From NCBI RefSeq assembly GCF_026151205.1, contig NC_087078.1, forward strand, positions 15,889,118 to 15,953,117: a stretch of 64,000 nt of DNA, in the 5' to 3' direction. A model generated the notes under the pieces. The model was given only the letters and a program-made list of their open reading frames with translations. It was not told the origin of the DNA and ran no database searches. Shown here in pieces: positions 1-64,000 of the stretch (position 1 is the first letter of the stretch; each line of letters begins with the position of its first letter). Source of the DNA: Bolinopsis microptera. Lineage: Eukaryota; Ctenophora; Tentaculata; Lobata; Bolinopsidae. Both the position numbers and the translations under genes were made by a program.

Positions 1-355
1 CGTGTACTTCACGGATCACTGTCAAGCGGGTATCAATTTTCACATTGTCTGATGAAACTCCTCCATTGAGCTGACACACTATGTTTTTCGCGTACCAATC
101 TTCGTACTTATTGCGCATGAATTTCTTAGCCAGTCCATTGATAGATATGTCCAGGGGCTGTAGATGATGGGTCATATTAGCTGGAACTTTCTGTAGGATG
201 CAGTTGTTGGCTGTCATCAGATCTTTTAGTGTCTGTGTGTGTTGGGCCCGAAACACATCTGATATCAGTAGCGCTTTCTGCTCAGGGTTGTTGATGGAGG
301 CTCTAACTGATTCTATGTGGGGAAGAAGGGTTTTCTCAAAGAACTGGACACTGGT
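1..355 (-). CDS. DDE-superfamily transposase, C-terminal catalytic part (cut by window edge)
   Basis: The minus strand is open from about 355 to the window edge. It reads like the DDE_1 domain of pogo/Jerky/CENP-B-type transposases. An Asp sits in LLISDVFRAQ, followed by the diagnostic segment ANMTHHLQPLDISING, whose Asp fits the third acidic catalytic residue, and then KKFMRNKYEDW. The N-terminal DNA-binding region is missing. The open frame stops in a short tandem repeat (units of GGTCAAACG, 352-397), so this is a fragment. It lies on the same strand as, and beyond the last visible exon of, the ABCF2-like gene, and probably sits in one of its introns. Family assignment is from motif recognition only. 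Confidence 0.6.
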
Positions 356-876
356 CAAACGGGTCAAACGGGTCAAACCCGGTCAAACCTTTCGACCATC
401 TGGTGAGGCGTCATAATGATAATTGTACGTGAAAGGGGTATGATAAGATATGCTGAGTGTAAGTAGACTAAACTATCTGATTGAGAGACTAAATATCACT
501 ATTGTATATCTATCATTTTGTACTACTACTGTGCCATCATTACTGTATTTTTTAGTAGTTACTGGGCAGATCGTAAATTTCATAATGTGAAACAACTCAG
601 ACTACCACCTACATGCTTAAAATTTAAAGCAAAATGACTGGAATAATAAGGAATAATAATGAACAAATATGTAACTGAAATTTTAGTGGAAAATCGTTCA
701 TTTTTCGAAGAATTTGTGCCCAAATTTTCGGTCGCCCAAATGAGTTCAAATTTTTTGCCCAAATTTTTCGGGCTCAAATAAATTGTGCTCAATATAATGG
801 CACACAAATTTTTGGGAACTAAGGTATATTAATGACTTCTTCGTTAAAATTATCAGTTAAATTAACTAAAGCATAC
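356..876. other. Non-coding stretch, AAATTT-rich
   Basis: No gene was recognised. From about 640 to 830 many AAATTT/AAATTTTT blocks recur in both orientations. This resembles a decayed fold-back element, and the style recurs at 49,770-49,890. It probably belongs to intron 3 of the ABCF2-like gene. Confidence 0.35.
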
Positions 877-1822
877 CTAATAAGGCCAGCATGGTCGACT
901 TTCCGCATCCATTGTGTCCAATAAGCCCGTATCTTCGGCCGTAATTCAGCTCGATAACGGTATCATCGAGAATGTTGTCTCCGTGATGGGTAATCGACAC
1001 GTTCGTTAGCTGGATGTCTCTGGAGGAGTATCATTGTCATTGTTACATTTCTTTAAACACGATCACACTAAAAATGTGTAATGTAAATAATTAGGATAAA
1101 TTTGAAGTTCCAATTTCACAACAGCTCTACAAATGATTGAATTTATTGAGTTTGTCTGTAGTGTGATGGGAATATTTTAACCTGGTTCAGCCAGTCCAAA
1201 CCCTCACTTCATAACATGTAAGGTTGCGTCTCATTTGAAAAGCACTATTATGTAAACAGATGCATCTGCACTCTACAGTGTTGCAGGATGCTTCCTGAAA
1301 GAGTGACGGAACACTCTTACTAATCCTATGATAATGACAATTAAGACAATCTTCAAATGTGGATTTTACATTCCTCTGCCTAGGCCACCTCCTATAATTA
1401 TTAATTACAATTATTCATCAAACCATGCGACATGAAGCGACAATAAACTAGACAAACAACTTTATGAAATAAATAAATGGATCAATTTTTAAAATGTATA
1501 TACCTGCTTTCTTTATGTGAGGAAAGTACGCCAGTGGAGGAACAAGCGGCCAAGAGTTGTTTAACCTGGTCATCTTGGACAGCCTCCATCCTCAGCATTG
1601 TGTCTACATCTAGGGCGGGTCCTCCGCCATTTGTACTCTGAGGGAGCAATTAGTAAAAACTTCTTAGAGGGGAACTATCACGAATGTAAGATGGCAGTAA
1701 CCACGTCGACAATTTTGTTACAATAATTTTCCTATTGACTAGTGACTCACGGGTTTCTGGGCTGCCTTTCCTCCTTTTTTAGCATTCAGTTTCTGGGCTT
1801 TCTTAGCTCCTTTTGATGGCAT
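877..1822 (-). CDS. ABCF2: ABCF2-like ABC-F ATPase, first three coding exons (partial)
   Basis: Three exons give a continuous ABC-F N-terminus. Exon 1 (1751-1822) encodes the Lys/Ala-rich start MPSKGAKKAQKLNAKKGG. Exon 2 (1504-1637) ends in TGVLSSHKES. Exon 3 (877-1019) begins RDIQLTNVSITHHG and contains the Walker A loop GLIGHNGCGKST. Donors are GTGAGT, GTATA and GTATGC; acceptors are CAG. The phases (0, 2, 1) agree. Human ABCF2 has the same Lys/Ala-rich start and the same order of a GVLSSH segment and a first Walker A. ABCF proteins are soluble twin-ATPase translation factors without membrane segments. The rest of the gene, including the second ATPase domain, lies beyond the left edge. The start codon is 2 nt after TTTTTAG. 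CTU1 lies 380 bp upstream on the same strand. Confidence 0.88.
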
Positions 1823-2203
1823 TGCTAAAAACACTGGTAACTTCCTATGTCAAAATAATGGGATTACAAATTTTAAAACATCATTATCAAGTAAAATGAG
1901 AACATTTCAACATCTTCATAGTTTTTTGTGATTAATCATATATTAGTGATAATAACCAGTGACCTAAAATACACAAAATTGTTGACGAGGGGAGAATGAA
2001 ATTTCAAATCGATCTACTGCAGCTGAAAATAAATCTGATTCAATTTCATGCTTCATCTAAAACATAATCTAAAAACTGATAGAAGAGGGTCAACTAATCA
2101 TAAAAAAGGTCCAGTTGGAAGCTTCTAATAAACTGATTGCACTACCAAGATGTTTACAAATTAATTAATAAATAGCTTGAAATTCTTTAAAAAACCTCCT
2201 TCA

Positions 2204-3420
2204 TTAAAACATGTCCTTAATATCTTGATTTATTGTATTTGTCCGAACATTACTTCCATTTGATATTCCATTTTGACCATTCACTTTTCCAGCAGTCATT
2301 TTAAGGATCTTCTTCCTCTTGTTGTTTTTTCCTATACTAAGCTCAGGTCGACCCCTATTTAAACCATCCAACATAATACATGCTTTGCAAAGTTCTGCGC
2401 TTGAAATGTAACCACACCTTTCACAGTTTTGTTGTATTGGCATCTTAACCTGAAAAATTGTTATTATGATTCCTACAGACAATAGAAAGGTACAAAATGT
2501 ATGACAATTATTAGATAAATTTACTGCTAAATCTTAAATCTATAATCATACTTGACATGCTTTACAGACAAATAAATGTAATTTTAAAGTAACTGCTATT
2601 ATACCTCCTCCTTGGTGACCATGTCCTCTCCAGATTTGATAATGTCTAAGATTGCACGTGGTCTGATTTTTTCAAGATCTTTTAAAAATGTTCTAGCGTG
2701 ACCTCTGTAGGCATTGGGAGAGTAGATACACTCTGTTGTAAAGTAGTCCAGCTTCTTGAAATGGGCATACATAACAATTTCTTTCTCATAGGTAAATTTG
2801 AAGGGCTTGCTTCTCGATATCATTCCCTCAGAGCCTGTGCTGATTGCTGTGCATCTTCCCAGACGTGCTATATCACCCCTCAGAATATTCATGATGACAG
2901 TTTCAGCAATATCATCAGCATTGTGACCAGTCACAATTTTATCACATTTGAGCATAGCAGCCCCTCTGTCTAAAGCTTGCCTTCGGAAAACACCACAAAA
3001 AGTACAATTGTTTTTCATTCCAATTTCCTTGACAATTGCATCCATAGTCCATCCATAAAGTTCTTGATATGATAAAATTTTCAAAGGAAGACTATACTGC
3101 ATTTGATTACGCTTTACAGTTTCCAAGGAGTCGTCCCTATAACCAGTTATCCCTTCATCTATTGATAAAAGCTCTAAATTCAGACCATAATCGTATCTTT
3201 CATTAAGTGTCTTCATAATGTGGGCCAACACTGTTGAATCCTTGCCTCCACTTGCCCCTATGGCAATGGTTTCGCCACGAGTAAAGAGGTTATTCTTGAC
3301 AATTGTTTCATGGATTTCATATTCGAAAACTGTATAAAAACATTCCTTGCAAAGTTCTTTTCGATTCTTTGGACGCTTGAGGATGGCACGCTCACCACAT
3401 TGAACACATGCTATTGGCAT
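2204..3420 (-). CDS. CTU1: Cytoplasmic tRNA 2-thiolation protein 1, two exons
   Basis: Exon 1 (2605-3420) and exon 2 (2204-2449) join at GAGGAG/GTTAAG with a GTATAA donor and a TTTCAG acceptor (155-bp intron). They give 353 aa, close to the human length. CTU1/Ncs6 with CTU2 thiolates wobble U34 of Lys, Glu and Gln tRNAs as part of the mcm5s2U pathway. The N-terminal zinc-binding pair (CVQC, CKEC), the PP-loop ATP-pyrophosphatase motif [11 protein letters not shown], the active-site [16 protein letters not shown], and a C-terminal CERCG/CKAC zinc site followed by [11 protein letters not shown] are all present. The frame stays open upstream of the chosen start, but the first twelve residues there overlap a TTGCAG acceptor 5 nt before the ATG at 3420. 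That ATG aligns with the family start (MPIACVQCG). Intact and presumably functional. Confidence 0.95.
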
Positions 3421-3643
3421 TCTTGCTGCAAATGAAATTTGGGTGATGTAAGACAATTGATTTATTGATAATAACTTTTTTTAACACAGTAAGTTAGTTT
3501 GATAATTTATTTTCAAACCAAGACCTAAAAAATAAAGCTTATTTAGTGCAAAGATACAAAGGAAACAAAGATACAAGGTGTGTTCCTGAATCCTGTCTGT
3601 CTGAAATTATTAGAAGACAGGGCAGTATCTAGATAGCCGACCC

Positions 3644-3734
3644 CTGTCCGCGGACAACTGTCCGTGCACAACTGTCCACGGACAACTGTCCACGGACAAC
3701 TGTCCATGGACAACTGTCCACGAACAACTGTCTA
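3644..3734. repeat. 14-bp minisatellite
   Basis: About six tandem copies of TGTCCACGGACAAC with a few substitutions. Each unit contains GTCC...GGAC and is nearly self-complementary. Confidence 0.85.
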
Positions 3735-3915
3735 CCAGATCATGGTACAGTATCCCCTGAATCAAGCAGGGTTCACATCATCGCACGTGAATTTCAATCA
3801 GCGGTGGTGTCAAGGCTTATTAAACGATTAAACAACCTTACGAGATCAGTTCACATCATTGCTTGTGAAGTGTGAACAGTGCATCAACTAACCGCCGAAG
3901 CAGTGGGTTTGGAGT

Positions 3916-3940
3916 CCCCCCCCCCCCCCCCCCCCCCCCC
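3916..3940. repeat. Poly-C tract (25 C)
   Basis: An uninterrupted run of about 25 C on the plus strand. Its length is likely to be unreliable in any assembly. Confidence 0.8.
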
Positions 3941-3960
3941 TGAGATCATTTCGTCTGTAA

Positions 3961-4552
3961 AGGGTTGCAGAATGTTCAGCTCAACAAAATACCGGTGGAA
4001 AATATTTCGTAGGCCCTAAAATGACTCCTCCAGATCCAGTCTTAACCTTAAATTTGACATAACTCACTAGATGAAGTAGCTCTGATACTTCGGATTAGAA
4101 CCTGCGAGACTGGCCTTCAGCTCGTAATTTTTGAGATTCAAACACATCGAAGATGTTCAAAGTGTGCAACATGTTCAGCTCGACAAAATACTGGTGGAAA
4201 ATATTTCGTAGGCCCTAAAATGACTCCTCCAGATCCAGTCTTAACCTTAAATTGAACTCACTAAATGAAGTAGCTCTGATACGTCGGATTAGAACCTGTA
4301 AGACTGGCCTTCATCTCGTCATTTTTGAGATTCAAACACATCGAAGATGTTCAAAGTGTGCAAGATGTTCAGCTCGACAAAATACCAGTGGAAACTATTT
4401 AGTAGGTCCTAAAATGACTCCTCTAGATCCAGTCTTAACCTTAAATTAGACATATTAAATAACTCACTAGCTGAAGTAGCTCTGATACATCGGATTAGAA
4501 CCTGTAAAACTGGCCTCCAGTTCGCCATTTTTGAGATTCAAGCAAATCAAGG
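3961..4552. repeat. ~195-bp satellite, three units (left half of split array)
   Basis: Three units start at about 3967, 4166 and 4360. Each begins GCA(A/G)..ATGTTCAGCTC, passes through AATATTTCGTAGGCCCTA and GATCCAGTCTTAACC, and ends near GATGTTCAAAGTGT. The same satellite resumes at 20,704. The array was therefore opened by the LINE stack between them. An open frame across it (4252-4449) is incidental. Confidence 0.85.
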
Positions 4553-4843
4553 ATGTTTAGAGCTGGCAAGACAAAACTTGCTGAACTTGACACTCTGTAC
4601 AAAAAGGTAGCCAAAATAGCTCTCAACGTTCCACAAACAGAGAGCAGCCTTAATGTTTATAGAGACATGAAATGGTTACCACTCCATCTTAGACGACAAC
4701 TCCATCTGTCAAATTATATGTTTAGAATCATCCATGACAATTGTCCTACAAACTTTATGAACAAATTTAGTTACATATCAGGAGGTAGTAGGAGCGGCGA
4801 AAGCTGCAACCTATATGTTAATAGATCAACATCACATTCTAAA
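4553..4843 (+). pseudogene. LINE-A reverse transcriptase C-terminal fragment (left piece)
   Basis: The frame reads KTKLAELDTLYKKVAKIAL and WLPLHLRRQLHLSNYM, ending at SHSK (4843). It is the same family as the LINE-D RT C-terminus (WLPLHLRRQLHLSTYM at ~30,680). The expected continuation (YLGAKCWN) is found 14.5 kb away at 19,372, on the far side of LINE-B. The apparent ATG at 4553 is satellite sequence, so this 5'-truncated LINE copy inserted into the satellite. Confidence 0.8.
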
Positions 4844-6076
4844 GGAGAAGTGGTATGTTGTTATGAATGTAAGAGCAATTTTCACGCTACTTGTTATGAA
4901 ATAAAGGACGGTAAACGTGTTAACTTTCCTGATAATGTATGCTCCCCGTCCTTACTGAAATCTTTCAATGCTAACACTGAATCAAAACAGAAAGGTAAAC
5001 GTTTTGGAAGTTTCCTCTTCCATTGTGACTCTTGTGTTACATTAGCAAACCTGAGAAACGCTACTGATTTAAAAACCCATGTACACACCCTTGAAACAAA
5101 AATGTCAAAACTAGATGCTGACATAGACACCATTAAAAATCTCTTGTTAAATCCTGCCACTCTTCATGGATTAAGTTTGACCGCAGGAAACTGTTCCATA
5201 TCACCAACCCTTTCACCAATTAATAGTAACCATGAAACTGGTGGCTCTAATGGTGTTGTCGAAAATCCCTGGCGTGACAGCTGCAGAGTAGAAAAACTGA
5301 GGCATCCAGCTTCAGTAATAGTCTCTGAAGGGGGAGAAAAAGTTCCATTATCTGACCTTAAAACTATTATCACAGAAAATAACATTTTTGTAGATAATAC
5401 CTTCGAAAACAAGAAAGGTGAGACAGTTATCACCACATCTAGTCAAGCTGATCGAACAAAGCTAGTTCAATCTATCTCCAAAAGATTTCCCAAATCTGAT
5501 CTCAAGCAACCTATAACCAAATTGCCTACGATATCCATTTCCGGGATTAGAGATGAAATCACACCCGATGATCTCTTTGAAACCATTATGAAACTTTACC
5601 CTGACATCAAGTCCCTCATTGATTCTGGTGAAACATTCTCTGTACTCTCAGTCCGCAAACAACGAAATTATCAAACAGAAAAACCACTGTTTCAAGCTTC
5701 TGTTAGAGTGAGCAATGCCACAAGGAAGCTTATCGAAAATCGTGACAATTTCCTATCGATAGGTTTGTACCGCTGCAAGGTGTATGATCACTTTTACATC
5801 AAACGATGTAATAAATGCCAAAAGTTTGGTCATTACTCAGCCCAGTGCCAAGCATCTAACCATGTCTGTGCTCATTGCACTGAAGATCATGAAACTAACT
5901 CATGTACAAATAAAGACACACCTTCCTTTCAACCCTCCTGTGCTAACTGTAAAAATTCTAAGAGAACTGATGAACAGTACACACACTCAGCCACAGATAG
6001 ATCATGCCCAGCCTATATCTCTGAACAGCACAAGCTTAAGCATTCAATCTCATATTACACCCAAAAAAACTGGTGA
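4844..6076 (+). CDS. LINE-B ORF1 (PHD-like finger, coiled coil, RRM-like region, zinc knuckles)
   Basis: The open frame is fused in frame to LINE-A codons upstream (from 4553). The LINE-B part starts at GEVVCCYECKSNFHATCY, a truncated PHD-type zinc finger closed by FHCDSC. A coiled-coil stretch (LETKMSKLDADIDTIKNLL) follows, then a linker, then an RRM-like region around TISISGIRDEITPDDLF. Three Cys/His clusters close it: CNKCQKFGHYSAQC (CCHC), CAHCTEDHETNSC, and a C-x2-C...H...C cluster. This is a nucleic-acid-binding ORF1 of CR1/jockey type. It ends with a TGA at 6074-6076, about 30 bp before the first ATG of ORF2. The coding frame is uninterrupted although ORF2 is broken. Confidence 0.75.
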   Translation, partial: GEVVCCYECKSNFHATCYEIKDGKRVNFPDNVCSPSLLKSFNANTESKQKGKRFGSFLFHCDSCVTLANLRNATDLKTHVHTLETKMSKLDADIDTIKNLLLNPATLHGLSLTAGNCSISPTLSPINSNHETGGSNGVVENPWRDSCRVEKLRHPASVIVSEGGEKVPLSDLKTIITENNIFVDNTFENKKGETVITTSSQADRTKLVQSISKRFPKSDLKQPITKLPTISISGIRDEITPDDLFETIMKLYPDIKSLIDSGETFSVLSVRKQRNYQTEKPLFQASVRVSNATRKLIENRDNFLSIGLYRCKVYDHFYIKRCNKCQKFGHYSAQCQASNHVCAHCTEDHETNSCTNKDTPSFQPSCANCKNSKRTDEQYTHSATDRSCPAYISEQHKLKHSISYYTQKNW

Positions 6077-6106
6077 AGAACAAGACTGGAGTTAAGAGCC
6101 TTAGTA

Positions 6107-9001
6107 TGAAATGTGCAAGCTGGAATGTTCGCTCTCTAAACAACAAAGTTGACCATGTTATGAACTTTTTAGAAGATAACAACATATCTATTTTCTTTGT
6201 TACAGAAACATGGCTAACTGATGAGAACAACAACACCACTGCAATAATAAAAAACTATGGCTATAAACTTTACCAAGTGTATCGCAAAGACAAATCAGGT
6301 GGAGGTGTTGCCATAATCTACAAATCATGTGTTCGTCTAATCAAAGTTTTTGCCAACAATGACGGATCATTTGAGGCAATTAACGCAAAACTGAAACTCG
6401 TTGATGGGTCTGTCGTCTTCTGCTCCTGTATCTACCGTCCACCTGGGTCCTTGGGAAATTTCCTCTCTGATTTTGAAGATTTCCTGGCGGATGCATTCTC
6501 AAAATACAAGCATTTCTTGCTATGCGGAGATGTTAATATGCACCAATGAAACTAATAAATCAATGAAACTAACACCTAGACAGAATCTCTGCCCATGTGA
6601 GCGAGTGGAGCACCATACTATCATCTTTTGGGCTTCATCAACTTGTCTACTCACCGACACATAAAAAAGGTCACATCCTTGATCCTGTTATTTCTTCGCA
6701 CAAAGTAGTAGATCAAACTTCTGTTGAGGTAATGCAAAACATGGCCAAAAGCTTCCCATCCTGTGACCACTATCCGATTATATTTCAGCTTCATAAGCCT
6801 CCTGACATCGACAAATGTGAGAAAGTCATACGCTTTAGAAAGATCAGAGACATAGATCAGGAACAATTTAAAGGTGATTTATCTGTTGCTCTATCTGAGT
6901 TGGTTTTTGAAGAACAGAGCTTCTCTGATGTTGTGACTCAATTTAACAATGGGTGTCAACATATACTAAATGTACATGCTCCAGAATATTCCAAAACCAT
7001 CAAAGACATTCCCACTGCTCCCTGGTTTGATGGCGAATACAAAGTTGCAAGAGCCGACAGAAGAAAGGCTGAGAAAGCCTGGAAAAAGTCAAGTCTTGAC
7101 ATTGATCATGATATCTTTGTTCATTTGCGAGAGCACTGTTCAGAGCTGACTCTCAAAAAGAAAAAACTGTTTTTCTCTAATACTTTCCAAAAATACAAAC
7201 ACTCACAAAAGAGCCTTTACAAATTTGTGGACACTTTCCTGGATAAAGAAAAGAACCTCACTTTACCATCTTCAGAAAATCTTCAGGAAACTGTAAATGC
7301 CTTTAACCAGTATTTTACTGAAAAAATTGAGAAAATCCGAACATCATTTCCCAACACTACTGTGACTAATAGTTCTCCAAACTTCAATGGCCAGGCATTA
7401 TCTGAATTTAGAAAAGCTACTATTTTTGAAGTAAGAGAATTGATCAAAGAATATGGCATCAAAACCTCATCGATTGATCCACTACCTAAAGAACTCTTGT
7501 CAGAGCACCTTGAGCTAATCCTCCCTACCCTTTGTGATATTATCAACGTTTCTCTTTCAACCGGAAGTATGGAGGGAATCAAGTTAGCACATCTCACTCC
7601 CCTGATCAAAGGAGATTCCCTAGACACTGAGAACTTAAAGAATTATAGACCCATCTCTAATCTTACATTCATCGGTAAACTCATTGAGCGCTTTGTATTA
7701 AAATGCCTCAATGAACATCTAGCCAAGAATAATCTCAACATCGACCACCAGTCTGGTTACAAAAAGCATCACAGCACAGAAACACTCCTCATTACCATAG
7801 TCAATGACCTCCTCATAGCCACTAATGAAAACACAGCAACAGTTGTAATGCTTTTAGACCTGAGTGCTGCATTCGACACAGTTGACCATATCAAACTGAT
7901 CAATATATTGAAGTGTGAGATTGGGATTGCGGGAACAGCCTTGAAATGGTTCACCAGCTTCATCCGTGGTCGTTGTCAAAAAGTCAAGATAGGTGACCTA
8001 GAATCTGAAGAAATTGTAATAAAGTTTGGTGTCCCACAGGGCTCTGTCCTTGGCCCTGTGTTGTTCAATATCTACATCCGCTCAATTTACTCTTCTGTAA
8101 AATCAAAGCAATTTCTGATCCATGGCTATGCTGATGATCACCAGATCTACAAGTCATTTTCATCCGCTACAGAATATCAAGTCCTCAGCGAAGACCTGCC
8201 CTCCTGTTTTAGAGAAATCGAGACCTGGATGACGAATCACTTCCTTCTTCTGAATCCAACTAAAACTGAAATTACAGTTTTTGGTTCAAAACGTTTATTG
8301 TCAGAATTAGAAATTGGTGGTGTCTTCCTAAAATCTTCTGTCTGTATAAGACTTGTTAACGTTACCAAAAACCTTGGCTTTACATTGGATTCCTCTCTGA
8401 CTCTAAATCCTCAGATAAAGAAGCTTAAAGCTGCAAACTGCCACAAGATGCGGAATATTGCAAAGATGAAACCATTCCTCTCTGAAGATCAAATGCAAAT
8501 CATCGTACAATCTCTTGTTATTAGTTCCCTTGACTACTGCAATACTATGGTACTAATCATTCTGTTTTGAAACAGCTACAATCTCTGCAAAACAGAGCAT
8601 GTCGCTTAGTTAAAGGTCTAAAGAGGAGAGAAGAAGTTGAGCCCTACATAAAAGAACTTCATTGGCTCAAGGTACAAGAACGTATTGAATTTAAAATACT
8701 CCTGCTAACTTTCAAACTGCTCCATGGACTAGCACCTTCATACCTGTCAAACCTTGTCAAGTACAATCCCAGTGGTGGCAGAGATGTGTCTCTTCATTGC
8801 CCTATAAACAGTCCACCAAGAGCCTTCTCTTCATCTGCTCCAAGATTATGGAACAACCTTCCTCAAGAAATCAGGAAATGTGTAAACATCAATGACTTAA
8901 AGGGAAAACTAAAAGCTCATCTGTTTAGAAAGTCCTTGAGAAAAATCAACAATAAACTATTACAGGTTAGATGTTTACCTGAGTTCTATATCTTTCGATA
9001 G
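6107..9001 (+). pseudogene. LINE-B ORF2: APE endonuclease + reverse transcriptase, frameshifted
   Basis: The ATG at 6107 starts MKCASWNVRSLNN (APE motif I). FVTETWL, GGGVAII, CGDVN and CDHYPII follow, the last carrying the catalytic Asp-His. The RT shows NYRPISNL, LLDLSAAFDTVDH, GVPQGSVLGPVLF and the active site GYADDHQIY. The C-terminus PRLWNNLPQEIRK...FRKSL is typical of L2/CR1. The frame is lost around 6545-6590 (stops within the APE domain) and again near 8550. Downstream of each break the frame resumes in another phase (6597-8570, then 8567-9001). This copy is therefore dead. Confidence 0.85.
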
Positions 9002-9104
9002 CAACTCCATCTATCAATCTGATTAGCAAGTCATTCTGTATTCCACCAGTACTTGTGATCCTGGTTGCAGCTTTCAACATGTTTTATGGGCCCAACACTC
9101 AGCT
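8937..9104. repeat. 168-bp direct repeat flanking REL-1 (left copy)
   Basis: This is LINE-B 3' coding end plus UTR. It recurs at 18,384-18,551 with one mismatch (CGATAG versus CAATAG). LINE-B is contiguous across the right copy, so the pair is best read as a target-site duplication made when REL-1 inserted. Confidence 0.85.
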
Positions 9105-11520
9105 TTCACAGTTTATGACTTCTGGCCTCCTTGCGATGTCGTAGCAGGTAGACCATTTCTTGTTGTCGCGGGCTAACCAGATTGTATAGGAACATCGAAG
9201 AGCGACCAAAGCAGCCTCATTCAGGGCTTTATTCTTCGTCCTCTTCGCCAATCCAAAGTAGTTAAATAGAGCTGGTACAGTATGGTGCCAGAAGCCCCTA
9301 CACCCAATCTCTACCGTAAAGAGCAGAGCTTTCCAACCGCACCCGTCGATGCCAGGAATCAGCTCTCTGTTGTAGCGTGCTTCTTTACGTGCTACTTGGT
9401 CACTGAAGTTACTCTCGTCACCACAAGTCAGTTCAATCAGAACTACTTCTCTCAAACTATCCGACCATACTACAATGTCGGGTCTCTCCGCTGTGTTGTA
9501 GATGTGCTGTGGGAACTGGGCAGGTAGTGTATCCTCGTCCCATATCAGCTTCCAGTCTTTCGCTCTCTCAAAGGGCCTCTCCTTCCTCAACTTTGGCTTT
9601 GGGTGTTCATACTTCCCATCCTTCGACTTGAACCGTATCCATTCTTTGTCGGAGGTCGTGGAACCTGAGGAATTGTACATCTTGAGTTGGTCAAGCAAGG
9701 CTCCGGCTATAACACGTAGGACGTTGTCATGTCTCCAGTTGTACCTTTTGGAGTTTCTTGCTACACTGCAGACGGCTAGGATATGCTTGATGTTGCACGT
9801 CTTCCATCCACAAAGTGCACAATTTCCTGTACTCGAGTAGTTCCACAATTTCATGTTTGCAGGGGTATTAGCCACGTCGTGTGTCGAGTTTAGGTGGAAT
9901 TTAAGGAGAGCCGGGCTCATCTTGTAGTTGTAGATAAGGCTGTTCCATCCTAAGTCTAACTGCATCGTGTTCTCCCATGTCAAGAACTTGCCCTGTACTC
10001 CCTTGTTTACCAGGGTGACTAGCATGTCGTTCTCTGACACCGATTCTACCAGTTGCCTTAGCTTCTGCCTCTCAGTCAACTTTGGTTTGCATCCGAGTCC
10101 TACTCGATCTTTAGTCACTACTCCAACCAACTCCTGGAAGTAAAGATCTCGCTCTCTTGCCGTCAGCTCCGTTGTATAAGACCATCTCGGGCTGTTCTCC
10201 TGTTTCTCTCTCTTGTTATTATAGGCTTCTACAACTTTGGTGTCATCACTGTTCTTCAGGGCGTGTCCCTTTGATACCTGAAGAGACTTGTATAAGTCAC
10301 TCAGCTTCTTCAAGTTTAGCCCGAAGTAATCCTTGCTCCTGTACAGGACTGTCACAGTAATTGATCTAGTAACACCCAACCACTTCTTCAAGAATCTGGT
10401 GCAGATAGCATCCAGTTCGTACACAAAACTTACAGGAAGGTTGTAAATCATCAGATCCCAGGACATCTTGCTAGTCAGCATGTTATTGTAGATCCAACAC
10501 TTCATGACACCGTTGAGACCACACTCATCCACTGTCTGAAACAGAGTTTTTAGTTTGTCTTCAATCCGTTGTTTAGTGTCATTTAACCCTAGATCGACAT
10601 AGATCCAGTGGCCCAGGAACTTAATCGGGTTGTTTCCTACATAGCTGATTATCTGGCCGTCAATCAATATCTCTGGGTCATAAGCCTGGTACGTACCATC
10701 TATCACCTTCATTCCCAGGGAGACACACTTGCTAGGCTTGGCCTTCATTTTCCTACTCCAATCCAAAAACTGCTCCATCAACTCTATCTGCTTCTTTACC
10801 TTCTCTAGTCTGGAGGACATAAGTGTTAGGTCATCTGCAAAAGCCCGATTCGATGTAGGTTGCGAGCTAAAGGAGGGCTTATAACCCAGTTCTTTTTGAT
10901 CTTGTAGAAGATCTAACAGTAAGTTGAATACAATCAGGAACAACACTACTGAAAGAGGGTCTCCTTGAAAGAGGCCTAACATGTAGTAGAACCAATTTGA
11001 CTTCCAGTCTTTGGTTACCACCCTTACAATCAGTTCATCATAGTACTTAAACATGTAATCTATGAGCCATTCAGGGAATTTGTAATGCCGGAGGGCATAG
11101 AGGATCAAGTTGTGTGGGACCCTGCCATATGCATTCATTAAATCCACCCAGACAACGAATATCTGACGTCTAGTAGATTTGGCGTCTTTTAGTTCTTCCA
11201 TAAGCACTTGGGTGTGTTCAAGACAACCAGGAGTCTTCTTCAGAAAGCCCTTCTGAACTGACTTGTCTATGTACTTATTAGACACCATATAATCCAGCAT
11301 CTTGTCTGCTAGAATTCCCATGTTCAACTTGCCGCTGGTGTTCGTCTTTGTAATATTCCTGAACTTGCTTGGGTCTGACAGATCCTCAGTCTTTGGGATA
11401 AGGACTGCTTCACCAAATCGCCATTGTAGTGGCACTATCTTCTTGTCCCACAGGGTAGATAGGGTTTGGAAGATCATGTGTGCGGTTCTCGGGCATCTCT
11501 TATACACCACATATGGTACA
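9099..11520 (-). pseudogene. REL-1 RT C-terminal half, CCHC-like finger and PD-(D/E)XK endonuclease
   Basis: An 803-residue open frame runs from the duplication border to 9099. RT motifs are WVDLMNAYGRVPHNLI (A), LGLFQGDPLSVVLFL (B), RAFADDLTLMSS (C, FADD) and PIKFLGHWI. After the thumb comes CALCG...CNIKHILAVC with YNWRHDNVL, the finger of restriction-like-endonuclease LINEs. The nuclease follows: RPDIVVWSDSL, then LIELTCGDE and KEARYNREL, matching the PD...E...K layout. The final Ser and the stop codon come from flanking DNA. The 631-bp duplication upstream breaks the frame (631 is not a multiple of 3), so no full-length protein is made. Confidence 0.82.
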
Positions 11521-12151
11521 TTCTTTTTGATCTTGTAGAAGATCTAACAGTAAGTTGAATACAATCAGGAACAACACTACTGAAAGAGGGTCTCCTTGAA
11601 AGAGGCCTAACATGTAGTAGAACCAATTTGACTTCCAGTCTTTGGTTACCACCCTTACAATCAGTTCATCATAGTACTTAAACATGTAATCTATGAGCCA
11701 TTCAGGGAATTTGTAATGCCGGAGGGCATAGAGGATCAAGTTGTGTGGGACCCTGCCATATGCATTCATTAAATCCACCCAGACAACGAATATCTGACGT
11801 CTAGTAGATTTGGCGTCTTTTAGTTCTTCCATAAGCACTTGGGTGTGTTCAAGACAACCAGGAGTCTTCTTCAGAAAGCCCTTCTGAACTGACTTGTCTA
11901 TGTACTTATTAGACACCATATAATCCAGCATCTTGTCTGCTAGAATTCCCATGTTCAACTTGCCGCTGGTGTTCGTCTTTGTAATATTCCTGAACTTTCT
12001 TGGGTCTGACAGATCCTCAGTCTTTGGGATAAGGACTGCTTCACCAAATCGCCATTGTAGTGGCACTATCTTCTTGTCCCACAGGGTAGATAGGGTTTGG
12101 AAGATCATGTGTGCGGTTCTCGGGCATCTCTTATACACCACATATGGTACA
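10890..12151. repeat. 631-bp tandem duplication inside REL-1
   Basis: Copies 10,890-11,520 and 11,521-12,151 are head-to-tail and almost identical. The one difference seen is a G/T that changes Ser to Arg in DPSKFRN/DPRKFRN. It duplicates the RT segment from VPYVVYKRCP to LLLDLLQDQKE. Confidence 0.9.
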
Positions 12152-12336
12152 CCGTTTGGACCAGGGGATGACTTATTACGCCTGCTCTTCAGCTTTGCAT
12201 CGAAATCTTCCTTGTCCAGCTTTGTCAGCTCGAACTTAACTACTGGGGGCTTGGCCTCAGGAAGGCCTTCCAACTTAGTGTAGATTGCACCTCTGTCCGT
12301 GTCCTTATACTCCTTCTTGAAGAACCTGTCTGCTTC
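11521..12336 (-). pseudogene. REL-1 RT N-terminal segment (upstream copy)
   Basis: Reading from the Copia junction (12,336) it gives ADRFFKKEYKDTDRG, then KLKSRRNKSSPGPNGVPY and the fingers/palm segment. It then runs off frame after LLLDLLQDQKE into CTICGV and a stop. It continues the N-terminal REL-1 frame that ends PPSFSKE at 17,369. Removing the Copia element restores SKE-ADRFF in frame. Confidence 0.8.
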
Positions 12337-12498
12337 TGTTAACTTTAAATGGATCACTATGCAATGAAACACACCAGTTGTTACAAGTAATTATCAAACC
12401 CCACAGACAACATGTTTGTGGTACATTCTGAAATAGAACACAATTAGTATATATTATATCGACTATCATAAATATATAAACCAAATATATAGCAATTC
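12337..12498 (-). repeat. Copia 3' LTR
   Basis: On the plus strand it starts TGTTAACTTTAAATGG and ends ATATAGCAATTC. It is identical to 17,207-17,368. On the element strand it ends GTTAACA. Confidence 0.9.
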
Positions 12499-12641
12499 AC
12501 AATCTCCCGTTCTTTCTTAAAAAGGCTTTGAAAGATTTAAAATATTAAATATAAAATAAAGGTGTCACAAGAAAGACTATAATCTTTCTAAATCTAACTT
12601 CCCTCTTTGTGGATACATGCACAACATGTAATAGAAAATCG

Positions 12642-12737
12642 TTTTAAACGAGCACATTATATAAATCACAAATACCAATATATTCACTCTTTTAAACGAG
12701 CACATTATATAAATCACAAATACCAATATATTCACTC
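12642..12737. repeat. 48-bp tandem duplication in the Copia 3' non-coding region
   Basis: Two perfect copies of a 48-bp unit (TTTTAAACGAGCACATTA...TATTCACTC) lie between the pol stop codon and the 3' LTR. Small ORFs here are by-products of the repeat. Confidence 0.85.
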
Positions 12738-12819
12738 TTTTAACTTCTTTAAGTTTCAAATTATTAAGATTATTAAAATCCTTCACACACAATATTAAAA
12801 ACTTTGAATACAATGTTTA

Positions 12820-15800
12820 TTATTGGAATACAATTCTAAACAGTTCATTGTCAAATTCTCCTGACGACAATACCTCCCGTAGCAGTGAAGTTGGAGCTCC
12901 AGCTTTAGTCAAACAATCTGCAAGCTGTTTCTTTGTTGAAATCCAACGAACTGTCATTTCACTATTGTTCACTCGCTGTCTCAGGCAAGCTATTGGTATC
13001 CTCAATCCCTTGTCATCAACATTTTTCGAGGTTTGGATAGCATCATGTAGAGACTTGCAATCAGTCATTACAATGACATCAAGTTTTCCAGATAACATGA
13101 TCTCACTCAGCTGAGCTTGGATCAACTCACATGTTTCCACTGCTTCGATCATTGCCCAACTCTCCGCTGCTAAAGTACTTTTACATACTCTCCGGATTTT
13201 TCTACTCTGCCATGTAATGGGGCAAGATTTTCCTGTAAGCGAAACAAGGAAAATTATGAAGCCTCCCTGAGAGCTACCATCCTTCAAGTTTCCATACGAT
13301 GCATCACAGAAAACCACTAAGACTGACTCAGGCAACAGTAGTTTCTTAAACCTGAGTGTTAGAGGATTCTTTTCTAAGAACTTTACTGTTTTGTTTACCA
13401 TTTTCAAATCTGCGATGGTCCCTTCAGTCACAGAATTACTAGCAAAACATGTAGCATAAGCTACATCTGGCCGTGTCTGTGTTGATACCCACAACAACTG
13501 TCCGCACACAGTTCTCAGTTGTTGCTTTTCTTTCTCGTTGATTGGGAGCGTATTTCGATTCACTCGGGTGGGGTCGATCTCTATTCTTGAAATCTGGTCT
13601 GCATACCCCAGTTGTGATACCAGAATTCCAGATTGTGTTTGCTTTACATCAAGACCAGTATAAGCAAATTCAACTTCGACCTCCGTACTTAGACGAAACT
13701 TCTTCTTCAGTTCCCCAATAACTTCCCTTTCAAACTTCTTGCTTCCACTGAACATCAGATCGTCAACATGCACAGCAATGATACCCTCGAGTTTTCCTTC
13801 ATCATACCAGAACATGAATGACTCATCATATGACGATACCACAACATTTAACTTCACTAGAGTATCACGAAGCTCAACATACCACATTCTAGGTCCGTCT
13901 ACTAACCCGTAAATACATTTGTTCAGTTTCCAGATTTTCCTCGTTTCAGCTTCCTTCGGAGGAATAATGAAGACATCTCTTGAAATCTTCTTGCCTTGCA
14001 AGAAGGCAGCCTGAACATCGATGTGTTGTAACTTCCAAATTTCTGTTGCAACTATTGTAAGGAGCAGTCTTATAGAGTCCCTGTTACATGTTGGGGAGTC
14101 CTTTCGTATGTTGCTACTATTTTCTTGATAACCAAGTGCCACTAAACGAGCTTTAACAGAACCTTCTGCTTTTTTTGTAATTACCCAACGAACACCAACA
14201 TTGGACTGTTCGTTTGCATCAACTTCCACGTAAACCTTGTTTACTTTGAACTTCTCAAGCTCTGCTAGCTTGGCATCTACAACTGCTTGGTCATACATAC
14301 TCACACTGGACAGCAACACCTCTTCTTCTGTTTCTGGTGACAGGTCATCTCTCCAATTCACAGCAAGCTCATACCAATCCACACATTGGATGCTCTCCTC
14401 ACCATCAAGTTGAATATTTACACAGTTTTTGTAACTGCCAGTTGATTTTCCCGCACGGCTATGGATATACGCTTTATGCCAGATCTCACCATCCTCCTCT
14501 GGATACTTTGGAAGAAACTCCACGTGACTTCTTGCTTTAGGAAGTCCTGATTTGTGCTGAGGTCTGATTGTTGCTGTTGTCTCACTTTGAGGCAGTGTTT
14601 CTGTTTCCGGTACAGAAACTGCTGTTTCCATAGAGCAAGATGGTTGATCCTCTAGGAAATTTCTCTGCGTCTCTAATGGGGATTTTGGTGAACTTGATAC
14701 AATACTCGGGTTAGGTTGCCCAACAACTGACTCTGAGGTAATGGGATATCCTGTTGTTGTATCCCTGGTTAGATGACATGCACTGCACTTATAATACTGA
14801 TTTCCATGCTTTAAAATATATAAATGAGTAATGTCTCTCCCCAGTATAACACCTGGCCCACTCCATTTTGCAGATCCTTTTCTCTTGTACATCACCTTTT
14901 CACCGTTGCTATAATACTCATCATTGCTTGTCCGAACTTGGCTTTGCAGAGCTCTACGTATCTTGTTGCTACTTTCACACTTTGCAAATGCTTGCCTTGC
15001 ACTGTGCATTGCATTAACATTATCAGCCACGGTTTTACTCACCGTTGTTTCTTCTAAAGCTGGCAGTCTATCATCGATGACATTCGGAAGTGAAGGGTTA
15101 CGGCCCATTGTCAACTGATTTGCAGAAAACCCACCAAACATCTGCATGGAGTTTTTCGCACTTAGTGCCCAACACAATGCAACTTCCCAGTTGCATTTTG
15201 AATCTTCCTTCGTTTTTACCATCATCTCTGTCAGCATCTTATGATGACGTTCTACAATCCCATTGCTCCAAGGGCTCTCGGCAGCTGAATTTTGCACATC
15301 CACATTGAATCTTTGACACATCTCAGTAAACTCCTCATTGGCGAACTCTCCACCATTATCAGCCATGAATTTCTTGGGATTTCCAAAGATGGATATCCAT
15401 CCAGAGCAAATTCCTTGGATGATTGTCTCTTTCTTCTTATTGTAGATTATTCTAGCTGCTGAATATCTTGTCACCGAATCAATCATATGCAAGATATACA
15501 CATTAGGAGTGCCAGGAACATTCTTAAGGTCCATTGCAACACATTCGTTGAACACCTTTCCTCTTGGGAGACCCACCACTGGTCTTGACTTGGGTTTCTT
15601 GTACATCAGACATATTTTACAACTGCTGGATACCTCATCAATTGCTTTCATGTATTCTGGTCTCTTAAATCCTGCAGTTTTCAGCAATGTTTTCAGTTTA
15701 TCACTAGGAGGGTGTGAGAATTGTTTGTGGATTTTTTCCACTTTCCTCCTAATCTCCTTTTCGTCAGTACCAAACAAACCTTCTTCGCTGATTGTCATCA

Positions 15801-17184
15801 CCAGATGTGGGGTCTTTCGATCTGGCGGCCCAATGGTCATGCGTCTTTTATTACAAAGAGGAACGCAATAGTGCTTTGATTTAGTTTCAAACAAATCAAC
15901 ACAATCTCCACTGAATCTCATTGTATCATTTGTGAAATCCAACACAGCACCAGCTCTCTTTAACGATGCTTTACTGAGAAGCAACGGCAGTTCTTTCTCA
16001 ACAATGTTTGCTTCTATCCGAACATCTGTCTTTCCTATTCGCCCAGGGATGATAGTCTTTTCTGTGGAAATGACTTCGAGTCCATCCCCAAATCTAAAAG
16101 GCGTCGAGCAAGGTTCACTAACCATCATTTTCAGTTGTTTTTCTTCCAGAGTTTCTCTGTAGTGATTCACCCAGTTCCTACCAACAACTGTCTTTGTACA
16201 TCCGGAATCAATAACTGCACATGCTAATGACTCATATACAAGAGAACCAAGGTTCGTATCACTCATCAGGCACTCTTCAGGAATCTCAACAACATCTTCA
16301 GATTCAGACACCACCATGAATGTTAAGAATGCACCCTCTGCTTCCATGGCCGTAACATTCTCAGCACCAACTTGTGCGAAATACTGTGCATTATCTGTTG
16401 AACTTGAAGAAGCTCTGTTCTTGCTTGTGCACCATCTTGCAATATGGTTTTTATCGCCACAAGCATAGCATCCAGTATACGCACTCTTTTGTCGATTATA
16501 CGGATGATGATGATTCCCACGTCCTCTTGACATCCTTCTGTAGTTTCCTCGTCCACCTCTTGGGGTTGAGTTGTATGTATAGTTACATTCCTCATGTTCC
16601 ACCTTCACTGATATTGACGCAGGCAGTGTGGAAAGGTTCGATTGGACGGAGAAGATTTTCCCGATCGTTTCACACATATCTTTATAAGTAAGATCCTTTA
16701 CAGTTGCCAAAGCGAGATCATATTTTTCTGACGGAAGGTTAGCGCTGTTAAGGAATCTGTAGGCCAGGACTGCTTCAGGAAGAGTGATTTTGTGTCTCCT
16801 GAGATCCGCTAGCAACTTCTCAAACTCAGATATGTAACTCTGTAAAGACAACCCTTCTGGTCTCACATATTTTTCAAACTTACCGTAAGCTCGGTAACAG
16901 GTTTGAGCTGAGTCCTCTAAATAGATTTTGTCAAGATGACTTAAAATCTTCGCTATTGCATCCTCTGCAATTAGGACATCTTTCCCCAATGATCGTACTG
17001 TATCCTTTATCTTCCCTTGTTTCAATTCTAAGAGCAATGCAGTTCCTTGTCTCTTTTTCTCTAAACCCGTGAACTCTTGCCACAGCTGCAGGTCTAACTT
17101 CCAATTGCAGTAGTCCTGATCCTCACTGTATGCCGGTGGGGCTTTGTAATTACTAGTTACTCTAACTGTCTCTGGGGGTGCCAT
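12820..17184 (-). CDS. Copia gag-pol polyprotein
   Basis: The open frame extends to 17,205, but its first codon there is GTG inside the primer-binding site. The first ATG is at 17,184 (MAPPETVRVTS), giving 1,454 aa. Domain order, numbered from the GTG: Gag (UBN2-like) 1-235, zinc knuckle CYACGDKNHIARWC (246-259), aspartic protease VIDSGCTKTVVG, and integrase with an HHCC zinc site (HKQFSHP ... CKICLMYKK) and acidic residues in VAMDLKNVPG, MADNGGEF and WSNGIVERHH. The RT has HIDVQAAFLQG, LNKCIYGLVDGPRMWY and the active site AVHVDDLMFSG. RNase H has VVFCDASYG, LAAESWAMIEA and VMTDCKSLHDA. This is the Copia order (integrase before RT). No lesion was seen. Confidence 0.95.
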   Translation of the reverse strand: MAPPETVRVTSNYKAPPAYSEDQDYCNWKLDLQLWQEFTGLEKKRQGTALLLELKQGKIKDTVRSLGKDVLIAEDAIAKILSHLDKIYLEDSAQTCYRAYGKFEKYVRPEGLSLQSYISEFEKLLADLRRHKITLPEAVLAYRFLNSANLPSEKYDLALATVKDLTYKDMCETIGKIFSVQSNLSTLPASISVKVEHEECNYTYNSTPRGGRGNYRRMSRGRGNHHHPYNRQKSAYTGCYACGDKNHIARWCTSKNRASSSSTDNAQYFAQVGAENVTAMEAEGAFLTFMVVSESEDVVEIPEECLMSDTNLGSLVYESLACAVIDSGCTKTVVGRNWVNHYRETLEEKQLKMMVSEPCSTPFRFGDGLEVISTEKTIIPGRIGKTDVRIEANIVEKELPLLLSKASLKRAGAVLDFTNDTMRFSGDCVDLFETKSKHYCVPLCNKRRMTIGPPDRKTPHLVMTISEEGLFGTDEKEIRRKVEKIHKQFSHPPSDKLKTLLKTAGFKRPEYMKAIDEVSSSCKICLMYKKPKSRPVVGLPRGKVFNECVAMDLKNVPGTPNVYILHMIDSVTRYSAARIIYNKKKETIIQGICSGWISIFGNPKKFMADNGGEFANEEFTEMCQRFNVDVQNSAAESPWSNGIVERHHKMLTEMMVKTKEDSKCNWEVALCWALSAKNSMQMFGGFSANQLTMGRNPSLPNVIDDRLPALEETTVSKTVADNVNAMHSARQAFAKCESSNKIRRALQSQVRTSNDEYYSNGEKVMYKRKGSAKWSGPGVILGRDITHLYILKHGNQYYKCSACHLTRDTTTGYPITSESVVGQPNPSIVSSSPKSPLETQRNFLEDQPSCSMETAVSVPETETLPQSETTATIRPQHKSGLPKARSHVEFLPKYPEEDGEIWHKAYIHSRAGKSTGSYKNCVNIQLDGEESIQCVDWYELAVNWRDDLSPETEEEVLLSSVSMYDQAVVDAKLAELEKFKVNKVYVEVDANEQSNVGVRWVITKKAEGSVKARLVALGYQENSSNIRKDSPTCNRDSIRLLLTIVATEIWKLQHIDVQAAFLQGKKISRDVFIIPPKEAETRKIWKLNKCIYGLVDGPRMWYVELRDTLVKLNVVVSSYDESFMFWYDEGKLEGIIAVHVDDLMFSGSKKFEREVIGELKKKFRLSTEVEVEFAYTGLDVKQTQSGILVSQLGYADQISRIEIDPTRVNRNTLPINEKEKQQLRTVCGQLLWVSTQTRPDVAYATCFASNSVTEGTIADLKMVNKTVKFLEKNPLTLRFKKLLLPESVLVVFCDASYGNLKDGSSQGGFIIFLVSLTGKSCPITWQSRKIRRVCKSTLAAESWAMIEAVETCELIQAQLSEIMLSGKLDVIVMTDCKSLHDAIQTSKNVDDKGLRIPIACLRQRVNNSEMTVRWISTKKQLADCLTKAGAPTSLLREVLSSGEFDNELFRIVFQ

Positions 17185-17193
17185 TGCGTCCTT

Positions 17194-17204
17194 CTCTGCT
17201 ACCA
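17194..17204 (-). promoter_or_regulatory. Copia primer-binding site (initiator tRNA-Met)
   Basis: Two nucleotides after the 5' LTR the element strand reads TGGTAGCAGAG. This is complementary to the conserved 3' end of eukaryotic initiator tRNA-Met (CTCTGCTACCA). It would prime minus-strand DNA synthesis. Confidence 0.8.
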
Positions 17205-17206
17205 CT

Positions 17207-17368
17207 TGTTAACTTTAAATGGATCACTATGCAATGAAACACACCAGTTGTTACAAGTAATTATCAAACCCCACAGACAACATGTTTGTGGTACATTCTG
17301 AAATAGAACACAATTAGTATATATTATATCGACTATCATAAATATATAAACCAAATATATAGCAATTC
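17207..17368 (-). repeat. Copia 5' LTR
   Basis: 162 bp, with no difference from the 3' LTR. It contains the element promoter by position. No TATA box was assigned with confidence among several AT-rich runs. Confidence 0.9.
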
Positions 17369-18298
17369 CTTAGAGAAGCTTGGCGGAGCGTTGTTCTGCT
17401 TACCGTTAAGTAGCTTCTTGCTGTAGTCATACGGGTTCTTCTTAAACTTATCCTGCTCTTTCTTCTCCTGCTTGCCCCTCTTCTTTTTGAGCTCATTGCG
17501 TCGACTTTTGTTGTGGAGCCGCACCAGCCGGAGGTACTCTCTTTTCGCTGTGGCTGTTGCGTTAGTGTCCTTACTCCTCTTTGCCGACCTCATATCTTTC
17601 TTTGCTATTCTCTTAGAAACCCTAATCGCCTTGGTCTCCCTGTCCTCTCTCTGCTGTTTCTGTTCGAATATCTTCTTCTCTTCCCCAAATCTATATTCCA
17701 GGTAGCTGTAGATTCTCCCTTCAGTCTTTTGAAGCCTGATCGCCTCATCCTTCTCTACGATCTCGTGACACAGCATAACCAAATCTTCATCTATTCCTTT
17801 CCATATTCCTCTCTCTGCTGCTTGTGGTAATTTAAGCTTCTTTGTAACCTCAATCTCGATGTTGGGCGGTTCATGATCTATGAACTGAAAACGCAAGTCT
17901 GAGCAGGCAGGTTCCTTTGTAGCTCTGTGGTTGTGTTCCTGGCTAGGTTCCTGCTCCGACATAGTATTACGGATATCATCTATCCTCACCAAAGGTTCGG
18001 GTTCGAGCTCCGCCGGTCTCATTTTGCATCTCCAGAGATGTTTGTTGATCTGTTTGAACATTCGCTTACACCACTGACAAGTACTATTGTCAAATTCTCT
18101 CAAAGATCCTTCATCGTTAAATCCGGGTTGACCTTTGATCCTCCCCACCTGATCGGAGGTCTTGGGGCATTCTCTTTTAGTTGACGTAGTGTGATTTGTC
18201 TGTACGAGGAGCCTTACTGAGGCAGTTACGTACTCTGCTCTTTCACAGGAGTCATCAGTTCTTTCCCTGAAGTCATCGAGTCTTTCCCCAATCGTCAT
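17369..18298 (-). CDS. REL-1 N-terminal protein segment with zinc finger
   Basis: The nominal frame opens at a GTG (18,304); the first ATG is at 18,298 (MTIGERLDDF). A single C-x2-C-x9-H-x3-C finger (CQWCKRMFKQINKHLWRC) is preceded by an acidic region. It is followed by a long basic, helix-rich stretch (KAIRVSKRIAKKDMRS, KKKRGKQEKKEQDKFKK). Restriction-like-endonuclease LINEs carry such N-terminal fingers and basic motifs for target DNA binding. It is cut by the Copia LTR after PPSFSKE. The true 5' end of the element is at 18,383. Confidence 0.65.
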
Positions 18299-18383
18299 CA
18301 GCACTTTCCCTGACGTCAGCAGTCTTTCCAGCTGTCAGCAGACTAACACGCCCGTCTGCAGGCGCACAATCCATTTCCGTGTG

Positions 18384-18551
18384 TGAGAAAAATCAACAAT
18401 AAACTATTACAGGTTAGATGTTTACCTGAGTTCTATATCTTTCAATAGCAACTCCATCTATCAATCTGATTAGCAAGTCATTCTGTATTCCACCAGTACT
18501 TGTGATCCTGGTTGCAGCTTTCAACATGTTTTATGGGCCCAACACTCAGCT
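18384..18551. repeat. 168-bp direct repeat flanking REL-1 (right copy)
   Basis: Partner of 8937-9104 with one substitution. LINE-B 3'UTR continues directly after it. Confidence 0.85.
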
Positions 18552-19371
18552 ATGTACTGAGTAAATAATACATTATCAGAAGATTATTAAAATCTTCATC
18601 CTATAGCAGGTCAATTTTACGCTTTAAATTAAATTATTTTAGGCTACTAATTTTTCAGGATTTTCGGGCAACATTCGAGATATTATTCTTTTCCGTGTTT
18701 CACTGTGTCTGCCAACAAAATTGTAGTGTAGGTCAGAGAAGGAGGCTCTATCCCGGGACACCAACATTTTTTGGGTTGGCACCCAGGAGAAAGCTGCCTT
18801 ATTCTTTGTATTTTGTCTCAAGTATTTTAGCATCTCCTACCACTCTGTTTATTTCACCGTCTCTAGACTTGTATGTTGCCCAGATAATTTGACATGACTG
18901 TATTGGATTTTCTGTAACATCAGTTACTGTTCTGCAGTAAGCTTTTTTAATAATTTTGTATTGTATATTGAAGTATTCAGATTGTTTGTATATTTGGAGT
19001 TCTATAGATTCTTACAGAAATTTTAATATTTTATGATTTTTCATCTTTATTATCTTGTATATCTTTTTGTTAGTCTCATGAGACTCATACATAGATTTCT
19101 TGTGGTCATCATCTATTTTTCATATGTTTTGTTAGAAAACCTGCTAACCTTTCTTGGATATCTTCTTGTTAAAGGTGTTTCTGCCTTATTTAGCCAGGAT
19201 TTAACTTGCAGCTATAAACTTCCGTTTTTACTCCTGTCCAAGGCGAGATGCACGATCTCTACTGTCATTTAGGTATCATTTACAGCTGAGCATAAGGGTT
19301 AAATTTAAATTATTTAACCTTTTGGTGCTGTATCAAAATAACATTAATTTATTATTATTATTATTATAAAA

Positions 19372-20703
19372 ACTTTCAATACTTGGGGGCAAAATGTTGG
19401 AATAATGTTCCAACAGATCTACGAAATCTGCCCGATGTTAAAAGCTTTAGTGATTCATATAAGAAACAGCTACTCTCATCTATAACAACAGACCCTAATT
19501 ATACCGTCGACAATTCATATGACAAATTTTACACTGCAATCATAGTCGACGATAACTAAGTATCTTCTAATTCTTTTAAATCTGAGGCATATATAATTGA
19601 TGTATCGAAAGGATTTTCCCTTTTTTACCACCTTACCATTTTGATTGATTTTGCGCATGACGCCATGACTGACATGTTTTGGCTGGAGAAAGGGTTCGCA
19701 CAGTGGTAGTTTTATAAACCACTTTTAATTTAATGACCTATTATACCTGGTGGTAGTTTTATAGACCACATTTAATTTATTTACTTATTATACTTAGTAT
19801 TTATTTTTGGTGACTGTATCACCCAGTTTTAACATTTGATAATTGTACAGTTTATTGACGACACATTGACTGAATGTTATTTTATATTCTAATTTATATT
19901 CTAGATATTTTATTTATTTTTCAACAGACGACAACTTCCTGTTTTTTCTTCTATATTAGTTACTCATATCTCTTTTACAGACTTTTTTACAAGGACATTG
20001 ACAGTTGATACTCACATTAGGCATTCATTATTGCATCTAAATTATTTCACTTGCATTAGGTTTAGAAATTTATTCTCTGGTTAACAGATTTCAAATGTTT
20101 AATTAATTTGTAGTATGACAGTAAGGTATATAAGAAGTTATTTAATTTTGCTTGGGCTATTATATCGGCTATTGAGGTTTAATGATGATATGGAATTTGA
20201 ATTCTATAAAAAAAATTAAAAAAAGGAAGCAACTCACGGTATCACTCTCATAAGAGACATGTTTCATCATTTACCGGAGTTGCAACCAAATATACACAAT
20301 AAGGTTTGGTACTTTATCTGTACCTCCCCTTTCATAGAAATAATAGCAAAAATATACACCTATCTTTAAGAAATCAACATCTGATATAAAACATTTGATC
20401 AACCAAAATTAAGACAATTTTCCTGTTAAATTCTATATAAATTTACACTATGTGGTTGGGGCATTTTGCATAGTAAATATGGTTACTACTCCTATGTATC
20501 ATATTATTTGATTGGTATTCGATTTCTGATTATTTCTCTAGGAATATGATTATTATATCTCAATTTGGCTTTAGGTAGGGTGCCCCGCTAAAAGAACTGG
20601 ATTCTTTCAGGAAGCATCCCGTGCACAGACCTTGGTCTACATATATATATATTAAATTATTAACCATTCATTCTGTATGTGCACGAAAATTTATTTCAAT
20701 CAA
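19372..20703 (+). mobile_element. LINE-A right piece: RT C-terminus and 3'UTR
   Basis: Immediately after the (TTA)n tail of LINE-B the frame reads FQYLGAKCWNNVPTDL and ends at a stop near 19,558, completing the RT C-terminus left at 4843. About 1.1 kb of 3'UTR follows. It ends at TTTCAATCAATCAAA, where the satellite resumes. The family is that of LINE-D (YLGAKCWNTIPENIR at ~30,500). Confidence 0.75.
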
Positions 20704-21345
20704 TCAAAGGGTGCAGGATGTTCAGCTCGAAAAAAAACCGGTGGAGAATATTTCGTAGGCCCTAAAATGAATCCTCCAGATCCAGTATTAACCTTCAATT
20801 AGACATATTAGATAGCTCATTAGTTGAAGTAGCTCTGATACGTCGTATTAAAACCTGTAATATTAGCATCTAGCTCGCTATTTTTGAGATTCAAGCAAAT
20901 CGAGGATGTTCAAAGAGTGCAGGATGTTCAGCTCGACAAAAAATACCGGTGGAAAATATTTCGTAGGCCCTAAAATGAATCCTCCAGATCCAGTATTAAC
21001 ATTCAATTGGACATTACTCACTTGTAGTATTGTTGAAGTAGCTCTGATATGTGATATGTCAGATTAGAACCTATTAGACTAAACTCCGCCCTCCAGCTCA
21101 ATGATGCATGTTCAAAGGGTGCAGGATCTTCAGTTCGACAAAATACCGGCTGATAAATCTTTTTTAAGCCCTTAAATGACTTCTACAGATCTAGTCTTAC
21201 TGGGCCGCGCTCAGCCTGTCATTCCGCCAAAACCTTTATTCATAATGTTTATGAACATAATAGCCTGGGGTCCCCAAGTAAATCTAATTTTAACCTTAAA
21301 TTGGTTATAACTCATTTGCTAAAGCATTTCTGATCCGTCAAATTA
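20704..21345. repeat. ~195-bp satellite, right half of split array
   Basis: Units start at about 20,713, 20,919 and 21,121. They share AATATTTCGTAGGCCCTA and GATCCAGTATTAACC-type segments with the left half but are more diverged. The third unit is interrupted by an 85-bp MITE. Confidence 0.8.
21197..21281. mobile_element. Miniature inverted-repeat element, copy 1 (85 bp)
   Basis: Starts TTACTGGGCCGCGCTCAGCC and ends near CCTGGGGTCCCCAAGTAA. The surrounding satellite consensus (GATCTAGTCTTAACC) supplies the empty site. The flanks ATCTAGTCT and ATCTAATTT are a diverged 9-bp duplication. Confidence 0.6.
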
Positions 21346-21769
21346 AAGAGTTAATAAATTTTTCAGGTATCCTTACTGGCTGGTGCCTAGCCTATCTTCG
21401 AAAGTGAAAGAAACACCAAACATACCTTTAAGGAGACTTTCCTTTTTTGAAAAATGTTCGTTACCAATGAACTAAATCGGTGCGCGGTACTTCGAAGGTT
21501 CGAAAAAAAGCGGCGCGCGCTCTTTCAAAGAAATTTAGACCATAGACAAAAGTTCAAAAAAACAAAATTCATTAATAAAACAAAATCCGTTAGTAATATT
21601 TGACGCTATTGTCAAGCTTTTTGTACGTAAATTACTTGGCGTGTCGATCCCTATGCGCGGCGCTATTTTCTGTAATAAAGTGGCAAGCTATTACATTAAT
21701 CAACTATATACAGCAAACACAAGATAATATAAATTAAATCATAAAATCGAGTGGCCGAGTAGTCTCGAC

Positions 21770-22069
21770 TCACCCATAACTTCTCCAAAGGCGTCTATCA
21801 TGAGCTTTGTACACTAAATCGTTGAAATTACTTAAACTAAATCTTTTATTTACAATCACAATAATTTGTTTTGTCATAATGTCTTTTAATAATAAATCAA
21901 ATAAATTTGAACGAGGTCTGCCCCTCCTTCCTTTGTAGTCAAAACATCCTAAACATGCAAATCTGAAAGATAAGAAGGCGGGAGTGTCATCACCGCTTCT
22001 GAGAACGTGCCCAAGCATCTTCCATCTTGCTTTCTTGATCCTTTCAGTAAGGGGTCTGACATTACATCT
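21770..22069 (-). pseudogene. LINE reverse transcriptase C-terminal scrap
   Basis: The minus frame reads RPLTERIKKARWKMLGHVLRS, with GRRGRPRSNLFDLLL and HDRRLWRSYG. This is the common C-terminus of endonuclease/RT proteins of RTE/Nimb-type LINEs. About 100 codons survive, with no RT core. Confidence 0.6.
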
Positions 22070-22883
22070 CTTATATAAAGCTATTACATAGATTATATAA
22101 ATAAATAAACAAGCTAAGTAACTTTAGTCTCTAAATTAGAAAAGCAATTTGCTGTGCATTGTGAGTTTATAATTTACCAAAATGCGGTAATTTGAAACAA
22201 TTATTTTAGTGTCATCAGCTATATAAGTAATACATTGCGCGGCGCTGTTTCGAACTTCCTGCATATCCGTTAAGTTAGGATACGGTTGTGATTTGTAGCG
22301 CCATGCACCATTTATGATTTAGCCTCGCATCAAGTTATGTGTCTCGCAACCGTTGGATCGGCGATGTACGACTGAAGTTGCAATATAAACCAGACAATAT
22401 TGAAGATTTAGATTTAAATATTGAGCCCTTTGGCTAGAGTATACTTTCTTGAATATTTTCGATAGTTTTTAATATTGGTAATGTTAATGAATTGTAATTG
22501 ATTGATATGTAATATTTAGACCCGTGGCCAGTTTTCAAAAAATGTACGACTGAAACACGCCGAGCCGCAAAGGACTCACATCGTTGATCAAGGATACGCG
22601 GTTAACTCAAAAAGAAATTAGAAATACTATTATCTATAAAATGTAAAAGCTAAGTCAAAATAATAATAAGCTCTAATGATAAATAATAAGTTGGCATACA
22701 ATTTGGTGTCTCTGATTTTGATAAATTTTGTACCAAAAAGTTGCCTGAAATGCAAAATTTGAATAATCAATAATATAATACGTAGAATGTAATACAGAGG
22801 CGAACTAAAAGTTGTTTTAAGTACAGTGGCCCCAAGACCATCCTCGGTGCCTAGAGAATAAATGAAACTATTACATTATATAT
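22070..22883. other. No gene recognised
   Basis: AT-rich sequence with a few GCGCGGCGC-type islands. No convincing coding or repeat structure was seen. Confidence 0.4.
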
Positions 22884-22892
22884 ATGGTACCT

Positions 22893-22970
22893 TTACTGGG
22901 CCGCGCTCAGCCTGTCATTCCGCCAAATCTTTATTATTAATGAACATAATAGCCTGGGGTCCTCCGGTAA
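22893..22970. mobile_element. Miniature inverted-repeat element, copy 2 (78 bp)
   Basis: The same family as 21,197-21,281. Ends are TTACTGGGCC and CTCCGGTAA (short imperfect inverted repeat TTACYGG). It is flanked by a perfect 9-bp duplication, ATGGTACCT, at 22,884-22,892 and 22,971-22,979. Nine-bp duplications suggest mobilisation by a Mutator- or Merlin-like transposase, which is not present here. Confidence 0.7.
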
Positions 22971-22979
22971 ATGGTACCT

Positions 22980-24009
22980 ACACCAGCAACGACCATAATA
23001 AGCAAATTAAAGTCAGTGAACGCCTAATTACTAAAATATATTTGTAGAGCCGATATTTCACAAGCTGCAAAGGTAAAGGGGTCAAGACTGAGAACGTTTG
23101 ACGATCAGTAATTTTAGAGCCATTATGGGCCATTTTTAACATCAATCCTTCCTAAAACTTTATTCGAAATATTCCATAATACAAATATTTTACAATACTT
23201 TTGGTAATCATATCTTTCTTAAATCCTAGGAGAGTTAGAATCCACTTTCTTAAACCCCACTTATTTAACTTTAAATCTCTAAGATCTGTCACATGTCATG
23301 ACACATGGAACTTGATTTTTCAAGCTAAGTTCTATTTATCTAACGAAATTGAAATCCTATCTCAATGTTAATACCTAGCATTTATTTCTTGGCATTTGAA
23401 CTAGAGTATATTTTATATAACGTTATTGCTGTATATGTCTTATATGTTTGAAAGTTTTAAATTAAAATTAATAGTATAGCTCTTTAATTCTTACTACATT
23501 TGTAATCTATTTCTTGAAACAAGGTTAAGACCGGATCTGCTTATGAACATATCTGATCCACAACCAGTCAGACCACTGTCCAATGGTAACTTTTAAAGGA
23601 TCTATATTTATAAGGTTACTACGTATTCACTGCTCTGCCAGCACTGTCAAATGAAGAATTGTCAGTCTCCGGCTGTATTGAAGAGCACCCACCTTATTGA
23701 TCAGACAAGTGAACCGGCTCTAGAGTCTAGATACTGTCCAGCTCAAAACTAATTCTCTTACTTACCTGAGCCGCTGCTGGATTCCGCGATTTTTTTGTCA
23801 AACAGTATAATATATATTTTATTTGTACAATAAATTAAGTAAAACAAAATCAAGTGATGCAATTGGAAGAGCACAATCGTAAATCCTGAGCAGTAAATAT
23901 CATCTACCCCTCGTAGCTCTTCTGCTCAGGTATCAGGTTGAAGGAGACATTGGATATAGGGATTAGGGGCGGTGCATGCCTTCTTTGCCTTCTCACGTAC
24001 ACCTCTAAC
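22980..24009. other. No gene recognised
   Basis: Non-coding AT-rich sequence. No intact ORF or repeat family was recognised. Confidence 0.4.
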
Positions 24010-24435
24010 TGCTACTTTTTTTTATTTGAAAATTTAATTAATCATTATATATATAAATCAAGCATTACATTTCAGCCATGCAAAATTACAATGACATATT
24101 TTGATTACTAAATGATAAATGGTACTGCAATATAAGTTGCTTAATGTTTGGCCGGATGACAACTAACGAGAAAAATAAACTTGATTAAATATAATAATTA
24201 ATTCGGCTGAACCAACACATAGCAAGAGCCACATTAACGTTGGGGCCGTCTACCAAATTTGAATGACAAACATTAACAAGAAATCAAACATATCATAAAT
24301 AATTATAAGGATTTTGTTCATTACAATTCCGTCACAACTGATAAAGAAATAAGAAAAGGACAAGCAGATAGGAAATTGGACGGACAGAATTGTAACCAAC
24401 AAAAACAAATTTCTGAGACTCATAAGACTGATGAG

Positions 24436-27400
24436 CTAATCTGGCCAGACTGTATCGGCAGCCCAGAGGTACTTGATCAGTTTGGCCTTAAAAGTAGAAA
24501 TCCGCTCTGACTGCCGGATACATACTGGTAGACTATTCCAATTCAGCATAGATCTATGAAAAAAGCTATTTCGGAAGGCATCCGAGCAGGGCACAGTGGT
24601 ACTCATGTAAGTTGAAGTATCCGACATATCAATTATTTGAGCATTGTGCCTAGTGTATCGGGTGCCCTCTGGACGGCATAGGACTATATATGTAGGGAGC
24701 GAAACTGGAATTATGCTATTCACTATTTTATAGAAGGTCATAAGATCGTTATAAATAAACTTCTGTTTAACAGGGAGAATATTTAGTTTCTTTTGCTCTG
24801 TAGCAAGTTTATCGTCATTATAACTGGAGTAAGGTTCACCATTGATCCATTTAATAGCCCTCTTTTGGATAGCAACAAACTGTTGAAGATGAGTTGCAGA
24901 TTGAGGGGACCATATGACAGAACAATGTTCAAATATAGACCTAATTAACGCTAAATAGAACGATCTTTTCTGCCTTTTATCAGTAGTGAAATGACATGTT
25001 CTCTTAAGTAGTCCAAGTCTAGATGTAGCTTTGGAAACAAGCGCTTTACATTGTGCACCCCAATTAAACCTGGAGTTTATTGCGACTCCTAAATCTGACT
25101 GAGAGGGCACAAAGTCAATATCACTTCCAGAAAGTTTATAAAAGAAGGTATTGAATGGCAAGTTATCCAGCACGTTTCTTTGCAGGGACACAGAGAGGGC
25201 TTTGCACTTTTGTGGGTGGAACTTCATTCGATTTCTCACTGACCAATCATATAATCTATTGATGTCATTTTGGATTATGTGATGGTCAGGGTAACCAAGA
25301 ATCTCCCTCCAAATTTTAGTGTCATCTGCATAAAGGGCGATATTGGTGCCTTCAGAGACACAGGAGAACATGTCATTTATAAATATTACAAACAATAAAG
25401 GGCCGAGTATAGAACCTTGAGGGACACCAGACCGAACTGGTAGAGAAGAAGACGTTTGGCCTCCTATCACTACTTGTTGTTGTCGCCCCTCAAGATAGGA
25501 CTTAATAAACTTAAGCATTAGTCCATCGACATTAAAAATATTCTTTAATTTACTTAAAATGAGGTCATGCGAAACGCTATCAAAGGCTTTCGCAAAATCA
25601 AAATATATTATATCAGTCCTGGACCTGTTATTCAATGCAAGTGCAAGATTGTCTGTGAAAGGTATCATTTGGGTTGTGCATGAGCGTTCATTAACAAAAC
25701 CGTGTTGTCGGTCATCCAACAGATCAGAACACGCAGCGTATAATGCAGTCTTTATGCACCTTTCAAAGACTTTCATTACAAGAGATGTTAACGAGATAGG
25801 CCTGTAGTTCTCAACCGAAGACTTATCGCCCTTTTTGTGCACTGGTACTACAAGTGCCAGCTTCCAATCAGGGGGTATGCATCCGCTCGAGAAAGACAGG
25901 TTAAATAAAACACTAAGTGGGTATGCAAGGCTTTGGGCACAGTTTTTGAGGACTCTCCCATGAATCCCATCAGGGCCAGGGGCCTTGTTAGGATTTAACT
26001 TTTTAAGAATCAACAGAACATCTTCTCTACTAAACACAAGACTTGAAAAACAGTCATCACGAAAATCTATGTCAATGCCATAATCGCTCTCTTGAGAAAA
26101 CTGCTCATAAAAATATTCGTTAAAAAGGGCAGCTTGATCAGATGGATTGTTTCGAAAGCGATTATGATATTTGACAGTTTCAGGGATCCTGGTTGACTTT
26201 GATTTAGATTTAACGTAGGTCCAGAATTTCTTGGAGATAAGAGCATCATCGGAGTCATCCTCAACACTGAGTCTCATTCTTTCGTCCATCAAATTTTTAA
26301 ATTTTGTGCGAAATGCACGAAACTTTTGTTTATGAGACTCAGAGTTGCTCCCCTTATGCCTTATTCTCCATTTCTCCTTATTTCGTAGGAGGCGATCACA
26401 TTCGGAGTCATACCATGGGGGCTGGAACTGAGACTTAATGGTCTTTTTAGGGATCCATCGGTCACAGGCTGCATCAAGAACTCCTCTGAATCGACTCCAG
26501 GCAAGATAAGGATCATTACACTCAAATATATTATCCCAATCGATGCTAAATAACTCAGAATTCAGGCCCCTAAAATTACCTTTACTATAATTAAAGATCT
26601 TTCTTTTAGGCTGCTTAATATACTTGGTCTTAATATCAATGTCAAATGTGATACAAAAGTGGTCGGACATACACATTTCGTTTTGATCTAAAACTTTAAC
26701 ATTCTTAATAAGGTTCTGAATGTTAGTGAACACAAGATCTAAGGTGTTGCCTGACTTGTGAGTAGGGAAACTAATAAGTTGTGTATGTCCGAGGTCATCA
26801 GTGAGAAAATTTACAAAGCTAGAGTGTAGCTGACAAGATGACTGACCATCTGGCCAAGAAATCGAAGCCAAATTAAAGTCCCCTACCAGAATGTGTCTTT
26901 GCAACTTTCTGGCAGATGCTAAAGTAACAAAATGTTTTTTGAAAGATTCAAAATTATCTAAGCCAAGCGTTCCTACTCTATAGAATGTTGATATACAAAA
27001 GTTTCTTCCACACTGAGTCTTAATTATGACGGATAATAATTCAGCTTGAACACTAACCTTAGAAAACTTTAGACTAGAGATATCAATGTCTGTTCTATGG
27101 GCAATCAGAACACCACCACCGTTTTTTCTGAATTTCTTGGGCTGGGTTGCATCCACTGGATGCGATCTTAAGGATCGGTCAAGCCTAAATACTTTGTATT
27201 TGTCAGGGAGCACCTCATTACTGAGAATGGAATTTTTCAGCCATGTCTCGTTTAGAATAATGATGTGAGGCTTATGTTTGTAGATATAACCATGAAATTC
27301 ATGTATCTTGGTCATATTTAGTGGTGGTGTTCCTGATGCTAGATCGCGAGTATTTAGGAAACCATGGACATTATTGTAAACAACAGATAAATTTGGTCCA

Positions 27401-27942
27401 GGGTTCAGTAAGGAACAATTACAAATTACTATCAGGGAAATATTAAGGAGAGATAGAAAAACCAGACCACACCTAGACATGACCCCAAGCCAGCTGCTGG
27501 TAATACCGAAAAGTAACTTAACAGTCTGTTTCGGTGACATGGTAGGTGACAGTTCAGTTTTTGTGGTAGATAGCAATTTTACAGAAATTGCAGTTAAGGC
27601 TGCCCCAATGCCCCTCTCACCCCTATACACAAGTTTGAAGTGTCTGAGAAAAATGGTACAAAATATTACCATAAAGTAAAGATTTATGGATGACCTCAAA
27701 CATGGTACAGAGTGTATTTTAGGTTGTAGGGGAGCACCAGGGAGTATATTAGCATCGATAGTCAAAGAAAATATATACAAAATAACATACAAATAAAATA
27801 TACCCAATAGAGCACATAACATATGACGAGACAGAAGACAGGACAACAAATTTTCCCCGTTACCTCTATTACTTTTACTGATGATAACATACCTAGAAAA
27901 CATACCAGTTGCAACACGGTGTTGTTGAGCCGATATTCCCAT
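24436..27942 (-). CDS. LINE-C ORF2: N-terminal hydrophobic/NPGP leader, APE endonuclease, reverse transcriptase
   Basis: 1,168 aa, uninterrupted, with an ATG start. Residues ~30-105 are rich in hydrophobic segments. A second hydrophobic run (159-175) leads to NPGP (180-183), and the APE domain starts at once (VVYNNVHGFLN). APE motifs: LNETWL, GGGVLIAHRTD, HILVGDFNLA, MSDHFCI. RT motifs: NPNKAPGPDGIHG, HKKGDKSSVENYRPIS, YFDFAKAFDSVSH, GVPQGSILGPLLF and the active site ALYADDTKIW. The C-terminus FRNSFFHRSMLNWNSLP is the usual CR1/jockey ending. No lesion was seen, so the protein could be active even though the copy is 5'-truncated. The leader may be translated 5'UTR or a real signal/2A-like region. 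Confidence 0.88.
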   Translation of the reverse strand: MGISAQQHRVATGMFSRYVIISKSNRGNGENLLSCLLSRHMLCALLGIFYLYVILYIFSLTIDANILPGAPLQPKIHSVPCLRSSINLYFMVIFCTIFLRHFKLVYRGERGIGAALTAISVKLLSTTKTELSPTMSPKQTVKLLFGITSSWLGVMSRCGLVFLSLLNISLIVICNCSLLNPGPNLSVVYNNVHGFLNTRDLASGTPPLNMTKIHEFHGYIYKHKPHIIILNETWLKNSILSNEVLPDKYKVFRLDRSLRSHPVDATQPKKFRKNGGGVLIAHRTDIDISSLKFSKVSVQAELLSVIIKTQCGRNFCISTFYRVGTLGLDNFESFKKHFVTLASARKLQRHILVGDFNLASISWPDGQSSCQLHSSFVNFLTDDLGHTQLISFPTHKSGNTLDLVFTNIQNLIKNVKVLDQNEMCMSDHFCITFDIDIKTKYIKQPKRKIFNYSKGNFRGLNSELFSIDWDNIFECNDPYLAWSRFRGVLDAACDRWIPKKTIKSQFQPPWYDSECDRLLRNKEKWRIRHKGSNSESHKQKFRAFRTKFKNLMDERMRLSVEDDSDDALISKKFWTYVKSKSKSTRIPETVKYHNRFRNNPSDQAALFNEYFYEQFSQESDYGIDIDFRDDCFSSLVFSREDVLLILKKLNPNKAPGPDGIHGRVLKNCAQSLAYPLSVLFNLSFSSGCIPPDWKLALVVPVHKKGDKSSVENYRPISLTSLVMKVFERCIKTALYAACSDLLDDRQHGFVNERSCTTQMIPFTDNLALALNNRSRTDIIYFDFAKAFDSVSHDLILSKLKNIFNVDGLMLKFIKSYLEGRQQQVVIGGQTSSSLPVRSGVPQGSILGPLLFVIFINDMFSCVSEGTNIALYADDTKIWREILGYPDHHIIQNDINRLYDWSVRNRMKFHPQKCKALSVSLQRNVLDNLPFNTFFYKLSGSDIDFVPSQSDLGVAINSRFNWGAQCKALVSKATSRLGLLKRTCHFTTDKRQKRSFYLALIRSIFEHCSVIWSPQSATHLQQFVAIQKRAIKWINGEPYSSYNDDKLATEQKKLNILPVKQKFIYNDLMTFYKIVNSIIPVSLPTYIVLCRPEGTRYTRHNAQIIDMSDTSTYMSTTVPCSDAFRNSFFHRSMLNWNSLPVCIRQSERISTFKAKLIKYLWAADTVWPD

Positions 27943-28136
27943 GGAACTTTTAAGTATATTATTAACAGAATTGTGTCTCGCCGTTGTGTTTTGTTAGGTA
28001 TTGTGCTATAATATGAAGTAACATACATTATGCTATCACTTCGTTTGAATACATATAAATAACATCCAAATGATCAGATCCAATAGGATACTGATGCAGA
28101 CAATGAAAAATTGAAATATTGAATTGGATTACCACA

Positions 28137-28735
28137 TCAGTATCCCATTGGATTAAACCACTTTGAGTGTATGATTCTGAGATAGAACTTTGCCAACACT
28201 GGCATCCCAGCCTTGGGGCTGGGATGAATATCATAAAAGCCCCTATTGTCACACTTAGGAAATAATCTCTCGTTTCTGTTTCCATAGCGGTCTAAGAAAG
28301 CCCAAAAAACATCAAGGTAAAACAGTTTATGCCTAGAGCAGCGATCAAAGATCAAATTATTCATAGCACAAACATTACCAGGGATTTTATCTTGTCCGTT
28401 GGGGTGGACTGGTGGAATAGCTTGTACAAAAACACGTGCATTTGGATAAAGTTTTTTTGCTGTCTTCATAAGGTCACTCACAGGGGTCTTGAGATGATTG
28501 ACACCCTGGGTACAGTACCGGATGTCGTTGGCACCGAAGCTTAAGAACAGTTTCTTTACCTGCACAAGAGGGTTCTTTGTATGAAAGGCCTCAATAGATT
28601 TCTGTATAGCTGAGATCTTAAGCCCACCCTTAGCTATGTTGGTGACAGTTTCTTTACCTCTACTGAGGCGATCAGCGTCCAATCGAGCAGCAAAGGAGTC
28701 ACTAGCACACCCCTCATTATATCCATGCTCAGGCC
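28137..28735 (-). CDS. LINE-C ORF1 fragment: SGNH/GDSL esterase domain
   Basis: The open frame continues above the first ATG (28,682) to about 28,735. That recovers block I (SDSFAARL) with the nucleophile Ser. Block III is SFGANDIRY and block V is YDIHPSPKAG with the Asp-x-x-His pair, so the catalytic set looks complete. SGNH esterases are known in ORF1 proteins of CR1/L2-type LINEs, where they are thought to act on lipids or aid RNP formation. The N-terminus is lost by truncation. Confidence 0.75.
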
Positions 28736-29336
28736 AGTGGCGTAACGAAAGGCCCCGCTGACCCCGCTGTGCATTTGAATGTGGGACAATTTCGAAAGCT
28801 TAACTAAAGTACTAGCAAAACTGTGTGTTTTGCTCTAGATACACAATTTTTTAGAGATTAAAAAAGGCCTGTAATAAAGTCCCTCACTGTTTACTACTGA
28901 CTGAATGGAAACCTACTTAACTCTTTGGATTGGTAGAACCTGTCTGGTTACATGAACATTGGAGCTAGTTTTAGATTAGCTCATTATATTATTGTTGACT
29001 TAGACTGCTTGGATGTATCACATCTCAACCATTGTTGGGTGTGTTACTTTGTTTTGGGATTTACTTGTAAGCTTTATTGATTTTATCCATAAAATTGCAT
29101 TTCCAATGATATTTATGTAACTTGAGAAACTTTTTCTACCAAAACGTTTTCGATCGGGAATCGTCTTTAAATTATTTTGGGGAATATTTTGACTTGATAT
29201 AACGACGTCGTCGTAATGACACAAGTGACTGATCAACCACCTTATTTTATATATTTTTAAAAAATAAAGTATTTATATTTTTAACTTGGGGTGTAAATAT
29301 TTTTAGGGATTTTATTTTTTTATTTCAGATCTGTCA
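28736..29336. other. Non-coding; possible DNA-transposon end at the left border
   Basis: It begins CAGTGGCGTAACGAAAGG, which resembles the terminal CAGTGGCG motif of several cut-and-paste transposons. No partner end was found. The rest is AT-rich without genes. Confidence 0.3.
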
Positions 29337-29902
29337 TACGGGTATATGGCCCCCAGAATATAGGTCGTTTTTTGAGCACTTAGAAACAGGTGTTAAAACT
29401 ACTTCTAAGCATGTTTAGGGCTGTAAATATGTACATAATAACCCTTTAAATGTTTCTTGGGTAGTTGAAAATAATTATTAGGTTTTTAAGTGTACTTTTT
29501 TTTCACCTGTAAAAATACCATTTTTTAACAGGGCCCCCAGAATATAGGTCCAAACATCTGTTCCTAAGTTGTTCTAAAATTGTCACAGACAGTTATATAA
29601 TGCAGTCAGAATATGTTGCTGAGACTGTATTGATGATGCCAATGGCTCCAGATACTAAATTGAAATGGTTTAGAGTATACTTAATAGCAAAAAATCAAAA
29701 ACTACGGCCCCCAGAATATAGGTATGCAAAAATCGTCCTCAAATACTCCACCTTCATACATTTTGATGATGCCATCTCTTCAGCATATGTTCTTTAACTG
29801 TTTCTCATCACTACCCCACATTCCTTAATGCTCAGGGTGACAGAGAAAATGCAGAATCTTGGTCGCTATTTTTTTTTAAAACCTATATTCTGGGGGCCAT
29901 AT
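29337..29902. mobile_element. TA-flanked MITE, left part with subterminal repeats
   Basis: After a TA dinucleotide (29,337-29,338) comes a 27-bp terminal repeat, 29,339-29,365, starting CGGGTATATGGCCCCCAG. Its perfect inverse is at 41,126-41,152, followed by TA. The core GGCCCCCAGAATATAGGT recurs at about 29,530 and 29,704 and inverted at 29,881. The TA duplication suggests a Tc1/mariner-mobilised, non-autonomous element of ~0.6 kb. LINE-D split it inside its right terminal repeat. Confidence 0.65.
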
Positions 29903-32900
29903 TTAGAATTAGAATTAGAATTAGAATCAAATTTACACAGCAATACAATAAGAATAAAAAATAATTTAAGAAGCTTCAATCTGCTGTGCAGGACATTCAA
30001 GTCAGTCGAAAACTGTTAGCAGAACACCCTTCTAGGGACATAAGGATATAGTATGTAAAACATAATGAGTAATAAATTAATGAGTGATAAAATAAGATAT
30101 GATTTAACAGTGAACTGTGGGCATGAAGGTAACAATTAAGATTACATAGATGCCCACTTTGGGATTACGTTAGTAATGTTATTTACAGTTATATACAGAG
30201 AAGTATAGAACAATAATAGATTGGCAATGATAACAAATGGGAACGAGTAAAGGAGATGTTTAAAGTTCTATACTTCTGGAAATAGGTCATATATAACGCA
30301 GGGGGCCTTTCCACCCGACAAAAACTCCAGCACCATAAAATTTATTTCAGTTGTCACATAGCTAGAGTGTAGAAATAGTCGAAACTATTGTTTATTTCAT
30401 AGGATGAGACTCCTTGAATTACATCTGACATAAATTTAGATTTCATACATTGTGAGAATTTTACACTACATTCTATAGTCCTTATGTTCTCTGGAATTGT
30501 ATTCCAACATTTTGCACCTAAATATGTAAAGGTTTTGTGTGTTCTGGATTTGTGAATATAAAGGTTGCACCTCTCAGCATCACATGATCCTCCGGATACA
30601 TAAGACAATTTATCTGTGAATGATGATGGTGCAGCCTCATTAAGAATTTTATACATATACGTTGATAGATGGAGTTGTCTTCTTAAGTGTAAGGGTAACC
30701 ACTTCATATTTCGATATACATTTACTGATGGTTCCTGCCAATGAACATCCAGAGCAATTTTTGCTACTTTCTTGTATAATATATCAAGAGAATTAAGTTT
30801 GGTTTTGGCAGCCCTACACCATATTATATCCAGGTAGTCGAATTGGGGGAGCATAAGAGCATTTACAAACATTTTTCTATATTTCAGTGGAAGAAGATTT
30901 TTCGACCTGTATAATGCCCCTATTCTTTTAGCAATTTTTGATTTCACATAATCAATATGGTCTTGAAAGTTCAATAAATTGTCTATCATGAGACCTAAAT
31001 ATTTTTGAGATTTAGTTTCTTCTATAAATAGGCATTCTTTTTCCAAATCCAGAGGGATTGACAACGTGTCCAGATTAGGTGATCTATCAAATACAATGAA
31101 TGAAGATTTTGCAGCATTTAGCCTCAGCTTGTTGATTCTAAGCCATTCATACACAATTTTCATATCCTTAATTACATTCTCATATATGCCTCGGGAAATG
31201 TTATCAAAATATAGTGCACTGTCATCTGCAAATAAGTAAACAGTAGATTGTGTGCAATTTCTACTGAGATCATTTATGAATAAACTAAATAGAATTGGTC
31301 CTAATATGCTACCCTGTGGCACACCTGTTTTAACAGGGAGTGATGTGCTTACATTACCACGTATTTTGGTGTGCTGCTTTCTGTCCCCAAGGTAGCTTTT
31401 GAACCACTTTATGACAAAGCCATCAACTCCATAATACTTAATTTTTTTAATAAAATATTATGGCTTACTGTGTCAAAGGCCTTTTTAATATCTAAGAATA
31501 CAATTGCAGGTTTCTTCTGTGATTCCTTAGACGTAAATATTTTATCAAATAGATTAAGCATTAGAAAAGTGGTGGAATGATCTTTTCTAAATCCATACTG
31601 ATGGTTGGTAAGCAGTTTATTGGTTTCAACATACTCTGTAAGCTGTTGGTTAACAAAATATTCTATGCATTTTCCAAGTAGGGGGAGTATGGATATTGGC
31701 CGGTAGTTATTTGGATCATTAGGGTCACCAGTTTTAAGAATTGGGGTGACTGATGCAATTTTACATGCCAACGGCATTGTTCCACTTTTCATACTAAGGT
31801 TTATAATATGAGCTACTGGATCGATGATTTGGGGAATAATATACTTATATACTTTAATGGGCATGATATCGTTAATCGATTTATCTGATGGTATACTGAG
31901 TATATATTCTTTTACTTGTTCAACAGTCACCTCTTCGAATACAGAGAGTTTACACTCTGTTGGAGGCGGCATATATTCTAGGAAGTCGTCTGAATCCTTT
32001 TCCTTAATCGATTCTTGTATTATTGTACCAACTGTGGCAAAATGCAGGTTAACTCCGTTAACATTTAAGTTGCTTGGGGAAGAGCTACTTATTTTTCCAG
32101 GTAAGTTTGAAGCATGTTTGATAGTTTTCCAAATACCTTTCAAATCGTTTTTTGCACTTTTCACAGTAAGGTCCTGAACAATATTTGTACGTCTGTTTTC
32201 TTTGGATAATTTTGTCACATAGTTTCTTTGGGGACGATAGTTATCCCACGAAGTAGAGCATTTCTTATGTAGTTCACTTTTTCTGCATTTACATATTCCA
32301 TTAATACAATTACACTTGAATTTGTTTAATTGTCCTAAACACTTTCTATACTTTCTGAAAAGCATCTTCTTCTTCCGTATTTCTGCCAACAGTTCTTTAG
32401 AGGGATTACAAAGAAAGTTACTATTACATCTTATCTGTTTAGGTGGACAGTAATTGTCATACGATTCCTGGATGTGATGATTAAGTCCATCTAGGGCATG
32501 GTCTACATTAGTACAGCTTAGAATATTACTGTAGTTACTGCAGGATCCCAGAAAATAGCTTAAGGCTTTTAGATTGTTTAAGGAGTGGTCTCTGATAAGG
32601 ACCTTCTGGAATTTACTAGCTTTATTTACTTTAAAGTCGAGAACACATTTGAGAGCTTGGTGATCTCCTATTCTATCATCAAGTACTTTACACTCTATGA
32701 AATTAGAGTAACAGTTAGTCATTACAACATCTATTGTGCTCTGCGTTATTCTACCATCTAAGTTTGCAACTCTAGTAATTCCTGTAACAGTCTGTATCAT
32801 TCCAAAGAGCTTCATTGTTATATCTAACTTTTTATAATCTAGATCAGATAAAGAGTTTTGGTTAACATTAACATCGCCAATCCATATTACTTTCTTACCT

Positions 32901-33189
32901 TGAAGTTTCATCATACATTCAGTCATATAATCAAGGAAAGTATCTAGATGACAAAAGTTTTGTGATCTGTAGAAGCAGCAAATGTAAAGATTGGCGTCCT
33001 TGAGTTGTATCCATAAAGCTTCGATTTTAGAAATATCAGAGTAGGTTATATCTAAATTGAGTAATTTGTGGTTAACATTTTGGTTGATCAATATACCACA
33101 CCCTCCTCTTCCTCTATCGTTAGGTCTATCACACCTTATAAAATCAAAGTTTAAGGGTAAGTTAAGTGTACTAGTGTCTATATTAGATT

Positions 33190-33229
33190 TAAGGTTTGTC
33201 TCATTAATTCCAATTATGTCAAGCTTTTC
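33190..33229. repeat. 40-bp target-site duplication of REL-2 (left copy)
   Basis: Starts TAAGGTTTGTCTCATTAA and ends CAAGCTTTTC. Identical to 37,641-37,680. Both are LINE-D APE-domain sequence. Confidence 0.92.
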
Positions 33230-34550
33230 CCTGCTTGATGTTTATCAGGAGTTCGTTGTGTGGTCAAGGTTCAAGCTTAAGTCGTCTAAGTCTAGGGCAC
33301 TAGTCTACCAGAAGGGAGTGACAGTGGAGTGGGTTGTAGAGAGTTCAGAAGGTAGTCAGGCGAGGTTGCAGCTTAGCGGGGAGGTGATCCCGAATGTATC
33401 TGAGAAACCAATCAAGTTTCTAGGGAGGTGGATTCGGGCAGAAGGAAAGGACAAAGCTATAATCGAGAAAACACACGAGGATCTTGTTACATACCTCAGT
33501 AGACTCGATCTTAGCTCCCTCACCGGCCTGCAGAAATGTTGGGGGTATCAGTATATGGTCCTTCCAAAGATGAAGTGGCCACTTGCCATTTATGATATCC
33601 CGATCAGCACTGTTTCTCGCTGGGAGCAAACAACTAACAGTCATCTCAGAAAATGGCTAGGAGTGGGACACACGCTTAGTAGCTCTTGCCTGTTTAGTCA
33701 TTCATCCAGTGTTGCTCTCCCCATCGACAGCCTAACCGACACTTGGAAAGTAGAAAAGTGCCGTCTCTTGCAGTCATATCAAACATCTCAGGATGCTTTG
33801 ATCAGAGCGGTGCAACCCCAGGTGCGGTCTGGGAGAGTTTGGAAGGCAGATGCTCAGCTTCACGAAGCTGAAAGAGACTTGGTGTGTGAGTCAGTGCGAG
33901 GTATGGTGCAACCTCTTAGTAGAGCGGGAATTGGTTTCGGTGATTGGAAGAAGCCCTGGGAGAAGATGTCAGAAAAGGAGCAGCAGAGGGAGGTGTTAGA
34001 TAGGGTTAAGGAGAACATCAGGAAGGAAAGAGAGGTGCAGTTGGGTACGTTGGAGATGCAGTCCAGGTGGGGTAATTGGAGAGAGCTGGTGACAAGGACT
34101 GACATGAGCTGGCTCACGCTCTTCAAGTATGGGGACTCATTAATCGGTTTTCTGCTTAGTGCTGTGTATGGCACGCTTGTTACACCAGCTTTAGCATCCA
34201 AGTGGAGCGAGGATGAGGATGGGATGTGCAAGCTGTGTGGTGACAAGTTGGGAACTGTGCCGCATATTCTGGCTGGTTGTCCTGTGGCACTAAGTCAAGG
34301 GAGATACCGATGGCGCCACGATAAGGTGCTTAAACAAATAGCAGACCAAGTGAAATTCCATTGTGAGCGGAGAGTCAACAAGAGGAAGAGCTCTTGTGTC
34401 ACTCGGAAAGCCATTGAGTTTGTTCCAGCAGGAGGGAGGTTTAAGGAGGTGAAGAGGTCGAAAGTCAGTGAGTTTGGGATTCTGAGTGGGGCCACTGATT
34501 GGATAGTATTAGCAGACCTGGATGAGCAGCTGAAATTCCCGTCGGATATA
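33230..34550 (+). pseudogene. REL-2 RT thumb and CCHC-like finger (5' part of split ORF)
   Basis: The frame reads KPIKFLGRWIRAEGKD, then HLRKWLGVGHTLSSS, CKLCGDKLGTVPHILAGC and YRWRHDKVLKQIA, up to LKFPSDI at 34,550. It lacks RT palm motifs A to C, lost by 5' truncation. The start given for this frame upstream of 33,230 is antisense LINE-D sequence. After removal of the insertion it runs on in frame at 36,733. Confidence 0.8.
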
Positions 34551-36718
34551 TGTATGTATGTATGTATGTATTTTGACACGGGGCAGCGCTAGACCCCATG
34601 TAGTGCCCTCAACCTACTTTTAGATTTGAAGGTCATAAAGGCGACAACAATGCCAAGAGGACAGCGCAAGCCGGTGGGCTGTACACTGGGCACGCGCGCG
34701 TAATAATAGAGCTCAAACAGGTAATAGACCCCGCGAGCATATAGAATCAGGATTTTACAGGATGTGGGCAGCCGGCCCTGTGAAGGTGATGGATGCGTGC
34801 AAATCTGAGGGCTTGAAGCGAGTGTATTGTGGAGCTAGCGTACTCTGATAAGTGAAGTAGCCCGAACCAGGTAGCTCACCTGCTCCGCATCGCGGGGGGC
34901 CGCTCCAGTTTACAGATGTACATGCGGAGATATGTCGACGCTCGTGAGTGAATGGGGAATAGCTGATTTGTGCGAAGGTAATGTGTGGGTTATGATGGTG
35001 CTGTTACTTTATAAGTTCTAAGCTTGTAGAATGTGTTGCAAAAACCATCCTAATTGAGGTTTATTGGTTGGCGTATGTAGTGAACTAGTGGGGTTTGACG
35101 ATGAAAGAGCGCTAAGATAATTTTGGGAATGTAGTATGGGCAGTGACAGATTCAAGGTTGATGGAGATAATTAAAACAACGAATATAACTGCAATTGTAA
35201 AAAGTAATAGCAAATATTTGTAAGTGAATCTCGATTGTTTGTGAATCCTCTTTATCGACACTATGATGCTGAGGCGAAGTTCGGGACTGATCTGGTATCA
35301 TCTTCCTTGAGTATACTAATCAGATCAACCTGGAGTGATGGAACGTTTCAATTATGTGGATTTGTCGTAATCTCGTGGAATAGTCGTAGGCTTGTGCGCG
35401 CGCAGGCTCGCGCGCGCACTAAATTTTCTGTTTAAAAAATGACGACTATTAGGTTGCTACGTCCTTGAGTTGTATGGCGTTCGCGCGTTACGTTTAATGC
35501 GGGAAATTTGAAGGACGGATTTAACTGGTTTGAGTAACTGGATTTCATTGAAGTTGTGTTTGGTGGAGCAAGGCGGTAGGTTCGTTTTTTAGGGGTGATT
35601 AGTGGGAGTGTTCTAACCTGGTGGTGGTGGAGGAACTGCTAATACCGGATGAAGGGGTACCCTGGAGGCAGTGATTGGATCTCTACTGGTTTGGAGAGTG
35701 GGAGTCCTTTATTTAGGTTGTCTGATGAATATCTGTGTCAAGTCGTCAATCTGGAATAACTCGAGTTTTAGTAATTTATAAAGTGGGCTGTAACATTGCG
35801 TTCCAGCCCTGAGAGGGAAAATAAACTAGTAAGAAGATGTAATTATTGGAAAATTGATGCAGATTACATTTATTGACTGATCAGAACAAGGAATAATGTT
35901 ATGTGGAGTCCAACTTGTAGTTATTCATCTCATGTGATGGTTTAGCGAAGATTTCTGGATCGGAGTAGTATGATGCAGATATCAGATTTCGTAGTGCTGA
36001 TCCATTGTGTTGATGTACTGCTGCGTAAACTGGTTTCCACATATGTATGTCACAAGGGTAGCCGGGGTACTCGAATCCTAATTAGATCTCTAGCTTTGTG
36101 TTCGCCGTAGAGTGGAGAGTGGATATCCATAGTGCTGTGTACCTGTGTAGGGTTGAAATTCCAAGGTTGCTGAAATGATGATGGTGTTAGAGAAAGACGC
36201 AAGGTGTAACATGTGTTACACCGTGGTAAGAAAGGCATTATGGTAGCAGAGAATGCATTATGACAGGAGAATGAGCGAAAGTAATGCAAATGAAAAAAAA
36301 AGGACCGAATTGCTGAGGTGATTGAGTGAGTGAGATGCTGCATTGCTACTGGCTGACTCGCCAGCAACAATGCAAGTCCAAGAAGAAAGAAGGAGAGACA
36401 CTGTCCGTTATCTGGGTGAGCCACCACCGACAGTGCTCCCACTTATGTGGGGCTGAGGGTGTTGGCTCCAAGAACCAGCCGTGAGCGAACAGCGCCTGTC
36501 CCCCTCTATGGTTAACTTGAGAGTAACAGGACTATGCCATTCTCCAGGCCAATCCGTTCAGTAACCAGCTGACCAAGCACCACCTCTGATGGAAGATGTG
36601 GTTAGGATTGGACTTCGCTAGGATTTGTCAGTTTTTCTGTAGACACTAATGCTCCCTCGAGGAAAGACATGAGCCCCGGCGAAACTGACCAAAAACGTGG
36701 CAGGGATTCTCACCCTCC
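34551..36718 (-). mobile_element. 2.17-kb element without RT inserted in REL-2
   Basis: A perfect 14-bp duplication, TCCCGTCGGATATA, flanks it (34,537-34,550 and 36,719-36,732). A (TACA)n tail at the low-coordinate end (TGTATGTATG on the plus strand) indicates a LINE-type 3' end on the minus strand. No RT or endonuclease is visible. One 130-codon ORF (36,050-36,442, minus) near the 5' end starts MGALSVVAHPDNGQ and contains a hydrophobic run, FFLLGLALLLA; its function is unknown. It is best read as a non-autonomous or internally deleted retroelement. Confidence 0.6.
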
Positions 36719-36732
36719 TCCCGTCGGATATA

Positions 36733-37095
36733 GCAACGACCAGATTAAGACCAGATTTGGTTCTTTTCTCGAAAGCTTCCAAGAGAGTAATCTGGTGGGA
36801 GCTTACAGTACCGTCGGAAGAGAGAATAGCTGCATCCCATGAGCTGAAGCTTGATCGGTATAACAGTCTACAAGCGGAAATACAAGCTAATGGGTGGTCA
36901 TGTTTCAGCTTTGCTGTTGAGGTTGGTGCTAGAGGTGTGGTCGCAGCAAGTTTGGAGTGTGCATCAAGGAAGATTGGTCTGACTGGGAGAGCCCTCAAGA
37001 AGTTGGTCAGAGATTGTGGGAAGGATGCAGCCCATTGTTCAAGATGGATTTATCTGCTGTCTAGGAAAAGAGAGTGGGAGATGAGAGCTGTTTGA
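36733..37095 (+). pseudogene. REL-2 PD-(D/E)XK endonuclease (3' part of split ORF)
   Basis: It continues the frame left at 34,550 (PSDI-ATTRLRPDLVLF). The nuclease signature is RLRPDLVLFSKASK, VIWWELTVPSEERI and LKLDRYNSL, with the PD, E and K residues of restriction-like-endonuclease LINEs. The tail FAVEVGARGVVA...RWIYLLSRKREWEMRAV ends at a TGA. ORFs on the opposite strand here (36,618-36,998) are shadows. Confidence 0.8.
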
Positions 37096-37640
37096 GCTTT
37101 ATGACTTCACCTAACAGCCAGAGGTGCCATAAGCTAACTCGTCGTAAATCGCGAGCTCTAGCAGGTATCCTCGGGTGATTGTCAGATCAGATGGTGGTCC
37201 AAGAGAGACTGCTGGGGCACCTGACAGAAAACCGTATCGCAATGAAAGCCCCGAAACGGTGTCAGGTTTGTGACTGAAGATTCTGATCAAGCTCAGGGTT
37301 GAGTCTACACAGTGTCGCCACTTGCCGATGCCAGTTGATGCGAGAAGACACTGATGTAAGTGGGAAGTTATGTCTAAGAAACAGCGTGTGGTTCGGGTGC
37401 CGGTTGAACGCATGTAAAAGGGAGGGTATATCCGTATTTCGCTGCTAGTGATGCAGTCCTTAGCCCGGTAGCTAAGGCTTCCCCGTTTCTCGCTCATTTG
37501 TGCTCCGATGGGCTTGTGACCTCTGCGGGGGTCAAGTGCAGGATGAGGGACATGGCTGACCAGGAGAAGGTTGTTTTTGGGAGATAGAGTAAGGTTGGTT
37601 TGGTGTTGTGCCTTCGCAGTTTAACTGTATCTTTACTCTA

Positions 37641-37680
37641 TAAGGTTTGTCTCATTAATTCCAATTATGTCAAGCTTTTC
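37641..37680. repeat. 40-bp target-site duplication of REL-2 (right copy)
   Basis: Perfect copy of 33,190-33,229. LINE-D continues at 37,681. Confidence 0.92.
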
Positions 37681-38091
37681 GCGAAATATTAGCTCCTGTA
37701 GTTCGAGAGTTTTTGCCAGATTAGTCAGGCCACCCTGTATATTACATAGACCAAGAGAGAGATTATCGTTTATTGAGGTACGAATAAGGTTAAACCAAAG
37801 CTAATGGGGAACAAATCCACATGCAGTCTCCTCAAGTAGACTAAGTTTCAAATCATGTCATACATATGATTTAAATTGGATTTCGGATCAGCAATCATAC
37901 TGCAGTTTAAATCATAAAATTTAACAGCATAAAATAGTAACTCACTTCTGTTTGTGATAAATATAGCTTGAGAGATATAAAAACGTTAAATTATTAGAAA
38001 TTTGTGCTGATCTAACATTTTAAACCAGATAAAACAGTAATCCTGTTATTATTCATGTTGATACCCTTGGATTATAGAATTTTAATGAAGT

Positions 38092-40005
38092 TTAACACAA
38101 GTGAGTTACATATTTGAGATGCTTACCAAGCCTGGCAATTCCTAACTTATTGAGGTGCACATTGTCATGGCCCCTGCCAAAATACTTGTCCTTTCTATTA
38201 TAATTTAAAGTAAAGAGATTATTTTCATGTTCTGTGTTAATGTATATTAGCCCATGCTTATAACACATATTCTCTAAGTATCGATTAAGTCCCTGCACTA
38301 TAATGTTCTTACTAGTGACAGCTCTAGGCAGAATATTTAAGATATATATTTTTGCACTATTAAATTCTGCCCACAATTTTTGAACAAATTCTTCCATGTC
38401 ATTGGTGGCACTGTTGAAGTTCATTGTGTTGAGGTCAATTGGATCAACACAGTTAGTACCAGTTAGTAAAACAACCTTTTTAACCTTTTCTTTGTTGAGA
38501 ACTTTGAACTGACTGTCGCTAAAGAGTCTTTGGGACATTTGGATTGAGTTGGCCCCTGGGTAGAAAAATACTTTGGCCTTCTGAGATGAAGAGCTCAACA
38601 GTTTTTCATTCAGATGCCTAAACATGCTGCTGCTGATATAAACAGTGCTCACATCGTTGGGTGTCTCCTTTTCGAACAGTTGTTGTCTGTTAACATGCCG
38701 CCCTGATTGATGGGGTGGTGGAGATGTATAGGGTGGGGTTAGAGGTCGGTGCTGATAAGCACCATTCGTTTTCCTTGATGGATGAACTATAAACTCGTCT
38801 TCTTGATAAGGTACATAGCCGCTGGAGTTTGAGATGTTTTCATATGGGTCATGGTAATTGTCATTGCACATGTTGGTTGGTGTACTTGTTAATCTTTGGA
38901 CAACAGCTACAGGTTTGATCAGTCTGAATGTGATACTGATCCTTTTGTTTGTACAAGATGGTTGAGTACAGATTTCATGTCTGTAATGAAGCTGAGATTT
39001 TTTAGACATGATACAAACATCCCCATGCTTTAGATCTAGGGCAGACACCACTTTTCCTGTTTGAATTTCTGTGAACTGCATCGTCCTAGAGGCACCCAGA
39101 GAAACTGTAACAATGTAAGAGTTTTCATCGATGCATTCTTCATTATCACTATGGATAGGCATGCATTCTGTCCCAGTACTGTAGTAGTTTACGAGAGCAC
39201 TGTTGTAAACATAATCCGGGAGTAACACATCAAGATATGAACAGATAGCAGCCAGATAGGACTGATGTGGTATCTCCTTCGCCTCGTGACTTCCCCCATT
39301 ATACACATATGGGAAGTCCCCAAAGTAAGCTGTTTTCCTATTTTGAAACTGGTGGCTAAAATCCAATTCTCTCAGGAAGATGTCTAAGGAGAATTTTTGA
39401 AACGGTGCCTGATCAATGAGTTCAACAGGTGGTATGATAATGTCAGGGCTTTCGTCATTTACACTTAAGGCCACACTAGATATGGGTGTTACATCTATTT
39501 CAGCATAATACTTGCCACTCCATGGATTGACAGATCCTGCACTCCCACTGATTTGATTTTCTGTGTTGTTGGAAATAATAGAATCTGGTGCTTCTATGAT
39601 GCCATCACTATTGATTAGCATGAAAGATTCAGGCACCTCGCATTCACTGTCATATTCAATCTGATCGTTTTCAAATTCTGTCTGAACTGCAACATCTGAA
39701 CACCTATCCAGGACAGCCCGATAATCTATTGACTGATTGGTACTTTGATGTAACAACGTACCATTAATCTCTGCTATAGTCTGAGAAGTTTGAACAATGT
39801 CTTCTAGGATGATCACTTTCCGCTCGAGAAACTTGACATGAGATTTGAGTGCAGTACAGTTTTTGCATTTTTGATCACATTCCGACAATAGTTTTCCAAA
39901 AAATATTTCCATTGAATCGTCCATGATATTGAGTTGATGATTTGAATTAAGTTGTTGATTTGAATTGAAGCAAATTGAAGAGTTCACATGTGAGATTTGT
40001 TCCAT
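38092..40005 (-). CDS. LINE-D ORF1: coiled coil + AlkB-like dioxygenase + SGNH esterase
   Basis: 637 aa, ATG start, no lesion. Residues 43-50 form a Cys cluster (CDQKCKNC), followed by a coiled-coil-like stretch (51-75). Residues ~200-365 carry a full AlkB-family 2OG/Fe(II) signature: LVNYYSTGTECMPIHSD with H285-x-D287, IVTVSLGASRTMQF, LKHGDVCIMSKKSQLHYRHEI with H343, and RISITFR with R355 and R361 (2OG-binding arginine pair). Residues ~380-450 are a Pro/polar linker. Residues ~452-637 are an SGNH/GDSL esterase: SSSMF (block I Ser), LLTGTNCV (block III) and GHDNVHLNKLG with D614-x-x-H617 (block V). SGNH domains are known in LINE ORF1. AlkB enzymes remove alkyl adducts from nucleic acids, and occur for example in some plant RNA viruses. 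Acting on the element's own RNA is inference. Confidence 0.85.
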   Translation of the reverse strand: MEQISHVNSSICFNSNQQLNSNHQLNIMDDSMEIFFGKLLSECDQKCKNCTALKSHVKFLERKVIILEDIVQTSQTIAEINGTLLHQSTNQSIDYRAVLDRCSDVAVQTEFENDQIEYDSECEVPESFMLINSDGIIEAPDSIISNNTENQISGSAGSVNPWSGKYYAEIDVTPISSVALSVNDESPDIIIPPVELIDQAPFQKFSLDIFLRELDFSHQFQNRKTAYFGDFPYVYNGGSHEAKEIPHQSYLAAICSYLDVLLPDYVYNSALVNYYSTGTECMPIHSDNEECIDENSYIVTVSLGASRTMQFTEIQTGKVVSALDLKHGDVCIMSKKSQLHYRHEICTQPSCTNKRISITFRLIKPVAVVQRLTSTPTNMCNDNYHDPYENISNSSGYVPYQEDEFIVHPSRKTNGAYQHRPLTPPYTSPPPHQSGRHVNRQQLFEKETPNDVSTVYISSSMFRHLNEKLLSSSSQKAKVFFYPGANSIQMSQRLFSDSQFKVLNKEKVKKVVLLTGTNCVDPIDLNTMNFNSATNDMEEFVQKLWAEFNSAKIYILNILPRAVTSKNIIVQGLNRYLENMCYKHGLIYINTEHENNLFTLNYNRKDKYFGRGHDNVHLNKLGIARLGKHLKYVTHLC

Positions 40006-41125
40006 TCCATTAACGTTACATTCGTATTACATTCGTATTACTTTGGTCATACCTCAATAAATGTATTTAATTGTAGTTGTGAAAATAGTTTAAAACTATA
40101 TATATATATATACCCGTAATGAGTAAAATCTTTAATTTTACTAGTTAAAAAGCTTTCATGCACTCATTTAGTAGGGATCTTAACTAAATACTTAAATAAG
40201 ATTGAAGGAGTGTCCCTAGATATGATTGAGGGGGGCTGTTTTTATCTGTATCAATACAATGTGCACCTCAATGACTGTAAATCAGATATTTTTGGCCGCC
40301 AAATTTTTTTAAAGGCCTAACTCAAAATTCTGTCCCAAAACTTAAGGTCATGAGACAATTCTACGTTGATTCTGAAAATTTCATGTGAAAATATTGAAAC
40401 CCTATTGAGTTCTATTGTTTTGAGCGAAGTCAGTTTGAGATATTGGCGATTTTGTTCATTTTTTGCGATTATTTGAACACAGAATCCACAGTTAGGTAGA
40501 TATTGAGCTGATAATCATAGAGAATGTGTAATATATGCTTACCTTCCATATAAAGTTGGTTTCATTCAAAAATATTGATATTTGACCAATTTATGGACCA
40601 AAATCGATCAAATTTGGTGCGTATGCCCAAATATGGGCATATGGTTTTTGTTTTTATCCCATAACTCGGCCAATTTTTATCCAATTTTGATAAAACTTGA
40701 TATGTGGGTTCAGGAGACTAGTAGCTACAAGTAGAGCATCCCAAAGCATGGTTTTGGGCATGTTCAGGGTTTTTGAAAATTGTGGTGGCCATAACTTTTT
40801 TCCAAATTGTCAGTTTGCAGATGTCTCGATAAAAAGATAGCTTAAAATAATACTTATACTCATACCAGTAGTCTTAATGGCATGTGTTGGACAGATTTTT
40901 GTCATGACAATTTTTCGCCATATTTACCCCTCTAGAAAATGACAACATCGTTTAAATCTTTCGCTGTCATGACCAAATATACCAAAATACCTCATGTAGG
41001 TCCAAAATTTTTATCCAGAAACATTAGTTACATGTTTTACTCCAACATAGCAGTAACAGATCCCATTAGTATCGCTTATCTTGGTTAGAACTGTATCCAC
41101 TAACATGACCTATATTTTGGGGGCC

Positions 41126-41154
41126 ACCTATATTCTGGGGGCCATATACCCGTA
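41126..41154. mobile_element. Right terminal repeat of the TA-flanked MITE
   Basis: The 27-bp inverse of 29,339-29,365, then TA at 41,153-41,154. It is preceded by a near-copy of the core (ACCTATATTTTGGGGGCC, 41,108-41,125). Confidence 0.65.
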
Positions 41155-41589
41155 CTATTTGTTACTAAAATGCTCATTGTAGACTATAATATTTAGATTT
41201 TCATCATCATCATTATCAAACATTTCAATCTTACAAATGTCAACAATCCTAAATTAATTTAGAACCGAAACGTTATCCCTTATAAGATTATATGGCCCAA
41301 AACTCAAATTGACTTGGACCCAACTTGTATGAAATTGATAAGTTCACTCCTATGTCTACAATCACTAGCAAGTTCTCTCAAATGGAGAATATTCAATATC
41401 ATGATAAGTCTCCAGCAAGATGAAACGCTTCCAGTGCAGACTGCAGAGGTCAACCTTCTTGGTAGGATTAAAATGTAAAAGCCAACTATAACTACTTTAA
41501 CAAACTTCTAGCTTTAACAAACTTCTAGCTCTTCGATATCTTCAGCAACACTTCCTTCTTAGCAGCATTACCAATTAATTGAAGGTTTT

Positions 41590-41950
41590 CAGCAAATAAC
41601 CTCATCTTATTTTTGCAATGTCAGGCAAATCATCAACATACAGAACAAATAAGAGAGGGCCTAAAACTGACCCATGAGGATCACCAGATAAAACATATTT
41701 AACCTCTGACAATTATCCTATTACACAACCCTGCAATATGCATGGTCCTGTCTGTCAAAAATCTTGAATAACATCTAAAACATATCCCTTGAAAATCTCA
41801 TTTCTCAAAAATATTTGTGGGTTCTGCACTAGTCTAATCTCAAATTTACCCCATTCCGGGTGTAGTTTCCAGAAGCCAGTACTTCTACTGTCCAGTAATG
41901 CCTATCAATCGGTTCAACATTCCTTTAATGTTGTCACAACTGATGCATTT
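41590..41950 (-). pseudogene. Decayed LINE reverse transcriptase fragment
   Basis: The minus strand reads GSVLGPLLFVLYVDDLPDI (RT motifs B and C region) in a frame with stops on both sides. Upstream pieces such as LVQNPQIFLRNEIFKGYV are recognisable as RT-like. It is old and heavily decayed. Confidence 0.6.
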
Positions 41951-42254
41951 ACCTAGATTTAAACTCAATGTTTACTTAAAGATATTACAATCCAGAACTG
42001 AGAACCACTATCTTACCCCTAATCTGTTTCATTTGCTTATTGTGCCACATGATAGTATAGAATAGTTTAGTACTATGATTACAATACACTACAATGTAGA
42101 TGTACTGAAGGGGTACACTCATTTTAAGAAGAATCCTGATCTTTTTTGCAGGGCCCCATGATATATTTATTGGATTTAAAATACTTATTTCTAATTAATA
42201 AAAGCTGGAAGCTAATGTTGCTCAAATTTTTTTGCAGGTTGCTTTTACAGCTAG

Positions 42255-43439
42255 ATGTTTTGCAGAAGACTCATTGCTAATGCCAAACAACTTGGTCGTG
42301 CTACCAAAATAACTTTTGCACAAGGCCATGGTTACACAAGGGAGGAGATATTTCTCATGGAGAAGGAGCGACAAGGATTAGTTGCAAGATTGAATTCTGA
42401 AGTAAAAAATGATTGGCATATTCCAAATCATGTACTGGTAGGACAAGCATTCTCTTATGAAACAGAAATGTCTTCATTTGTCAAGAGAATTGGCTGCAAC
42501 AGCAACTATATCCCTGAAAAGAGTAGAATTGAAGGAGAAGAATCTTTGCTTTCATCAGCTTTTGTTGTGCTTTTGTCACATCCCTCAACCTGTCATGACC
42601 CAGAAATTCTTAAACTCAAGGCAGAAATCTGTGAGTTGGGACGGTCACAACTCTCTTGGTATATCATGAACTACTTTGCTGATGTTTTCCCCAAAATCTC
42701 TTCTGAAATCCTGTATAAACTATCAGTACCCGAGATGTGTTTCTCACGCCCAAAATGTTACTCCATGTACAAGCAGCTATGTCTCCACGAGTTAATCAGA
42801 AGCAAGTCAGAAGATGCTCTGACTTTGGAGGAATACTCAGACGTTACGGGGGGCATCTTCCTTTCAATACTCCTCTTCGATGAACATCCTTACCTTTCTG
42901 CTCCCACATTTTTACAATCATGTATTCTAAACTACTATGCTCAGTTAGATTTCCGGAATGTTGTCAATCACAAAGATCTCAAAGATGCTGAAAGCAAACT
43001 AAAAGAACATTTGTCATCTACAGAGGCTGGTAATCCAGAGGTTAGGATTATAGGTATCGATGGCGAGGACACAGCACTCCCCTTGTACAATATTGGTATA
43101 TTTGTGGACAGTGAGTGTATAGCGAATGCTGCAGATAATTCTGTCGAGGATGCTACCCTTCAGGCTTGTAATGCTGCTCTCACCCGGTTTAATTTTTCTG
43201 AACGAAATGATCGTGCTTCTATTAATAATCTTGATTTCTCCAATCTTTCTATGGATCTCACTTTCAAGGCTAAAGAAATTGAAGATAAACTGCGTTCTAT
43301 GTTAAAGGATGTTAGTTTAGCAGAATCAGAAATGGAGATGCAGAGTGTGACTGATCATAAGAAATTTGTTACAAATTATGAGAGTTACAAGAATATTTTA
43401 ATGACCAGAGAACCGGAATCTGAACTTGATAAATCATGA
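42255..43439 (+). CDS. MRPL44: Mitochondrial large-subunit ribosomal protein mL44
   Basis: 394 aa in one exon. mL44 is an RNase III-fold protein of the mitoribosome, generally thought to have lost nuclease activity. The central region (residues ~45-235) fits the degenerate RNase III fold. A double-stranded RNA-binding-like segment follows, with TALPLYNIGIFVDSECIA and ALTRFNFSERNDR, closely matching the animal mL44 pattern (ALPLY.VG...A..ALR..FTENR). The first 30 residues are basic with few acids (MFCRRLIANAKQLGRATK), suiting a mitochondrial targeting sequence. A C-terminal tail of ~75 residues extends beyond the human length. TTTTTTTGCAG at 42,237 and CTTTTACAG just before the ATG are candidate acceptors. 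Striatin starts 457 bp downstream on the same strand. Confidence 0.82.
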   Translation: MFCRRLIANAKQLGRATKITFAQGHGYTREEIFLMEKERQGLVARLNSEVKNDWHIPNHVLVGQAFSYETEMSSFVKRIGCNSNYIPEKSRIEGEESLLSSAFVVLLSHPSTCHDPEILKLKAEICELGRSQLSWYIMNYFADVFPKISSEILYKLSVPEMCFSRPKCYSMYKQLCLHELIRSKSEDALTLEEYSDVTGGIFLSILLFDEHPYLSAPTFLQSCILNYYAQLDFRNVVNHKDLKDAESKLKEHLSSTEAGNPEVRIIGIDGEDTALPLYNIGIFVDSECIANAADNSVEDATLQACNAALTRFNFSERNDRASINNLDFSNLSMDLTFKAKEIEDKLRSMLKDVSLAESEMEMQSVTDHKKFVTNYESYKNILMTREPESELDKS

Positions 43440-43895
43440 TTCGGTTGATTTGAAGTTTTATTTTTGAATGAAACATTTATAAGACGGATTTTGTCATGAT
43501 GTTGTATGATATATAATAATAATATAACTTATTGCTCTGCTCCAAAAACATTTTAATTTCCCAATTCATAAAACTCCATCTCCGTCACTCGTCAGTGACA
43601 CACACAGCACTCAGAGGCAAGGTTTCACATTTCTCACTAACGCACATTTCACAACTTTAAATACTAGATACAATATCCCCCATACCAAACATAACTTTGT
43701 AGTCTCCCCTCCCTCTCTCTCTCTCTCCCTCTCTCTCTCCCTGTAAAAGTTAGTGCTATATTTCGTTACATATAATAATATATGGTAGCTGTGGCGTGCG
43801 GCGTGTGCTGCTACTAGCTAACAATCTAACATACCCGATACTAATGTGTTATACAGCGTATTTAACACTGACACATAGTTTCCAGCTAGAATGGA

Positions 43896-63880
<19,985 letters not shown>

Positions 63881-64000
63881 GTAAGTTAAAACGTCTTGCA
63901 GCTGCATGTATCATTACTTCTTACATTACGTGCGACGAATATAGATTTATCTTCGTACATGTATGTTTTCTCATTCGCAACAATCTCGAGCCAGGCCACA

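Follow-up and report, generated by a model that had tools for sequence, protein, structure and literature searches.

An AlkB-type dioxygenase is fused to an SGNH hydrolase in ORF1 proteins of several LINE groups and in Helitrons of the ctenophore Bolinopsis microptera

The window analysed here is the whole 64,000-nucleotide stretch of DNA from Bolinopsis microptera. It contains a LINE copy on the minus strand, which we take to be CR1/L2-like. The first open reading frame of the copy codes for 637 residues and combines an AlkB-type dioxygenase with an SGNH hydrolase; the coordinates and the length given in a preliminary description of this DNA were confirmed. The features of the copy are the following.

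29903..40096, minus strand: whole LINE copy, 5' end at 40096 and 3' end at 29903, with a nested element inside it (blastn against the relative L039)
38092..40005, minus strand: ORF1, 637 residues, AlkB and SGNH fusion
39748..39945, minus strand: N-terminal helical region of ORF1, residues 21-86, which contains a Cys-x3-Cys-x2-Cys stretch and may form a coiled coil
38911..39414, minus strand: AlkB-type dioxygenase domain, residues 198-365 (PF13532, A1 profile, fold match to ALKBH2 and ALKBH3)
38095..38652, minus strand: SGNH hydrolase domain, residues 452-637 (S460, G516, N518, D614, H617; PF13472, A2 profile)
37641..37800, minus strand: first part of the ORF2 frame with the start of the APE domain, aligned to the unbroken ORF2 of L039
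33230..37640, no strand given: nested mobile element within ORF2, with 40-bp duplications at 33190-33229 and 37641-37680
31409..33229, minus strand: ORF2 continued, remainder of the APE domain and beginning of RT (RVT_1 1.4e-14; the endonuclease profiles reach no better than 0.003-0.004)
30354..31457, minus strand: end of ORF2 in another frame, rest of RT and C-terminus (RVT_1 1.9e-19)

The window copy was 98.4% and 98.6% identical to L039 over two pieces (blastn), and its 3' tail consists of TTCTAA repeats. In L039, ORF1 is followed by a single unbroken ORF2 frame of 998 residues with Exo_endo_phos and RVT_1. The APE endonuclease and the RT also lie in one ORF2 frame in L042, whereas the window copy is split and frameshifted. 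Here the ORF2 frame begins near 37800, is divided by the nested element and changes between 31409 and 31457; since its end is found in another frame, the ORF2 of this copy is broken. The claim that ORF1 lies directly upstream of an APE-RT ORF2 thus holds for the type of element, a LINE with an APE-RT ORF2, but not for an intact frame at this locus. The element does not have the make-up of a Gypsy element, as its ORF2 is of the APE-RT type and its 5' leader differs from the simple-repeat 3' tail.

The AlkB domain of the window ORF1 (P0001) matched PF13532 with an E-value of 5.5e-23 and 82.6 bits over residues 243-361, the curated cut-off being 31.2. The residues H285, D287, H343, R355 and R361 were invariant in an alignment (A3) with 29 bacterial AlkB proteins, and the HxD...H iron ligands and the R-x5-R for 2OG are all present, as had been noticed from the sequence. 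The profile E-values rule out a chance motif match. The domain was modelled with AlphaFold2 from an input alignment itself of bacterial AlkBs, which gave block-mean pLDDT values of 85-93 for residues 221-360 except for two blocks of 67 and 76, and the iron ligands fall in these two weaker blocks. Foldseek placed ALKBH2 and ALKBH3 first (3bty and 8jnr, E 2.0e-12 and 4.3e-12, TM 0.72-0.73 by target length), with an identity of 24-25% in these top two, and ALKBH5 was ranked below them.

When the A1 profile of 13 transposon rows was compared with solved proteins, the matches were ALKBH3 (3.5e-30), ALKBH2 (1.7e-25), ALKBH8 (1.4e-14) and E. coli AlkB (2.7e-12). Weaker matches were obtained with a rice AlkB-like entry (1.4e-5) and with entries for 6mA demethylases and ALKBH1 (9e-5 to 6e-3); ALKBH5 and FTO were absent from the matches at E <= 0.01. 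By profile and predicted fold, the domain therefore appears closest to ALKBH3 and ALKBH2, unlike the ALKBH5-like domain of an orchid Gypsy element. Two features set it apart from the animal ALKBH3 and ALKBH2 proteins, its closest solved sequences and folds. It is part of a two-enzyme protein, and in the stretch R-x-N-x-T-F-R a Ser was found in 13 of 13 A1 rows where ALKBH2, ALKBH3 and nearly all bacterial rows have Asn. The Ser is shared with the ALKBH8-like gene of the host, and because of this exchange the specificity may differ from that of ALKBH3. The PF13532 match of P0001 begins only at profile position 66 of 194, so the substrate lid may be partly missing.

The SGNH half was recognised less readily. 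P0001 alone matched PF13472 with E 7.8e-6 and 26.9 bits, under the Pfam cut-off of 32.9, and a single-sequence search did not find the LINE ORF1 esterase 4c1b at E <= 1. With the A2 profile, built from 13 related ORF1s, 2hsj was matched at 3.2e-14 and 4c1b at 1.7e-7. The residues S460, G516, N518 and H617 were invariant in A2; the triad acid, D614 in the window ORF1, is replaced in three of the 13 rows, by N in two and by H in one. The catalytic set that had been proposed is therefore present. Among the 50 PDB rows listed in the fold search no match to the SGNH half was found, all being AlkB-family entries. At the N-terminus, AlphaFold2 predicted helices at 21-46 and 51-86 with moderate confidence (block-mean pLDDT 53-75). 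This arrangement resembles the zebrafish ZfL2-1 ORF1p (PDB 4c1a, 4c1b; PMC3905857), where ORF1 also lies upstream of an APE-RT ORF2 and a helical N-terminus precedes an SGNH domain that has the Ser, G-x-N and D-x-x-H blocks. The window ORF1, however, has an AlkB domain between the helical part and the SGNH domain. Since AlkB is present in addition to the possible coiled coil and the esterase, we regard it as a further ORF1 type and not as a plain member of the ZfL2-1 kind.

The fusion is not confined to the window. At least 151 PF13532 matches were found in the genome, a few of which are cellular genes. Counting as near-complete a transposon domain of over 140 residues with E < 1e-20, we obtained 45 places, and the Fe and 2OG ligands were kept in all 45. 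They were likewise intact in the 13 A1 rows, where the identity to P0001 goes down to 27%. In 39 of the 45 places an SGNH domain shares the frame with AlkB; of the other six, one carries it in a different frame and two appear disrupted by foreign sequence. Several LINE groups have the pair, and in the classes that bear a Cys-rich or PHD finger the SGNH domain begins 3 or 4 residues past AlkB. Copies with the same domain order had been called for, and they show that the AlkB-SGNH fusion is real and recurrent.

The pair was also found in class II elements, in the reversed order, with SGNH before AlkB in the Rep-helicase frame of a Helitron. In L046, SGNH, AlkB, DUF6570 and the start of Helitron_like_N lie in one frame; the match to PF14214 is partial (28.1 bits, cut-off 28.9), and the sequence examined ends inside the domain. 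L041 and L043 make up one Helitron relative, L043 continuing the L041 frame with PF14214 (Helitron_like_N, 1.1e-22) and PF05970 (PIF1, 6e-22) in a frame of 3388 residues. To describe the fusion as a LINE ORF1 architecture was hence correct but too narrow.

The AlkB domains of these transposons are under purifying selection. In five subfamily pairs their dN/dS was 0.05 for L040 against L044 and 0.06 for L048 against L044, 0.18 for L055/L056, and 0.17 both for L047/L049 and for the Helitrons L041/L046, in agreement with the expected value below 1. In the last three pairs the N-terminal, linker or repeat regions gave 0.41, 0.63, and 0.52 and 0.76, respectively. In the 777-residue class the N-terminal parts are constrained as well (0.15-0.17). 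The near-identical pair L052/L059 gave 0.47 for AlkB, a value based on 3 synonymous and 5 non-synonymous changes.

In the AlkB tree, 13 of 14 transposon rows grouped together, apart from the host genes. The 777-residue class was placed outside the other transposon AlkBs, a single clade not being rejected (p 0.119), and a single origin of all of them is not claimed. The Helitron AlkB was drawn nested in the LINE AlkBs (support 88/86). Since a LINE-only clade without it was not rejected (p 0.283), this nesting was dropped. When the RT, AlkB and SGNH trees were compared, each of them contained the 593/599 group; the finger-bearing group was shared by the RT and AlkB trees only and the 637/611/551 group by the RT and SGNH trees only, the 777-residue class forming a long branch; the agreement is a leaning, no more. 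Two ORF1 types that are 66% identical in AlkB were found on one ORF2 backbone of 98% identity, which makes ORF1 exchange visible at nucleotide resolution.

Among the papers openly available in PMC, to which the literature search was confined, no AlkB-bearing LINE or Helitron was found, which agrees with the suggestion that the fusion is undescribed as a LINE ORF1. AlkB is not mentioned in the accessible text of PMC3905857 or in that of PMC4120745, a survey of 448 Jockey-superfamily ORF1s, and the AlkB passages available from PMC11294593, PMC10161547, PMC7915175, PMC3944005 and PMC9406493 deal with other subjects. Of the findings that would have spoken against the preliminary description, namely a missing profile match, a one-off capture or an identical architecture published in the open PMC literature, none was made. 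An AlkB-superfamily domain is carried by Ty3/Gypsy retroelements of the orchid Phalaenopsis and, according to the accessible parts of the report, demethylates m6A RNA in vitro (PMC9289625). There it belongs to an LTR element of one plant lineage, is ALKBH5-like and lies in a separate ORF2 of 565 residues, whereas the ctenophore domain is found in LINEs and a Helitron, is fused to SGNH and is nearest to ALKBH3 and ALKBH2. In bdelloids, a GDSL/SGNH ORF occurs in several retroelement classes of one animal group (PMC5408684). The available text of that paper does not contain the word AlkB and concerns retroelements, whereas in the ctenophore the pair extends to a class II Helitron. Replicases of some plant RNA viruses also have an AlkB of their own and ranked high by E-value in a viral fold library; compared by fold alone, however, these matches are to long polyproteins, their TM-scores being low and their rmsd large, and the cleaner matches were giant-virus AlkBs. 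Scans of viral_contigs gave no relatives of the transposon AlkB, and seven phage records matched with less than 32% identity each.

The function of LINE ORF1 proteins is a long-open question, and the conserved, apparently catalytic AlkB domain offers a clear candidate for a chemical activity. LINEs and Helitrons share a single-stranded intermediate, and ALKBH3-type enzymes act on single strands. The occurrence in a Helitron as well narrows the likely substrate to something that unrelated elements have in common. The leading reading, with about an even chance, is that the AlkB domain of the window ORF1 frees the single-stranded nucleic acid of its own element from base alkylation. The ORF1 protein would coat the element RNA with its helical N-terminus, as in esterase-type ORF1 proteins, and the SGNH part would tie the particle to membranes. 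The AlkB part would strip m1A/m3C-type alkyl groups from a template or product in single-stranded form, which would be the RNA and cDNA of a LINE or the single-stranded DNA of a Helitron. Lesions or marks that stop the polymerase would then no longer abort transposition. It is possible, if somewhat doubtful, that AlkB and SGNH form a portable two-enzyme module that is exchanged and kept by LINEs of several groups and by class II Helitrons and chemically services their single-stranded intermediates as their own template-repair or un-marking system. That the fusion recurs in many transposon families, a Helitron among them, suggests that selfish elements may mend or un-mark their own copies during transposition. 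If such template cleaning takes place, base alkylation or methylation must genuinely restrain transposition.

Alternatively, AlkB might erase a deliberate host mark, such as m6A, 6mA, 4mC or the like, and not damage, as was proposed for the orchid Gypsy elements, whose activity on m6A RNA (PMC9289625, accessible parts) is a precedent. A host-wide mark would suit the presence in both LINEs and a Helitron. Erasure of host marks, if it occurs, would point to a silencing mark so far unknown in ctenophores, possibly the sister branch of all other animals. We consider this rather unlikely, as the transposon AlkB is nearer to ALKBH3 and ALKBH2 than to ALKBH5 or the 6mA demethylases. Also, a six-frame search of the genome, exon by exon, which among methylases covered the bacterial-type N6/N4 DNA methylase family PF01555 alone, gave no match.

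Some AlkB homologues act on targets other than nucleic acids, and the close spacing of the two domains in the finger-bearing classes would allow a joint hydroxylation and ester cleavage of host or particle proteins or of small molecules. The nearest relatives, however, are nucleic-acid repair members, which makes such a target improbable. That the AlkB fold is a Gag-like structural part that binds RNA or DNA, with incidental catalysis, has very little probability. It would fit the catalytic mutant of the orchid domain, which still binds RNA (PMC9289625), and the presumption that ORF1 proteins package the RNA of their element (PMC3905857), both taken from the accessible parts of these papers; but if the fold did no more than bind, some of the ligands should have been lost, and they are intact in all places and A1 rows counted. 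The host has an ALKBH2 orthologue, an ALKBH3-like gene and a further gene that looks like ALKBH8, yet a single capture of such a gene by a LINE, as a chimera or misread gene with no role, is ruled out by the recurrence in many families, the low dN/dS and the tree.

The SGNH domains of the genome were also viewed from the side of PF13472. Among the 150 matches listed (150 of 424 candidates scored), at least 108 lie no more than 2.6 kb from an AlkB match on their own strand. The ORF classes L154 and L155 had been considered as SGNH-only, but both carry AlkB too and, from their make-up, are probably LINE ORF1s. The other 42 include many short frames, a class of 426 residues and a long-frame class near 30 bits. 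The top-scoring match is also among them, a frame of 216 residues that is perhaps a host gene.

The 637-aa ORF1 protein of the window LINE, P0001, was placed correctly at 38092-40005 in the preliminary description, and its frame lies on the minus strand. Pfam matched it to PF13532 (2OG-FeII_Oxy_2, E 5.5e-23) and to PF13472 (Lipase_GDSL_2, E 7.8e-6, under Pfam's own cut-off). The AlkB residues named earlier, H285, D287, H343, R355 and R361, were invariant when P0001 was aligned with 29 bacterial AlkBs; of the SGNH set, S460, G516, N518 and H617 were invariant across 13 related ORFs, and D614 was present in P0001. An AlphaFold2 model built from P0001 and the bacterial AlkB rows had a mean pLDDT of 58.6. 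The AlkB part mostly reached 85-93, with the iron ligands inside two weaker blocks (67 and 76); the SGNH part was poor to moderate and the linkers were very poor. In a fold search, the closest solved structures to this predicted fold were ALKBH2 and ALKBH3.

The fusion is not a one-off capture. The genome of 264,652,675 bases (232 contigs) was searched and gave at least 151 PF13532 matches with 150 of 587 candidates scored; one listed row had internal stops, and cellular genes were included, such as the ALKBH2 orthologue L001 and the ALKBH3-like L003. The ORF1 DNA of P0001 had 45 matches, 11 of which, counting the window's own, spanned all 1914 bases at 99-100%. The full-length frame was kept in eight of these (L009, L011-L014, L016-L018) and lost in three (L010, L015, L019). 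Among the fetched loci, 54 AlkB domains longer than 140 aa and with E < 1e-20 were counted at 48 distinct places, three of them cellular; shorter or weaker ones were dropped (e.g. L019, L022, L024, L027, L029 and the ALKBH8-like L058). H-x-D...H...R-x5-R was kept in all 45 transposon places and SGNH shared the AlkB frame in 39, with intact copies over-represented since the places were mostly chosen among the best-scoring matches. In the other six, SGNH lay in another frame (L010), the copy was apparently cut by foreign sequence (L149, L150), or it was partial or interrupted (L021, L023, L030). Conversely, at least 108 of the 150 PF13472 matches listed had an AlkB match on their strand no more than 2.6 kb away. 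Degraded stretches resembling AlkB, rich in stops and alternating in orientation, recurred on contigs C5, C10, C11, C12 and C13, spaced about 13.4-13.6 and 35.8-35.9 kb, as if from a repeated unit of ~49 kb.

Architectures of the transposon proteins
(a) 637-, 611- and 551-aa frames: AlkB and SGNH, preceded by a helical part
(b) 593-631-aa frames: AlkB, SGNH
(c) 586-749-aa frames: finger (Cys-rich or PHD-like), then AlkB with SGNH immediately after
(d) 777-884-aa frames: AlkB first and SGNH last, with a long stretch between them
(e) 478- and 485-aa frames (L154, L155), by their make-up probable LINE ORF1s: AlkB, SGNH
(f) Helitron frames (L041 continued by L043; L046, part covered): SGNH, AlkB, DUF6570, Helitron_like_N, PIF1

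Four class (c) frames were scanned with Pfam; PHD matches were under the cut-off in L056 (1.1e-4), L050 (4.6e-3) and L045 (6.7e-3), and L057 had no PHD match at 0.01. The finger in L047 and L049 was read by eye. The AlkB of class (e) was supported by PF13532 in L155 (4.8e-16) and by A1, the profile of 13 transposon AlkBs, in L154 (3.8e-22). In L039, L042, L044 and L045, Pfam matches established RVT_1 next to the frame; near L141-L143 and L145-L148, the RT was assigned from motif and tree only, and at L144 no RT frame of 250 aa was seen. In the finger-bearing LINEs L141-L143 and L147, ORF2 itself starts, by eye, with a Cys-rich, PHD-like stretch. The window holds a probable second LINE at 24436-27993 (minus), a 1185-aa frame with RT motifs seen by eye. 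Just upstream, at 28137-28799 (minus), lies a 220-aa SGNH frame (PF13472, 6.8e-9) that by eye resembles the 485-aa class; no AlkB match lies near it, so it is perhaps cut on its 5' side.

The window LINE extends from 40096 to 29903 (minus) and ends 3' in a series of TTCTAA units; aligned with its relative L039 it falls into two pieces, of 98.4% and 98.6% identity. ORF1 had been described as directly upstream of an APE-RT ORF2. This holds for L039, where ORF2 is a single 998-aa frame (Exo_endo_phos 6.3e-6, RVT_1 3.3e-39), whereas the window ORF2 is split by a nested 4.4-kb element with a 40-bp duplication on both flanks and is shifted in frame between 31409 and 31457. For the nested element (33230-37640) this duplication is unusually long; a long plus-strand frame at 33045-34592 overlaps its edge and has a zinc-knuckle-like end (zf-RVT 0.042, under cut-off). 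The 21-22-nt motif TATGGCCCCCAGAATATAGGT is repeated on both strands around the insertion, at 29345, 29529, 29703, 29881 and 41126.

The 611-aa and 637-aa ORF1 types are 66% identical in AlkB, 61% before and 51% after it, and about 70% in DNA over the first half of the 611-aa type. For 29 of the 45 ORF1 DNA matches, ORF2 was sought in the 2.5 kb downstream of the match, on its own strand; the common ORF2 followed 11 of 13 637-type and 13 of 16 611-type matches, the window copy failing because of the nested element. L039 and L148 were 98.2% identical over the 3.47 kb that start 17 bases upstream of the ORF2 frame and run through to the 3' end, and the ORF1-ORF2 junctions of L033-L036 were 97.7-97.9% identical. 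Divergent ORF1s on a near-identical ORF2 backbone suggest that whole ORF1s were swapped, through recombination or template switching. Two alternative 5' ends, distinguished by eye, were each found with both ORF1 types. The exchanged ORF1 is flanked by an inverted repeat of 30 nt (77%), at 40032-40061 in the 5' leader and 37769-37798 at the ORF1-ORF2 junction, which could pair in RNA or have a role in recombination.

Pairwise dN/dS (NG86)
L040/L044 and L048/L044, 777-aa class (not independent; dS about 1): AlkB 0.05 and 0.06; SGNH-bearing parts 0.19 and 0.19; other parts 0.17 and 0.15
L055/L056: AlkB 0.18; SGNH-bearing parts 0.09; other parts 0.41
L047/L049: AlkB 0.17; SGNH-bearing parts 0.18; other parts 0.63
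L041/L046, Helitrons: AlkB 0.17; SGNH-bearing parts 0.17; linker 0.52; repeats 0.76
L052/L059: AlkB 0.47, on 8 changes in total; SGNH-bearing parts 0.32; other parts 0.94

A dN/dS below 1 had been proposed as a check on AlkB, and 0.05-0.18 was found in the five informative pairs. By these values AlkB is about as constrained as the esterase, and more constrained than the linkers in three of the five; in the 777-aa class constraint also extends to the other parts, though it is weaker there than in AlkB. The window copy and L034 gave 0.11 in AlkB (at a dS of 2.1) and 0.20 in the N-terminal part. AlkB dS was saturated for window/L042 and L051/L053.

Profile A1 matched ALKBH3 (3.5e-30) and ALKBH2 (1.7e-25) best, followed by ALKBH8 (1.4e-14), E. 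coli AlkB (2.7e-12), a rice entry (1.4e-5) and 6mA-demethylase and ALKBH1 entries (9e-5 to 6e-3). A tree of 32 rows was built, in which 12 rows were drawn from 79 extracted bacterial domains, four were host genes and two were human fragments. All but one of its 14 transposon rows lay on the same side of one branch (support 94/77); the 777-aa row stood apart, but one clade was not rejected (p 0.119). The AlkB would strip alkyl or methyl groups off the element's own single-stranded RNA, cDNA or DNA. Erasure of m6A is the less favoured reading because the kinship is with ALKBH3/2 and the AlkB and SGNH pair occurs in LINEs and a Helitron, which would rather fit cleaning of the template. The R-x-S-x-T-x-R motif has Ser in all 13 A1 rows, as in the host ALKBH8-like gene, and Asn in ALKBH2/3 and nearly all bacterial rows; this change may temper the preference for template cleaning. 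L002 (C2:9636400-9636948), alongside the distinct ALKBH3-like gene L003, is an AlkB frame that looks cellular; its N-terminus is rich in Gly and Arg, and it is at most 51% identical to Bacteroidota AlkB.

For the esterase side, PMC3905857 describes the ZfL2-1 ORF1p as having a dimeric coiled coil and an esterase that is active and binds to acidic phospholipids. AlkB is already known in orchid Gypsy elements (PMC9289625), SGNH in LINE ORF1 (PMC3905857; PMC4120745) and GDSL ORFs as shared by different retroelement classes (PMC5408684). In open PMC papers we found no description of the AlkB and SGNH fusion in a LINE ORF1 or a Helitron.

Two further frames lie in the window. At 42255-43439 (plus), a single frame of 394 aa has no Pfam match at 0.1; we take it to resemble mitochondrial ribosomal protein L44. 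At 46817-47377 (minus), an open frame is built from a short tandem repeat.
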